A DNA stretch of 64,000 nucleotides, from the NCBI GenBank assembly GCA_030589895.1, contig JAUUZQ010000003.1:1-64000 (forward strand), written 5' to 3'. Positions 1-64,000 of the stretch are shown here, piece after piece. Each line of letters starts with the position of its first letter. The first letter of the stretch is position 1. A model generated the notes under the pieces. It had not been told where the DNA came from. It searched no databases and saw only the letters and a program-made list of their open reading frames with translations. Made by a program: the position numbers and the translations under genes. This DNA is from Bacteroidales bacterium. Its GTDB lineage: Bacteria > Bacteroidota > Bacteroidia > Bacteroidales > GCA-2748055.

Positions 1-337
1 AACAAGTTATTACAATCTTATCATATCCAGAAACATCCATAGCATCCAGGTGTGCAATAACACTTCCTGCATCAACTTGATGGGCTCCATCGATATGACC
101 AATATTGTTATAATCATCAAGGCTTCTGACATCAATAATATAAACACTTCCGGTAGCATTGGCTGTTTTTACATCAGCTGCAACAATATACTTTGCAATT
201 GCCTCTACATTAATAGGACTGTCTGCAGATTCAAGATACTCTACCAGTACCTCAGATTCATCAACTGTTTTACCACAAGAAACCAGTAAAACAGAAATAG
301 TAAAGATGCTAAGCATCCAAAATTTAGTTTTCGACAT
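1..337 (-). CDS. Rhodanese-domain lipoprotein, partial (runs off left edge)
   Basis: Not in ORF track. Minus-strand translation from ATG at 337: MSKTKFWMLSIFTISVLLVSCGKTVDES...VYIIDVRSLDDYNNIGHIDGAHQ...YDKIVITC. Lipobox (LVSC), rhodanese IDVRS..Y..GHI.GA pattern, cut just after the presumed catalytic Cys. Confidence 0.85.
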   Translation of the reverse strand, partial: MSKTKFWMLSIFTISVLLVSCGKTVDESEVLVEYLESADSPINVEAIAKYIVAADVKTANATGSVYIIDVRSLDDYNNIGHIDGAHQVDAGSVIAHLDAMDVSGYDKIVITC

Positions 338-395
338 AATTTTAATCTTTAATAATTGTTAATAAACTTATTTATACTCATGGTTATATTAGCTC

Positions 396-1745
396 CTAGT
401 TAAACCAGCGAGCCGGTAATTTTCCATCAACTGTTATTTTTGCTGTTGCACCAATTTCCCAGTCCAGCAGATCCTCTTCAAACAGGTAAAGCTCTTTATT
501 ATATATAGAATCTCCTTCAACTCTGATATGACATTTTGAAGAGCAATTACCTGATCCCACATCGGTACGTTCAGTAATTTTTAAAATATTATGCGGGGTA
601 GTATAGTTATAGGTAGGGAATACATTAAAATTGGTATAATCGTCAATTCCATATGCCTCCCAGTTATCAGGTGCAGCAAGTGTTCTGCGAACTACAGCAA
701 AATCAAATCCGGGTTTTGAATCTGGTATTGGATTCAATGCAATTTTATAGTCCATATACGAAGGCACCCTGGCACCGTCACCATGTACGTGACAACTACC
801 ACAATTGTTATAGTCCTGCGAATGACAAACCTGACAATTGAAATCTCCTATATGTGTTGAATGATAACTATTAGTTGTTTTCAAACCGGAATGACAATTC
901 TCACATTTTGGCAATTCGCTATATTCATAACGATGAAGCACAGTAGTATCTCCATCTCCATGTAGTTCGGCTCCACTATGACAACTCATACAATCAAAGC
1001 CCCTTTTCGTAAGGTGTACATCAGCTTGTGTCCCTGCAGCAACTCCAAGATATGCATGTCCTCCCCTCGAAGTATGACAGGTTACACATGTATTCAACAT
1101 ATCAGGAACTCTTTTAAAATCATGTCCGTTAGCAAGACCTCCGCCTCCAATTGGCGGACGATTAACGTGACAGTTTCCGCAAGTTCCATGGCAAGTAGCG
1201 CAATTAGCATTGTATCCTTCTATTTGATGGGCTGGTAACATATCAAATTCCTCTGGCCCGGCTAAACCACTTCTCATGGTAACCTTCTGTTTTTGTCCGG
1301 TACCATTATGTAAACTGGAAGCAAAATTGTCAGCAATTTCACCATGACAACCACCGCATTTTTGTTCATACGCAGTAGATGGATGTCTGATAAAACCATC
1401 AGAGTGTGCCACGTCTTTTTCTTCAGTACCATCTATTCCACCATGACAATATGTACAAGAAAGTGTGCCGTGACTCGAATTCTTAAACGATTCATAGCCA
1501 TCACCCGACATATAAACCCTGTCATAAGGTTCATAGTGTGGTGCAGAACCACCACAACCACCGAGTGCGGCAACTGTATCAGGGGTATATACTTCTCTAA
1601 GGTGAACTTTATCAGTATGACAACCCACACAGGAATCAAATTCTGATATTTGATGCTGTGTACATCCAGCAATCAATAATGACAAGGCTCCCAGCATCCC
1701 AACGTATCTCATTCCTCTAATAAATAACTCTAACATTCTATTCAA
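396..1745 (-). CDS. Multiheme c-type cytochrome lipoprotein (10 CxxCH plus one CxxxCH)
   Basis: CVGCH, CTYCH, CGGCH, CATCH, CGNCH, CVTCH, CMSCH, CENCH, CQVCH, CGSCH and CSSKCH; N-terminal lipobox LLIAGC. Confidence 0.92.
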   Translation of the reverse strand: MNRMLELFIRGMRYVGMLGALSLLIAGCTQHQISEFDSCVGCHTDKVHLREVYTPDTVAALGGCGGSAPHYEPYDRVYMSGDGYESFKNSSHGTLSCTYCHGGIDGTEEKDVAHSDGFIRHPSTAYEQKCGGCHGEIADNFASSLHNGTGQKQKVTMRSGLAGPEEFDMLPAHQIEGYNANCATCHGTCGNCHVNRPPIGGGGLANGHDFKRVPDMLNTCVTCHTSRGGHAYLGVAAGTQADVHLTKRGFDCMSCHSGAELHGDGDTTVLHRYEYSELPKCENCHSGLKTTNSYHSTHIGDFNCQVCHSQDYNNCGSCHVHGDGARVPSYMDYKIALNPIPDSKPGFDFAVVRRTLAAPDNWEAYGIDDYTNFNVFPTYNYTTPHNILKITERTDVGSGNCSSKCHIRVEGDSIYNKELYLFEEDLLDWEIGATAKITVDGKLPARWFN

Positions 1746-1865
1746 ATATTTAATGAAAACTCTCTATCTATTTCAGATTATAAATTTTGCAGATTTCCTC
1801 AAATCTTCCTAAGAATGCAGGATGTTACATACAATGTATTAAATTGATATATACTTTAAAAGTTA

Positions 1866-1879
1866 TTGACATAGATCAA
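1866..1879. promoter_or_regulatory. FNR/Crp-family-like operator TTGAC-ATAG-ATCAA
   Basis: 13 of 14 positions fit the TTGAT-N4-ATCAA FNR dyad; lies between the divergent cytochrome and Crp/Fnr genes. Confidence 0.6.
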
Positions 1880-1898
1880 TTAATTTTTTGATTTTTAC

Positions 1899-1906
1899 TA
1901 TCTTTG
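1899..1906 (+). promoter_or_regulatory. Bacteroidota -7 promoter element TATCTTTG
   Basis: Matches TAnnTTTG about 20 nt upstream of the ATG at 1927; no clear -33 TTG at normal spacing. Confidence 0.5.
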
Positions 1907-1926
1907 GCCAAAGGAGAACAAGCAAG

Positions 1927-2622
1927 ATGAAAAAGAGAAACGAATTTTCGGGGTGCACTATAAGTTCTTATGAAGGCAGTTGTCTGGATAAGCTTTCTGA
2001 AGATGAAAAACAATTGATTGAAAATCATTCTGTTAAAATAAAATACAAAAAAGGTGAGGTCATTTGTAAACAGGGAGGATTTGTTTCGCAGGTGATGTTA
2101 ATGAACAAGGGATTGGCAAAGGTATATATTGATAATGGTACAAATTCTTTGCTATTACGTATGATTCCAAATGGAAGCCTGATCGGATTGTCCTCTGTCT
2201 CTGAAGCGTATCCAACGTTCCCTTATTCTGCGATGACATATGTCGATTCTGAAATCATTCAAATCGATGTGAAAATCTTCAGAAAACTAATAGCACAAAA
2301 TACAGAATTTGCCAAAGAAATCATCAATATACTAAGTTCCAATAGCATACAAATTTATGGTCGTTTCTTCTGTCTCACATATAAACAGGCATACGGTCGC
2401 CTGGCCGATATAATCCTTTGCCTGTCTGACAAGATTTTTATGAAGGAGAATTTCAATTTACCACTTTCAAGAAAGGATATAGCAGAATTGTCTGGAATGA
2501 GTTCTGAGACAGTGGTGAGAATGCTTAAAAAATTCAATGAGGAAGGACTCATCAAAATGAACGGGAAGCACCTTGAAGTACTGGATGCAGACAGCCTTCA
2601 GAGGATAAGTGATACAGGATAG
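1927..2622 (+). CDS. Crp/Fnr family transcriptional regulator
   Basis: cNMP-binding-like N-terminus (KYKKGEVICKQGG...GLAKVY) and HTH_Crp C-terminus (LPLSRKDIAELSGMSSETVVRMLKKFNEEGLI). ORF-track start at 1888 is TTG; ATG at 1927 preferred (upstream aaggag). Confidence 0.9.
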   Translation: MKKRNEFSGCTISSYEGSCLDKLSEDEKQLIENHSVKIKYKKGEVICKQGGFVSQVMLMNKGLAKVYIDNGTNSLLLRMIPNGSLIGLSSVSEAYPTFPYSAMTYVDSEIIQIDVKIFRKLIAQNTEFAKEIINILSSNSIQIYGRFFCLTYKQAYGRLADIILCLSDKIFMKENFNLPLSRKDIAELSGMSSETVVRMLKKFNEEGLIKMNGKHLEVLDADSLQRISDTG

Positions 2623-2710
2623 GCAGTTTGATGCTCTGAATTCTTAGTCCCATTCAACAATAATTGATATCAAGTATTTAAACGAAAAAAGAAATTCAAG
2701 TAAATATCAA

Positions 2711-3514
2711 ATGTACACCATGACAAAAACTATTACTTTTTTAACCGGATTATCAATTTTTCTTTTTATCGGATGTAATAATTCTGATAATAATGAGGCA
2801 AAGAAAGATGCTGATTGCTGCTCTGAAAAAACTTCTGAGCAATTAGTTCTCAATACCTTAACCAAGGAGGAGACAGCAAATGGCTGGACTCTGTTATTCG
2901 ATGGAGAAACAACAGCAGGTTGGAGAGGATTCAAACTGGATCAGTTTCCTGATAAGGGGTGGCGTGCAGTTGATGGCGCACTAATGATCGAGTATTCCGG
3001 AACTGGTGAGGCAGGATATGCAGGTGATATTATAACGGAAAAAGCCTATGGAAATTTTGACCTCAAGATAGATTGGAAAATTTCTCCAGGTGGAAATAGT
3101 GGAATTTTGCTAAATGTGATTGAGTCTGACAAATACTCAGCAACATGGCATACGGCTCATGAAATTCAAGTGATTGATGATTTTGGCTATGATGCCGTCC
3201 ACAACTATGTAATGAATGTGCGTCAGATATCCGGTGCTTACTATGATATGTATACACCAAAACGTGCCGCAGCCAATGTGCAGGGGAAATGGAACAATGC
3301 CAGAATCAGAATGGAAAACGGACATCTTCAACACTGGCTGAATGAAGTGCTTGTAATTGATGCACAATTATGGACACCTGAATGGGAAGAACGGGTATCA
3401 AAAAGCAAGTTCCATGTATATCCGGATTTTGGTTTGGCAAAAGAGGGACATATCGGACTTCAGGACCATGGTCAGCAGGTTTGGTATCGCAATATTCGGA
3501 TTAAAGAGTTGTAA
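2711..3514 (+). CDS. DUF1080 (3-keto-disaccharide hydrolase family) lipoprotein
   Basis: GWTLLFDGETTAGWRGF ... GGNSGILLNV ... GHIGLQDHGQQVWYRNIRIKEL; lipobox LFIGC. Confidence 0.85.
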   Translation: MYTMTKTITFLTGLSIFLFIGCNNSDNNEAKKDADCCSEKTSEQLVLNTLTKEETANGWTLLFDGETTAGWRGFKLDQFPDKGWRAVDGALMIEYSGTGEAGYAGDIITEKAYGNFDLKIDWKISPGGNSGILLNVIESDKYSATWHTAHEIQVIDDFGYDAVHNYVMNVRQISGAYYDMYTPKRAAANVQGKWNNARIRMENGHLQHWLNEVLVIDAQLWTPEWEERVSKSKFHVYPDFGLAKEGHIGLQDHGQQVWYRNIRIKEL

Positions 3515-3644
3515 AGAAAAAACCATTAGCCTTTTTTGGGATAATTCCCTTTAAGAAAAGTCATCACTATTATATATCTATGTCTGATGTGAATAGCGCA
3601 ATCTCTGTTCAAACTAATGTTCTTAAACAGAGAAGGATGTAACT

Positions 3645-3676
3645 ATAGTATTTTCAATTAATTTTGAAAATACTAT
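3645..3676. repeat. Perfect inverted repeat, 13-bp arms, 6-nt loop (atagtattttcaa-ttaatt-ttgaaaatactat)
   Basis: Read directly; ends 18 nt upstream of the ATG at 3695. Confidence 0.9.
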
Positions 3677-3694
3677 CTTAAAACTTAAATTAAA

Positions 3695-4570
3695 ATGAAA
3701 CCACTTCTATTTAGAACTCTCCTGTTACTTATACTTGTTTCAGGAAATAGTCTTTTCGCACAACAATCTGATACTATAACTACAACTTCTCAAGATTCTG
3801 AAAAATCTATTATTACTAAAAATGATGGGACAGTGTATATCGGTGTAATTCTGGAACAAGATGAAAGAGAAGTAATGATTCTGACAGAGTCAATTGGAAG
3901 ATTATACATCCCAAAACATGAAATTCAATCTATTGAGCTTATTAGTGAAACAGATTATAGAAAAGGAAAATACTTAGGTGATAATTTATATGCCACCCGA
4001 TATTTTCTCACCACAAACGGACTTCCCATGAAAAAGGGAGACAGCTATGGACTATTACACCTTTATGGAGCTGAATACCAGGTTGCATTAGACGAAACAG
4101 TAACAATGGGAATAATGACCTCCTGGCTTGGAGCTCCAATAATTGGATCTATGAAATTCTCAATTGCCGGCACTGAGAACCTGAATTTTGCCCTGGGTGT
4201 ACTTGTGGGGACTGGGGGCTGGGCCTCATTTGCATCCCTTGGTGGATTGGCTTATGGATCAATGACATTTGGAGACAATCAGAAAAATATTACTCTCTCA
4301 GCAGGATATATTGGAGCATCATTTGAAGGAGATTCATTTTCAGGACCTCTTTTCTCAATGGCAGGAATTGCCAAATTGAATGATAAAGTCACCTTTGTTG
4401 GAGACTCATTTTTCTATATAAACCAGGATTTTGCTGCATTAGTGGTACCAGGCTTAAGATTCAAAAGGCAAAACAAAGGTGCTTTTCAATTTGGATTAGG
4501 CGGACTATTTGCTGGTGGTGATATCATACCCGTTCCAATTCCAATACTCTCCTGGTTTGTAAAGATTTAA
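3695..4570 (+). CDS. Hypothetical secreted/outer-membrane protein
   Basis: Signal peptide MKPLLFRTLLLLILVSGNSLFAQ; N-terminal small beta module (NDGTVYIGVILEQDEREVMILTESIGRLYIPKHEIQSIE); Gly/aromatic-rich C-terminal half. Confidence 0.6.
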   Translation: MKPLLFRTLLLLILVSGNSLFAQQSDTITTTSQDSEKSIITKNDGTVYIGVILEQDEREVMILTESIGRLYIPKHEIQSIELISETDYRKGKYLGDNLYATRYFLTTNGLPMKKGDSYGLLHLYGAEYQVALDETVTMGIMTSWLGAPIIGSMKFSIAGTENLNFALGVLVGTGGWASFASLGGLAYGSMTFGDNQKNITLSAGYIGASFEGDSFSGPLFSMAGIAKLNDKVTFVGDSFFYINQDFAALVVPGLRFKRQNKGAFQFGLGGLFAGGDIIPVPIPILSWFVKI

Positions 4571-4636
4571 TTTCGAAAAACTTATTCTCAGCCATAATCT
4601 ATATATTCGATTCTTAAACAGAAAAATAGTTTGAAA

Positions 4637-5548
4637 ATGAATACTATTGAACTGAAAAATATTACCAAAACTTTTGGGTCGCTTGTTGCTGTAAACGACC
4701 TTAGCCTAAATGTACCCAAAGGAAGTATCTATGGTTTTATAGGCCCAAATGGCTCTGGAAAAACCACCACAATCAGGATGATTATGAAAATCCTGTATGC
4801 TGATTCCGGAAGCATATTATTGAATGGAAAACAGCATGAGTCTCTGCGACTTAATAATATAGGCTACTTACCTGAAGAACGGGGGCTATATAAGAAAATG
4901 AAGGTGAAAGATGTACTTATGTTTCATGGCGAACTAAACAATGGAACTGATCTGCCTGCGAAGATCGAAAAATGGCTTTCACATTTTGACCTAAGTAAAT
5001 TCTCCAACAAGAAGGTGGAGACTCTCAGTAAAGGCATGACGCAAAAATTGCAATTTATTGCCACCATTCTAAATGACCCGGAGATTATTATTCTTGATGA
5101 ACCTTTTGGGGGGCTGGATCCTGTTAATGCGGAGCTATTAAAAGATGCCATACTTGACATGCAAAAAAGAGGAGCAACAATAATATTCAGCACACACGAT
5201 ATGAGTATGGCAGAAAAGATGTGCGACCAGATTTTTATGATTTACAAAGGGGAAAAAGTGCTGGACGGAACCCTTCAATCAATTCAGGATCAGTTTGGCA
5301 CAGATACAATCAGACTTCAGACTGAGATGGGGGCTGAAGCGCTTGAAGGAATTGAAGGGATAGAAAGAATCAATAATTATGGCAAGCAACAGGAGTTGCG
5401 TCTTTCTCAAAATATTGATCATCAAAAGATACTGTCACTTATAATGAAAAAAACAGCTGTCTTAAAATTTGAAATTACCAAGCCATCGCTTAATGATATA
5501 TTTATCCGAATAGCATCACCGGAAAGAAAGGAGGCAGAAAATGAATAA
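4637..5548 (+). CDS. ABC transporter ATP-binding protein (NatA-like)
   Basis: Walker A GPNGSGKTT, signature LSKGMTQKLQ, Walker B IIILDEPFGGLDP; overlaps the next gene. Confidence 0.92.
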   Translation: MNTIELKNITKTFGSLVAVNDLSLNVPKGSIYGFIGPNGSGKTTTIRMIMKILYADSGSILLNGKQHESLRLNNIGYLPEERGLYKKMKVKDVLMFHGELNNGTDLPAKIEKWLSHFDLSKFSNKKVETLSKGMTQKLQFIATILNDPEIIILDEPFGGLDPVNAELLKDAILDMQKRGATIIFSTHDMSMAEKMCDQIFMIYKGEKVLDGTLQSIQDQFGTDTIRLQTEMGAEALEGIEGIERINNYGKQQELRLSQNIDHQKILSLIMKKTAVLKFEITKPSLNDIFIRIASPERKEAENE

Positions 5549-6857
5549 AATCTGGATACTTTTCAAAAGAGAATACAAAGCTGCTGTAAAAACAAAAAGC
5601 TTTATCATTAGTCTTTTGCTTGTTCCCATCATGATGGGAGGAAGTCTTGCCGTTATATTTATTATGGAAGATAATCAGGATACTACAGATACACATATTG
5701 TTATATTGGACCATTCCGGACTGGTAGAAGGAATGCTTACTGAAAAGGCAAAACTGAGAAATAAAAATGAGATATTTAATCCAGAAACAGGAGAACAGTT
5801 CCTGCCTGCTTATATACTTGAATTTATCTCCCCTGATCTAAACAATTCTTTTGACCAAAAGCTGGAGTTATCCGAAAAGATTCGGACTAAAGATGTTCAT
5901 GCATTCATTGAAATAGGAAAAGATGTGTTGCACCCCGGAGAATGGACAGAAGATGACTTTATCAGATACTATTCTGAACACACTTTTATGGATAATGCCC
6001 GAGATTGGGTTTCAAATTCAATAAATAATTTTTTACGGGAGCAGCGGGGGGAAGCCCTGAATCTGGATAAAGATGTTTCAAAAGAGCTGATGGCATGGAT
6101 TCGTATTGAAGGCATGGGCCTTGTTGATATTGATAAAAAAACGGGGGAACAACAGGAAGCTGAAAAGACCAGTGAAATACAATCTTTCCTGGTGCCATAT
6201 ATCATACTTATGCTCATGTTTATGCTGACAATGATGAGCGCAATACCCTTACTAACTGCAGTAATGGAAGAAAAATCAGAACGCATTGCTGAGGTATTAT
6301 TAGGATCCATTACACCATTCCAATTTATGATGGGTAAAGTATTGGGAGGAATTGGAATTAGTCTGACAACTGCATCAGTATACATAGGAGGAGGTATTGC
6401 CATTGCTAATTTCACAGGTTCTGCATCAATTATTCCTTATGATATACTTCCGTGGTTCTTTGTATACGTCATCTTTTTTGTCCTCATGGTGGGATCTGGA
6501 ATGGCAGCTTTAGGGGCTACATGCAACGATAATAAAGATGCACAATCAGTCCAGTTTCCAGCCATGCTTCCGGTGATACTTCCTATGTTTCTGATTATGC
6601 CTATAATTCAAAATCCATCAGGAACTCTTGCAACCACCCTATCGCTGATACCACCATTTACACCTACTATCATGATGGTTAGAATGGCTACACCAGTCAC
6701 CATACCTCTCTGGCAGCCAATTTTAGGATTGGTACTGGTTATTTTATTTACGCTGTTTACGATCTGGGTTGGAGCGCGGGTATTCAGGACTGCTATTCTG
6801 ATTCAAGGTCAGAAACCATCAATGAAAAACCTGATCAAATATGCCTTTCGGGGTTGA
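5541..6857 (+). CDS. ABC-2 type transporter permease (NatB-like)
   Basis: N-terminal TM, large extracellular segment, five to six TM C-terminus with EEKSERIAEVLLGS motif; overlaps the ATPase gene. Confidence 0.9.
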   Translation: MNKIWILFKREYKAAVKTKSFIISLLLVPIMMGGSLAVIFIMEDNQDTTDTHIVILDHSGLVEGMLTEKAKLRNKNEIFNPETGEQFLPAYILEFISPDLNNSFDQKLELSEKIRTKDVHAFIEIGKDVLHPGEWTEDDFIRYYSEHTFMDNARDWVSNSINNFLREQRGEALNLDKDVSKELMAWIRIEGMGLVDIDKKTGEQQEAEKTSEIQSFLVPYIILMLMFMLTMMSAIPLLTAVMEEKSERIAEVLLGSITPFQFMMGKVLGGIGISLTTASVYIGGGIAIANFTGSASIIPYDILPWFFVYVIFFVLMVGSGMAALGATCNDNKDAQSVQFPAMLPVILPMFLIMPIIQNPSGTLATTLSLIPPFTPTIMMVRMATPVTIPLWQPILGLVLVILFTLFTIWVGARVFRTAILIQGQKPSMKNLIKYAFRG

Positions 6858-6858
6858 T

Positions 6859-7608
6859 TTATAGTTCGCTGATCCTTATGTTTCTGAATTGAACGAGCGA
6901 AGGAGGACCTGTCCATTCTCCATCTCTCTTACTTCCATGATGTTGGAGTGCAATAGCTCCCTTTTCAGGAAGTCCGGGTAACTCAACATTTTCAATAATT
7001 CTAAGCCCATTCAAATCGATTGTTAAATAGCTACCTACCACTTCAATCCTGAAGGTATTCCATTCACCAATATTGTTGTCAGCATTAAGATTTGGTGTAA
7101 CACCACTTCTTACTTCAGCAGGCATGTTTTTATCATTTCTATATCCATAAACTTCACCAGAACCAATAGGCCAACACCAAATATTTACCTGTGATTTACT
7201 ACTACCCCTTAGATAAATTCCTGAATCTGAATCCGGAATCACAATCTTAATCACTTTTCCATTTTCATCAAGCTTATGAAGTCCGCTTGGTAATATAATC
7301 GGAACTCCCCGGTTCTTAAATGGAGTCTCCTTAATTCTCCAATCAACATAAAGAATAAAATCTTCATATTCCTTTTCACTCCATAAATTTTTATCTCCTT
7401 CTGACTCTGACTCTGCATCATAATCAATAACACCATCCAGAATTTTCCAATGGCCATTGTCACCGATGGGAACCTTCCAATTGGTAAAATCTTCACCGTT
7501 AAAAAGAGATACAAAATTCTCTTCACTGTTTGTTGGCTGATTTGCAGTTTGGCAACTAACTGCCGTGCTCAAGATTAATCCAAGGATAATAAATGTCTGG
7601 TACTTCAT
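6859..7608 (-). CDS. DUF1080 (3-keto-disaccharide hydrolase family) lipoprotein
   Basis: MKYQTFIILGLILSTAVSCQ lipobox; FVSLFNGEDFTNWKVP ... GAIALQHHGSKRDGEW...QFRNIRISEL. Confidence 0.85.
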   Translation of the reverse strand: MKYQTFIILGLILSTAVSCQTANQPTNSEENFVSLFNGEDFTNWKVPIGDNGHWKILDGVIDYDAESESEGDKNLWSEKEYEDFILYVDWRIKETPFKNRGVPIILPSGLHKLDENGKVIKIVIPDSDSGIYLRGSSKSQVNIWCWPIGSGEVYGYRNDKNMPAEVRSGVTPNLNADNNIGEWNTFRIEVVGSYLTIDLNGLRIIENVELPGLPEKGAIALQHHGSKRDGEWTGPPSLVQFRNIRISEL

Positions 7609-7709
7609 AATATATGTATTAGGTAATGAAAAGCTTAGAAAATTACGGCTTAAGATATATGATTTATACGCTAATTGCAATTTTCCATTGGCTCATCTTA
7701 GCCCTGTTA

Positions 7710-7753
7710 CATTGTTGCATTAACTCATTGTCGCATTATCACATTGTCGCATT
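7710..7753. repeat. Octamer array (degenerate CATTGTCG, period 8)
   Basis: cattgttg cattaact cattgtcg cattatca cattgtcg catt read directly. Confidence 0.85.
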
Positions 7754-7787
7754 ATTAATTACCTTTAATCCAGAAACACTTCATACC

Positions 7788-8408
7788 ATGCTACACGTAC
7801 TACAACATCCCCTGATAAATCACAAATTAACGCAAATCCGTCGCAAGGAAACTGGTACGAAAGACTTCCGCGAGGCGCTGGATGAGATAGCCGGATTGAT
7901 GGCCTATGAGATCACCAGGGATTTGCCAAGCAAACAAATAGAGATTGAGACTCCTATAAGACTTTGCTCTGCAGAAGAACTGGCAAAAGAAATTGTATTG
8001 GTTCCTATTCTCAGGGCAGGCCTTGGAATGGTAGATGGTATTACCGACTTAATTCCTACTGCAAAAGTAGGACATGTGGGAATGTACCGCGACCATAAAA
8101 CGCTGGAACCAAAGGAGTACTATGCAAAATTACCACCAAACACACCCGATGCAGTAGTAATGGTATTGGATCCTATGCTTGCAACGGGAGGGAGTGCTTC
8201 AGCCACTATTACTTACCTAAAAAGTCAGGGGGCAATTCAAATTAAACTGGTCTGTATTGTTGGCGCCCCGGAAGGAGTAAAACGAATTGAAACCGAACAT
8301 CCCGATGTCGATATCTTTCTGGCTGCGCTGGATGAAAAGCTTAATGAAAAAGGATATATCGTACCGGGATTAGGTGATGCCGGGGATCGGTTGTTTGGGA
8401 CAAAGTAA
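7788..8408 (+). CDS. upp: Uracil phosphoribosyltransferase
   Basis: [20 protein letters not shown]...[13 protein letters not shown]...[18 protein letters not shown]...[18 protein letters not shown]-track start 7626 is too far upstream. Confidence 0.95.
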
Positions 8409-8432
8409 TTTGGCTTATGTATCTCGACACAC

Positions 8433-9380
8433 CTAATTGTCACTTACCGTTATAACAATCTTTCCCCTCGCTCTTCCTGTCTGACTATATGCCTGTGCTT
8501 CCCCCGCCTTTTCCAAAGAAAAGGTTTTATCAATAATGACCTTGATCTCACCAGAAACAATATGATCAATCATCCATTGAAGATCCTCTCTGCTATTCTT
8601 CAATAATATCATTTTTACTTTTCGGGATGAAAAATATTTAGTCCAAAATCCGAGAACTATGGTCTTTATGGAGATATTCAACTTAATGAGCATTCCACCT
8701 TTTTTCAGGGATTTTTTCGAATCAGTATAGGCAGCATTCGAAGCAGCATCTAATATCAGATCAAATACATTATGTCTCTCTCTGAAATCTTCCTTATTAT
8801 AATCGATAACTTCATCTGCGCCCAAACTTAATACAAGCTCCTTGTTTCGGTCACTGCATACTGCAGTCACTTTGGCTCCCAATACTTTGGCAATTTGAAT
8901 TGCATATGTCCCTACACCACCCGATCCTCCATTAATGAGAATATCATGTCCCTTTTTCACCTTAAAGTGATGTGTAAAAGCCTGAAGAGGCGTAACACCT
9001 GCTATTGCAAGGGTAGATGCAACGTCAAAGCTCATCTCATCAGGTATACTTATCGTTTTCTCAATCTTCGCCACAACATATTCAGCGTAGGCCCCTCCTT
9101 TTCGTGTTAAGCCCGCAAAAACCCTGTCACCAATCTTAAATTTAGAAACACCAGGACCAAGTTCAGAAATAACACCTGAAAGTTCAGAACCTGCAAACAA
9201 TGGAAATTTCTTTCCGGTCATGAATTTTAATCTTCCTTCCCTGATCTTCCAGTCCACAGGATTCACAGATGCTACCCTTACCTTTATCAGAACTTCACCA
9301 CTTCCGGGTTGTGGATTTGGAATATCAACATATTCCAATTTTTCGGACCCGCCATATTCCTTGAAAATTATTGCCTTCAT
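8433..9380 (-). CDS. NAD(P)-dependent alcohol dehydrogenase / quinone oxidoreductase-like (MDR)
   Basis: MKAIIFKEYGGSEKLEYVDIPNPQPGSGEVLIKV...GGSGGVGTYAIQIAKVLGAKV. Confidence 0.9.
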   Translation of the reverse strand: MKAIIFKEYGGSEKLEYVDIPNPQPGSGEVLIKVRVASVNPVDWKIREGRLKFMTGKKFPLFAGSELSGVISELGPGVSKFKIGDRVFAGLTRKGGAYAEYVVAKIEKTISIPDEMSFDVASTLAIAGVTPLQAFTHHFKVKKGHDILINGGSGGVGTYAIQIAKVLGAKVTAVCSDRNKELVLSLGADEVIDYNKEDFRERHNVFDLILDAASNAAYTDSKKSLKKGGMLIKLNISIKTIVLGFWTKYFSSRKVKMILLKNSREDLQWMIDHIVSGEIKVIIDKTFSLEKAGEAQAYSQTGRARGKIVITVSDN

Positions 9381-9416
9381 ATTTAATTATTACTTCACAA
9401 ATTCTGAACTCTTCCC

Positions 9417-10502
9417 CTATATCTTAATAAACAACTTCTTCTTCCACATCCAATAGCAGATATACCATAAAAATGCCCATGCAACTGCACTGGTAAATAG
9501 CTGGGCATATATTTCATCTGTCCAGCTCATTATAGCAAAGGTGAAAGGTTTAAATACAGAATATACCAGGTCACTTCCCCCAATATGGGCAAACAGATAA
9601 ATGAAGAGAGGATTCATTCCCACAACAGCAAAAGCAAGTGTCCAGTTTCTATATTTTTTCATATCTATAAGCCAGTATGAGAAAGCAAGGGCAAGTATAC
9701 TCCAACCTCCTGAAGCCAGCACAAAAGTGGTTGTTGAAATTCTTTTAATGATAGGAGTAACAGGATTAAGACCATAACCCAGCAGCAGCCCCACAGATCC
9801 GGCAATCAGCATAATGATTAATTTTTGCTTTCCAGTTCTCTTACTAAGAATCACTTTCCCAATAAGTACTCCCCAGACAGTATGTGCAATGGTGGGAATA
9901 GCATTAAAGGAGACCCAATGGCCACCCGATAACTGACCTGAAATCAGCATGTCAAACCAGGCTCCAAAATTCTTGTCCGGAGTAAATGCCTGGTCATATC
10001 CAGCCACAGGAAACCATCTGTAAAGAAACTCTGTAAAAAGAAGTATTAATATAGTTGCCCCCAGTTGAATCCAATTTTTTTGATTTCGAAGCAGAAAAGC
10101 AGCCATGTAAGTAACTGCAAGTTGTGCTAAAACATTCTGAAACAAGAATGTAATCTTGCCCGGTCCAATGCAATACAAAGCCCATCCTAACAAGAGCATC
10201 AATGCAGACCTGATCAATGCATGCCTTAATATACTGAATTCCTTATCTCCCCTACTCTCTCTCTTACGCACTGAGAAAGGAATGGCAACCCCTACAATAA
10301 ACATAAAAAATGGCTGTATAAGATCCCAAAACCGAAGACCATTCCATGGATGATGTTTGAACTGTGTGCCGATGAAATGAACCCACCCACCCTCAAATAC
10401 CGGATTAGTCATGAAGGTAAACATATGCGTAAACTCACCAATTAAAAGTAACATGGTAATTCCACGAAAAAAATCGATGGAAAGCAATCGCTCGGATTTC
10501 AT
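9417..10502 (-). CDS. Acyltransferase, heparan-alpha-glucosaminide N-acetyltransferase-like (DUF5009/COG4299 type)
   Basis: RLLSIDFFRGITMLLLI..., multiple TMs, HPWNGLRFWDLIQPFFMFIVGVAIPFS. Confidence 0.8.
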   Translation of the reverse strand: MKSERLLSIDFFRGITMLLLIGEFTHMFTFMTNPVFEGGWVHFIGTQFKHHPWNGLRFWDLIQPFFMFIVGVAIPFSVRKRESRGDKEFSILRHALIRSALMLLLGWALYCIGPGKITFLFQNVLAQLAVTYMAAFLLRNQKNWIQLGATILILLFTEFLYRWFPVAGYDQAFTPDKNFGAWFDMLISGQLSGGHWVSFNAIPTIAHTVWGVLIGKVILSKRTGKQKLIIMLIAGSVGLLLGYGLNPVTPIIKRISTTTFVLASGGWSILALAFSYWLIDMKKYRNWTLAFAVVGMNPLFIYLFAHIGGSDLVYSVFKPFTFAIMSWTDEIYAQLFTSAVAWAFLWYICYWMWKKKLFIKI

Positions 10503-10549
10503 AAATTTTGGTATTAACCCATAAAAGTAAAAAAAATCTCGTTCCTAAT

Positions 10550-10690
10550 AACTCCTGAACTCTAAATTCTAAACTCCTGATCTATGAACTTTGAACTCTA
10601 AATTCTAAACTCCTGATCTATGAACTTTGAACTCTAAATTCTAAACTCCTGATCTATGAACTTTGAACTCTAAACTCCTGAACTCTGATC
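10550..10690. repeat. 36-bp tandem repeat, three full copies plus partial
   Basis: tctaaattctaaactcctgatctatgaactttgaac starts at 10561, 10597 and 10633, degenerate copy from 10669. Confidence 0.9.
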
Positions 10691-10805
10691 TCTCTCTTCT
10701 TGAATTTTTTCACTTCTCCCTCCCGACAGCTATCAAGCCCACGTCTCCCCTTCTCTCTTGCACTTTTACACTATTTCACCTACCTTGTATCAAAATCTCC
10801 TGAAC

Positions 10806-11636
10806 ATGAGTCATAAAGACGACAAAAAGAAAAAGGATTCTCATCCGGAAGAAAAGAAAATTGAAAAACTTGACAAAAAATTCTACTTCAGTGAACTTGA
10901 CAGACTACAATTGGAATTGGTCAAATTGCATGAGTGGGTAAAAAAAGAAGGATTAAAAGTGGTAATCTTGTTTGAGGGTCGCGATGCCGCCGGAAAAGGA
11001 GGTGTTATTAAAAGAATAACCGGGAGATTAAATCCACGTATCTGTAAGGTTGTTGCTCTGGGTGTACCAACTGAAAAAGAAAAATCACAATGGTACTTTC
11101 AAAAATATGTGGTACACCTTCCATCTGCTGGCGAGATGGTTCTTTTTGACCGTAGCTGGTACAACCGGGCCGGTGTTGAAAAAGTAATGGGTTTCTGTAC
11201 CGACGAAGAGTACTGGAACTTTTTAAGATCATGCCCAAGATTTGAAGAGATGCTGATTCAATCTGGTATTATACTCATAAAATATTGGTTTTCAGTAAGT
11301 GACGAGGTTCAGGAGAAACGATTCAGTGACCGGATCGATGATCCGCTTAAGCGATGGAAATTCAGTCCGATGGATCTTCATTCCAGGTCACGATGGGTAG
11401 AATATTCAAAGGCAAAAGATGAAATGTTTTCTTATACTGATACCAAGCTTTCGCCATGGTATGTGGTCAATTCAGATGATAAGAAACGGGCAAGGTTAAA
11501 TACCATTTCTCATCTGCTCACAATGATTCCCTATAAAGAAATCAAACATAAAAAGATTGAATTGCCAAAAATCAGCAAGGAAGGATACATCAGACCACCT
11601 ATGAGTGAACAGAGCTTTATTCCTGAGAGGTATTGA
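10806..11636 (+). CDS. ppk2: Polyphosphate kinase 2
   Basis: LFEGRDAAGKGGVIKRI...FDRSWYNRAGVEKVMGFC...RSRWVEYSKAKDEM. Confidence 0.93.
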   Translation: MSHKDDKKKKDSHPEEKKIEKLDKKFYFSELDRLQLELVKLHEWVKKEGLKVVILFEGRDAAGKGGVIKRITGRLNPRICKVVALGVPTEKEKSQWYFQKYVVHLPSAGEMVLFDRSWYNRAGVEKVMGFCTDEEYWNFLRSCPRFEEMLIQSGIILIKYWFSVSDEVQEKRFSDRIDDPLKRWKFSPMDLHSRSRWVEYSKAKDEMFSYTDTKLSPWYVVNSDDKKRARLNTISHLLTMIPYKEIKHKKIELPKISKEGYIRPPMSEQSFIPERY

Positions 11637-11749
11637 ATGATACTATGAGTCATTGAGTTAATAAGTTAATGGCGGACGAACGCAATTGTGTATGGTCCCG
11701 ATAAGCAGAGCAATACCAGGGAAACAATGATAAAATATTTTTATTTATA

Positions 11750-11793
11750 CATTATCACATTGTCGCATTGTCGCATTGTCGCATCGTCGCATT
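11750..11793. repeat. Octamer array (degenerate CATTGTCG, period 8)
   Basis: cattatca cattgtcg cattgtcg cattgtcg catcgtcg catt read directly. Confidence 0.9.
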
Positions 11794-11808
11794 AAAAACT
11801 AAAAAAAT

Positions 11809-14800
11809 ATGAAACGTCTATTTGTACTTTTATCAATAGTTCTATCCTCAACACTGCTTTCCGCTCAAGGAACCATGCTGCTTCGACAGCCAACATTAAA
11901 TGAGCAGAATATAGTTTTTGTATATGCAAATGATCTGTGGATTACAAATCTTGCAGACAACAGAACTATTCGACTTACCACTTCAGTGGGAGAAGAAACA
12001 AATCCACATTTTTCACCTGATGGACAGTGGATCGCATTTACCGGTCAATATGATGGAAATCCAGATGTATATCTTCTGCCTGTTTCCGGGGGCGAGCCTG
12101 TAAGATTAACCTGGCATCCCGGTTATGACCAGGTTGAGGGATGGATGCCTGATGGTAAATCAGTTATTTTTGCATCAGCCAGGATGGGTCAGCCCACGAA
12201 AGGAAGCAGACTATATACTATTGATATTGAAGGGGGAACACCAGAACCCTTGCCACCCTTGCGCGCCCAATATGGAGAAATCTCTACTGATGGAAAATTC
12301 CTCGCTTATCAGCCATTTGGTGAATGGGATAGTGAGTGGAGAAACTACAGGGGTGGTCAGGCTCAGCCCATCTGGATTCTTAACCTGGAAGATCTCTCCC
12401 TTATTCAAACACCCAGATCTGATAATGAAAGACATATCTCCCCCGTGTGGTATGGAGATCGTATATTTTTCCTTTCTGAACTGGATTTCGCTTCAAATAT
12501 CTGGTCGTATAATCCAGCTACAAACGATTTGAAACAACACACATTTCATGGAGATTTTGATGTGAAAAGTCTGGATGCAGATAAAAACAATATCGTATAT
12601 GAACAGGGAGGAACATTGCACCTATTGGACCCTGTAAGTGACAAAATAACAGACCTTAAGATTGAGGTGATAGGTGATTTTCACTGGTCACGAACACGGT
12701 GGCAGGATATTCCCGCTAATAATTTTACAAATGCCGACATCTCCCCCACAGGTCAAAGAGCCCTGATGGAGTATCGTGGTGATATATTTACTATTCCCAA
12801 AGAAAAAGGAAACTGGAGAAATCTGACCGAATCACCGGGTGTGGCAGATCGATTCCCAATCTGGTCACCTAAAGGTGATAAAATCGCATGGTTCTCTGAC
12901 AAAAGTGGAGAATACAGACTTATGATTGCAGACCAAAGCGGAATGGATCCCAAAGAAATTCCATTGCCAAATCCAACCTTCTATTTTCGTCCGGATTGGT
13001 CACCCGATGGAGCATATATTGCATACACAGATACGGACTATAATTTATGGTATGTAAACCTGGAATCGGGACTATCTAAAAAAGTTGATACAGAACGCTA
13101 TGCTCATCCTTCAAGAACTCTGAACCCATCCTGGTCACCCGACAGCAAATGGATTGCCTATACGAAATTGGCCGATAATCATTTCAAAGTGGTGAAAGTT
13201 CATAATATTGAAACAGGCATAACGTCACAGCTCACCAATGATATGGCAGATGCGATGGGACCTGTCTGGGATAAATCGGGTAAGTACCTCTATTTTCTTG
13301 CCAGCACAAATTTTGGTCAGAAATCGGGATGGCTCGATATGAGTAATTACGATGTTGAACCAACCCGATCGCTGTACATGATCATACTTAACAATGAAGA
13401 TCCATCTCCATTCCTTCCTGAAAGTGATGAAGAGAATAAGGATGATACATCCACAGAGAATGCAAAAGAGTCTAAAGGCAAGGACAAGAAGGACAAGGCT
13501 AAGGAGGACAAAGGGAAAAAGGGAAAGAAAGATGAAGATGAGGAAGAAGAAGATGTAAAGGTTATCATCGATATGGAAAATATCGAGAGAAGAATTTTAG
13601 CAATTGATGTTCCGAACAGAGATTATGCGTTTACACTTGGCGGCCCTGAAAACACCATTTTCTTCGGTGAAAGGATTGAGAATAAGCCTGGTTTTACACT
13701 TCATAAATATGACCTCAAAGAAAAGGAATCCAAGGAATTCATGACTGAATTGAAAGATGTCATCATCTCCTTCGACCGTGAACAATTACTATATAAACAA
13801 GGAAGCACCTGGGGAATTGTTTCAGCGACAGCTAGCTCTGCAAAAGCCGGAGATGGATCGTTGAAAATGAATGAAATCAAATATAAGGTTGTCCCGGCAG
13901 AGGAGTGGAAGCAGATATTTAAAGAGGGATGGAGATTCCAGCGAGACTTTCTGTATGTCGAGAATGTGCATGGTGCACCATGGGATAAAGTGTATAATTG
14001 GTATGCACCATGGGTAGAACATGTGCGACATAGAAACGATCTCAACTACCTTGTTGATATCCTGGGAGGTGAAGTAGCTGTAGGGCATTCATTTACCAGA
14101 GGTGGCGATTATCCTAAGGTTCCAAGTATTGCAATTGGACTATTGGGTGCTGATTATAAAATTGAAAATGGCCTCTTCAGAATTAGCAAGATATATAATT
14201 CTGAAACCTGGAATCCCGGGCTTACCGCTCCACTTTCTGTACCAGGACTTGATATAAAAGAGGGTGACTATCTCCTGAGTGTCAATGGAGAAAAATTGAC
14301 AGCCGATATGAATATTTACCAACTATTTGAAGGTACTGCAGGCTTGCAAACAACATTAACAGTTAATGAGGCAAATGAAGGAGACAATGAAAGAAAAGTA
14401 ATAGTCGTACCTGTTAGCAACGAAAATGCCCTGAGATCAACTGAATGGGTCGAATCAAATCGCCGCAAAGTTGATGAACTATCGGGAGGAAAATTAGCCT
14501 ATGTCTACCTGCCTAATACTGGCTTTGGTGGTTTCATTAATTTCAACAGATACTATTTTTCTCAGTTGGATAAAAAAGGGGCAATTATTGATGAACGAAA
14601 TAATAGCGGTGGTTCTGCTGCCGACTATATGGTGGATATTATGAATCGTGAACTCCATGGCTATTTCAATTCCAACGCAGGAGATAAACGTCCTTTCACT
14701 TCACCTACAGCAGGAATTTATGGACCAAAAGTGATGATCATTAATGAAAGAGCAGGTTCAGGAGGCGACTACCTCCCCTATATGTTCCATAAAATGGAAA

Positions 14801-15126
14801 TCGGTCCAATGGTAGGAACAACAACCTGGGGGGGACTGGTAGGAACCTGGGACACTCCCCGGTTTATTGATGGAGGAATGATGGTTGCTCCAAGAGGAGG
14901 ATTTTACGACATCAACGGTGAGTGGGCAGTAGAAGGAATTGGTGTTTCCCCTGATATTGAGGTAATTCAGGATCCCTTAAGTGTAATTAGCGGTCATGAT
15001 CCACAACTGGAGAGAGCTGTAAAAGTAGCGCTGGAATTACTCGAAAAAGAGAGTTTTGAGCTGCAGCCCGAACCAGCAGCTCCTATACGATGGAAGAGAC
15101 CAGACTATTTCAAAATAGATGAATAA
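11809..15126 (+). CDS. Tricorn-type protease (WD40-like propellers, PDZ, S41 peptidase)
   Basis: Repeated WSPDGxxIAY propeller motifs, PDZ-like LLSVNGEKL, S41 core IIDERNNSGGSAADYMVD...NERAGSGGDYLPYMF. Confidence 0.9.
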   Translation: MKRLFVLLSIVLSSTLLSAQGTMLLRQPTLNEQNIVFVYANDLWITNLADNRTIRLTTSVGEETNPHFSPDGQWIAFTGQYDGNPDVYLLPVSGGEPVRLTWHPGYDQVEGWMPDGKSVIFASARMGQPTKGSRLYTIDIEGGTPEPLPPLRAQYGEISTDGKFLAYQPFGEWDSEWRNYRGGQAQPIWILNLEDLSLIQTPRSDNERHISPVWYGDRIFFLSELDFASNIWSYNPATNDLKQHTFHGDFDVKSLDADKNNIVYEQGGTLHLLDPVSDKITDLKIEVIGDFHWSRTRWQDIPANNFTNADISPTGQRALMEYRGDIFTIPKEKGNWRNLTESPGVADRFPIWSPKGDKIAWFSDKSGEYRLMIADQSGMDPKEIPLPNPTFYFRPDWSPDGAYIAYTDTDYNLWYVNLESGLSKKVDTERYAHPSRTLNPSWSPDSKWIAYTKLADNHFKVVKVHNIETGITSQLTNDMADAMGPVWDKSGKYLYFLASTNFGQKSGWLDMSNYDVEPTRSLYMIILNNEDPSPFLPESDEENKDDTSTENAKESKGKDKKDKAKEDKGKKGKKDEDEEEEDVKVIIDMENIERRILAIDVPNRDYAFTLGGPENTIFFGERIENKPGFTLHKYDLKEKESKEFMTELKDVIISFDREQLLYKQGSTWGIVSATASSAKAGDGSLKMNEIKYKVVPAEEWKQIFKEGWRFQRDFLYVENVHGAPWDKVYNWYAPWVEHVRHRNDLNYLVDILGGEVAVGHSFTRGGDYPKVPSIAIGLLGADYKIENGLFRISKIYNSETWNPGLTAPLSVPGLDIKEGDYLLSVNGEKLTADMNIYQLFEGTAGLQTTLTVNEANEGDNERKVIVVPVSNENALRSTEWVESNRRKVDELSGGKLAYVYLPNTGFGGFINFNRYYFSQLDKKGAIIDERNNSGGSAADYMVDIMNRELHGYFNSNAGDKRPFTSPTAGIYGPKVMIINERAGSGGDYLPYMFHKMEIGPMVGTTTWGGLVGTWDTPRFIDGGMMVAPRGGFYDINGEWAVEGIGVSPDIEVIQDPLSVISGHDPQLERAVKVALELLEKESFELQPEPAAPIRWKRPDYFKIDE

Positions 15127-15127
15127 A

Positions 15128-15191
15128 CATTATCACATTGTCGCATTGTCGCGTTAACACATTGTCGCATTGTCGCATTGTCGCATTAACA
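15128..15191. repeat. Octamer array (degenerate CATTGTCG, period 8), longest copy
   Basis: cattatca cattgtcg cattgtcg cgttaaca cattgtcg cattgtcg cattgtcg cattaaca read directly. Confidence 0.9.
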
Positions 15192-15200
15192 AATTAACTC

Positions 15201-15851
15201 ATGAACCTATTAAAATCAACATTTGCAATTGTATTACTCGCATTAATCACTTCCTCTTGTAGTGATACAAAAAACACAGAACTTTTTAACGGAGAGAACC
15301 TCGATAACTGGGGTGTTTTTATATCTGAAGATGTACCACAGGATTCCGTCTTCTGGGTGGAGGATGGCCTGATCAATGTATCAGGAATTCCAAATGCATA
15401 CATAAGGACAAAAGCAGAATACGAAAACTATAAATTGCATGTGGAATGGCGCTGGGCAAAGGAACCAAAAAACAGTGGCATATTGCTGCATATTACCGGT
15501 GAAGACCTTATCTGGCCAAACTGTATTGAAGCACAGCTAAAGGCAGGGAAAGCCGGAGACCTGGTTCTTATCGGAAAAGGAGTTGGAATAACTGTCAGGG
15601 ATGATATTTACATTATTGAATCGGAAGAGAACAGGTTTGCAGTGATTGACAAATTCCTGGAGAGTTCAGAAAATGATCCTGGTGAATGGAACGAATACGA
15701 TATAACTGTAGATGATCAGGTGATAGAATTAAAAGTAAATGGATATATCCAAAACAGGGGAATTGCAGCGACAAAAACCAAAGGAAGTATCGGCATTCAA
15801 TCTGAAGGCGGACCAATGCAGTTCAGGAATATTTATTTAGAAGAGTTATAA
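15201..15851 (+). CDS. DUF1080 (3-keto-disaccharide hydrolase family) lipoprotein
   Basis: LITSSCSDTKNTELFNGENLDNWGVF...NSGILLHI...GSIGIQSEGGPMQFRNIYLEEL. Confidence 0.85.
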   Translation: MNLLKSTFAIVLLALITSSCSDTKNTELFNGENLDNWGVFISEDVPQDSVFWVEDGLINVSGIPNAYIRTKAEYENYKLHVEWRWAKEPKNSGILLHITGEDLIWPNCIEAQLKAGKAGDLVLIGKGVGITVRDDIYIIESEENRFAVIDKFLESSENDPGEWNEYDITVDDQVIELKVNGYIQNRGIAATKTKGSIGIQSEGGPMQFRNIYLEEL

Positions 15852-15872
15852 GAGAAGGTAGGGCTTCGGATA

Positions 15873-17516
15873 CTATTTTCCCCACCCGGACATAGGGTTA
15901 TCCACCACAATGGAACCTTTATAGTTAGCCACTTTGTATCCCAGCTTATAGCTCAGTTGAGTGACCTTAATAAACTTGTCGTAGTCTAATTTAGACTCAA
16001 TATCAGTTAGCATGTGATAATCAGCATGCGTTCCCGTTGAATAAAAAATTACCGGTATATCCTTTCTTACAAAGCTTACATGATCACTTCTATAGAAGAA
16101 CTGACTTGGATGGCTAATGTCATTAAATTCATAATTCCCGGGTAGGTTCATTTCCTCAAGGGCCTGGATATTCAAATCCATAAGCACTTTACTTTGAATA
16201 CCTCCTATTACTTTTATCGTATCACCCCCAGAAATAGTTATGCCCTCACGATCGCTATTCAGATCTTCTTCAGTCTGAGTCCTTGCTACCATATCAAGAT
16301 TAATCGCTGCAGAGATATTTTCAATAGGAACCAGTGGATGTTCAGCAAAATACTTAGACCCAAAAAGTCCAATCTCCTCAGCTGAAACCCATAAAAAGCC
16401 AACGCTTCGTTGGGGATGCTTTTTCTCTTTCAAAAATGCCTCGGCAATTTCAATGAGAGCAACAGTACCAGATGCATTGTCATCAGCTCCATTAAAAACA
16501 CCTTCTTCATTATCTGTACCAAGATGATCAAAATGAGCCATATAGATAATCATCTCCTCTTTCAATACAGGGTCACTACCTTCAATGAAACCAAAAATAT
16601 TTGGGATAACGATATCCATATCTTCCATGTGAATATCAATATTTATACTAACATTCTCCAACAGAAAGGATTGTGGTTCCAGTGCTTTGTCAATCTCCAT
16701 CTGAATTTCTGCTAAATCTTTCCCTGATGGAGCCAGTAGCTGATCAGCCACACTTCTATGGATAAAAAATAAACCCGGACCATCAGTACGCGCTCCGGAA
16801 TCATCACCATCACCTTTCAATTTACTTGTACTTTCCAGATAGTTTCCCAGTTGTGGAAACTGATCATTAAGAGAATTAAAACCTGATTTAGGATCCAGAA
16901 CCAAAAGGATTGCTTTTGGTTGTTGTCCCATGATATATCTCATCTTGAACTGAAAATTCTGCATTCCACTCCACTTCTCATTATCAAATTGCATTTCTGT
17001 GCCCTCTTCATTCATTGGGGCCCGGTCCATTACTAATACAACTTTCCCCTCTATATCGATTCCTTCAAAATCGTTATAGCCATTCTCTTCATCATTAATC
17101 CCATAGCCTGCAAATACTACCTCACCCTCAAAAGTTGTTTCTGCTTTTGTTGGTGCAGGGAAAAGATAAAATAATTCTTTGTTGATAACCGGGTCAACAC
17201 CTTTAGCCTGAATAGATATCTGACACTTCTCCCTGTCATATTTTTTCTTAGATAGAATATAATACTGGTAATATCCATTCTCTGAACCAGCTGAAATTAA
17301 TCCAAGATGCTTGGCTTGTCCCGCCAAATATCTTGCAGCAATATCAAGTCCTGGCTCACCTGATGCCCTTCCCTGCAATTCATCGGAAGCAAGGAATTCC
17401 ATGTGCATTTCCAGGTCTTGTCTGTTGATAGATGCAAATCCCTTTTTTTGAGAATATACAGGAGAAATGATTAAAGAAATGATTAGAAATAATAAAACTT
17501 TTTGTTGGAATTTCAT
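15873..17516 (-). CDS. M28 family metallopeptidase
   Basis: MKFQQKVLLFLIISLIISPVYSQ signal; MAHFDHLGT...NGADDNASGTVALIEIAEAF...SAEEIGLFGSKYF zinc-peptidase motifs. Confidence 0.9.
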   Translation of the reverse strand: MKFQQKVLLFLIISLIISPVYSQKKGFASINRQDLEMHMEFLASDELQGRASGEPGLDIAARYLAGQAKHLGLISAGSENGYYQYYILSKKKYDREKCQISIQAKGVDPVINKELFYLFPAPTKAETTFEGEVVFAGYGINDEENGYNDFEGIDIEGKVVLVMDRAPMNEEGTEMQFDNEKWSGMQNFQFKMRYIMGQQPKAILLVLDPKSGFNSLNDQFPQLGNYLESTSKLKGDGDDSGARTDGPGLFFIHRSVADQLLAPSGKDLAEIQMEIDKALEPQSFLLENVSINIDIHMEDMDIVIPNIFGFIEGSDPVLKEEMIIYMAHFDHLGTDNEEGVFNGADDNASGTVALIEIAEAFLKEKKHPQRSVGFLWVSAEEIGLFGSKYFAEHPLVPIENISAAINLDMVARTQTEEDLNSDREGITISGGDTIKVIGGIQSKVLMDLNIQALEEMNLPGNYEFNDISHPSQFFYRSDHVSFVRKDIPVIFYSTGTHADYHMLTDIESKLDYDKFIKVTQLSYKLGYKVANYKGSIVVDNPMSGWGK

Positions 17517-17776
17517 GACAGGCATATTTAGTAATGAATTAATCAAGCTATACAACAAACATACAAATATTAGGAAATATACGAATTTTGACAAATAAAC
17601 ATTTTTCCTGCTCTTGAATGAAGACATAAATCATATAAAGTTTTTCTAACTTTACACCTTCAATAAGGGGCCATATAATTCGAGTGTTCGAAACACAATT
17701 ATTTGTTTAACTATATCTCAACTGATAGAGACCCTTATTTCAACACAATAGTATTAAATTACATAAGTACAAGTAG

Positions 17777-19120
17777 ATGAATAACTTAAGTATTGATATT
17801 AAGAACGTTTATGGTTTTATTCCTGAAACAGAGATAAACTCCCTTAAAGCTGAATCTGTAGCAAAACTGGATGCTCTTAAAAAAGGAGATGGTGAAGGAA
17901 ATGATTTCCTGGGTTGGATAGACCTGCCTTCTTCTATCTCAGAGGAAAATCTGCAAACTATAGAAAAGACAGCTGCCCGCTTAAGTGCTAAGTCTGACAT
18001 TGTCATTGTAATAGGTATTGGCGGATCCTATCTGGGTGCCAAGGCAGTAAACGATGCACTGTCTCATAATTTTGAGGGATTAAAAGAAAAGCGGGATGCT
18101 CCTATGATGATTTTCGCAGGACATAATATTGGAGAAGACTATATACAGGAACTTACGGATACCCTGGATAATTATAGCTACTCTATTGTGGTCATCAGTA
18201 AATCCGGAACTACAACTGAACCTGCACTGGCTTTCAGAATACTTAAGGACCACCTTATAGCAAAAGTTGGTGCAGAAGAAGCTGTTTCCAGAATTGTGGC
18301 CATTACTGATGGAAGCAAAGGAGCTCTTAGAGAATTGGCAGAGCAAGAAGGCTACGAAACCTACGTTATCCCCGACAATGTTGGAGGTCGCTTTTCTGTG
18401 CTAACTCCGGTAGGTCTCGTTCCCCTGGCAATCTCAGGATTTAATATCCGTGAATTGGTTGCCGGAGCTGTGGCTATGGAAGAAAGATGCCTCAACAAAG
18501 AGTCTTTCGAAGAGAATCCTGCACTACTGTATGCTGCAACAAGAAACGCCTTGTACAGAAGCGGAAAAAAGATAGAGATTCTGGTGAACTACAACAACAA
18601 GCTTCACTATGTATCTGAGTGGTGGAAGCAATTGTATGGAGAGAGTGAAGGCAAAGATGGAAAAGGAATATTTCCTGCTGCAGTAGATAACTCAAGTGAT
18701 CTTCATTCCATGGGACAATATATTCAGGAGGGAGAAAGAATACTTTTCGAAACTGTAATTTCTGTAACGAATAGCGAGCATACAGTACATGTTCCCAAAG
18801 ATTCTAAAGACCTCGACAAACTGAATTATCTGGCAGGGAAAAGAATTGATGAGGTAAATAAGATGGCTGAACTCGGAACTACCCTGGCCCATATCGATGG
18901 TGGTGTTCCAAATATCAGAATTGAAATTCCTGAGATCAATGCAAATTACATAGGTCAGCTAATGTACTTCTTTGAGATAGCTTGTGGCATTAGTGGTTAC
19001 ATGCTGGAAGTAAATCCATTTAATCAACCCGGCGTTGAAGCATATAAAAAGAATATGTTTGCCCTCCTGGAAAAGCCTGGCTTTGAGGAAGAGACCAAAA
19101 AAATTAAAGAGCGCTTATAG
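17777..19120 (+). CDS. pgi: Glucose-6-phosphate isomerase
   Basis: [13 protein letters not shown]...[15 protein letters not shown]...[13 protein letters not shown]...[16 protein letters not shown]. Confidence 0.96.
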
Positions 19121-19150
19121 CGAACAAAGCTCTAAGATTTGTGTTCTAAG

Positions 19151-19176
19151 ACCGGAGTATTGGCTCCGGTTTTTTT
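19151..19176 (+). terminator. Intrinsic terminator (accggag-tattgg-ctccggt-tttttt)
   Basis: 7-bp GC-rich perfect stem followed by T tract, 30 bp after the pgi stop; the T tract ends at the ATG at 19177. Confidence 0.85.
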
Positions 19177-20094
19177 ATGAAAAATTTTCTGCAAAATCTT
19201 AATCCGACTGTAAAAGGCATCACCCTGGCTTTCCTGGCTACCCTGGGAATGGCAAATGTGTATGTTTTTTCCAAGGCGGCCCTGCTTGAAGTCAATTTCT
19301 TTCAATTTCAATTCTACTGGTTTGGATTTGCCCTCTTATGGAACTTGCTGTTTATGATCATTACCGGGATGATTCGTAAAATCCCGCTTCTGAGCAAAAA
19401 ATCAAACCGGATGCTCGTAATCATAGGATTTCTCGAACTGGGATCTGCCTTAACCCTGTTTCTTGCTATCCTACAAGCAGAAAACCCGACCATTGTTTCC
19501 TTTCTATCCAATGCAACTCCGATATTTGTCACCATCCTCGGAATCCGCTTTTTAGGAGAGAGATTTAATAAGGTGGAGGCCATTGGTATTATACTGACTA
19601 TTGGTGGAGTAATACTGATAACATACACGAGAAATCTAACACTTGCACAATTTTTTGGCGACGGTTCTGGCTGGATTCTTGTCTCCTCACTTTTTATGTC
19701 TGTAAGTACCATCATTTCAAAAAGCAATATCAAAGATATTCATCCCGGAATACTTACACTGAACAGAGTGGTTTTTCTCTTTACTTTTGGAATAATTGCT
19801 ATGCTTGTACGACAGGAAAGCTTCAGCATACCGGGAACTGCAGTTATGAATATTTCCATAGGCTCATTTCTTGGTCCATTCCTGACAGGCCTGGCACAAT
19901 TCTCTGCCCTTAAATATATTGAAGCATCCAGAACAATGATTATCCAGGCAACGCGTGGACTTTTTGTGATGATAGGTTCAATGATCTATCTATCAATTTT
20001 GCCAAGCTCTCTACAGATTGCAGGAGGGGTGATTACTATAGTGGGAGTTATAATAATGACCTGGGGAAAGATGAGGAATATAGGTAAAAAGTAA
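19177..20094 (+). CDS. DMT family (EamA) transporter
   Basis: About ten TM segments, two EamA halves (NVYVFSKAALLE...FLGERFNKVEAIGIILTIGGVILI). Confidence 0.88.
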   Translation: MKNFLQNLNPTVKGITLAFLATLGMANVYVFSKAALLEVNFFQFQFYWFGFALLWNLLFMIITGMIRKIPLLSKKSNRMLVIIGFLELGSALTLFLAILQAENPTIVSFLSNATPIFVTILGIRFLGERFNKVEAIGIILTIGGVILITYTRNLTLAQFFGDGSGWILVSSLFMSVSTIISKSNIKDIHPGILTLNRVVFLFTFGIIAMLVRQESFSIPGTAVMNISIGSFLGPFLTGLAQFSALKYIEASRTMIIQATRGLFVMIGSMIYLSILPSSLQIAGGVITIVGVIIMTWGKMRNIGKK

Positions 20095-20122
20095 AAAGCG
20101 GGATACTTTTCAGTACCCCGCT
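20092..20122 (-). terminator. Intrinsic terminator for hsp20
   Basis: Minus strand reads AGCGGGGTACTGAAAAGTATCCCGCTTTTTACTTTTT: GC stem plus T-rich tail. Confidence 0.65.
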
Positions 20123-20165
20123 CCTACAACTAAACTAACTAAACCTAAACCACCATGAAAATTTC

Positions 20166-20606
20166 TTAAGCAATCTCGATTGTCTTGGGACCTTTCTTAA
20201 TCTCCGCTTCCTTTTTTGGAAGGTGGACAGTTATAATCCCCTCTGCATGTGAAGCTGAAATCTCATCCTGCTCAACTGAATCGGGAAGCTGAAAACTTCT
20301 TTTGAATGAGTTATAGCTAAACTCACGTTGCATAAACTTATTCTCAGATTCATCTTTCTCAACACTTTTCTCAGATGAAATGGTCAATATATCATCCACC
20401 AGGTCAATCTTAAAATCTTTCTTTGTAAGTCCCGGAGCAGCAACTTCCAGACGAAACTCGCTATTGTCTTCAACTACATTTACTGCAGGTGTGCTGATGC
20501 TCTTTGTTCCGAAAAAACCAGCCAAGGATTGATCATTGAAAATATCATCTAAATAAGCTGGCACATAATTTCTATTCATTCTTGCTATCATTTTATTGTC
20601 CTCCAA
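20166..20606 (-). CDS. Small heat shock protein Hsp20 family
   Basis: ACD features: VAAPGLTKKDFKIDLVDDILTISSEK...REFSYNSFKRSFQLPDSVEQDEISASHAEGIITVHLPK. ATG at 20591 also possible. Confidence 0.93.
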   Translation of the reverse strand: MEDNKMIARMNRNYVPAYLDDIFNDQSLAGFFGTKSISTPAVNVVEDNSEFRLEVAAPGLTKKDFKIDLVDDILTISSEKSVEKDESENKFMQREFSYNSFKRSFQLPDSVEQDEISASHAEGIITVHLPKKEAEIKKGPKTIEIA

Positions 20607-20750
20607 TTATTTTTGTTTGAATTATTAATCACTGTCTACTACAGATCAATTCCTGTGCCAGTAGAATAATGCTGACATATTGACAGTTTAGAATAATTTT
20701 GAATGTCATTTTGTCATGTTGGAGAAGATTTTGCGACAAAATGGGGGGAT

Positions 20751-21893
20751 TCACTTCTTTTTCAGCCTCTCCACCTCTTCCTTCAGCTGTGCCTCCCTCT
20801 TTGCAGATTGCTCCTGAATAGATCGTAGTTCTTCCAAACCTTTTCGCATCTCCTCTTCCCGGGAGAAAAGTTCTTCTGATTGCTGACGTGATTGTTGCAG
20901 TAATTTGGAAGTTCTGATATTCACCTTTACTTTTGTCACTGATGCAGCGATGCTGTTGCTAAGCGATTTAATAAAATTAATTTTATATTCCGGAACTTCA
21001 TTAAATGAAGCCAATTCGATTACGCCCAGCACTTGCTCGTCTAAGAGCACTGGCACAAGAACGAGTGTTGCAGGATAGTCTTCTCCAAGACCCGACCTGA
21101 TACGAATATAGTCTTTGGGCAGATCTGTTATGATAATACTGTCTCTCTCCACTGCACATCTTCCAACCAATCCTTCTCCAAATTTAAACCGTTTCTCTAT
21201 CTGTTTTTCACGATCAAATGCATAAGATCCGGTAAGTTCCAGTTCAGGCTCATCATCATCATCATCCTTTACCAGAAAAAAACCACCCACTTCCATGTCA
21301 ACATAACTCACAAGTTCTCTGATAAATTCATTTGACATTATTGAAATATCATCCTCCGTATTTCTGAGAAGCTCCCCAATAGTTGCGAGGCCCTGCGCAG
21401 CCCAGTTCTGTTGCTCATCTTCCGACCTTCTTTTATCTGCCTCAATCCTGGTAGTATTCAGACGTTCCATAAGCTGCAACATTGACTTTCCAATCTGATC
21501 ATCATCTCCCCTGATAACAAAACTATCATTGATCTCTCCCTTTGAGATATCCGCTGCAACCAAAATTAGCTCATTCAGGTATTTTAAATGTTCCTTCAGT
21601 GACTCCTCTATCTCACCCAGCTCATTGTTCCGGCTTTTAGATTTAATCTCTGGTATCTCACCTTTATCCAAATTTGATAATACCGATGATAGTTTACTTA
21701 TTGGAATGAAAATTTTATAGAAAAACAAAAAAGCTGCAATAAGCAGAAGTATAACTGCAATAAATGTCAAAGTAGTAACTAATCCACTATTACCTGCTCC
21801 GGAGAATAGAATCCAACCCAATAATACCGTGATGGTCAAAACAAAAAAAGAGGCCGGTATAAGTATAGAAGTTCTCTTCATAGTCTGGTACAA
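20751..21893 (-). CDS. GAF domain sensor protein with N-terminal TMs, HAMP-like region and C-terminal coiled coil
   Basis: Two N-terminal TMs, GEGLVGRCAVERDSIIITDLPKDYIRIRSGLGE...LVPVLLDEQVLGVIELASF. Confidence 0.8.
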   Translation of the reverse strand: MYQTMKRTSILIPASFFVLTITVLLGWILFSGAGNSGLVTTLTFIAVILLLIAAFLFFYKIFIPISKLSSVLSNLDKGEIPEIKSKSRNNELGEIEESLKEHLKYLNELILVAADISKGEINDSFVIRGDDDQIGKSMLQLMERLNTTRIEADKRRSEDEQQNWAAQGLATIGELLRNTEDDISIMSNEFIRELVSYVDMEVGGFFLVKDDDDDEPELELTGSYAFDREKQIEKRFKFGEGLVGRCAVERDSIIITDLPKDYIRIRSGLGEDYPATLVLVPVLLDEQVLGVIELASFNEVPEYKINFIKSLSNSIAASVTKVKVNIRTSKLLQQSRQQSEELFSREEEMRKGLEELRSIQEQSAKREAQLKEEVERLKKK

Positions 21894-21917
21894 TGGATAA
21901 ATTTAACTATTTTTTGA

Positions 21918-23090
21918 TTAACTGCTTTTTACTGCCTGCGACAATCGCATTAAACCCTCTTGTAATACCTCTCTGGGTGTTGCAATATTAATACGCTGAT
22001 AAATCTCACCTCCCGGACCAAATTTCGAACCTGCGAGCAGTCCAAGTTTAGCTTTATGTATGATAAACTTATTTAATGCTTCGTCATCCATTCCCAGTTT
22101 TTCAAATCCTAACCAGGTGAGATAAGTTGCCTGTAATGGTGAAACAGTTATCTCCGGAATATTATCTCTGATAAACTCAGCCATAAAAGTGAAGTTTCCT
22201 TCAAGATATTTAAGCAGTTCTTCCAACCACGCATCTCCCTTGGAATAGGCTGACTCCATTGCCACCATTCCAAATAAATTTCCACTTCCCACGTGTATGT
22301 CGTCCATGATTTTATCATAAACAGCTTTCATTTTCGGGTTCTCGATAATCACCGCAGAAGAATGCATCCCGGCCAGGTTAAATGTTTTACTGGGAGCTAT
22401 ACATGTAATACATAGATTTGAAATATCTTCTCCAATACTGGCGAGTGGAATATGCTTATTTCCGAAGAGAAGGAGATCCGAATGTATTTCATCAGAAACA
22501 ATCTTCACATTATACTGAACACATAAAGCTGCCAGGCGCTTCAATTCGCTCTCGCTCCAGGCTCTTCCAACAGGATTATGTGGATGACAAAAAAGCATAA
22601 ACTTCACACCATCCTTGAAACTACTCTCCAGATCTTCAAAATCCATGGTATATTCACCATCCTTTTCAATAAGTTCATTGTAGACCAATTTCCGATTATG
22701 GTTCTCTATTGCTGTAAAAAATGGGAAATAGACAGGTGGCTGAACCAATATCTTGTCTCCGGGTTCAGTATATCCGAGTACACAAAGATTTAATGCAGGT
22801 ACAATTCCGGGACTAAAACTTATTGTCTTTGTCCTGACAGTCCATGCGTGTCGCCTCTCAAGCCATCCTGCAATGATCTCATAAAAACGAGATGGTCTCC
22901 AGGTATATCCATAAATGGGATGCTCCAAACGTTTTGCCAAAGCTTCCCTGATAAAATCCGGCACTTCAAAATCCATGTCTGCAACCCACATCGGAATAAG
23001 ATCTTCTCTTCCATACAATGGCTTCAGCAGGTCATATTTTACCGAATCAGTCCCTCTTCTCTCTATTATTTTATCAAAATTATATTTCAT
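21918..23090 (-). CDS. PatB/MalY family C-S lyase (cystathionine beta-lyase-like aminotransferase)
   Basis: MWVADMDFEVPDFI...HNPVGRAW...SDEIHSDLL...APSKTFNLAGMHSS. Confidence 0.92.
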   Translation of the reverse strand: MKYNFDKIIERRGTDSVKYDLLKPLYGREDLIPMWVADMDFEVPDFIREALAKRLEHPIYGYTWRPSRFYEIIAGWLERRHAWTVRTKTISFSPGIVPALNLCVLGYTEPGDKILVQPPVYFPFFTAIENHNRKLVYNELIEKDGEYTMDFEDLESSFKDGVKFMLFCHPHNPVGRAWSESELKRLAALCVQYNVKIVSDEIHSDLLLFGNKHIPLASIGEDISNLCITCIAPSKTFNLAGMHSSAVIIENPKMKAVYDKIMDDIHVGSGNLFGMVAMESAYSKGDAWLEELLKYLEGNFTFMAEFIRDNIPEITVSPLQATYLTWLGFEKLGMDDEALNKFIIHKAKLGLLAGSKFGPGGEIYQRINIATPREVLQEGLMRLSQAVKSS

Positions 23091-23126
23091 TTCAATTTAT
23101 TCTTAATACGTATGACGTAATACACA

Positions 23127-23600
23127 CTACTCATAAAATGCTTCCGGATCAGGAAATTTCATCATTTCACGTGCTTTCTCCTGTGAAAGCACAAAATATT
23201 CTGCAAGAGCTTCAGCGCAAAGTACTCCTTCTGAATTATAAAGATAAACCTGAATCTTCGCTATATTTCTATTTTGCTCAATAAGTTTTGCCCTGAGTGT
23301 AATGGGTCCCTTATCTACCATTACCGGCTTCCGAAATCGTGAAGTAAGTCTGGATGTCACCCCACCGGTTTTTAGCTTAACAAAAACAACCCAGCTTGCA
23401 ATTTCATCCATCACCGTGCTCTGTATCCCTCCGTGAAGAGTATTTACATATCCCTGGTAATAATTCTCCGGATCCCAAATTGACACAATATCATCTCCAT
23501 CCTCGTAAAATTCCATCTGCAATCCATGGTGATTATTAGGACTACAGCCAAAGCAATAATAACTCGGTTCTTCTGCAAAGGGGTTATTTAGCTTTTTCAT
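23127..23600 (-). CDS. PaaI family hotdog thioesterase
   Basis: MKKLNNPF...CFGCSPNNHHGLQM...LHGGIQSTVMDEIASW. Confidence 0.85.
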   Translation of the reverse strand: MKKLNNPFAEEPSYYCFGCSPNNHHGLQMEFYEDGDDIVSIWDPENYYQGYVNTLHGGIQSTVMDEIASWVVFVKLKTGGVTSRLTSRFRKPVMVDKGPITLRAKLIEQNRNIAKIQVYLYNSEGVLCAEALAEYFVLSQEKAREMMKFPDPEAFYE

Positions 23601-23822
23601 TCTAAATGATTTATTTACCAATGTCAGGTGTTAATTGATAGCTGAGTGCTTTTTTGAAAATTTATTTGTTCCACAAATGTAAGCAAGCCTAAATGATATT
23701 ACCTGGTGAATCATTTTTGGCGCCATGTATGGCACAATACACAAAACTTATTCAGCTAACAAAGATTCAAATTTAATATTTATAAATTGCGAAGGAATAG
23801 AAAACCTACCCTTTCCTCAATT

Positions 23823-24596
23823 ATGGTACGTCCAAAAAAACATCTGGGGCAACATTTCCTGACTGATCCGGCAATTGCCGAAAGGATTGTAAGCTCTATG
23901 AGTAAAAGAGAGGACAGGGTTGTGGTGGAGATCGGTCCCGGAAAAGGTATTCTGACGAATTTCCTGCTTCAAGAGAATATCAGGCGATTTGTCCCCATAG
24001 AGATAGACCATGAATCCTATGAATACCTTATTAGAGAATGGCCCAGCTTAGAGAAAGAGATGCTACTTCAGGATTTCTTAAAACTTGATCTGTCCTCGCT
24101 CAATGAAAAAAATATCCAGATAATAGGCAATTTTCCATATAATATTTCCAGTCAGATATTTTTTAAGGTATTGAATAACAAGGAGATGGTTAGTGAAGTG
24201 GTATGTATGATCCAGAAGGAGGTAGCAGAAAGACTGGTCTCTCCACCCGGTTCTAAACAATATGGGATACTCTCTGTTTTTCTACAGGCATTTTATACAC
24301 TGGAGTATATGTTTACCGTGAAACCCGGCTCCTTTTTTCCGCCTCCAAAGGTAAAATCAGGAGTAATAAGGTTGATTCGCAATGAAACTACAAGCTTAAA
24401 CTGCGATGAAAAACTCTTTTTTACGCTTGTAAAAACTTCTTTCAATCAGAGAAGAAAGACGATTCGCAACTCCTTAAAGACATTTTTGTTAAATTTGCAG
24501 ATCGAATCTGAATTATTGTCTCTTAGACCGGAGCAGCTAAGTGTGTCTGAATTTGTTGAACTTACAAATCTGGTTGACAATAATAGAATTAAATAA
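23823..24596 (+). CDS. rsmA: 16S rRNA (adenine1518-N6/1519-N6)-dimethyltransferase
   Basis: MVRPKKHLGQHFLTD...VVEIGPGKGILT...GNFPYNISSQIFFK. Confidence 0.96.
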   Translation: MVRPKKHLGQHFLTDPAIAERIVSSMSKREDRVVVEIGPGKGILTNFLLQENIRRFVPIEIDHESYEYLIREWPSLEKEMLLQDFLKLDLSSLNEKNIQIIGNFPYNISSQIFFKVLNNKEMVSEVVCMIQKEVAERLVSPPGSKQYGILSVFLQAFYTLEYMFTVKPGSFFPPPKVKSGVIRLIRNETTSLNCDEKLFFTLVKTSFNQRRKTIRNSLKTFLLNLQIESELLSLRPEQLSVSEFVELTNLVDNNRIK

Positions 24597-24644
24597 ATCT
24601 GAGTGTAAATCAAACCTGATCAGTCGGGTAAAACCTGCTCTGTT

Positions 24645-26012
24645 ATGAAGAGAGAAATAACCAGGGAATATATAAGTGAATTAAGAAGCCTTATAGAAGC
24701 CAAAGATGACGCAGCGACACTCATGATGATGGAGGATCTTCATCCTGCTGATATTGCTGAAATCTATATTGAATTGAGCATGAACGAGGCGAAATACCTC
24801 TTTATGTTGCTGGATCCTGAAACCGCTTCAGACGCATTGGTTGAACTTGAAGAGGATGACAGGGAGAAGTTTCTAAAGGCATTGCCTCCTGAAACTATCG
24901 CAAATCAGTTTATATACCACATGGATTCCGATGATGCAGCGGATGTCATTGGAGATATGTCGGAAGAAGTTCAGCAGGAAGTATTGCAGCATATCGATGA
25001 TGTGGAACAGGCTGGAGATATTGTGGATCTGCTTGCCTATGATGAAGACACGGCCGGCGGACTCATGGCAAAAGAGCTGATCAAGGTTTATGAAAACTGG
25101 AGCTTGACCACCTGTTTAAGAGAAATGAGAAGACAAGCTGAAGATGTAGATGAGCTATATTATATCTATGTGGTTGATGATGACAATATCCTAAAAGGAA
25201 TGCTATCGTTAAAAGCCCTGCTTCTTGCAGATAGTAAGTCACTAATTAAGGATGTGTATAAGACAGGGGCTAAATCTGTCAATACAGAAACTCCCTCTGA
25301 GGAAGTGGCTCAGATTATGGAGAAATACGACCTTGTTGTACTGCCGGTAATTGATAGCATTGGCAGACTAATGGGGCGAATCACCATTGATGATATTGTT
25401 GATGTCATACGTGATGAGGCAGAAAAAGATTATCAGATGGCCTCCGGTATTGCAGGAGACGTTGAGACCACAGATTCCCCGATTCGATTATCCAGAGCAC
25501 GACTACCATGGCTTATTATTGGATTACTGGGTGGGATATTTGTAGCTGCAGTAATTGGAAATTTTGAGGAGGATTTGAAGATCAATCCTGAAATGGCATT
25601 TTTCATACCTCTCATTGCTGCCATGGCCGGGAACGTTGGAATACAGTCATCGGCGATAATAGTTCAGGGTTTGGCTAATAATAGTCTTGGGCTGGAAAGC
25701 ACTTTTAAGAAATTAGTAAAGGAATTTGTTGGAGCGGTTTTCAATGGATTGATACTCTCCTCTTTGTTATTTGGATACAATATTCTCTTTAGCGGAAGTC
25801 TTGCTTTAACATATACTGTAAGCATCTCTCTTTTTGTGGTTATTATATTCGCGGCACTGTTTGGGACAATGATACCGCTAATGCTCAATAGGTTAAAGCT
25901 TGATCCGGCCCTTGCAACAGGCCCTTTCATAACTACAACCAATGATATAATGGGACTGTTTATCTATTTCCTGACAGGAAGAATACTGTATGAGATAATC
26001 CAGGTTGTCTGA
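24645..26012 (+). CDS. mgtE: Magnesium transporter MgtE
   Basis: N domain LHPADIAEI, CBS pair, C-terminal TMs (IPLIAAMAGNVGIQSSAIIVQGLA). Confidence 0.95.
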   Translation: MKREITREYISELRSLIEAKDDAATLMMMEDLHPADIAEIYIELSMNEAKYLFMLLDPETASDALVELEEDDREKFLKALPPETIANQFIYHMDSDDAADVIGDMSEEVQQEVLQHIDDVEQAGDIVDLLAYDEDTAGGLMAKELIKVYENWSLTTCLREMRRQAEDVDELYYIYVVDDDNILKGMLSLKALLLADSKSLIKDVYKTGAKSVNTETPSEEVAQIMEKYDLVVLPVIDSIGRLMGRITIDDIVDVIRDEAEKDYQMASGIAGDVETTDSPIRLSRARLPWLIIGLLGGIFVAAVIGNFEEDLKINPEMAFFIPLIAAMAGNVGIQSSAIIVQGLANNSLGLESTFKKLVKEFVGAVFNGLILSSLLFGYNILFSGSLALTYTVSISLFVVIIFAALFGTMIPLMLNRLKLDPALATGPFITTTNDIMGLFIYFLTGRILYEIIQVV

Positions 26013-26013
26013 T

Positions 26014-27270
26014 TTAGAAAGTAGAATTGATTGCTATAACCGGATCCATTCTTGCCGCTTTCCAGGCTGGTGCAATTCCACTTACAAGTCCGATAATCGT
26101 TGAAATGGAAACTCCAAGGATGATATTAGAAGTAGTGAGGTACATCCTGAAATCACCTGTTAAATTTATCAACAAGGTTCCTGTACCAACAATCAATAAT
26201 CCAATTATCCCCCCTGCCAGTGAAAGGAGAACAGATTCGAATAGGAATTCCATCATAATAAAGTAATTCTTTGCACCAATAGCCTTCTGAATTCCAATGA
26301 TATGTGTTCTTTCTTTAACAGACACAAACATGATATTGGCAATACCAAATCCTCCAACAAGAATTGAAAACATCCCGATAAACCATCCGGCTATATTGAT
26401 CACTTTAAAAACCTGATCAAGCTGATTATTTATCAAACTGGTCTGATTTAATGCAAAACTATCATTGTCTTTAGGGTTAATTCTGCGAAACGATCGCATA
26501 AGGAGTCTTACTTCCTCAGTCAGATCCTCTACATTTACCCTTGGTTTTGCCTTTACCCAAATCTGCGGATTCGCCCTGTCACTACGTAAATCAACAAAAC
26601 TCTTCATAAAATTGACAGGGATGAGGATTAATTCATCCAGATTATTAACACTCATCATCCCCTTTCCCTCTTTTGCAATAACGCCGATTATGGATACTTT
26701 GAATCCTGATACTATCACTTCCTTCCCAACAGGATCTACGCCCTCAAATATTTCCTCAGCAAGATCGTATCCCAAAACTGCAATATTACGCCCCCCTTCA
26801 ACTTCAAATGGAGAGAAATATCTCCCTCGTTCAATCTCAAATGACCTGATATTCTGAAAGCCGCCCGATGCTCCAAGCAGAGTAGTATTTTCAGATCTAT
26901 TATTTTTATATTTTACTGTTCTTTGAGTAGATGAGACAAAACAAGCCTCTTCTGCAAGTTGTGAATTCTTCTTCAGAAATTCATTTTCCTTCATAGAGAC
27001 AAGTGGTCTGTTCATATATTTCCACCATGCATACTCCTGTCCATCCTCAGGTGTCCATGGCCATTTTTCAATATACACCACATTATCTCCTAATGAAGAA
27101 ACACTCTCCCTGATATTCATCTCCAGAGAATCTACAATAGTCAAAACAGCAATTATAGCAAAGATTCCAATAGTAATTCCCAATAGCGACAAACCAGACC
27201 GCAACCTGTTCCCTGCAAATGTCTGTAAAGACATTTTCAAACTTTCCCAGATAAATCTTAAAATAATCAT
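26014..27270 (-). CDS. ABC transporter permease (MacB/FtsX-like)
   Basis: LRSGLSLLGITIGIFAIIAVLTI...VLGYDLAEEIFEGVDPVGKEV...three C-terminal TMs. Confidence 0.92.
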   Translation of the reverse strand: MIILRFIWESLKMSLQTFAGNRLRSGLSLLGITIGIFAIIAVLTIVDSLEMNIRESVSSLGDNVVYIEKWPWTPEDGQEYAWWKYMNRPLVSMKENEFLKKNSQLAEEACFVSSTQRTVKYKNNRSENTTLLGASGGFQNIRSFEIERGRYFSPFEVEGGRNIAVLGYDLAEEIFEGVDPVGKEVIVSGFKVSIIGVIAKEGKGMMSVNNLDELILIPVNFMKSFVDLRSDRANPQIWVKAKPRVNVEDLTEEVRLLMRSFRRINPKDNDSFALNQTSLINNQLDQVFKVINIAGWFIGMFSILVGGFGIANIMFVSVKERTHIIGIQKAIGAKNYFIMMEFLFESVLLSLAGGIIGLLIVGTGTLLINLTGDFRMYLTTSNIILGVSISTIIGLVSGIAPAWKAARMDPVIAINSTF

Positions 27271-27436
27271 GTTGCCTATGTAAGAAACTCCATAAACGTT
27301 TCGTAATTTTGCGCGAACGCATTTTTACGCAAGATAAAACTTTAGCACAACTAAAAACTATTCTTGGTAAACAAGTGTGTTTTATTTACTTTCACACTCT
27401 CAATAATATAACAGTAAAAAATAGCAATTATTTTAT

Positions 27437-28960
27437 ATGAGTACGAGCAAAAAAATTAAATCGGCACTTATTTCTGTATTCTACAAAGAAAATCTTGAGG
27501 GAATAGTAAAAAAGTTAGATGAACTGGGGATTACAATCTATTCAACAGGTGGAACCAAAGAGTTTATCGAAAAACAGAATATCCCGGTTTCAACAGTAGA
27601 ATCTCTGACCAGCTATCCATCCATTCTGGGCGGTCGTGTAAAGACTTTGCATCCAAAAGTTTTTGGGGGAATACTATCCAGAAGAGATAACAATTCAGAT
27701 ATTGCCCAGCTTGCCGAATATGATATTCCTGAAATTGATCTGGTAATAGTGGATCTGTATCCATTTGAAGAGACTGTTGCCTCCGGAGCTTCGGAAGCTG
27801 ATATTATTGAAAAAATTGACATTGGAGGTATTTCCTTAATTCGCGCAGCCGCTAAAAACTTCAAAGATGTATTGGTGGTATCTTCCAGAAAACAGTATGG
27901 CGATCTACTGAATCTACTTGAGAAAAATGATGGTGAGACCTCAATGGAGGACCGGAAAATTTTCGCCGGTGAAGCATTCAACATTTCTTCACATTACGAT
28001 TCAGCTATATTCAACTTTTTTGATGGGGATAAAGGATCTGCGCTAAAAGTAAGTCTGCAGTCTGCAAGAACACTTCGCTATGGTGAGAATCCTCACCAAA
28101 AAGGCGTCTACTATGGTAATTTTGAAGAGATGTTTGAGCAGTTGCATGGAAGAGAAATATCCTATAATAATCTTCTGGACATTGATGCTGCAGTTGGCTT
28201 GATCAATGATTTTGAGGATACTACATTTGCCATCTTAAAACACAACAATGCATGTGGAATAGCCAGCAGAGATAAGCTGTCGCAGGCTTGGAAAGATGCA
28301 CTGGCAGGAGACCCGGTTTCTGCATTTGGCGGCATCCTGGTCTGCAACAAAGTCATTGATGCCGACACAGCCAGGGAGATGACAAAAATTTTCTTTGAAG
28401 TATCCATTGCACCGGGATACGATGAAGAAGCACTTGAAATTCTGAAAGAAAAAAAGAACAGGATCATTCTTATCCTGAAAGAAATGAAACTTCAGGATCT
28501 TACATTTCGGACTGTACTCAATGGAGCAATTGTTCAGGATAGAGATCTTAAGATTGAAACAGCTGGTGACCTCACCGTAGTTACAGAATTGAAACCCAGC
28601 GAAAATAATATTGCCGACCTTCTTTTTGCAAACAAACTGGTAAAGCACACCAAATCAAATGCAATCATATTGGTAAAAAATCGTCAGCTGCTTGCCTCTG
28701 GAGTTGGACAAACTTCCAGAGTAGATGCACTGAACCAAGCCATTGAAAAAGCAAAGAATTTCAATTTTGATCTGGAAGGATCTGTTATGGCATCCGATGC
28801 ATTTTTCCCTTTTCCCGATTGTGTGGAGATTGCAGATCTTTCAGGAGTAACGGCAGTAATACAACCCGGGGGGTCGATAAGAGATAAGGATTCAATTAAT
28901 TATTGTAATCAGCATAAAATGAGTATGGTTACAACCGGATTTAGACATTTTAAACATTAA
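27437..28960 (+). CDS. purH: Bifunctional AICAR formyltransferase/IMP cyclohydrolase
   Basis: KKIKSALISVFYKENL...IYSTGGTKEFIE...GGRVKTLHPKVFGGIL...LRYGENPHQKG...VIQPGGSIRD. Confidence 0.96.
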   Translation: MSTSKKIKSALISVFYKENLEGIVKKLDELGITIYSTGGTKEFIEKQNIPVSTVESLTSYPSILGGRVKTLHPKVFGGILSRRDNNSDIAQLAEYDIPEIDLVIVDLYPFEETVASGASEADIIEKIDIGGISLIRAAAKNFKDVLVVSSRKQYGDLLNLLEKNDGETSMEDRKIFAGEAFNISSHYDSAIFNFFDGDKGSALKVSLQSARTLRYGENPHQKGVYYGNFEEMFEQLHGREISYNNLLDIDAAVGLINDFEDTTFAILKHNNACGIASRDKLSQAWKDALAGDPVSAFGGILVCNKVIDADTAREMTKIFFEVSIAPGYDEEALEILKEKKNRIILILKEMKLQDLTFRTVLNGAIVQDRDLKIETAGDLTVVTELKPSENNIADLLFANKLVKHTKSNAIILVKNRQLLASGVGQTSRVDALNQAIEKAKNFNFDLEGSVMASDAFFPFPDCVEIADLSGVTAVIQPGGSIRDKDSINYCNQHKMSMVTTGFRHFKH

Positions 28961-28972
28961 TAAAGAATATAG

Positions 28973-29992
28973 ATGGGACTTTTTTCGTTTCAGCAGGAGC
29001 TGGCAATAGACTTGGGCACAGCCAACACAATTATTATTCACAATGATAAAGTGGTGGTAAATGAACCTTCAATCGTTGCCGTTGACCAGCACACAGGCAA
29101 ACTAATTGCCATTGGAGAGAAAGCGCGACAAATGCATGGGAAAACGCATGAAAACATAAAGACAATCAGACCACTCAGGGATGGAGTGATTGCTGACTTT
29201 CATGCGGCGGAAATGATGATTCGCGGGATGATAAAGATGATCAGTACAAAGAAGAGGCTTTTTACCCCTTCCCTGAAAATGGTAGTTTGTATACCATCAG
29301 GGAGTACTGAAGTGGAGATACGTGCAGTACGAGACTCTTCTGAGCATGCAGGCGGACGGGATGTCTACATGATCTATGAACCCATGGCAGCAGCCATTGG
29401 TATTGGACTCGACGTTGAAGCACCAATAGGATGTATGGTGGTTGATATCGGAGGAGGAACAACTGAAATAGCTGTTATTGCATTGGGGGGTATAGTTTGC
29501 AATCAGTCTATCCGAATAGCTGGTGATGGACTTACAACTGATATTCAAACATATATGCGTCATCAGCATAATATAAAGATCGGAGAAAGAACTGCTGAAG
29601 AGATAAAAATACAGGTTGGGTCTGCCCTTCCTGAGTTGGAAGATCCACCACAGGACTTTTATGTACGGGGACCAAATCTGATGACTGCAATGCCAATTGA
29701 GATTCCTATATCCTACCAGGAAATTGCACATTGTTTGGATAAATCCTTATCAAAAGTTGAAACAGCAATTCTATCTGTTTTGGAACAAACTCCTCCTGAA
29801 TTGTATGCTGACATAGTGGGCAAGGGAATTTACCTCGCAGGAGGTGGAGCTCTCCTCAGAGGTCTGGATAAACGATTGAGCGATAAAATAAGTATCCCCT
29901 TTCATATTGCAGAAGATCCTCTTCAGGCAGTAGCAAGAGGCACTGGTATAGCACTCAAAAATATAAATAAGTTTCCGTTCCTGATGAAATAG
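28973..29992 (+). CDS. mreB: Rod shape-determining protein MreB
   Basis: LAIDLGTANTIIIH...MVVDIGGGTTEIAVIALGGIV...LAGGGALLRGLD. Confidence 0.97.
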   Translation: MGLFSFQQELAIDLGTANTIIIHNDKVVVNEPSIVAVDQHTGKLIAIGEKARQMHGKTHENIKTIRPLRDGVIADFHAAEMMIRGMIKMISTKKRLFTPSLKMVVCIPSGSTEVEIRAVRDSSEHAGGRDVYMIYEPMAAAIGIGLDVEAPIGCMVVDIGGGTTEIAVIALGGIVCNQSIRIAGDGLTTDIQTYMRHQHNIKIGERTAEEIKIQVGSALPELEDPPQDFYVRGPNLMTAMPIEIPISYQEIAHCLDKSLSKVETAILSVLEQTPPELYADIVGKGIYLAGGGALLRGLDKRLSDKISIPFHIAEDPLQAVARGTGIALKNINKFPFLMK

Positions 29993-30000
29993 AGTAAGCC

Positions 30001-30813
30001 ATGAAAACGCTACTCAAATTGCTAAATAAATATAGTTATGTACTGGTTTTTCTTGTTCTGGAGACCATTGCAATTGTATTGCTAAGCAATCATAATTACT
30101 ACCAGCATTCAAGAATTCTGAATACAAATCGTGAGATAACAGGATATATCTATGACAGGATAGACGGCACAAGAGAATACCTGTCTCTTAAGATGACAAA
30201 TGAAATTCTGGTGAGTGAAAATTCAAATCTCAGGAATAAACTGGCAGATATTTCATTGAATAAAACTGAGCTCTCAATAGCAGAAGTACAGAGATTGAGC
30301 TACTATACTCCTGCGCGAATTGTCCATAGCACAGTACACAAACAACTCAATTATCTTACAATAAATAAGGGAAGGAAGCAAGGGGTCATGCGTGACATGG
30401 CGGTTATTAGTGAAGAAGGGATTGTGGGTATTGTCCTTGAATCATCACCAAATTTCGCTACCATACTTCCAATTATTAACAGAGATTTCAGGTTAAGTAC
30501 TAAGATAAAGAAGAATAATTTTACCGGAATTCTGCACTGGGATGGGAACTCTCCACAGCAAGCAGTTTTAAACGAAATACCTTATCATGCTGATGTTCAG
30601 ATTGGTGATACTGTTATAACAAGTGGTTTTTCAGCAATATTTCCTGAAGGTCTGCATGTTGGTACAATTTCAGATTATTCACTTAAGGAGGGAAACTTTT
30701 ATAGCATTCATATTCAACTGGGTACAAATTTTAACAATCTTTTTTATGTGAATGTCATTAAGAATTATCTCCAGGAGGAGCAGCGCATACTTGAAGAAAA
30801 AATAAAGCAATGA
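30001..30813 (+). CDS. mreC: Rod shape-determining protein MreC
   Basis: N-terminal TM, coiled coil, INKGRKQGVMRDMAVISEEGIVGIV; synteny with mreB. Confidence 0.93.
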   Translation: MKTLLKLLNKYSYVLVFLVLETIAIVLLSNHNYYQHSRILNTNREITGYIYDRIDGTREYLSLKMTNEILVSENSNLRNKLADISLNKTELSIAEVQRLSYYTPARIVHSTVHKQLNYLTINKGRKQGVMRDMAVISEEGIVGIVLESSPNFATILPIINRDFRLSTKIKKNNFTGILHWDGNSPQQAVLNEIPYHADVQIGDTVITSGFSAIFPEGLHVGTISDYSLKEGNFYSIHIQLGTNFNNLFYVNVIKNYLQEEQRILEEKIKQ

Positions 30814-31316
30814 TTCGAATAGTAGGAAGAAATATTATCAGATTCCTTGTTCTGCTCCTTATCCAGGTGCTGGTATTGGATAATATTCTTATCAACGCTT
30901 ATCTCAATCCCTATTTCTATGTTCTGTTCATTGTCCTGATGCCCTTTGAAACTCCGCGATGGCTATTGTTAGTAACAGCTTTCATGCTGGGAATTAGCGT
31001 GGATTTGTTCACAAATACACTGGGAATGCACGCATTCGCAACTGTCTTTATGGCATTTCTGCGTCCATGGATACTCAGCATATTTGCGCCCAGGGATGGA
31101 TATGAACCTGACACTTTTCCTCGGGTTTTCTACTATGGATTTAACTGGTTTCTAAGGTATTCACTGGTGATGGTATTCCTGCATCACATTGCTCTGTTCT
31201 ATATTGAAGTATTTCACTTTCAAGATTTTTTAAGTACCTTTCTACGCGTAATATTGAGTACATTATTGACCACCTCAACAATAATTCTCAGTCAATATTT
31301 TATCTACAGAAAATAG
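30810..31316 (+). CDS. mreD: Rod shape-determining protein MreD
   Basis: Small polytopic membrane protein between mreC and PBP2; 4-bp overlap with mreC. Confidence 0.9.
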   Translation: MIRIVGRNIIRFLVLLLIQVLVLDNILINAYLNPYFYVLFIVLMPFETPRWLLLVTAFMLGISVDLFTNTLGMHAFATVFMAFLRPWILSIFAPRDGYEPDTFPRVFYYGFNWFLRYSLVMVFLHHIALFYIEVFHFQDFLSTFLRVILSTLLTTSTIILSQYFIYRK

Positions 31317-33143
31317 ATGAAGCAGTACGATAACAGGAAGTATGTTTTTATTGCTGTATCCATTCTTGTAGGATTGGTATTTATTATCAGGCTTTTTTTT
31401 CTTCAGGTTGTAGACAAATCATACAAGATCTCAGCAGAGAATAATTCCCAAAGCCATGTAGTAATCTTTCCTGCCAGGGGATTGATTTATGATAGAAATG
31501 GTGAATTGCTTGTATCAAACCAGGCAGCATATGATATCATGGTCATACCAAACTCTGTGAAAGAGTTCGATACTACTGATTTTTGCCAAATCCTGAACAT
31601 CACCAGGGAAAGTCTCATAAACCGTCTTGATAAAGCCAAATCCTATTCATGGAGGGTAAGGTCTGTTTTTATGAAACAGCTAAGCAATGAAAATGCAGCT
31701 GTTTTTCAGGAAAAAATGTATCAATTTCCTGGATTTTACCTTCAGACAAGAACACTCAGAACATATTCCAAGCCAGTTGCTTCTCATATTCTGGGTTATG
31801 TAGGTGAAGTTAATAAAAGAGATCTTGAGGCTTCTGATTACTATAAAATGGGTGACTATACCGGTATAATTGGTATTGAGAAATCATATGAGGAAGTTCT
31901 TCGGGGTGAAAAAGGCTTAAAGATTTACCTGAAAGATGTTCACAACAGAATCATTGGATCATACGAAGATGGGAAATATGATATTCCTGTTAAGGTAGGG
32001 AAGAATATGATAATCACACTGGATTCTGAGTTGCAAGAATATGGTGAAACGCTAATTCAAAACTACATTGGCAGTATTGTAGCCATTGAACCTAAAACAG
32101 GCGAAATCCTCTCTATGATAAGCTCTCCAACTGTTGATCCTAATCTGCTTGTTGGAAGAAACCTGGGAGAAACCATCAGCAAACTATCTACCGACACATT
32201 AAAGCCCTTGTTTAACCGTGCAGTGATGGCACAATATCCTCCGGGGTCAACCTTTAAGACTGTTACAGGATTAATAGGGCTACATGAAAAGGTGATCAGA
32301 ACTTCAACAGCTTTTGGATGTCAATACGGCTTTCATTATAGAAATATTCATGTGGGCTGTCACTCTCATGACTCCCCTCTGGACTTTATAAAAGCAGTTC
32401 AAAATTCATGTAATTCATACTTCTGTAATGTTTTTAGAAGAATTTTGGAGAATCCTGCTTATGAAAATACAGAAACATCTTTTATTAAATGGCAGGAACA
32501 TGTTACATCATTCGGTTTTGGTGACAGGCTGAATTCCGACATCCCCAATGAGTTAAAAGGTAATATCCCTACAGTAAATTATTATGACAAAATTTATGGT
32601 TCGGGCCATTGGAACTTCCTAACTGTTATTTCACTTGCAATTGGCCAGGGTGAAATATTGATCACCCCCCTTCAGATGGCAAATATGACAGCAACAATAG
32701 CCAATAAGGGATATTTTTATACTCCACATTTAGCAAAAGGGATTGAAGGGAAAGACAAAATTGATGCGAGATTCACTGAACCGCATTTCACAACTATAGA
32801 TTCGTCATGCTATGCTCCGGTCATCGATGGAATGGAACTTGCTGTGAATGGAGGAAAAGGATCAACTGCAAGAATTGCCAGGATGAATGATATTGTGATT
32901 TGCGGAAAAACAGGAACAGCAGAAAATCCTCACGGAGCAGACCACTCCATATTTATTGCTTTTGCTCCAAAAGACAATCCCGAAATTGCCATTGCAGTAT
33001 ATGTCGAAAATGAAGGTTTTGGTTCATCCTGGGCAGCTCCTATTGCATCATTAATGATTGAGAAATATCTTAAAAGGGAGGTAAAGAGAAAATGGCTTGA
33101 ACAGTATGTAATAAAAGGAAATACAGCGGATTCAGATGGTTAG
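31317..33143 (+). CDS. mrdA: Penicillin-binding protein 2
   Basis: RGLIYDRNGELLVSN...PPGSTFKTVTGL...GKTGTAENPHG. Confidence 0.95.
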   Translation: MKQYDNRKYVFIAVSILVGLVFIIRLFFLQVVDKSYKISAENNSQSHVVIFPARGLIYDRNGELLVSNQAAYDIMVIPNSVKEFDTTDFCQILNITRESLINRLDKAKSYSWRVRSVFMKQLSNENAAVFQEKMYQFPGFYLQTRTLRTYSKPVASHILGYVGEVNKRDLEASDYYKMGDYTGIIGIEKSYEEVLRGEKGLKIYLKDVHNRIIGSYEDGKYDIPVKVGKNMIITLDSELQEYGETLIQNYIGSIVAIEPKTGEILSMISSPTVDPNLLVGRNLGETISKLSTDTLKPLFNRAVMAQYPPGSTFKTVTGLIGLHEKVIRTSTAFGCQYGFHYRNIHVGCHSHDSPLDFIKAVQNSCNSYFCNVFRRILENPAYENTETSFIKWQEHVTSFGFGDRLNSDIPNELKGNIPTVNYYDKIYGSGHWNFLTVISLAIGQGEILITPLQMANMTATIANKGYFYTPHLAKGIEGKDKIDARFTEPHFTTIDSSCYAPVIDGMELAVNGGKGSTARIARMNDIVICGKTGTAENPHGADHSIFIAFAPKDNPEIAIAVYVENEGFGSSWAAPIASLMIEKYLKREVKRKWLEQYVIKGNTADSDG

Positions 33144-34560
33144 AAGGAACAATATATACAGTACCATTGACTGGGCAAGCATATTCATATGGGTGTTACT
33201 TGTCGCATTTGGCTGGATGAATATCTATTCTGCGAATTTTGTAAGCGGAGACGGAGTTGTATTTGATCTTTCAGAGCGCTACGGTAAGCAATTGCTCTTC
33301 ATTGGAGTCTCTATTCTACTGATAATTCTCATTTTCATCCTTGATTCTAAATTTTTCGCATTCTTTGCTTACCCTATGTATGGTATTATTATCTTCTCAT
33401 TAATACTCGTATTTCTTTTGGGGAAGGAAATCAATGGAGCAAAAAGCTGGATTGCTATCGGGGGATTTTATTTTCAACCTTCCGAATATGCGAAGCCTCT
33501 CACTGCCCTGGCCCTGGCACGATTACTCTCATCACATGGTTTTCAATTAAAAGAATTTAAATCATATCTCCTGACGGGAATAGTAATTTTCACTCCGGCA
33601 ATACTTATATTACTTCAGCCTGATATGGGTTCTACGCTGGTCTATTTTGCTTTTCTATTTGTCTTGTACAGGGAAGGATTTTCTCAAAATATAATGATTC
33701 TTGGAGCTTCACTGATCATCCTGTTCGTTGCTACCCTTCTTATTGATGAAATTATTATTCTCGCTTCTATCCTGATTATCTCACTCTTATTATACCGACT
33801 TAGCTCTGGTTCGAACCGAAAGATGATTCTCTTTTTCTTGTTTGGCTCGGGAATTTTCGGATTACTCTTTGGGATAAATTATTTATTTAATGCAGGATAT
33901 TCAAGCTATACCATTTCACTGGTAACATTTTCGATAATAATACTGACAAGCTTTGTACTTGCCATCAGGGCCAGAAAGTCTGCATATTTTAAAATCCTTA
34001 CCGGCTTGATCATTGCCGCATTCTTCATCGTTTTCGTTGATTATGCTATGAATAATATCCTTAAGGAGCACCAGCAGCAAAGAATCTATGTGACACTGGG
34101 GATGAAAGATGATCCACAGGGAGTTGGTTACAATGTGAATCAATCGAAAATTGCAATCGGTTCAGGAGGATTCTCCGGGAAAGGATATTTGCAGGGAACA
34201 CAAACCAAACTTCATTTTGTCCCGGAACAAAGTACCGATTTTATTTTTTGTACTGTTGGTGAAGAATGGGGTTTTATTGGAACTACCCTTGTAATTATTC
34301 TATTTATTAGCCTGATAATAAGACTGATAATCCTTGCTGAACGACAACGGTCTAAATTTAGCAGAATCTACGGATATGGACTTATTGCAATATTGCTAAC
34401 ACATTTCATTGTTAACATTGGAATGACCATAGGACTTTTCCCTGTTATTGGAATTCCCCTGCCATTCTTCAGTTATGGAGGATCGTCTTTGCTCGCCTTC
34501 ACAGTGTTCCTGTTCGTCTTTATCAAACTTGATTCAAACAGAATGGAATTGCTCAGATAA
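33136..34560 (+). CDS. rodA: Rod shape-determining protein RodA (SEDS family)
   Basis: INGAKSWI..G.FYFQPSEYAKPL...FVPEQSTDFIFCTVGEEWGF...PFFSYGGSSLLA. Confidence 0.95.
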   Translation: MVRRNNIYSTIDWASIFIWVLLVAFGWMNIYSANFVSGDGVVFDLSERYGKQLLFIGVSILLIILIFILDSKFFAFFAYPMYGIIIFSLILVFLLGKEINGAKSWIAIGGFYFQPSEYAKPLTALALARLLSSHGFQLKEFKSYLLTGIVIFTPAILILLQPDMGSTLVYFAFLFVLYREGFSQNIMILGASLIILFVATLLIDEIIILASILIISLLLYRLSSGSNRKMILFFLFGSGIFGLLFGINYLFNAGYSSYTISLVTFSIIILTSFVLAIRARKSAYFKILTGLIIAAFFIVFVDYAMNNILKEHQQQRIYVTLGMKDDPQGVGYNVNQSKIAIGSGGFSGKGYLQGTQTKLHFVPEQSTDFIFCTVGEEWGFIGTTLVIILFISLIIRLIILAERQRSKFSRIYGYGLIAILLTHFIVNIGMTIGLFPVIGIPLPFFSYGGSSLLAFTVFLFVFIKLDSNRMELLR

Positions 34561-34667
34561 ACAGAGACATAGGCCATAACAATATCCTTAATCTGCAATT
34601 CTCCTCTATTTTTTGTACCTTTGCAACCCGCCGCTTTTTGGTGAAATTTAATATTTTTGATAAATAA

Positions 34668-36023
34668 ATGAAATTGTACAAAGCATATACCAGACGTAAC
34701 ATTGGAAAAATTGAAGAGTTATCTGCTTTATCAAGTCAACAATTACATGAGATCAAGGTAGTATCACATGTCCTGCCTTTCAAAACTAATAATTACGTTG
34801 TTGAAGAGTTAATAGACTGGAACAATTTTGAAAATGACCCCATGTTTATTCTCAATTTTCCTCAACGTGATATGCTAAAGGAGAGCCATTTCAATCATTT
34901 ATCTGAGCTTATTAAAAACAAGGCTCCGAAAGAGGAAATTGACAAATATGTGCATCACATCAGGCTTCAGCTGAATCCGCACCCTGCCGGACAAATGGAG
35001 CACAATGTTCCTTCTTTGAATGGTAAAAAACTCAATGGTATACAACACAAATACCGGGAAACAATACTCTTTTTTCCATCTCAGGGACAAACGTGTCATG
35101 CCTATTGTACTTTCTGTTTTCGCTGGCCTCAATTTTCCGGAATGGATGATATGAAATTCGGCATGAAGCAGACGAAACTTCTGATCAATTACCTTAAGCA
35201 GAACAAAGACATTACTGATATCCTGATTACAGGTGGTGATCCACTCGTCATGAAAGCAAGTATTCTTGCCCACTATATTGATGCAATTATTGCAGCAGAC
35301 CTACCCCAGATAAAAACGATAAGAATAGGTACAAAATCACTCTCATTCTGGCCATACAGGTTTCTCACAGATCCTGATTCAGAAGAGATACTTGATATTT
35401 TTAAGAGAGTTACTGACGCAGGCATTCACCTGGCTATTATGTCACACTTTAATCATCCACAAGAGCTAAACACGGATGCTGTTGTTAAAGCAGTTGACAA
35501 AATCAAGCAAACCGGAGCACAAATCAGAACACAATCTCCACTTCTTCACCATATCAATGATGATCCTGCTATCTGGTCTGAGATGTGGAGGAAACAAGTT
35601 AATCTGGGAATGATTCCTTATTATATGTTTATTGCCAGAGATACGGGTGCACACTCCTATTTTGGCGTAAATCTGCAGAATGCTTTTAATATTTTTCAAA
35701 ATGCATATCAAAACGTAAGCGGAATATGCAGAACGGTTCGGGGACCCAGCATGTCTTCCAGTCCGGGAAAGATACAAATAACAGGAGTAGCAAGCATTAA
35801 GGGTGAGAAAGTGTATGTATTAAACTTCATTCAGGGACGGGTTCCTGAGTGGGTTGGTCAGCCATTCTTTGCCAAATATAATCCTGATGCACAATGGATC
35901 GATGACCTTGAGCCTGCCTTTGGAGAAAAGGAATTTTTCTATGAGAAAGAGTATCAACGCTTATTAAAAACTGAAAAACTACCAGAGACGGTTCTCATTA
36001 CCGAGGATTTACAATCTGCTTAA
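34668..36023 (+). CDS. KamA family radical SAM protein (lysine 2,3-aminomutase-like)
   Basis: Radical SAM CHAYCTFCFRW, ITGGDPL motif, KamA-like architecture. Confidence 0.85.
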   Translation: MKLYKAYTRRNIGKIEELSALSSQQLHEIKVVSHVLPFKTNNYVVEELIDWNNFENDPMFILNFPQRDMLKESHFNHLSELIKNKAPKEEIDKYVHHIRLQLNPHPAGQMEHNVPSLNGKKLNGIQHKYRETILFFPSQGQTCHAYCTFCFRWPQFSGMDDMKFGMKQTKLLINYLKQNKDITDILITGGDPLVMKASILAHYIDAIIAADLPQIKTIRIGTKSLSFWPYRFLTDPDSEEILDIFKRVTDAGIHLAIMSHFNHPQELNTDAVVKAVDKIKQTGAQIRTQSPLLHHINDDPAIWSEMWRKQVNLGMIPYYMFIARDTGAHSYFGVNLQNAFNIFQNAYQNVSGICRTVRGPSMSSSPGKIQITGVASIKGEKVYVLNFIQGRVPEWVGQPFFAKYNPDAQWIDDLEPAFGEKEFFYEKEYQRLLKTEKLPETVLITEDLQSA

Positions 36024-36637
36024 CAGCCTCCCTCCCTGGACATCTGCACCTTCACATCTATTTCATATTTCTCCTCAATAAAATCAATGATTTCCGGGAA
36101 GAACTCATTAAAATCATTTGTGAATAATTCATAATCCCTTCGCAATACTTTTATGGCAAATTCTGTATGATCGGGTAGACTGGTATTTGCTGACATCCGA
36201 TCCAATACAAGTTCAATTCCTTCGATATGCTGATAAGCCAGCATCCAATTATTTTCGAGAAATGTTGGGAACCATACCTTGATGCCGGTGGGTAGCGCTT
36301 TGTAATTTCTCTTTAGCAGATCATATACTTTATCTACATAGTCCTTCAATGGAATATCACAATATGAAGACCACAAGCTTGCAAGAAAATGGTCGTAAAA
36401 TATATCAATTATTACACCTGAATATTTATCATATTTCTCTACTAAGCGTCGCTTACTTCTTCTTGTAACAGGGTGAGTATCTGTAAAGTAGTCGATATCT
36501 CTATGTATCAACACTCCCTTTTTAATCAACTCCGGCAGGTAAATGTAATTTTTTCCTTTTACATAATCACCCATGAAGTTACCTACAACGATCTCTTCAT
36601 TGCATCCAGACAAATATGTATGGGCCAAAAAATTCAT
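36020..36637 (-). CDS. Acyl carrier protein phosphodiesterase (AcpH-like)
   Basis: MNFLAHTYLSG...GNFMGDYVKG...HRDIDYFTDTHPV...YDHFLA. Confidence 0.88.
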   Translation of the reverse strand: MNFLAHTYLSGCNEEIVVGNFMGDYVKGKNYIYLPELIKKGVLIHRDIDYFTDTHPVTRRSKRRLVEKYDKYSGVIIDIFYDHFLASLWSSYCDIPLKDYVDKVYDLLKRNYKALPTGIKVWFPTFLENNWMLAYQHIEGIELVLDRMSANTSLPDHTEFAIKVLRRDYELFTNDFNEFFPEIIDFIEEKYEIDVKVQMSREGGC

Positions 36638-36901
36638 CTGTCTTAATTAAACTTTTAGAAGTTCAGGGCATTTATTCGAAAAATCATACATGTAATACGC
36701 TTTTCCCCACTTACTTGTTTCATCAGGGCCAATAAAAAATTTCAGTCTCAATGAATTAAATAATTTCCAGTCTCTAATATACTGAATTTATGTGATTTAA
36801 CACAATCAAACTTCAAAACCTATTCTTGAACATATTTGGCAGAGCATATGTATAATCCTTTAAATTTGTGTCCTTATGACAATACTAAAAACTATTTAAA
36901 T

Positions 36902-38239
36902 ATGTCAAAAAAGAAAGTTATAATTATCGGAGCAGCCGGAAGGGATTTTCACAACTTCAACACCTATTTCAGAGACAATGAAGATTTCAATGTGCTTGCA
37001 TTCACGGCAGCTCAAATTCCTGATATTGAAGGAAGAAAATATCCTCATGAATTAGCGGGTTCGCTATATCCTGATGGTATTCCAATATATGCTGAAAAGG
37101 AATTACCACGCCTTATCAAAGACCTTGAAGTCGATAATTGTGTCTTCTCTTATAGCGATTTGCCCTATAACAGAGTAATGAATATCAGTGCTATTGTTAA
37201 TGCAGCAGGTGCAAATTTTGAATTGCTTGGAACCAAAGATACAATGGTTAAAAGCACCTTACCCCTTATTGCTGTAGGCGCTGTCAGGACCGGCTGCGGA
37301 AAGAGCCAGACTTCAAGAAGAATAATTGAGATCCTGATGGAAAAAGGACTTAAGGTTGTTGCCATACGTCATCCTATGCCATACGGGGATCTTGTGGCGC
37401 AAAAGGTTCAACGCTTTGCCACAATTGATGACCTGGCCAAACACGAATGTACAATTGAAGAAATGGAGGAGTATGAACCGCATATAGTAAGGGGAAATGT
37501 TATTTATGCAGGTGTTGATTATGAAGCGATTTTGCGTGCAGCTGAGAATGATCCTGACGGATGTGATGTAATACTCTGGGATGGTGGTAACAACGACTTT
37601 CCATTCTATGTACCAGACCTGACAGTAACAGTTGCTGACCCTCACCGTCCGGGTCATGAACTATCATATTATCCAGGGGAAGTAACCATGCGAATTGCAG
37701 ATGTAGTGGTAATAAACAAGATGGACACAGCATCACCTGAAAACATACAGATTGTCAGGGAAAGTATTGCTGCAGTAAACCCTTCAGCAATAGTTATTGA
37801 TGGTGCATCACCAATATCAGTGGAGGATCCTTCTGTTATAAAAGGGAAACGCGTATTGGTTGTTGAAGATGGTCCAACACTTACCCATGGTGAGATGAAG
37901 CTGGGGGCCGGAACTGTAGCGGCAAAGAAATTCGGAGCTGTTGCTTTGGTTGACCCAAGACCCTATACTGTTGGCAAAATGAGTGAAACTTTTACTATTT
38001 ATCCAAATATTGGAACACTGCTTCCGGCCATGGGATATGGAAAAGAACAGCTAAAAGATCTCGAAACAACAATCAATAATACAGAGTGCGATTCAGTAGT
38101 CATTGGAACTCCTATTGACCTCAATCGCCTGATAAATATTGAGAAACCCAATACACGTGTTTTCTATGATCTTCAGGAAATCGGATCACCAAATCTCGAT
38201 GAGGTATTGGATGATTTTGTAAAGAAGCATAAGTTGTAG
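36902..38239 (+). CDS. Cyclic 2,3-diphosphoglycerate synthase-like GTPase
   Basis: KKVIIIGAAGRDFHNFNTYFRDN...LIAVGAVRTGCGKSQTSRRI...WDGGNNDFPFYVPDLTVTVADPHRPGHE. Confidence 0.85.
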   Translation: MSKKKVIIIGAAGRDFHNFNTYFRDNEDFNVLAFTAAQIPDIEGRKYPHELAGSLYPDGIPIYAEKELPRLIKDLEVDNCVFSYSDLPYNRVMNISAIVNAAGANFELLGTKDTMVKSTLPLIAVGAVRTGCGKSQTSRRIIEILMEKGLKVVAIRHPMPYGDLVAQKVQRFATIDDLAKHECTIEEMEEYEPHIVRGNVIYAGVDYEAILRAAENDPDGCDVILWDGGNNDFPFYVPDLTVTVADPHRPGHELSYYPGEVTMRIADVVVINKMDTASPENIQIVRESIAAVNPSAIVIDGASPISVEDPSVIKGKRVLVVEDGPTLTHGEMKLGAGTVAAKKFGAVALVDPRPYTVGKMSETFTIYPNIGTLLPAMGYGKEQLKDLETTINNTECDSVVIGTPIDLNRLINIEKPNTRVFYDLQEIGSPNLDEVLDDFVKKHKL

Positions 38240-38397
38240 GAGGTAAAAAAATACATATGGATGAAAACTCAGATCAATATTTAGAAAATCCGGTAAGCAT
38301 TGATAGTATAAAGGTTCTAAATTAAAGCCAGCATTAACTTCCTTCTGATATTTTAATTATTTTTGTGTACCACTTATTCCTGATAACAAATGAAGCG

Positions 38398-41034
38398 ATG
38401 AAAAAAACCCTCATGTTATTAGCAGTAAGTGTTATGTGCATTTCTTTGTATGCACGTAAAGATTCTATCCGTGAAACCCGTATTTACGAGACCTTAAAGA
38501 TCAATTCTACATCTCCCAGGATTGACGGTATTTTTGATGATCAGGTTTGGCAAGAGGCAGACTGGCAAAGCGAATTTATCCAGCATATGCCCTATAGTGG
38601 TAAACAGGCCTCATTCCAGACAAAGTTTGCAATCTGCTATGATGCAGACTATATCTATGTTGCAATTGAGGCTATGGATCCATCCCCTGATAGTATTGTA
38701 AGCAGACTTACCAGACGAGATGATATGGATGGTGATATGGTATTTATTAATTTTGACAGTTATCATGATTTGCGAACCTGCTTTGCATTTGATGTAAATC
38801 CAGCAGGTGTAAAATCGGATCTTATATTTGCTGAAAATGGCACTTCACAAGACGAAACCTGGGATCCGGTTTGGTGGGTAAAAACATCCATTACAAACTC
38901 AGGATGGAATGCTGAGATGAAAATTCCATTCAGTCAGTTGCGTTTCGACAATAGTGGTGATGGTATATGGGGGATCAACGTTGGTAGAAGAATATACAGA
39001 AAGGAAGAAATGTCGTTGTGGCAACATGTTCCTGCAGATGCTCCGGGCTTTATCCATCTGTTTGGAAAGCTTCACGGATTAAAAGATGTAAAACCACGAA
39101 AACAGGCTGAAATAATCCCATATACTACAGCTGGCATAAAAAGCTATGAAGGTGATCCTGCAAATCCCTTCCAGCCGGGACTGGATGGATTGTATTCCGG
39201 TGGCGTTGATGCTAAAATTGGCGTAACGAATAATCTAACACTCGACCTATCTGTTAATCCAGATTTTGGTCAGGTTGAAGCAGATCCTTCCGAAGTAAAC
39301 CTCACTGCCTACGAATCCTTTTTTGAAGAAAAAAGACCACTCTTTATCGAGGGGAAAAACATCTATAATTTCCCACTTATGTTTGGCGGTGGTGGTATTG
39401 GTGCTGAGAATCTATTCTATAGCAGAAGGATAGGTCGCCAACCACACTACTACCCTGAGCTTCTTGAAGGTGAATACTTAAAACAACCTGAACAGGCAAA
39501 TATTCTGGCAGCAGCAAAATTGAGTGGAAAAACACGGAATGGCACTTCAATAGGAATTTTGGAAAGTGTAGCCGCAGAGGAAAGTGCGCTAATTGATTTT
39601 AATGGAGAACAAAGAGAAGTAATTGTGGAGCCACTCACAAACTATTTTACCGGACGAGTTCTGCAGGATATAAATGAGGGAAACACTATTGTAGGCGGAA
39701 TGATTACTTCCACATATCGAAATATTACCCAAAACCATCTTAATTTTTTACCTACTTCTGCAACAACCGGAGGTGTCGATTTCCAACAGTATTGGAATAA
39801 AAGGGGATACAACATAAAAATGGTCAATTACTACAGCAGAATTGAGGGATCTACTGAGGCTATAAGCATTGCCCAACAGTCACAAGCCAGACTGTATCAG
39901 CGGCCTGATGCAGATTATGTAACTCTAGACACCACCCGTACCAGCCTCTCAGGATATGGAGGTAATTTTCAGTTCTGGAAAACAAGTGGTCGCTTTAATT
40001 TTCTTGCTGCCATGGTTTGGAAATCACCCGGGCTGGAATTGAACGATATTGGATTTCTTCGGAGAAGTGATGAACTTTTTCAACTTTTCTGGATGGGCTA
40101 TCATTTCTATGAACCCTTCTCAATATTCAGAAATCTGAACCTAAGTGTGAACCAATTCAGGGCATGGGATTTTGGGGGTAATCTTGCCTTGGGTGGAGTT
40201 GAAGGGGGATTTCATGCCACCTTTAAAAATTTCTGGCGAGGTAGATATAACATATCTTTAACCGGACCAAAACGAATCAATAGTTTTCTCAGAGGTGGCC
40301 CCTCCATGTTGCTTCCCGGAGATATTGGCATGGGGATGGGATTCTCAACTGACGAACGTAAGAAACTGGTTATTGAACCCGGGTTTCGCTTCGGAAAAGG
40401 GTTTGAGGATAGTCAATCGAGTTCCAATTACTCTTTGGAAATGGTCTACCATCCCATTAATTCATTCAATATCTCCCTTGAACCTGAGTTATCATTAAAC
40501 TCAGGAACTCTTCAATATGTTTCCTATTATGAAGGTGTTGATGACAACAGGTATATCTTTAGCAGTATTGATCAATCGGTTCTCTCACTCTCAATACGCA
40601 TGAACCTTACGCTCAGACCAGATCTTACAATCCAGTTTTGGGGACAACCATTTGTTGCTACCGGAAACTATTTTGATTACAAGTATATCACCAACCCAAA
40701 TGCGGAAGTGTATAGCGATCGGTATCATCTCTTTAGTGACACTGAAATAAACTTTGACTCTGATCAGAATAATTTTGTTATTACAGAGGAGAATACAGGA
40801 TTTGAACAGTATACTTTTGGAAGTATGGATTTTAAAGTAAAGGAATTTCTTTCCAACCTGGTGATCCGATGGGAGTATCAACCTGGCTCTATTGTATATT
40901 TGGTTTGGTCCCAATCACGTGACCACTATGATACATATAATGCCTTTCAATTCTCAGGGGATATGAGAGAACTATGGAATATTGAGCCAACGAATTATTT
41001 CCTGATTAAGCTTTCTTATAGGATTGGGAGGTAA
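38398..41034 (+). CDS. DUF5916-type outer-membrane protein with N-terminal CBM9-like domain
   Basis: SPRIDGIFDDQVWQEADW...VNPDFGQVEADPSEVNLTAYESFFEEKRPLFIEGKNIY; beta-barrel-like C-terminus. Confidence 0.85.
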   Translation: MKKTLMLLAVSVMCISLYARKDSIRETRIYETLKINSTSPRIDGIFDDQVWQEADWQSEFIQHMPYSGKQASFQTKFAICYDADYIYVAIEAMDPSPDSIVSRLTRRDDMDGDMVFINFDSYHDLRTCFAFDVNPAGVKSDLIFAENGTSQDETWDPVWWVKTSITNSGWNAEMKIPFSQLRFDNSGDGIWGINVGRRIYRKEEMSLWQHVPADAPGFIHLFGKLHGLKDVKPRKQAEIIPYTTAGIKSYEGDPANPFQPGLDGLYSGGVDAKIGVTNNLTLDLSVNPDFGQVEADPSEVNLTAYESFFEEKRPLFIEGKNIYNFPLMFGGGGIGAENLFYSRRIGRQPHYYPELLEGEYLKQPEQANILAAAKLSGKTRNGTSIGILESVAAEESALIDFNGEQREVIVEPLTNYFTGRVLQDINEGNTIVGGMITSTYRNITQNHLNFLPTSATTGGVDFQQYWNKRGYNIKMVNYYSRIEGSTEAISIAQQSQARLYQRPDADYVTLDTTRTSLSGYGGNFQFWKTSGRFNFLAAMVWKSPGLELNDIGFLRRSDELFQLFWMGYHFYEPFSIFRNLNLSVNQFRAWDFGGNLALGGVEGGFHATFKNFWRGRYNISLTGPKRINSFLRGGPSMLLPGDIGMGMGFSTDERKKLVIEPGFRFGKGFEDSQSSSNYSLEMVYHPINSFNISLEPELSLNSGTLQYVSYYEGVDDNRYIFSSIDQSVLSLSIRMNLTLRPDLTIQFWGQPFVATGNYFDYKYITNPNAEVYSDRYHLFSDTEINFDSDQNNFVITEENTGFEQYTFGSMDFKVKEFLSNLVIRWEYQPGSIVYLVWSQSRDHYDTYNAFQFSGDMRELWNIEPTNYFLIKLSYRIGR

Positions 41035-41087
41035 GTGAAGAGAGGAAAAATGAAATTTCACATCCATCATTCCATAATTTCTCTTAT

Positions 41088-41118
41088 GAAAAAAGCCACC
41101 CTCAATGAAGGCAGCTTT
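41088..41118 (-). terminator. Intrinsic terminator for the 41142-41960 gene
   Basis: Minus RNA AAAGCUGCC-UUCAUUGAG-GGUGGCUUUUUU: 9-bp stem including G-U pairs, U tract. Confidence 0.65.
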
Positions 41119-41141
41119 CTATTTTAAAATAAAATATAAAT

Positions 41142-41960
41142 CTATTCCTCCGGGCAATCCACATCCTGAAGCAGGCTATCCCAGCAATGCCATAGTGCAT
41201 CACCAAAATGATCTGTATTTTTAACCCTGCCGGCCGAATTGGTGGTGCTCCACTCAATATAAGTATACCCATCGCCAGTCATTACAGTATAATATGCGTC
41301 ATAGTCGTTTGCAGGATCTATTCCATAAGCAATATATGCCTGGTATAAATCATTATCCTGATCAATAACCGTATAACGTATATTTGCTGAATTAGCGTCA
41401 AAATCTTTGTTATATTCAATCTCCAGGAATGCTACAGGATTATACGGACTGTGATTCACCGACCATGTTGCCACTGAATGATCATAGCTGATGACTCCGG
41501 AAAACCATAAAAAATCAGTAAAATCATCCTCCCCGGATTTTGACAGGTACATCTCAATTGAGAAGGTTTCATTATCTATTCTGGTTCCAATTAATGATGC
41601 CTCATAAATAACACTATTCACAGGTACACTGTAACTCCACTCCCATGACTCATCCCCCAGATACATCGGAGTATGGTTGAAAGCCTCTGCATAAGCTGCT
41701 ATTGGAATGGCAACATTTATGACCAGAACCGATTGCCATATAAATATGGTGCCAAAGGAATATCCAAAATTGCCTTGTGAAACAATTGCTGATTTATTTC
41801 CAGCTCCAGCTGAGGGAAACAAATCCATGTCAATCTGAAGAGATTCTGTTGGCGGAAGATCCATTACCTTGGGTGAATTTTCACAGGAGGTAAATGTGAT
41901 TGCTAATCCCATCACTAAGACTAACAAATATGCTGCGGATTTAAAGAATTTCAATCTCAT
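41142..41960 (-). CDS. Hypothetical lipoprotein
   Basis: MRLKFFKSAAYLLVLVMGLAITFTSCENSPK lipobox; no domain recognised. Confidence 0.75.
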   Translation of the reverse strand: MRLKFFKSAAYLLVLVMGLAITFTSCENSPKVMDLPPTESLQIDMDLFPSAGAGNKSAIVSQGNFGYSFGTIFIWQSVLVINVAIPIAAYAEAFNHTPMYLGDESWEWSYSVPVNSVIYEASLIGTRIDNETFSIEMYLSKSGEDDFTDFLWFSGVISYDHSVATWSVNHSPYNPVAFLEIEYNKDFDANSANIRYTVIDQDNDLYQAYIAYGIDPANDYDAYYTVMTGDGYTYIEWSTTNSAGRVKNTDHFGDALWHCWDSLLQDVDCPEE

Positions 41961-42030
41961 AATTTTTAAATTTTATTGTGTGTGTTTTTCTTTTACGTTA
42001 ATATCTTCAAATCGTTACAATAATTCTGTT

Positions 42031-42291
42031 TTACCCGGCAAGTGCTTTAAGCTTTTTATGCAACTCTCTCAGATTTAAATCAGTACCCATTATAATCAAA
42101 TGCAAGTTTCCTCTGTAATCATCAAGCTTTTCCCACTCAATATCACCATGTACAAAATGTAGTGCATATCCCTGCATATCTGAATTGCAGAAAAACCCTT
42201 TCACCCTTATGAGTCCTTTTGAATTCATTGTAAGAAGATCTCTCAATGCTTCCGGTTCAACCTGAATGCCTAATTTAATTACTCCAGACAT
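42031..42291 (-). CDS. Orphan CobW C-terminal domain protein
   Basis: VIKLGIQVEPEALRDLL..NSKGLIRVKGFF...GYALHFVHGDIEWEKLDDYRGNLHLIIMGTDLNLRELHKKL. ORF-track start 42351 is TTG with in-frame TGA just upstream; ATG at 42291 proposed. Confidence 0.65.
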   Translation of the reverse strand: MSGVIKLGIQVEPEALRDLLTMNSKGLIRVKGFFCNSDMQGYALHFVHGDIEWEKLDDYRGNLHLIIMGTDLNLRELHKKLKALAG

Positions 42292-42418
42292 CACTGCTGG
42301 CCGTCCTTCGCTGTTAGGAGCTTTAATTATTTCGGATTGACTATGACTCAAATTTCATGCCATTTTCATGGGATTTACATGAAAAATATTTTTATAGTAT
42401 ATAAGAATGTTTTAGTAA

Positions 42419-42438
42419 GTTTCAGGCATGCCTGAAAC
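42419..42438. repeat. Perfect 20-bp palindrome GTTTCAGGCATGCCTGAAAC
   Basis: Read directly; intergenic. Confidence 0.95.
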
Positions 42439-42474
42439 ATGCCACAACAATAAGATTATGTTAGTGCTTTGATG

Positions 42475-44118
42475 TTACTGAACCATTACAGGTAAGCACG
42501 AATTTGCGCCATCTTTAAACATGAGATTCAAATAGTACACTCCCGGCTTAGCGGAAATTGAAATACTGTGGAAATTACCTTCACCGTCATTAACAAAGGG
42601 AATGTCTCTACCAAATAAATCATGCAGTTTCATTGAGCTGATTTTGATTTGTTCTCCGGATAAGCGAACATAAAATTCTCCATTGTTTGGATTCGGATAA
42701 ATACTGGCTTCATTCTCAGCTCTTTCTATCTCTATCCCAATTGGCCTGTCCACGAATACTACCATCAAAGCAGAGTCACAGGCGCCCGGATTGGCCTCCA
42801 TACAGACTTTATAGCCAATGGTATCATAAGCCTGATTAAATGTAGATTCCGGATAGTAAGTAATTGAATTATCAGTTTCCAAAGTGGCAGTGCCGTGAGC
42901 AGGTTGCTGGTTTATAGAAACATTTATGGCACCGGGTAAAATATCATTGTAAAGAACCAGGTAAGAAAATGATGAGCCCCCGTACATGGTAAGCAGATCA
43001 TTGAAGCACTCTGGTTGAACAAACTCTATATCTACACTAAACCCATAAATTGCAAATGCCATAATGTTACCTGATAAATCAGAAACACCATTGATCACCA
43101 ATGTATAATTACCATTTTCAATATCGGCAACAGCTAATTTAATCGCTTTCTGCTCTGCTGACAGAAATGTTGCACTTTCAACAACTACTTCTGAGCTTAT
43201 CTGATAATTACCTGCAAGTAGTGCACTTGCAGGATCAAGTGGCTCATTGAACCAGAGAACAAGCATATCAGTCGCATTAGCAGTTATGCTGTCAATCTCA
43301 GGCGGTAATTCATCAACAGAGCCCCCTTCATATAACAAAGCAACATATTCAGGATTATCAATAAAGGGATTCCGGTTTCCCTGCAGTACATATACGGCAT
43401 CATTCCTCTCCTCTTCCTTCGCACTAACCAGATCATCGTTATGCCATTGCATAAGCATCACTCTCGCCCATGGTTTAGGCTGTGCTCCATCGGTCATGCC
43501 ACTACCTATCCAACTATTGTCTTCCCCATAATACCTTGTAGCCATATAGAAATAAGTTCTGGCAAAATCTCCTTTGTATTCATCAATAGGCTCAAAAATA
43601 GTTCCTGTATAGCCTGCAACAGAACAAGAACCCAATTTTGACCCATTTAGTGATGTCCAGGAAGGTGAATTTGTTTCACCAAAGGGATAATTGCTCCGCT
43701 TACCGTTTACATAACCATCCGTAGGATAGAGATGAAAAAGATCAGTGTTCATTGGAGCTATATCTCCAAACCAGCTTTTTGGGAAAGAGTGCTCCCGATT
43801 ATAGCAACTCCCCTCACCTGAATAATTCCCACATTGGTCGGAAACAAAGGTATAGACATAAGGCTCTTCACCATCCGGATTGTCTGAGTACATATCCCAA
43901 ACAGTTCCATCGGCTTTATCATCTGTTGTTTTAAAAGCCGTCCAGAGGGAAGCATAACTCTGAATTGTATGGTTATCAATAATATCGTGAAGCGCCTGCT
44001 GGAGCTCCTCCCCTGATTTACCGGAAGCCGTATTATAATAGTTTGCAGGCTGTGCCAAGGTAATGGCAATAGCAAGCTGACAAATAAATATGCTTAGAAT
44101 TATTCTCTTCACTATCAT
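42475..44118 (-). CDS. Secreted endonuclease I family nuclease with T9SS type A sorting domain
   Basis: CYNREHSFPKSWFGD...MNTDLFHLYPTDGYVNGKRSNYPFGE; Ig-like region; C-terminal SIYPNPNNGEFYVRL...PGVYYLNLMF. Confidence 0.88.
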   Translation of the reverse strand: MIVKRIILSIFICQLAIAITLAQPANYYNTASGKSGEELQQALHDIIDNHTIQSYASLWTAFKTTDDKADGTVWDMYSDNPDGEEPYVYTFVSDQCGNYSGEGSCYNREHSFPKSWFGDIAPMNTDLFHLYPTDGYVNGKRSNYPFGETNSPSWTSLNGSKLGSCSVAGYTGTIFEPIDEYKGDFARTYFYMATRYYGEDNSWIGSGMTDGAQPKPWARVMLMQWHNDDLVSAKEEERNDAVYVLQGNRNPFIDNPEYVALLYEGGSVDELPPEIDSITANATDMLVLWFNEPLDPASALLAGNYQISSEVVVESATFLSAEQKAIKLAVADIENGNYTLVINGVSDLSGNIMAFAIYGFSVDIEFVQPECFNDLLTMYGGSSFSYLVLYNDILPGAINVSINQQPAHGTATLETDNSITYYPESTFNQAYDTIGYKVCMEANPGACDSALMVVFVDRPIGIEIERAENEASIYPNPNNGEFYVRLSGEQIKISSMKLHDLFGRDIPFVNDGEGNFHSISISAKPGVYYLNLMFKDGANSCLPVMVQ

Positions 44119-44142
44119 CCCCTCCGATTTACTGAATCACGA

Positions 44143-46626
44143 CTATTCAATCGCAATTTTTCTGAAAACGTGCTGTCCATCACTCATCTCAATATTCAGA
44201 TAGTAAATTCCCACTGATAAGTCACTTATGTTAATTGAACTGTTCTCCTGATTTATATTATCTCCCCTGTAAACTACTCTTCCAGATTGATCGATCAACT
44301 CCAAATCCTGTATTCTCAAATCAGAATCAACTGAAATATATACCAGCTCCCTCGCTGGATTAGGATAAACATTAACCAAATTCTCTATATCAAAGGAATG
44401 AACTCCAATCGGCCTATTCACATATATCACCATCAATGCAGAATCGCATATACCCGGACTATCGGCCATACATACCTTGTATCCAACAGTATCTATATCC
44501 AGATTGAATGTAGTATTTGGATAATAAGTTATCGTTTGGTCTGTTTCCACCTCCGCAGAACCGTTACTTGGCTGCTGATTAATAGTAACTATAACATCCC
44601 CAGGCAGATTGTCGTTAAACAGCACGTCGTACCTGAATGAAGATCCACCATACATAGTTAAGAATTCATTTTCACATTCAGGCTTTGGCACAACCAGTTG
44701 TCCATGTGAAAATCGCACCACAAAATCCTGGTAATAAGCATTGGCAACTCCCTGGTCGTGAATAATCAGTGTATTTTCATCATTCCTGAACTGGGCTGAG
44801 GAACTCCAGTTATGTGAACCGGTAAGCAATACAGGATCGGAATCAGGAAATCCCTGATCTACGATCATATATTTGTGGTGCATAATACCAGCCTCACCTG
44901 CTACCCTGATATCTTCACCAAGGCTCGCTTTTAAGGTATTAACTATAGGTTCGCCATACGAATCAAAGTCATTGATAAGAACTTTTGCATCAACACCAGC
45001 ATCATTTTTATCAGCAATATCATAGCCTATATCTGTCTTTGTGATCAACATTGTAGCAATGAATAATTGATGATCAGCACTCTCGATTGTATTGCGAATT
45101 TTTGTATGCGTTCCATCTGAGGGACTAAAATAACACTCCACATCTTTACCATTAATAATAAAATGATGTGGGGTATTATCTTTCTTATCTGGCCCAAATT
45201 TTGAATTTCCGGCATCTGGTTGTGCAGCATTGGTTCCAAACATTTCATTGAATTCAAGCTGGAATGCAATGGCAAGACTCTTATCCTGAATAATGATAAC
45301 ATTATTAGGATCCCTATTGATCTGTCCATCTGTAAAATTCGTAGCACCTGTCCAGACAAACGGAAGATCCGGGTCAGAGGCATTCGCATCAAACACAACA
45401 AATTTATTGTGCATGATTCCATATAATGGATACTCTGACTTAGGACTGGCAATTTTGCCAATAGCTCCAGTCAAAGTTGTTACACCAAGGTTAGCAGTAT
45501 TGCTATCATAGATAAACCTGACAATTACACCTCTGGTATGTGCAGCATTTAGCGCATCAGTAATATTTGAAATTCCATAATTATTAAAATTATAGATAGT
45601 GAAATCAATAGACTCTGTTGCACGATCGATATACTTTATAAGGGTATCATCAATGGCATGATCAAGAAATTCCGCTTCCAATAATCCAAGTGAAACAGAT
45701 GGATCAACTGTAGAATTAAAATAAGCTTTCATGTCGCCACTCGATTCAGACTGTGTGATATAAACCTGAACCGCAGATTTGGCTGTATCTTCGCCTGATA
45801 CTGAAAAAGGTTGTATGTAAATCAGTTCTGATGCTTGTAATCCTGTCAACTCAAGCGTATGAGATGTTGATTCTCCTGATACAAAAAGATCTGTTCCCTC
45901 CATTGCAGGAGTATTCCCAATAAATGCTTCAGTGGAGCCAGCCACATCTGTGGTCCAATCAAGGGTAAATCCAGTTTTCGACAAGTTGCTAAGTACTGCC
46001 AGGCTAGTAAGATTAATAATGCTTGATGAGAGAATGTCAAATTGATCGCGCGGCAATAGCTGATAGGTATCACTATAAGCCCCAAGTGGCCCAATAAGAG
46101 TAACTTCATTGGTAGGAATGACAGTTCCAATTAAGGGTGAGCTGGAAGAGTTAATATAAATCTGTCCAGCCTCATCACCTGAAGTATAAGTATATGATTT
46201 TCTCTCAAAACTTCCAGAGGCATCAAAATTCACATTCTCAATTCGCACCAACATACCTTCGTATTGCTCTGCCTGCTGTGATGGTGTCAATACAACTGCT
46301 GCTGGCAATGCATTTCCAGTTGAGTTTACTGTAAAAGAGGTCACAGGATCCATCTCAAGCAATGTGTTGTACTCCTTTAGAAGCCCTGTAATTGTAATCT
46401 CGTCTCCCCTGTTAACATCTGCAAGAGTTGATGAATAGGCTGCAAATCCGGCAGTTGCATCCTGTATATATCTGATAGGACCCAGTTCATCACCATTGAT
46501 TACTATTCCGGTAACAGTTACTGTTGCTCCAGCTCCTGCAGCCCTGGCTTCAGCGATGGTCATCTGTGCATTTAAAGATATCCAGCCAGCCAGAAGCATT
46601 ATTGTAAAAAATATACTCTTCTTCAT
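44143..46626 (-). CDS. Secreted phospholipase D-like (two HKD motifs) protein with N-terminal OB-fold-like region and T9SS sorting domain
   Basis: HNKFVVFD...TGATNFTDGQINRDPNNV and HHKYMIVDQ...LLTGSHNWSSSAQFRNDEN; C-terminal NVYPNPARELVYISVD. Confidence 0.87.
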   Translation of the reverse strand: MKKSIFFTIMLLAGWISLNAQMTIAEARAAGAGATVTVTGIVINGDELGPIRYIQDATAGFAAYSSTLADVNRGDEITITGLLKEYNTLLEMDPVTSFTVNSTGNALPAAVVLTPSQQAEQYEGMLVRIENVNFDASGSFERKSYTYTSGDEAGQIYINSSSSPLIGTVIPTNEVTLIGPLGAYSDTYQLLPRDQFDILSSSIINLTSLAVLSNLSKTGFTLDWTTDVAGSTEAFIGNTPAMEGTDLFVSGESTSHTLELTGLQASELIYIQPFSVSGEDTAKSAVQVYITQSESSGDMKAYFNSTVDPSVSLGLLEAEFLDHAIDDTLIKYIDRATESIDFTIYNFNNYGISNITDALNAAHTRGVIVRFIYDSNTANLGVTTLTGAIGKIASPKSEYPLYGIMHNKFVVFDANASDPDLPFVWTGATNFTDGQINRDPNNVIIIQDKSLAIAFQLEFNEMFGTNAAQPDAGNSKFGPDKKDNTPHHFIINGKDVECYFSPSDGTHTKIRNTIESADHQLFIATMLITKTDIGYDIADKNDAGVDAKVLINDFDSYGEPIVNTLKASLGEDIRVAGEAGIMHHKYMIVDQGFPDSDPVLLTGSHNWSSSAQFRNDENTLIIHDQGVANAYYQDFVVRFSHGQLVVPKPECENEFLTMYGGSSFRYDVLFNDNLPGDVIVTINQQPSNGSAEVETDQTITYYPNTTFNLDIDTVGYKVCMADSPGICDSALMVIYVNRPIGVHSFDIENLVNVYPNPARELVYISVDSDLRIQDLELIDQSGRVVYRGDNINQENSSINISDLSVGIYYLNIEMSDGQHVFRKIAIE

Positions 46627-46637
46627 TCTAATTTATT

Positions 46638-49403
46638 TTAAAAAGTTACACGCAGGGAAGTTGTAAATCTTCTTCCCATTCCAAAAAATACTGTAGCCGA
46701 TTTTGCATCAAAATCCTGAAACTCTGAATAAGGACCATAAGAGTCATTATTAGTTGCATCCCAAATATATGTTGTATTAAACACGTTTAGCATTGAGAAT
46801 CTAAGGCTAAATCCAGTCTGTTCAAAAGACTTAAATCTAAAACTGTATCCTGTATGAATATCGAACAGATTGAAATCAGGAATGATCCATGAATCATGTA
46901 CATTGCCTTCATCATCTGTAGTCGCTTCAGGAGTAAAACTTGAATAATATTTCCCGAAGAAAGTCTGACGTACATTGATATAAAATCCTTTAAAAGGCTG
47001 ATACCTAAGACTTGATCCTAATTGAGTCTGTGCTGCATCTCCCACATGAATACCACGTGCATCAAAATCCAGCACTTTATTCACTGCAGGAAAGCTACCC
47101 TCATTCAGATAGAACTGAAGATTCTCAACATATGAATCCCAAATCCAGTCACCTAAAGAAACAGTCGCCTGAAAATCAAGATTGTGTCTTATTTTATAAA
47201 TAAAATCCAATTCTACTCCCATATGTCTTGCATCCATTCCGGGAATATCTGCATACACTGGCTTTCCATTGTTTGAATCCGGGTCACCCTCAACATATCC
47301 AGGGTCTCCGGGGAGTAGATCATATACTGAATAAACCCTGTTTGTTGGCTTATTTTCCCAGCGGGTATAATATGCATTCATGAAAAGGGAAAAACGTGGC
47401 GTAGCGTAATTATATCCTAATTCAATAGCTTTAATAAGTTCATTATCCTGCTCTTCAGCAAAATTTACAGTATAACCCTGATAAAAGTATTTATAGGCCC
47501 TCACCCTTGAAAGATAGCCAAGGTTTAGGAATAGATTAGATCTCTCGGTGAGATTATAGTTAGCCCCACCTTTGATAGTAGCTCCCTGCTTATATTTCCA
47601 ACCGGATTCAGCTTCATGGAAGTAATCAATCCTGTTATAGCCACTCACTGCAGTGGTCAAATTTATAAAAGCAGATAGTCTGTTTTGGGAATATTCAAGC
47701 TGTCCAAACAATCCTCCCCATCGAACCAAACCATCATTAAAATAGTCGATGGTATCACCCACGTATTTCATGGCTGCTTGCGGATTTGTAACATAATCGG
47801 GTCGCTGATCTGTGCTCGAAATGGCATAATCACCTCCCAACAGATCAGTTATAGTAGTAAAATGAATCCCCTTATAAGATCGTAAATCTACACCCCCGCT
47901 AATATCTACATTTTGATTGAGTTTGAAATTTACTTTTGTTAGCAGACCATACCAGTAGTGCTCATTATGAGCCCGCGTCATGTAATTACTTGCATAAGTT
48001 AATGAATCGTCGTACTGTGGAGCAATTGGCTTAACATTGAATGGTGGTTGCTCTTTCCAATTGGCTTCATAAACACTCTGCCAATCAATCTGTCCGTACT
48101 TAGGGTCAGAAGGATCCTGGAATAAATTTGGATCTTTCATGCTATGTGCCGGTCTGTCGCCTCCCCCTTTACCAACAGAAAGATAGATATTATTTGATAC
48201 CGTTAAACGATCAGATACAGTCCAGAAATCCCGTACTGTAAACTGTGGTTTGTGGTATTGATTGTTTCGTTCAGAGAGATGTTCTTCGACGGCATCAGGA
48301 TTATCCTTATTTCTTACAAACGTACCCCAATGCTGGTTATATCCTACTCCGGCACCATAAATATTATACTGATCATTTGCTGCCCTGAGCTCACCAAGAT
48401 CAATATCCAGATTTTGGGCATATGCAGTATCATATGCTGAGATTGGTCTCTTATAAGAACGATGATCATGCGTCTGTGGTGCACCCATTGCGGTAACCGT
48501 AATGAGGTGATTTTTCATTCTCTTGTCCACTTTTGCATAATAAAACCACCCTTCAGAAAATGTATTGTCTACCCAGCCGTTACCACGTTTATATGAACCG
48601 GCAAGAGTAAGCCCCCAGCCATTGGCAAGTTTTCCACTGGTGTACCCGAATGAGGAAGTCAATTTACCCTGGCTATCGACAGACTGTTTTATCGAGGTCT
48701 GTTTTTTATTCTCAATGCCTTTTGTAAGGATATTAATTGTTCCTCCAACGGAAGGAAGTGCGAGTTGTGAAGCACCCAGTCCACGCTGCACCTGCATGGT
48801 ACGTGTAACAGCCTCAAGACCAAACCAATTTGACCAATATACCCAACCATTCTCCATATCATTCACAGGTATTCCATCAATCATTACAGCCAGATTTGTC
48901 TGGTCGAATCCCCTGATGGTAATTCTTGCATCCCCATCGCCACCACCCTGCTGTGTTGCATAAACACCGGGGGTAGTATTCAGGATCATTGGAAGGTCCT
49001 GACCTGCCAGTTCTTCCTGAATTTTTGCCGGGCTCACATTGGTGAAAGCCACAGGAGTTTCCCTCGAGATGGCCATATCTGCTACAATCACAACTTCATC
49101 AATGGTCATGGATGTCATTTCAACATCCAGCATAACAGGCTTTCTTTCCAGGGATATGTGTTTGACTTCAGCCAGGTAACCAACATAAGAGATATTCAGG
49201 GTATATTCACCCGGAGGCAATTTTAGTGCAAACTGACCATTATAATCCGTGACCGTCCCCATTGAGGGTCCATAGACAATATTTGCTCCAATCAGAGTTT
49301 CACCTGTTTGAGCATCACGAACGACTCCTGTAATTGTCGAACTCTGACTAAACAGCGAAACTGTCAGGCATGACATAAATAAAACAATAAGAAATTTTTT
49401 CAT
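46638..49403 (-). CDS. TonB-dependent receptor with N-terminal carboxypeptidase-regulatory-like domain
   Basis: SSTITGVVRDAQTGETLIGANIVY...; plug RITIRGFDQTNLAVMIDGIPVND...VGGTINILTKG; long beta-barrel. Confidence 0.92.
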   Translation of the reverse strand: MKKFLIVLFMSCLTVSLFSQSSTITGVVRDAQTGETLIGANIVYGPSMGTVTDYNGQFALKLPPGEYTLNISYVGYLAEVKHISLERKPVMLDVEMTSMTIDEVVIVADMAISRETPVAFTNVSPAKIQEELAGQDLPMILNTTPGVYATQQGGGDGDARITIRGFDQTNLAVMIDGIPVNDMENGWVYWSNWFGLEAVTRTMQVQRGLGASQLALPSVGGTINILTKGIENKKQTSIKQSVDSQGKLTSSFGYTSGKLANGWGLTLAGSYKRGNGWVDNTFSEGWFYYAKVDKRMKNHLITVTAMGAPQTHDHRSYKRPISAYDTAYAQNLDIDLGELRAANDQYNIYGAGVGYNQHWGTFVRNKDNPDAVEEHLSERNNQYHKPQFTVRDFWTVSDRLTVSNNIYLSVGKGGGDRPAHSMKDPNLFQDPSDPKYGQIDWQSVYEANWKEQPPFNVKPIAPQYDDSLTYASNYMTRAHNEHYWYGLLTKVNFKLNQNVDISGGVDLRSYKGIHFTTITDLLGGDYAISSTDQRPDYVTNPQAAMKYVGDTIDYFNDGLVRWGGLFGQLEYSQNRLSAFINLTTAVSGYNRIDYFHEAESGWKYKQGATIKGGANYNLTERSNLFLNLGYLSRVRAYKYFYQGYTVNFAEEQDNELIKAIELGYNYATPRFSLFMNAYYTRWENKPTNRVYSVYDLLPGDPGYVEGDPDSNNGKPVYADIPGMDARHMGVELDFIYKIRHNLDFQATVSLGDWIWDSYVENLQFYLNEGSFPAVNKVLDFDARGIHVGDAAQTQLGSSLRYQPFKGFYINVRQTFFGKYYSSFTPEATTDDEGNVHDSWIIPDFNLFDIHTGYSFRFKSFEQTGFSLRFSMLNVFNTTYIWDATNNDSYGPYSEFQDFDAKSATVFFGMGRRFTTSLRVTF

Positions 49404-49483
49404 CTATAATAAGTTTTAACCATCACATATAGAATGAAATAGTAACAAATCCTACTGTGACACCATCTGAAGAATAAGAAATT

Positions 49484-50533
49484 TTACTGCTTCACCAATT
49501 TCCTGGTAATAAAATTGTTTCCGCTACGTGCTCTGATCAAGTATATACCCTGATCAAAATCATCCATATTTATCATTTTCTCCCGGATACCCTTTAGTTC
49601 TGTTAGGGATAAAATAATTTTACCCGAAAGATCCATTACCTGAAGATCATCAATTCCTTCATTAGAAGATATTGTTACATATCCATCAGCAGGATTAGGA
49701 TAGACACTTAATGATGGTCCTGCCACTCCCAGTTCGATAGCTGTTGCAAATTCACAATCGCAATAATGAGCATTCAGCGAATCCCATTGATCAACACCAC
49801 CGGGAACTGTATCCCACTCAGTTGTAACAACAAATTCCAAAGTAGGCATAGTCTCAACAGTAATGCCTTTTTTCACGCCCGGTTTTCTTACCAACGAATG
49901 ATTGGAAGTCCATGGAAGCCAATAATATGTCGCCGGAACAATATAATTTGAAATATATACACTATCCTGACCTATAATTAAATCACCATCATATATATTT
50001 TTATACACCCACACATCTGTAAATGATGCCCAACCTTGTCCGTCTGAGGGCATTCCTCCTCCAACAATTCCAAACAAGTCTACCACCTTAAAATCTGCAT
50101 CAGTTCCAGTGTTCCCTATCTTTTTAAACAGGGCAATTGCATCATTTCCATTCATATATGTCGGGGCCGGATAATCATGGTCCAGCTGTTGTGCTTTTGC
50201 TCTTAAATTTGGATCTGAAGCAGGGGATGTATCCGTACTGGTAGTCTGTCCATTTACCAAAAAATGTGTTGAATAAGGCTGTATGAAACCTTGTAATTGG
50301 GTTATTCCTCCAGCAGTATATGTGTTACTCCCATTGCTATATCTGGCAACATGATAATCTCCCAGATTTATAATCTCAGAAGTGGGATTGTATATCTCCA
50401 CCCCTTTATTATTTCCACTTCCTTCGAGATATTCTGAAATGAATAACTCGGAACAATCCTGCGCTGAGACTACTGAAAACAAGGTCAGAAATCCCAACAT
50501 AATAAATAAATTTCTTCGCATTCTTATGTTCAT
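49484..50533 (-). CDS. Lamin-tail-domain protein with T9SS type A sorting domain
   Basis: CSELFISEYLEGSGNNKGVEIYNPTSEIINLGDYHVARYSNG...; C-terminal SVYPNPADGYVTISS...GIYLIRARSGN. Start could also be 50578. Confidence 0.85.
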   Translation of the reverse strand: MNIRMRRNLFIMLGFLTLFSVVSAQDCSELFISEYLEGSGNNKGVEIYNPTSEIINLGDYHVARYSNGSNTYTAGGITQLQGFIQPYSTHFLVNGQTTSTDTSPASDPNLRAKAQQLDHDYPAPTYMNGNDAIALFKKIGNTGTDADFKVVDLFGIVGGGMPSDGQGWASFTDVWVYKNIYDGDLIIGQDSVYISNYIVPATYYWLPWTSNHSLVRKPGVKKGITVETMPTLEFVVTTEWDTVPGGVDQWDSLNAHYCDCEFATAIELGVAGPSLSVYPNPADGYVTISSNEGIDDLQVMDLSGKIILSLTELKGIREKMINMDDFDQGIYLIRARSGNNFITRKLVKQ

Positions 50534-50665
50534 TATTAAATTCTTCGATACAAATGAAATCGGAAAAGAAAGATTCATCTTCTCCTATAAACAAATAATA
50601 TCAGATAAAAAACCAGAACGACATTCTAAGATATCGTTCTGGTATTAATTATTCAATATTTAAGT

Positions 50666-53600
50666 TTACTCCTTGATAAATCTCACAACGCCAGTGGTAT
50701 CATCGCTGGTCATTCTGACCATATAGATACCGCTGTTAAGTGAAGACACATCGAGTGTAATAGTAGATTGTCCGCTATTATTAACATTCATAACAGCAGC
50801 TCCTGTAATATCGAAAATGGTCATACTTTGTACTTCCTCGATATTTTCCATATAGAGCTTATTCACAGCAGGAACAGGATAAACATTCACATTGTTGAAC
50901 AGGCTATTCTCAACACCTACTTCAACAGTGAACAGAACTGTATAAGTCTTCTCAGTTGTTCCATCCTCCGCAGTAACAAGTACTGAAGTTGTACGTGCTG
51001 CTTCATCTCCACCCAGATCAGTAGCAGGAGTAACATCTATTATAGCTAAACCATCATCTGTAGCTGTAGCAGTTACCACAGGAACATCAGTTGTTCCGGC
51101 AGTCAGGGTCATAAAATATGACAACTGTGCAGGGCTAAATCCTGTAACAGATGTTCCATCAACCATCAGGTCGCTAAGTGTAGCATCATCAGAAGGCAGA
51201 GGAATAACCAGGGTATGATAACCCAGGCTATCGAAATAATTCTGATCCATTACAATCCATTCTGAATTGTCAGCATTGGTTCCCGCACTGGAAGCCCAAT
51301 CGGTATTTCCTTCCATTACAGTTCCTTTTCTGAGAAGTGTATGCTCTTTTGTTGCATTCGTTACACCTGCAACATCCCAGCCATCACCCGGATCAGGACC
51401 AATTTCTCCGATAATATCAACCAGGGTAGTATCAACAGAAGTAATAACCACCATACCTCTTGCGTCATCACCGTTATGGTGTACAGGACTTGGATATCCC
51501 ATCACTTCATCGGCACCATCGTGAGCAAATAATGTAACATCAACCTCATCGGTAATAATTACATAATTCTCATGTGATCCCAATATTGTGCCAGCAGGGA
51601 AAACATGGAAATATTCCCAATTATCACCACCATTGCTTATTTGAGCAAGTTGATAGTAATCCATTCTCACTGCTTCATCATTAGGATTGAAAATTTCAAT
51701 TGCTTTATTGTTTCCACTTCCCTCTATATACTCTGAGAAAATAAGCTCTCCAGGCATACCTGCATCAACAGTAATGGTATAAGTTTTAGTTGTTGCGCCA
51801 TCTTCAGCGGTAACAATCAATTTATAATCTGTCATAACATCAGTTGCTTCGGTTGTACCATCAGCTTGATAGGTCATAAATGTTGCACCTGCAGCAGGAA
51901 TCACCAATGCTTCAAATGAAACAAGATCAGACTTATAAAGTACACCAGCAATAGTTCCAGCTCCATCGTCAACTGTGTAAACAACAGATGTAACACTTGC
52001 ATCATCACTTAATGGATCTTTTGTAACAACATAAGCCTTGGTAACATTACTATCTTGTGACGTTACTATCAACTGATAACCAGTTTGAAGATCTGTTGCT
52101 ACTGTAGTGCCGTCAGCTTCATACACCATAAATGTAGCTCCGTATACAGGAACAATATTGCCCTCCAAAGTCGCAAGATCTTCTAAGGCAGGAACAGCAG
52201 TTATAGTACTTCCTGCATCATCAACTGTGTATACATCAGATGTTACCGAAGCCTCGGCAGATGGAATTTCAACAACGTCGCCTGCAGCTGTTGGATAAAC
52301 TCTCCAATCGCCATAGGAATAGGATAATGGACCCGTGATATCGTATGTGCCACCCAAATTAAGCGTTGCTTCATAATAAGGATCATCAGTCAAAATCACA
52401 CCACTTCCATCATCAACTTCTGCTTCGCCATAATTGTTGGCTTCTGTTACGACGACTGCTGAGCTGAGTTTTACAATAACACCTTCAAGTGTCTCACCTG
52501 CTCCACCAGTTGTCACATCTACAGGTGCAGGAACAGCTTTCCCGGATGCAATATTTTCAAAGGAGAAAAGACTGGTCATTTGCGTTAAAGAATAATACTC
52601 ATCAACTGTACCGGCAATAACAATACTATCACCAACAACAGGCATATTAACATCATCTCTAACAACCACTCCACTATAATCTCCTCCAATACCATCTGAA
52701 ATATAATACTCATCTTTACCATTGGCATAAGAAACAATACCTGTAGTTATGCACACTGTATCTTCATATAATGCAATTACATCGCTCTGAATATCATAAA
52801 TACTGAGCATAGGAACAATTGCAAAAATTTCAGAATCATCCATTGGCTCTCCTGCCAGGAATGTCACATTAGTTGCTTCGGTAATGCGAATCATACCTTG
52901 CAATGTTGCTGGAGAATCAGTAGGAATTGTATAATCTACTGTTCCTGTTGTTGGAGAAATATCTTCAACAATAGGCGCCCACAATCCACCGGCATCAAAT
53001 GAAACCCAGATTGTGATATTACCCACGAATTCAGCATTCCAGTCTATGTGTAAATCCTGTCCGGGATAGAATGCCTCCCCACCAGCGGGATAGGTCACCT
53101 CAATCACAGGAGTTGCAACACCAATAGTAGTAAATGATGCGCTTTGCACAAGATCTGCTGCATTACCTGCTGCGTCCTCTACAACATTAGCTTTGAGAGC
53201 AGCATAGTAGACCTGATCATTGGCCAGATCGGCGTCAGGGTCTATGGTAATAATTGTTTTTTCTGCATTAATAGAGACAGTACTGGCAACATCCGCACCA
53301 GCATTGTCGGTGAGCTTTAGTTCAACCAGAGCAGATGCATCTGTAATTTCAGTTCCACCAACATTTAAAATAGCCTCATCGAATGTAAGGGTGATATTTG
53401 AGTTAATCGCTACACTGGTAGCTGCTTCCAGTGGAGAAAATACCACAACTGGTGGCGCAACATCGGCAAGCTCTTCAAATACAAAATCATCCCAATAAGT
53501 TACAGCACCGCTATAGGTTCTCACTTCAAGAGCTAATGCGGCTGCCGCAGCAGGAGCTGTAACAATAGCAGAGTAATATAACCATTCCCCTGTACCGTTA

Positions 53601-53989
53601 GGCAAATATCCACCGTCAGGACCTCTTATTGATCCTTGAGTATCGTCGTAAAGACCTGCACCGGAACCATCCTCCCATACACACCATATTCTTGAATCAT
53701 CGCCATCTCCTGGAACAACTTTATACCAAAAACTAAGTTGGTATTCTTTTTCTGCAGTGACCGCAATATCTTGGGCAATATCTTTGGTGCCACCAGTATG
53801 TTTTGCAGAATAAGTCCCTGAATGAACATTTGCTGCTACCGATTCCTGATCCACATTCTCCGCTTTAGTCCAACTTGTTGGATGAGTTGCATCATCCCAA
53901 GCTTCAAACCCCGGGTTTAAAACCAGGTTCTGCGCTGATACTGAAAACGCCAGTATTGCCAAAATTGATAATAAGTAGTATTTCTTCAT
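50666..53989 (-). CDS. Large T9SS-exported multidomain protein (carbohydrate-binding-like, Ig-like, OB-fold-like, lamin-tail, cadherin-like)
   Basis: NLVLNPGFEAWDDATHPTSW; SbsA-like Ig; ITTGIVSYANGKDEYYISDGIG OB-like; ELIFSEYIEGSGNNKAIEIFNPNDE lamin-tail; NVYPVPAVNKLYMEN sorting domain. Confidence 0.82.
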   Translation of the reverse strand: MKKYYLLSILAILAFSVSAQNLVLNPGFEAWDDATHPTSWTKAENVDQESVAANVHSGTYSAKHTGGTKDIAQDIAVTAEKEYQLSFWYKVVPGDGDDSRIWCVWEDGSGAGLYDDTQGSIRGPDGGYLPNGTGEWLYYSAIVTAPAAAAALALEVRTYSGAVTYWDDFVFEELADVAPPVVVFSPLEAATSVAINSNITLTFDEAILNVGGTEITDASALVELKLTDNAGADVASTVSINAEKTIITIDPDADLANDQVYYAALKANVVEDAAGNAADLVQSASFTTIGVATPVIEVTYPAGGEAFYPGQDLHIDWNAEFVGNITIWVSFDAGGLWAPIVEDISPTTGTVDYTIPTDSPATLQGMIRITEATNVTFLAGEPMDDSEIFAIVPMLSIYDIQSDVIALYEDTVCITTGIVSYANGKDEYYISDGIGGDYSGVVVRDDVNMPVVGDSIVIAGTVDEYYSLTQMTSLFSFENIASGKAVPAPVDVTTGGAGETLEGVIVKLSSAVVVTEANNYGEAEVDDGSGVILTDDPYYEATLNLGGTYDITGPLSYSYGDWRVYPTAAGDVVEIPSAEASVTSDVYTVDDAGSTITAVPALEDLATLEGNIVPVYGATFMVYEADGTTVATDLQTGYQLIVTSQDSNVTKAYVVTKDPLSDDASVTSVVYTVDDGAGTIAGVLYKSDLVSFEALVIPAAGATFMTYQADGTTEATDVMTDYKLIVTAEDGATTKTYTITVDAGMPGELIFSEYIEGSGNNKAIEIFNPNDEAVRMDYYQLAQISNGGDNWEYFHVFPAGTILGSHENYVIITDEVDVTLFAHDGADEVMGYPSPVHHNGDDARGMVVITSVDTTLVDIIGEIGPDPGDGWDVAGVTNATKEHTLLRKGTVMEGNTDWASSAGTNADNSEWIVMDQNYFDSLGYHTLVIPLPSDDATLSDLMVDGTSVTGFSPAQLSYFMTLTAGTTDVPVVTATATDDGLAIIDVTPATDLGGDEAARTTSVLVTAEDGTTEKTYTVLFTVEVGVENSLFNNVNVYPVPAVNKLYMENIEEVQSMTIFDITGAAVMNVNNSGQSTITLDVSSLNSGIYMVRMTSDDTTGVVRFIKE

Positions 53990-54345
53990 AGTAATAAGTA
54001 TTTAGTTAAAATTGTACTGTTAATTAATTTTCTTTCGTTAAAATAACCCAATCAATCCCTTGTCAAAAAAATCTGAGAGACAAGGCATCTAAATTAGGAA
54101 TTACACTTCAATTGAACATGCAATTGTTAATAAAATGTGTGTAAGTATGACATGTCCTTGAGCAGCAATAAAAATACGATTTAAGCTCAATAGAGTAGAT
54201 TCTGATTTGTTAAATAATAATTAAGCAGATATTGTTTTGACCAATATGGCAATATTGCTCTTAAAAGAGGGGTTTTCCTCCACAGAGGCGCGACAATTTG
54301 GCAAAAATACTAAGTGAATTTTTGTACATTGTATCGACAAACAAA

Positions 54346-55806
54346 ATGTTCAGGAATCTATCATACAGGAAATTCTCCTTCGGATACAATTTCGAGGATG
54401 ATAAAGAGATCGTCTCACTGATCTCCATCAACTACTTCTATCTGGTTCTGTTTAGTGCCGTTGTCATCATGCTGCACATTGACAATAACGGACTCCTTCC
54501 TGTTAGTTTCAGATATCATGCAATTATTTTAATAGCAATTATAAATCTTATACTCATTAAATACAAAAGGATAAGATTGGCGCAGTTGATCTTGATGATA
54601 CTGGTTCCATTTCTTCTTATGATACTCCCGGTCATTGCCAGATTGTACGATAATGAGTTTTACTTCTGGTTTCCTTATCTTCCTATTGCATTCTCTCTGA
54701 CACCACACTTTATATTACACCCAAAAAAGGACCGAATACTCCTGCCTGTTATCCTTAGTATATATTTTATCCTGGGATTATCCATCGATAATCTGATGAT
54801 CTATTTTAGCGAAATGGAAGAAGAGATTATTCCAATTGTAATAGAAAACCGTTTTTACTACAACCTTATTCCAGCTATATTCTTTGCTTTTGTGAATCTG
54901 GCATTAGGCTTGCTCTTTTTACAAAATAATAAATATGAAACAAGATTAAAGATGCGAAGAAAAGAATTGGAAGAAAAAAATAGTATTCTTTCCAATCAAA
55001 AGGAAGAACTCCAGAGTATTAATGCAAATATGGACAGAACCCTGAATCAACTACATGAAACCCAATCAAAACTGGTTCAATCGGAGAAACTTGCCGCCTT
55101 GGGAACGCTTACTGCAGGTATAGCCCATGAAATTAATAATCCCTTGAATTTTATTTCAGGGAGTCTGGAAGAAATGGAAGATATTCTGAAACAGCACCCT
55201 GATTTATTTAAAAACTATGATGAAAATGATCTTGGAGAACATTATCTCGAATTAATCCGTTTTGCAAAAGAAGGGGTGATTCGTACGACAGATATTGTAA
55301 CTAAACTTGGTTCATTAAAGAGCAGAGAGTCTAAAGTATTAAAAAGAACAAACATTGTTACGCTAATTAAATCTGCATTGCTGGATATTCAAGCCTTCAT
55401 TCCATCCTTTATAAATATAACAACTGAAATACCTGATAATTTGACTATTGAGTGTTGGTATCCGGAAATTCAACAAGTTGTTCAAACCATTATTACAAAT
55501 GGAATTGATTCAATTTCGAGTAAGAAAGAGAAGGACAATGAAATGATCTCAATAACTGCATATCAGGAAATTATCGAGAAAAAGAATTATGTTACGATTT
55601 CAATCTCCAATACAGGACCACTGATACCGCAAAAAGAAATTCATAAGCTATTCGACCCTTTCTTTACAACAAAAACGCAAGGAAAGGGTATTGGGCTGGG
55701 ACTATCAGGAAGCTTCAATACAATACAACATCACAAAGGATTCATAAGTGCTGAGAACAGAAACGACCATGTTCTGTTTAAATTTTCATTGCCGGAAAGT
55801 ATTTGA
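54346..55806 (+). CDS. Membrane sensor histidine kinase
   Basis: About six N-terminal TMs, coiled coil, LGTLTAGIAHEINNPLNFI H-box, TNGIDSI N-box, GKGIGLGLSGSF G-box. ORF-track start 54298 is TTG. Confidence 0.88.
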   Translation: MFRNLSYRKFSFGYNFEDDKEIVSLISINYFYLVLFSAVVIMLHIDNNGLLPVSFRYHAIILIAIINLILIKYKRIRLAQLILMILVPFLLMILPVIARLYDNEFYFWFPYLPIAFSLTPHFILHPKKDRILLPVILSIYFILGLSIDNLMIYFSEMEEEIIPIVIENRFYYNLIPAIFFAFVNLALGLLFLQNNKYETRLKMRRKELEEKNSILSNQKEELQSINANMDRTLNQLHETQSKLVQSEKLAALGTLTAGIAHEINNPLNFISGSLEEMEDILKQHPDLFKNYDENDLGEHYLELIRFAKEGVIRTTDIVTKLGSLKSRESKVLKRTNIVTLIKSALLDIQAFIPSFINITTEIPDNLTIECWYPEIQQVVQTIITNGIDSISSKKEKDNEMISITAYQEIIEKKNYVTISISNTGPLIPQKEIHKLFDPFFTTKTQGKGIGLGLSGSFNTIQHHKGFISAENRNDHVLFKFSLPESI

Positions 55807-55849
55807 TTTCAACAAGATATTAAATCTCTTTTTTAGAAAGCTCTAAGTT

Positions 55850-56230
55850 TCAGGCGGATATTTTCTCAAGAGCCTCTTCAATAGTAGAGATCAATTGAAT
55901 CTTATTCCAGGGTTTAACCAAATACCTGAATATATACTCTTTGTTGAAGCCTTCGAGCATGACATCAGATTCGATATACCCGGTTAACAGCATACAAATA
56001 ATATTGTTGTTACTCTCCTTTATCTGTTTGATAAATTCCAATCCGTCCATTTCCGGCATCTTCAAATCTGAGATAACCACACCTATCTGAGCATCTTTCT
56101 CCAGAATCTTCAAACCCATTTTTGCTGAGTCTGCCGTAACAATATCAAACTCCTTTCTCATGGAAAGATCGAAAAGTCTGATGTTGATTTCTTCATCATC
56201 AACGTACAGTATTTTTCTTTTTCCTTCCAT
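55850..56230 (-). CDS. Single-domain response regulator (REC only)
   Basis: ILYVDDEEINIRLFDL...VVISDLKMPEMDGLEFI...CMLLTGY...LVKPWN. Confidence 0.92.
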   Translation of the reverse strand: MEGKRKILYVDDEEINIRLFDLSMRKEFDIVTADSAKMGLKILEKDAQIGVVISDLKMPEMDGLEFIKQIKESNNNIICMLLTGYIESDVMLEGFNKEYIFRYLVKPWNKIQLISTIEEALEKISA

Positions 56231-56255
56231 CCTAAAGTTTAACTAAAATATACTA

Positions 56256-56915
56256 TTAAGCGTCTTCCGGATTAACAACCATATACGATTTATTAACAAT
56301 CAAATCTGCCATAGGTCTAAGAGTAGACACAGCCATATGCTCATGTTCCAGGATAGACAGTCTAAAATCACTCATTGCCTCCTTCATCCTAATAATCTGA
56401 TTGATCTTTGTCTCGTGGTAGGTAAGATCAATAAAAACCCGCAGATCAATATCCGGTGCATTGATAGCATAGAGTCCATCAACAATCAGCAGATCAATCT
56501 TTTCAAAATCCACAATTAACTTGTCAACTTGCTCAGGAATAAGATCTATACATGGCATCATACACTCCTGGGCCTCTTTAAAATCACGAATGGTCTTCTT
56601 CAGCTTGATCCAGTCATACTCATCCAATCCAATTTTATCAAATCCCTTATTCCTCCTCCACTCTTCCCGCAACAATGGTTGAATTTTGTAATAGTTATCC
56701 GTATGAACCACTTTCACCCTGATGTGATTTTTTTTCAAGGCTTTACCAAGGGCATGACTTAACTCCGACTTCCCTGATCCGCTTTCTCCTGAAATACCAA
56801 TCACACAACGATATCTGCTGTCCTCCATGTCAGCCTTTCTCTGCAACACTATCTCACAAAGACTAGCTGCAGCCTCTTTGTGCATGTCGTTTATTAATAA
56901 TATGTCTCCAAGCAT
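56256..56915 (-). CDS. Uridine kinase/phosphoribulokinase-like P-loop kinase
   Basis: VIGISGESGSGKSELSHALG...VVHTDNYYKIQP...DLLIVDGLYAINAPDIDLRVFIDL. Confidence 0.8.
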   Translation of the reverse strand: MLGDILLINDMHKEAAASLCEIVLQRKADMEDSRYRCVIGISGESGSGKSELSHALGKALKKNHIRVKVVHTDNYYKIQPLLREEWRRNKGFDKIGLDEYDWIKLKKTIRDFKEAQECMMPCIDLIPEQVDKLIVDFEKIDLLIVDGLYAINAPDIDLRVFIDLTYHETKINQIIRMKEAMSDFRLSILEHEHMAVSTLRPMADLIVNKSYMVVNPEDA

Positions 56916-56927
56916 TCTTCGGAATAT

Positions 56928-59900
56928 TTATTTGTACTTAATTACCTGTGACACACCATTGCTCAGGCTAATTTCCTCGTCACAAATATGGACTTTTATT
57001 TCCTTATTTTGTTCAGATTCAGAAATAATTTTAATCTCAGAGTCAGAAACAGTTAGCTCATATTTAACAGCTCTATAGTGGAAACTAAATTTCAGGGATT
57101 TCCATCCTCCCGGTAAAGCAGGAGTAAATTTGGGATCCTCTCCGGAAATATCCAAGCCTGCATAAGATACCATGGCATCAAATACAGTTCCGGCCATTAC
57201 ACCACAATGTACACCCTCCCCGGTTGTCCCCCCCTGTATATCTATAAGGTCACTTTCCAACGCTTCCATATACAACTTCCATCCAATATCTTTCAAACCG
57301 GCTTGATATGCAAGCCTGGCATGGACCAAACGACTTAGGGTTGACCCATGTGATGTTCTGGCGATATAGTAATCAAAATTTCTGGTGATATAATCGACAG
57401 GTACAGTATATCCAAGCTCTTCAATGATTTTGCTCACTTCATCGTTACCGAGGTTATAAAATGTCATTAAAAAATCTGCTTGCTTGGCAAGTTTGTACTC
57501 ATCGGGCGATTCTCCTTCAGCCTTTAATATCCTGTCCATACGGTGCAGGTCATCATATTTTTCCCGAAATGAATCCCAGTCAAGCTCTTTCAAACTGAAA
57601 TACCCCCTGAATTGTTCAATTACCCCATCCTCATTAAGGTTCAAAGCCAATAGTTTTCTAACATCCTCCCAATGAGTCAGGTCCTTATCAGTAAGATTAA
57701 TTTTCTTCAGGACTTTCGCAAAAATATCCTCATCAAAAGAACCCTTAAAATCATTCACCTTCCCAAGCATCCAGCTTACCATGATATTCGAGTAAGCATT
57801 ATCTGTTACTCCACCAACATCTGTTCCGGGCAACTGCTCATGAAACTCATCCGGACCCATTACTTTATCAATATGATATCGCTCGTCTGACTCCCATAAA
57901 GCTGATTTACTAATCCAGAATTTACAAATATCCATGTAAAGCTCAAGGCCATAATCAGTCATAAAATCCTTGTCATCTGTAGCCAGATAATAATTCCACA
58001 CATTATAGGCAATGGCCAGAGAAATATGTCTTTGAAGAGAACTGTAGTCATCACCCCATTCGCCTGAGAGTGGATTCAGATGTACAGTTTGGGTCTCTTC
58101 CCTCCCATCACTTCCGCTCTGCCAGGGAAACATCGCTCCTTCATATCCATATTCTTTTGCGTATTCCCTGGCTTTTTCAATCCTGTTGTAGCGATACATC
58201 AGAACAGATCTTGTAACTTCAGGAAAATGAATATTGTAAATTGGAAGAATATAGAGTTCGTCCCAGAATATATGTCCCCTGTATGCTTCTCCATGTAATC
58301 CCCTTGGAGCAATACCAGCGTCTAATCCGGCGTGATGAGGGGATGCCGACACCATCATGTGATAGAGGTGCATACGCAATAATTTTTGCGCCTTTCGGTC
58401 ACCTTCAACTTTCAGATCAATTTCATCCCAGATACCCTTCCAGCTCTGTGTTGATTTCTTCAATTCATCTTCAAATGAATTCATCGCCATTAAAGCAACA
58501 GAAGAGTCCTGCATAGGATGCATAGAATCTTTTTCACGGGATGTATAGATGCTTACCAATTTATCAATTAAGATTTCTTTCCCCTCCTCTGCAGCAATCT
58601 GAATTATTTCAATGATGCAAGACTTTCCGGATTTGCGTGTCCTAACAATATCTACTGATGCAGCTCCAAAAACATCATGTCTGGCTGCCATTGCAATCTC
58701 AACATCAGATTGATTTGTCCTGACCAGCAATTTAAGATGCTCTCCTTCAATTGTTTCGCTTACAGACTCTAAATGTTTCTGGTTCAACTGCTTATACCTT
58801 TCAACCCCCGCATTGATATGGTCTGCCGATATGGAAGATTCAATCTCCAGTTTTGCAGAGTAGTTCAATGGTGTGAGTGCATAACTTATCCCGGCACTGT
58901 GCTTATCATGCATGCCTGCAAAACGGATGGATTTAACAGCTGTTCTTCTCTGCTGCTCATCCGTAACAATCATCTCCCTTATGAGGAGGCCACTCTTCAT
59001 ATCAAGACGGCGATGAATTTTTTCGATAGTAAACGAACTCTCCGGAGTAAATTCAAACCAATCCCCTCCATCAATTCTAAATTTTACAGGAAGCCAATTA
59101 GATATATTCACAAAATCCTCGTTTTCAAGATCCCTTCCTGCAACTTGAGAAACACGTCGATTAAAAAGTCCTGAAATATAGGTTCCCGGATAGTTGACAG
59201 CATTCGCTTTGCTTTCTTCCATCGCTCCGCGGGTGCCGAAATATCCATTCCCAACAGTAAGAAGCGCTTCTCTTGATCGCTCCATTTGCTGTTCATAATC
59301 GTAATATTCCAGGTGCCACGAATTCTCCTCCATCCCGGTGGAAAACCATTCGTTGATACTCTCCATGCTAACTTCACCCAAATCTTCAACCACAATATCA
59401 CCACCATTAATTTGTAATTCCCTCACATTATCCTCCCGGGCAACACCAATTACCAATCCGAAATTCCCTTTTCGACCAGCCTGAACACCGGAAACTGCAT
59501 CTTCAACTACCACAGACCTATGATACTCAACTCCAAGCCGGTCGCATGCTGTCGTAAAAATATCAGGTTCCGGTTTCCCCTCCAGTCCAATTTCTGCCGA
59601 TACAACACCATCGATCCTGGTTTCAAAAAAATGCATCAGATTCGCTTTCTCAAGAACCGGCTTACAGTTCTTGCTTGAAGAAGCCACTCCTATTCTGATA
59701 CCTGCAGCTTTCAACTTATGAAGAAGATCAACTGTAGAATCGTAAACTTTCACACCCTCTTCATCCAAAACCTGATTAAACAAAAAGTTTTTCCTGTTTC
59801 CAATGGCACACACAGTTTCCAGGGCAGGATCATCTGATGGATCTCCAAATGGAATATCAATTCCCCGTGATTCAAAAAACGATGCCACACCCTTATACCT

Positions 59901-60086
59901 GGGTTTTCCATCTACATACGGAAGGTAATCATCTGCATGGGTAAATTCTTTGAAAGGCTCTCCAAATCTCTCCTCCCGGGACCTGAGATAATCGTTGAAC
60001 ATCTTTCTCCATGCCGACCCATGAACCAAAGCAGTTTGCGTAATCACCCCATCGAGATCAAAAATAACAGCATCGAAATTGAACAT
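56928..60086 (-). CDS. Fused beta-phosphoglucomutase-like HAD / GH65 glycoside phosphorylase
   Basis: N-terminus FDAVIFDLDGVITQTALVHGSAW...KPEPDIFTTACDRLGV...VVVEDAVSGVQAG; C-terminus YRGHIFWDELYILPIY...VMGPDEFHEQLPGTDVGGVTDNAYSNIM. Confidence 0.9.
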   Translation of the reverse strand: MFNFDAVIFDLDGVITQTALVHGSAWRKMFNDYLRSREERFGEPFKEFTHADDYLPYVDGKPRYKGVASFFESRGIDIPFGDPSDDPALETVCAIGNRKNFLFNQVLDEEGVKVYDSTVDLLHKLKAAGIRIGVASSSKNCKPVLEKANLMHFFETRIDGVVSAEIGLEGKPEPDIFTTACDRLGVEYHRSVVVEDAVSGVQAGRKGNFGLVIGVAREDNVRELQINGGDIVVEDLGEVSMESINEWFSTGMEENSWHLEYYDYEQQMERSREALLTVGNGYFGTRGAMEESKANAVNYPGTYISGLFNRRVSQVAGRDLENEDFVNISNWLPVKFRIDGGDWFEFTPESSFTIEKIHRRLDMKSGLLIREMIVTDEQQRRTAVKSIRFAGMHDKHSAGISYALTPLNYSAKLEIESSISADHINAGVERYKQLNQKHLESVSETIEGEHLKLLVRTNQSDVEIAMAARHDVFGAASVDIVRTRKSGKSCIIEIIQIAAEEGKEILIDKLVSIYTSREKDSMHPMQDSSVALMAMNSFEDELKKSTQSWKGIWDEIDLKVEGDRKAQKLLRMHLYHMMVSASPHHAGLDAGIAPRGLHGEAYRGHIFWDELYILPIYNIHFPEVTRSVLMYRYNRIEKAREYAKEYGYEGAMFPWQSGSDGREETQTVHLNPLSGEWGDDYSSLQRHISLAIAYNVWNYYLATDDKDFMTDYGLELYMDICKFWISKSALWESDERYHIDKVMGPDEFHEQLPGTDVGGVTDNAYSNIMVSWMLGKVNDFKGSFDEDIFAKVLKKINLTDKDLTHWEDVRKLLALNLNEDGVIEQFRGYFSLKELDWDSFREKYDDLHRMDRILKAEGESPDEYKLAKQADFLMTFYNLGNDEVSKIIEELGYTVPVDYITRNFDYYIARTSHGSTLSRLVHARLAYQAGLKDIGWKLYMEALESDLIDIQGGTTGEGVHCGVMAGTVFDAMVSYAGLDISGEDPKFTPALPGGWKSLKFSFHYRAVKYELTVSDSEIKIISESEQNKEIKVHICDEEISLSNGVSQVIKYK

Positions 60087-60304
60087 ACTTATCAAATTTT
60101 TAGGTGTAAAGTTGTTTTACGCTCTCAAGCAATCTATTTTTATAGAAGCTTTTAAACAAAGGTAGAAGGAAAAAGGTAAAAGGAAAGTACTGAATGTCTT
60201 TTATGACTATATTGTCATAAGAAGTTTCAGATCCTTGAGAACTTACAAAAATTGAAAATATTCTTTCTTCAGGAGCATATGAAACATAGCGTAAAAACAA
60301 CTCA

Positions 60305-62512
60305 ATGAAAAGATTATTTCTGGCTTCAAATCAACTACCGGTTCATATCAGTAAAACTAATTCTGATTTTAACATTCAACCTTCAGAGGAGTTAACTATT
60401 TCAGGACTGGAAGATTTTTATAGTGGATTTGAGACCAGGTGGATTGGAAACACAGGAATAGATGACCAGGATTTATCTGTCCATGAAAAACATTCACTAA
60501 GAAACCGTCTTGAAGATTTTGAGTGCATCCCAATTTTTCCGGAAATAGAAGATTACAATTTATATCTTCATGGTTTTTCAAAAAATACAATATGGCCTCT
60601 CTTTCATTACTTCACGCAAAATGCTATATATGATGATAAATCATGGGAGGCTTATGTCAGGGTAAATCAGCAATATGCAGATCAGATTATCGAATTGTTA
60701 ACAGAAGGTGACAAGCTCTGGATACATGATTTTCATTTGATGTTACTACCCAGTATGATCAAGGAGAAACTTCCCGGCATATCAATCGGTTTGTTCCTTC
60801 ACATTCCATTTCCATCATTCGAAATTTTCAGACTGCTGCCCTGGAGAGTAGAAATAATTGAAGGAATGCTCGGAGCCGATCTTGTTGGGTTTCATACCTA
60901 TGATTATGTAAGACACTTTTTAAGTTGTGTACGCAGAATAGTTGGAATTGAAACTGTATTTAACCGAATCAGCATCGGTGAAAGAACATTGAAAGTGGAC
61001 GTATTTCCAAAGGGAATCAATTTTAAAAAATTTGAAAACAGTCATGGTATTGATATAGAGAAATCAAAATTCCAAAAAGAGATAGAATCAAACATCATCA
61101 CCGAGGAAAAGATAATCCTGTCTATCGGCAAACTGGATTATACAAAAGGGATTCCACTCAGGTTGAAAGCATTTGAACTTTTTCTGCAAGAAAATCCCGA
61201 ATACCTTGAAAAGGTCTGTCTGATTCTGCTGGCCATGAAATCGGGGGAGACAGAACAGGTTTACGATGCATTAAAAAGTGAAGTAGATGAACTGGTGGGG
61301 AGAATTAATGGCAACTTTGGTACCATTACCTGGATGCCTATCAGGTACCTTAACAGGGAATTTACCATAGATGAATTGATTGATATGTATACATTTGCAG
61401 ACATAGCAATCATCCTTCCCCTGAGAGATGGGATGAACCTCATTGCCAAAGAGTTTGTAGCATCCTGTCACAATGGGACAGGCGTATTGATCCTCAGTGA
61501 AATGGCAGGAGCGGCAAAAGAACTTCATGAGGCCCTGATCGTCAATCCGAATAATCTGGGAGATATCGTGATTGCAATTAAACAGGCACTTGAGATGCCC
61601 GAAGAGGAACAGAAAAGACGCAACAAGGTGATGATTCCGCGATTGAAAAGATATACTGCGGACCGATGGGCGAATGAATTTATTAAGAGTCTTGAGAATA
61701 TCACCGAAATACAAAAAACATCACTTACCAGAAAAGTGAATGTGAATCGCATGAATCAAATTGTGGAAGAGTATAAAAATGCTAAACAACGCATACTGTT
61801 CCTGGATTACGATGGCACTCTGTCGGGATTTAAAAAGAATCCTGAAGATGCTAAGCCTGATCAGGAACTTTATAATATACTGGAGAGACTACTTAAAGAC
61901 AAACACAATACAATTACCATTATCAGTGGACGAGACAAGGAGACACTGAGCAGGTGGTTTGATGCGAAATGGGATATTCATTTTATTGCAGAACACGGCG
62001 TTTGGATCAAGGATCCGGGTGATGAATGGCATATGCTGGAGCAAATAGACAATACATGGAAAGACTCAATACTGCCTTTGCTGGAGTATTATGTTGATCA
62101 AACCCCCCGGACTTTTGTCGAGCAGAAAAACTTTTCATTGGTTTGGCACTACAGAAAAGCTGATCCGGACCTGGGTATTCAACGTGCCTGGGAATTGAAA
62201 GACGAATTGAGAAGTATGACATCCAACCTCAACCTTGAGATCATGGACGGTGATAAAGTTCTTGAGATAAAGTATTCAGGAATCAATAAAGGACGCGCTG
62301 CAATTCATAAAATGGGAGATACAGAATACGATTTCATATTTGCCGTGGGCGACGACTGGACAGATGAATACACCTTTGAAGCAATGCCCGAAAAAGCCTT
62401 CACTATCAAAGTCGGAGCAAAAACCACACAAGCACATTTTTATATCGAGAATGTAGCAATGGTGCGGAAGATGCTAGGGTGTTTGGGTGGAGCAGAGTGC
62501 GAAGAGACTTAG
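60305..62512 (+). CDS. Bifunctional trehalose-6-phosphate synthase/phosphatase (OtsA-OtsB fusion)
   Basis: GT20 part: LWIHDFHLMLLPSMI...LFLHIPFPSFEIFRLLPWR...LPLRDGMNLIAKEFVA; TPP part: ILFLDYDGTLSGF...AVGDDWTDEYTFEAMP. Confidence 0.94.
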   Translation: MKRLFLASNQLPVHISKTNSDFNIQPSEELTISGLEDFYSGFETRWIGNTGIDDQDLSVHEKHSLRNRLEDFECIPIFPEIEDYNLYLHGFSKNTIWPLFHYFTQNAIYDDKSWEAYVRVNQQYADQIIELLTEGDKLWIHDFHLMLLPSMIKEKLPGISIGLFLHIPFPSFEIFRLLPWRVEIIEGMLGADLVGFHTYDYVRHFLSCVRRIVGIETVFNRISIGERTLKVDVFPKGINFKKFENSHGIDIEKSKFQKEIESNIITEEKIILSIGKLDYTKGIPLRLKAFELFLQENPEYLEKVCLILLAMKSGETEQVYDALKSEVDELVGRINGNFGTITWMPIRYLNREFTIDELIDMYTFADIAIILPLRDGMNLIAKEFVASCHNGTGVLILSEMAGAAKELHEALIVNPNNLGDIVIAIKQALEMPEEEQKRRNKVMIPRLKRYTADRWANEFIKSLENITEIQKTSLTRKVNVNRMNQIVEEYKNAKQRILFLDYDGTLSGFKKNPEDAKPDQELYNILERLLKDKHNTITIISGRDKETLSRWFDAKWDIHFIAEHGVWIKDPGDEWHMLEQIDNTWKDSILPLLEYYVDQTPRTFVEQKNFSLVWHYRKADPDLGIQRAWELKDELRSMTSNLNLEIMDGDKVLEIKYSGINKGRAAIHKMGDTEYDFIFAVGDDWTDEYTFEAMPEKAFTIKVGAKTTQAHFYIENVAMVRKMLGCLGGAECEET

Positions 62513-62590
62513 AACTTATCCCCATACTGTTTAAGGGACTTTCTCTTGAAAAAACATCCTTTTCACAAATTGCCACCAAGGAGCTGCAAC

Positions 62591-62697
62591 AAGCCCAAAG
62601 GGCTTAAACAACAATAACCATGGGTTTCAACCCATGGTAATAATGGCATATCCCCACCAGCCCTGAAAAGGGCTTAACAACAAGCCCAAGAACTTAA
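62591..62697. repeat. REP-like cluster of short palindromes
   Basis: aagcccaaagggctt (62591-62605), accatgggtttcaacccatggt (62617-62638), agccctgaaaagggct (62659-62674), degenerate aagcccaagaactt (62682-62695). Confidence 0.8.
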
Positions 62698-62777
62698 ACA
62701 TCCCCCTGTAACATTTGTTACCATTTTATACTTCATTTAATACCTATCTTTGATCCAATAATCAAAAAAATATAACC

Positions 62778-63107
62778 ATGAATACAGATTTCGAAGTTGC
62801 TAAAACCGCCAGTATGGAAGCTTTGGTTGAATATGCCAAAGATGCTGTTGTAAGTAAAACCCTGATAAAAAAAGATACCGGAACGGTAACTTTATTCGCA
62901 TTTGACAAAGGTCAGGGACTAAGTGAGCATACTGCGCCTTTCAATGCAATGGTGCATGTAATTGAAGGAGAAGCCGTGATACTGATCGATAGAAAAGGAC
63001 ACACTCTTAAAACAGGTGAGTTCATCATCATGCCTGCAAATATTACCCATGCTATTGATGCAACGCAACAATTTAAGATGGTGTTAACCATGATAAAATC
63101 GAAATAA
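62778..63107 (+). CDS. Cupin domain protein
   Basis: LSEHTAPFNAMVHVIEGEAVILIDRKGHTLKTGEFIIMPANITHAI. Confidence 0.9.
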   Translation: MNTDFEVAKTASMEALVEYAKDAVVSKTLIKKDTGTVTLFAFDKGQGLSEHTAPFNAMVHVIEGEAVILIDRKGHTLKTGEFIIMPANITHAIDATQQFKMVLTMIKSK

Positions 63108-63415
63108 TGCCTGATATTAAAAATATCAATAACAGTTTAAAGGTAGATAACTCCTTTGATGTGTGGAAACTGTGGGAGCTGAATGATACTGCCATTTTAC
63201 GTATCAATCTGGAATCCGGAACAACGTTGGATGCCCATATAAACGACCAGACAGTTGTTTTTTATGTATTACAAGGAAGTGGAGAACTTACAATTGATGA
63301 AGATACATTCCTGCTCAATGTCAACGACTCCATTGAAGTTGAGAAAGGAAGCACGAGAAGCTGGAAAGTTATAAATGATGATAATCTTGAGTTATTGGTT
63401 GTGAAGTTTTTGTAG
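63107..63415 (+). CDS. Cupin domain protein
   Basis: TTLDAHINDQTVVFYVLQGSGELTIDEDTFLLNVNDSIEVEKGSTRSW; TAATG overlap with preceding cupin gene. Confidence 0.85.
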   Translation: MPDIKNINNSLKVDNSFDVWKLWELNDTAILRINLESGTTLDAHINDQTVVFYVLQGSGELTIDEDTFLLNVNDSIEVEKGSTRSWKVINDDNLELLVVKFL

Positions 63416-63575
63416 ATGGCCAGCATGAATTGATTCCCTTATATTTATTTTACACCATAGCTACTCCATAGAGATGTAATAAAAACCCTCCAAAACTCAT
63501 TTCTGAAGTGTTAAATAGAAAATAGTTTTACCATTTCAATATAAATTAATTTTACATTTACAGAAATTTTGGAGA

Positions 63576-64000
63576 ATGAGAGACAGATGGATTCTTAGTG
63601 CAGCAGTATTTCTTTCAGTAGCGTTTTTATTGTCGTTTGTACAGTTAAAAGTTGAAAATCCCCTACTGATATTTGAAAGATTTTTTGAAGGTGGTGGATG
63701 GGTAGAGATATTCTTAATATCAATCTATGGAGGAGTCGTAGCCTGGTTTATGCATGATGCTCAAAAATCGGGAAAATGGAGAAGAACCACCTGGTTGATC
63801 TTCTCAATAGTTTTCTTCTCTCAGTTGTTGCTGGGATTATTTGTATCCGAAAAGTTTCTGATGACAGGGCATTTACACCTGCCCATCCCAATGATGATCA
63901 TCAGCGGTCCTATTTATCGGGGACAGTTTTCCATCATGACCATCCTTTTTCTAAGTACAATTTTGCTCTCTGGTCCATCCTGGTGCAGCCACTTTTGCTA
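63576..64000 (+). CDS. 4Fe-4S binding membrane protein (NapH/CcoG-like), partial, runs off right edge
   Basis: Not in ORF track. ATG at 63576: MRDRWILSAAVFLSVAFLLSFVQLKVENP...ILLSGPSWCSHFC; several TMs and start of a CxxxC motif, open to the window end. Confidence 0.7.
   Translation, partial: MRDRWILSAAVFLSVAFLLSFVQLKVENPLLIFERFFEGGGWVEIFLISIYGGVVAWFMHDAQKSGKWRRTTWLIFSIVFFSQLLLGLFVSEKFLMTGHLHLPIPMMIISGPIYRGQFSIMTILFLSTILLSGPSWCSHFC

Follow-up and report, generated by a model that had tools for sequence, protein, structure and literature searches.

Members of the Bacteroidota are counted among the main consumers of sedimentary extracellular DNA (PMC8289736), and the literature that we found gives no route by which the products of this degradation cross the outer membrane in this phylum. 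The locus described here lies in a window of 64,000 nucleotides (the whole stretch of DNA that was analysed) from a Bacteroidales bacterium, and it raises the question of whether a TonB-dependent receptor encoded next to secreted nucleases could be part of such a route. The answer that we favour is that this is likely a nucleic-acid acquisition locus built around a single outer-membrane receptor, with cutting at the surface, TonB-dependent import and processing in the periplasm.

The locus encodes a predicted TonB-dependent receptor and four predicted secreted proteins

A sequence-only reading of the window had proposed five consecutive same-strand genes, encoding two lamin-tail-domain (LTD) proteins, a receptor, an endonuclease I family protein and a PLD-type protein. 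We confirmed all five open reading frames at the positions given there, on the minus strand, and all the Pfam domains of their products scored above the cut-offs. The features of the region are:

50666-53989, minus strand: LTD1, 1107 aa, secreted; CBM4_9-like domain (CBM_4_9), Big_5, ExeM-type OB region, cadherin-like repeats, LTD and T9SS tail
50612-50643, minus strand: terminator-like hairpin and T-run between LTD1 and LTD2 (consensus match only)
49484-50578, minus strand: LTD2, LTD and T9SS type A tail (Pfam); first gene of the conserved core
46638-49403, minus strand: predicted TonB-dependent receptor, 921 aa, non-SusC type, CarbopepD_reg_2 and Plug (Pfam); second gene of the core
44143-46626, minus strand: PLD-type nuclease (PLD), DUF5689, two PLDc_2, Big_9 and T9SS tail (Pfam); third gene of the core
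42475-44118, minus strand: EndoI, Endonuclease_1, Big_9 and T9SS tail (Pfam); second nuclease of the locus
41142-41960, minus strand: predicted lipoprotein, 272 aa, no Pfam match; just downstream of the cassette

The hairpin is a strong one, with a 13-pair stem followed by the T-run, and is terminator-like. Because it lies between LTD1 and LTD2, LTD1 probably stands wholly or in part as a unit of its own, and LTD2, receptor, PLD and EndoI would form a four-gene operon, with gaps of about 80 bp, 11 bp and 24 bp, respectively. Thus, the five reading frames, their strand and their domains stood as first described, but not their arrangement as one uninterrupted set. Since Met20 of LTD2 is invariant in 55 homologues, the true start of this protein is probably at this residue, about position 50521.

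As had been proposed, each of the four non-receptor proteins carries a T9SS type A tail at its C-terminus (Por_Secre_tail above the cut-off); note that their signal peptides were judged by eye only. SprA is present in the genome, so the T9SS is expected to work in this organism. The lipoprotein gene is conserved in this downstream place in several genomes of the same family (loci L054, L055, L057 and L059), and it is possibly an associated gene of the cassette.

The conserved unit is an LTD2-receptor-nuclease cassette

Among 100 relatives, the receptor and PLD genes were adjacent in most of the genomes that carry close relatives of both on an adequate contig, and in four of the 100 (G002, G057, G072 and G093) a protein with OB and endonuclease I domains follows the receptor instead of PLD. 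A receptor-only scan of the GTDB genomes returned 80 named Bacteroidota loci, from Bacteroidales, Flavobacteriales, Crocinitomicaceae, Saprospiraceae and Chitinophagales; nine were cut by a contig end and 71 were untruncated. The cultivable Brumimicrobium oceani (L240) is one of the carriers of the cassette. The nuclease type was called with catalytic-domain models only, since models containing OB segments cross-hit. A nuclease lay beside the receptor in 69 of the 71 untruncated loci. It was directly downstream in 66 (PLD in 33, endonuclease I in 33), with a median gap of 20 bp, and in three more a PLD gene lay two genes upstream; two of the 71 had no recognised nuclease near the receptor. In 72 of 77 loci, the gene directly upstream of the receptor encoded an LTD protein. 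By our own arithmetic, any one single-copy gene would be among the four nearest neighbours of another gene in about one case in 800 (for about 3,300 genes, a number estimated from genome size). In a contrast set of 52 looser receptor loci, two of which are themselves cassettes, a nuclease lay within three genes of the receptor in eight, and an LTD gene was present in two, both of them the cassettes.

On this comparison of gene order, the conserved unit is one of three genes: LTD2, the TonB-dependent receptor and a secreted nuclease. A lack of conserved synteny, which the sequence-only reading had named as a refuting outcome, was not observed: this order is strongly conserved in all five groups covered by the scan. 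EndoI is the only Endonuclease_1 gene of the window genome, and the same layout turns up throughout the phylum, which argues that it is not due to chance. That the genes are mere co-inherited neighbours, without a joint function, we regard as scarcely credible: in close relatives the chromosomal surroundings of the locus are also alike, but the order of the genes is retained, with these short gaps, across many contexts and taxonomic orders.

LTD1 does not belong to this unit. Most relatives lack it or have another gene in its place, and this, together with the hairpin that separates it, ruled it out as a core member; LTD1 is a variable accessory gene. In G008, G009, G012 and G025 its region holds a protein with LTD, DUF5017, DUF5689 and T9SS domains. 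The ExeM-type OB region of LTD1 spans residues 444-522. The AlphaFold model of LTD2 matched T9SS C-terminal domains and, weakly, lamin and generic Ig domains, and offered no functional clue. The same model also had a weak fold match to the Bacteroides DUF4876 protein BT_1938 (4q1z), which may correspond to LTD2 in Bacteroides of the gut.

Some loci depart from the usual layout. The exceptions to the upstream position of the LTD gene include L256, with a small spurious ORF, and L208 (1967-5920), where the LTD protein and the receptor appear as a single 1318-aa ORF that may be a true fusion or a sequencing error. Locus L218 (4055-19377) carries a cassette with three consecutive endonuclease I proteins and an upstream DUF5017/DUF5689 protein.

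Unrelated nucleases take each other's place behind the receptor

Both nucleases of the window have the residues expected of their families. EndoI matched Endonuclease_1 with 5.5e-82 (275.5 bits, against a Pfam cut-off of 25) and has the catalytic EH motif (REHSFPKSW). The PLD protein has two HxKxxxxD motifs, HNKFVVFD at 406 and HHKYMIVD at 583, whose residues H406/K408/D413 and H583/K585/D590 are invariant in 31 homologues, and its N-terminal DUF5689 domain overlaps an OB-type region of the ExeM/NucH kind (61-144). An EndoI gene also follows PLD in L054, L057, L059 and L198.

When the nuclease type was mapped on the receptor tree, it changed 10 times, and at least eight of these changes are forced by well-supported branches. 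In L230 and L215 the flanking genes are orthologous on both sides (75 and 75% identity on one, 89, 70 and 61% on the other), as are the LTD genes (48%) and the receptors (64%); the nuclease slot, however, holds an OB-PLD protein in one locus and an endonuclease I in its counterpart, and the two enzymes share no similarity worth noting. The same swap separates L213 from L215, whose receptors are 75% identical and whose upstream flank is conserved. By these alignments, the three loci are a natural in-place exchange of OB-PLD and endonuclease I behind the same receptor. Since two unrelated enzymes have been exchanged behind one receptor, the receptor would be matched to the product and not to the enzyme.

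Nucleic acid is the substrate that endonuclease I and PLD-type nucleases, two unrelated kinds of enzyme, have in common. Because enzymes of these two kinds are interchangeable here, the substrate of the cassette is very probably nucleic acid. The degradation of extracellular nucleic acid, as originally proposed, is therefore well supported, both by the conserved synteny and by the repeated replacement of PLD by an unrelated endonuclease I. The same replacement bears on the possibility, left by the sequence-only reading, that PLD acts on phospholipid. In this case the locus would scavenge lipid head groups and endonuclease I would be incidental. Genuine phospholipases D and lipid synthases are indeed among the best fold matches of the PLD model, but its best single-domain matches are the nucleases Nuc and NucT, at least 8-10 swaps between the two enzymes have taken place at this one position, and no lipid substrate is known for endonuclease I. 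We consider this explanation very improbable, and the exchange is the strongest point against it. Note that the fold itself was set aside as evidence for the substrate, since the model matches both nucleases and lipases.

The receptor is distantly related to a transformation receptor of Riemerella

Pfam identified the Plug and the carboxypeptidase-regulatory-like N-terminal domain of the receptor and gave no match for its barrel domain, and a PDB search returned generic N-terminal and plug matches only. The genome encodes no other close member of the receptor's family (by family query, the next TonB receptor is 24% identical), and on the tree the receptor stands apart from the other receptors of the genome. 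In this tree of 119 receptors, those of the cassettes form one clade, with support of 100. Many relatives of the receptor, 35-40% identical to it, lie next to no nuclease gene, and a role in nucleic acid handling therefore need not extend to the family at large.

In Riemerella anatipestifer, a study by transposon mutagenesis and markerless deletion found that RA0C_RS04915 and RA0C_RS04920 are essential for natural transformation (PMC8459023). RA0C_RS04915 is a carboxypeptidase-regulatory-like outer-membrane protein, and RA0C_RS04920 a DUF5689 and DUF5017 protein; for the passage of DNA through the outer membrane, the study found no match to known machinery (PMC8459023). In the same species, loss of tonBA reduced transformation and left iron uptake unimpaired (PMC8383284). 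We located the locus in genome G702, taken to be R. anatipestifer from an exact match to the comEC primer together with gene order and domains as in PMC8459023; the primer also matches G700, a second genome of the genus. The order is comEC, two genes, an EEP nuclease, the receptor and the DUF5689+DUF5017 gene. In L188 (3436-9131) and L190 (3110-8793), the Riemerella receptor and DUF5689 genes are divergent from the gene of the secreted EEP-type nuclease, which would be RA0C_RS04910; the passages of PMC8459023 consulted here do not discuss this nuclease as a competence gene.

The Riemerella receptor and that of the window are 22% identical over most of their length (E 5e-26). In the window genome, the window receptor is the best match of the Riemerella protein (3.9e-14, the runner-up having 2.3e-4), and the two have in common a plug signature, around NGxVxxxNWxGL, that the other receptors of the genome lack. 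However, transformation-type and cassette receptors fall into separate clades, both fully supported, and so, as judged from the tree, the two proteins are distant kin and not orthologues. The Riemerella pair (PMC8459023) resembles the cassette in its TonB-type receptor, plug signature, DUF5689-domain partner and adjoining nuclease gene, and differs in clade, in the low identity of the receptor, in its partner, a DUF5689+DUF5017 protein, in the EEP type of the nuclease and in its demonstrated role in transformation. Both kinds of locus occur side by side in the Bacteroidales locus L203 (5523-16270), where the cassette adjoins an EEP gene, an 840-aa receptor and a DUF5689+DUF5017 gene.

This kinship suggests another function, namely that the receptor takes up long DNA for natural transformation and not as food, the nucleases trimming or releasing ends and the DNA then passing through ComEC. 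The divergent EEP nuclease gene and the DUF5689 partner of the Riemerella receptor would fit this, as would the loss of transformation on markerless deletion of that receptor (PMC8459023), the contribution of tonBA (PMC8383284), the ComEC gene of the window genome and the composition of L203. However, the low identity and the separate clade argue against it; two nucleases at the surface should break down any transforming DNA, one lineage has 5'-nucleotidases after the cassette, the two sets of L203 suggest two different jobs, and ComEC is widespread (10 of 14 control genomes). We therefore consider transformation an unlikely function of the cassette. Import of DNA fragments or oligonucleotides by a TonB receptor is not shown in the literature that we found. 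We propose, tentatively and with somewhat less than even confidence, that the cassette receptor is such a TonB-driven importer, and that it and the Riemerella receptor may be two branches of one Bacteroidota superfamily, one with exchangeable nucleases, for feeding, and one with a DUF5689 protein, for transformation.

Genes for possible downstream processing

Behind the cassettes of Crocinitomicaceae and related loci come genes for a lipoprotein-like protein with 5_nucleotid_C and for a metallophosphatase, which we read as a putative split 5'-nucleotidase. Some more distant receptors of the family lie near EndoI+EEP fusions (L074) or near EndoI and a 5'-nucleotidase (L076), and in L139 and L149 an EndoI gene comes after a DUF5017-related partner. 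The window genome has two genes with 5'-nucleotidase domains, one CNT nucleoside transporter gene and ComEC, of which CNT alone is at all discriminating; the gene cluster of the window holds no inner-membrane transporter or 5'-nucleotidase gene. Elsewhere in the window, 56928-60095 encodes a fusion of a HAD hydrolase with an enzyme of glycoside hydrolase family 65, and 36836-38239 a 467-aa protein with no Pfam match that is strongly conserved in relatives and that, we assume, resembles cyclic 2,3-diphosphoglycerate synthetase.

Import by the receptor is suggested indirectly by the constant linkage of the genes, by the kinship with the Riemerella receptor and, in one lineage, by the 5'-nucleotidases that follow the cassette. 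The imported material may be oligonucleotides, long DNA or smaller compounds; products that bear phosphate, or others, could also take the place of oligonucleotides. A further alternative is that the nucleases digest the DNA of biofilms, prey or competitors, while the receptor imports some other item set free, such as phosphate, a metal, a nucleoside or a cofactor. Secreted nucleases do serve in biofilm turnover elsewhere, as with Dns and Xds of Vibrio, and the plug region is weakly similar to that of B12 receptors, albeit far under the cut-off. Nevertheless, kin of the receptor are needed for DNA uptake in Riemerella (PMC8459023), and receptors of the cassette clade are almost never without a nuclease neighbour and the nuclease itself is exchangeable, which ties the receptor to the product of nucleic acid cleavage. 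We judge this alternative to be quite improbable.

Discussion

In the acquisition of nucleic acid that we favour, LTD2 and both nucleases would be exported by the T9SS, as their tails and SprA suggest, and would presumably be held at the cell surface or released. The families of the proteins and the interchangeability of the enzymes suggest that PLD and EndoI cut extracellular DNA, and probably RNA, and that the OB/DUF5689 module grips the nucleic acid. From its constant adjacency, LTD2 would accompany the receptor at the surface as a fixed partner and stand in for SusD. The TonB-powered receptor would then bring oligonucleotides or DNA fragments into the periplasm, where 5'-nucleotidases could convert them to nucleosides and phosphate, the nucleosides being taken up by a CNT-type transporter; both types of gene are present in the genome. 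The gain for the cell would be phosphate, nucleosides, nitrogen or carbon.

The locus had been called PUL-like, and this is a fair analogy: as in a SusCD-type PUL, genes for surface enzymes that degrade a polymer lie beside that of a TonB-dependent transporter, although the enzymes are nucleases and not glycosidases. The analogy is limited in that Pfam found no SusD among the cluster proteins, there being an LTD protein instead, and in that LTD1 is outside the conserved core. The PUS of Flavobacterium similarly combine a surface enzyme and a TonB-dependent transporter in one cluster, for the digestion and import of a polymer or an organic phosphate (PMC8115612); in contrast to PUL and PUS, the enzymes of the cassette are nucleases with T9SS tails. 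EndA1 and EndA2 of F. johnsoniae, LTD+EndoI nucleases of the outer membrane, are induced by phosphate starvation (4.66 and 4.13 transcript fold change) and were classed as orphans, outside any receptor cluster (PMC8115612).

ExeM/NucH, such as ExeM of Shewanella, also combine LTD and OB modules with a nuclease and are used on extracellular DNA, but as a single polypeptide with an EEP domain, whereas here the modules are spread over several proteins. The cluster has no EEP domain and scored 25-56 bits against NCBIfam cut-offs of 300 and 1300 for these families. The DNA-degradation loci of Ca. Izemoplasmatales likewise cluster nucleases, an LTD protein and transport genes for feeding on DNA; they differ in having ABC transporters, no outer membrane or TonB receptor, and another gene set, in another phylum (PMC8289736). 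We found no published LTD-receptor-nuclease cassette in the open-access literature, an absence that is no proof of novelty.

A phylum-wide cassette of three genes, with a fixed receptor and exchangeable nucleases, offers a specific and testable answer to the question of how the products of DNA degradation cross the outer membrane of Bacteroidota, and could serve as a genetic marker of DNA feeding in metagenomes. The kinship with the Riemerella receptor also points to a candidate path for DNA across the outer membrane during natural transformation. If the two-branch receptor superfamily is real, it would account for the passage of nucleic acid through the outer membrane of Bacteroidota.
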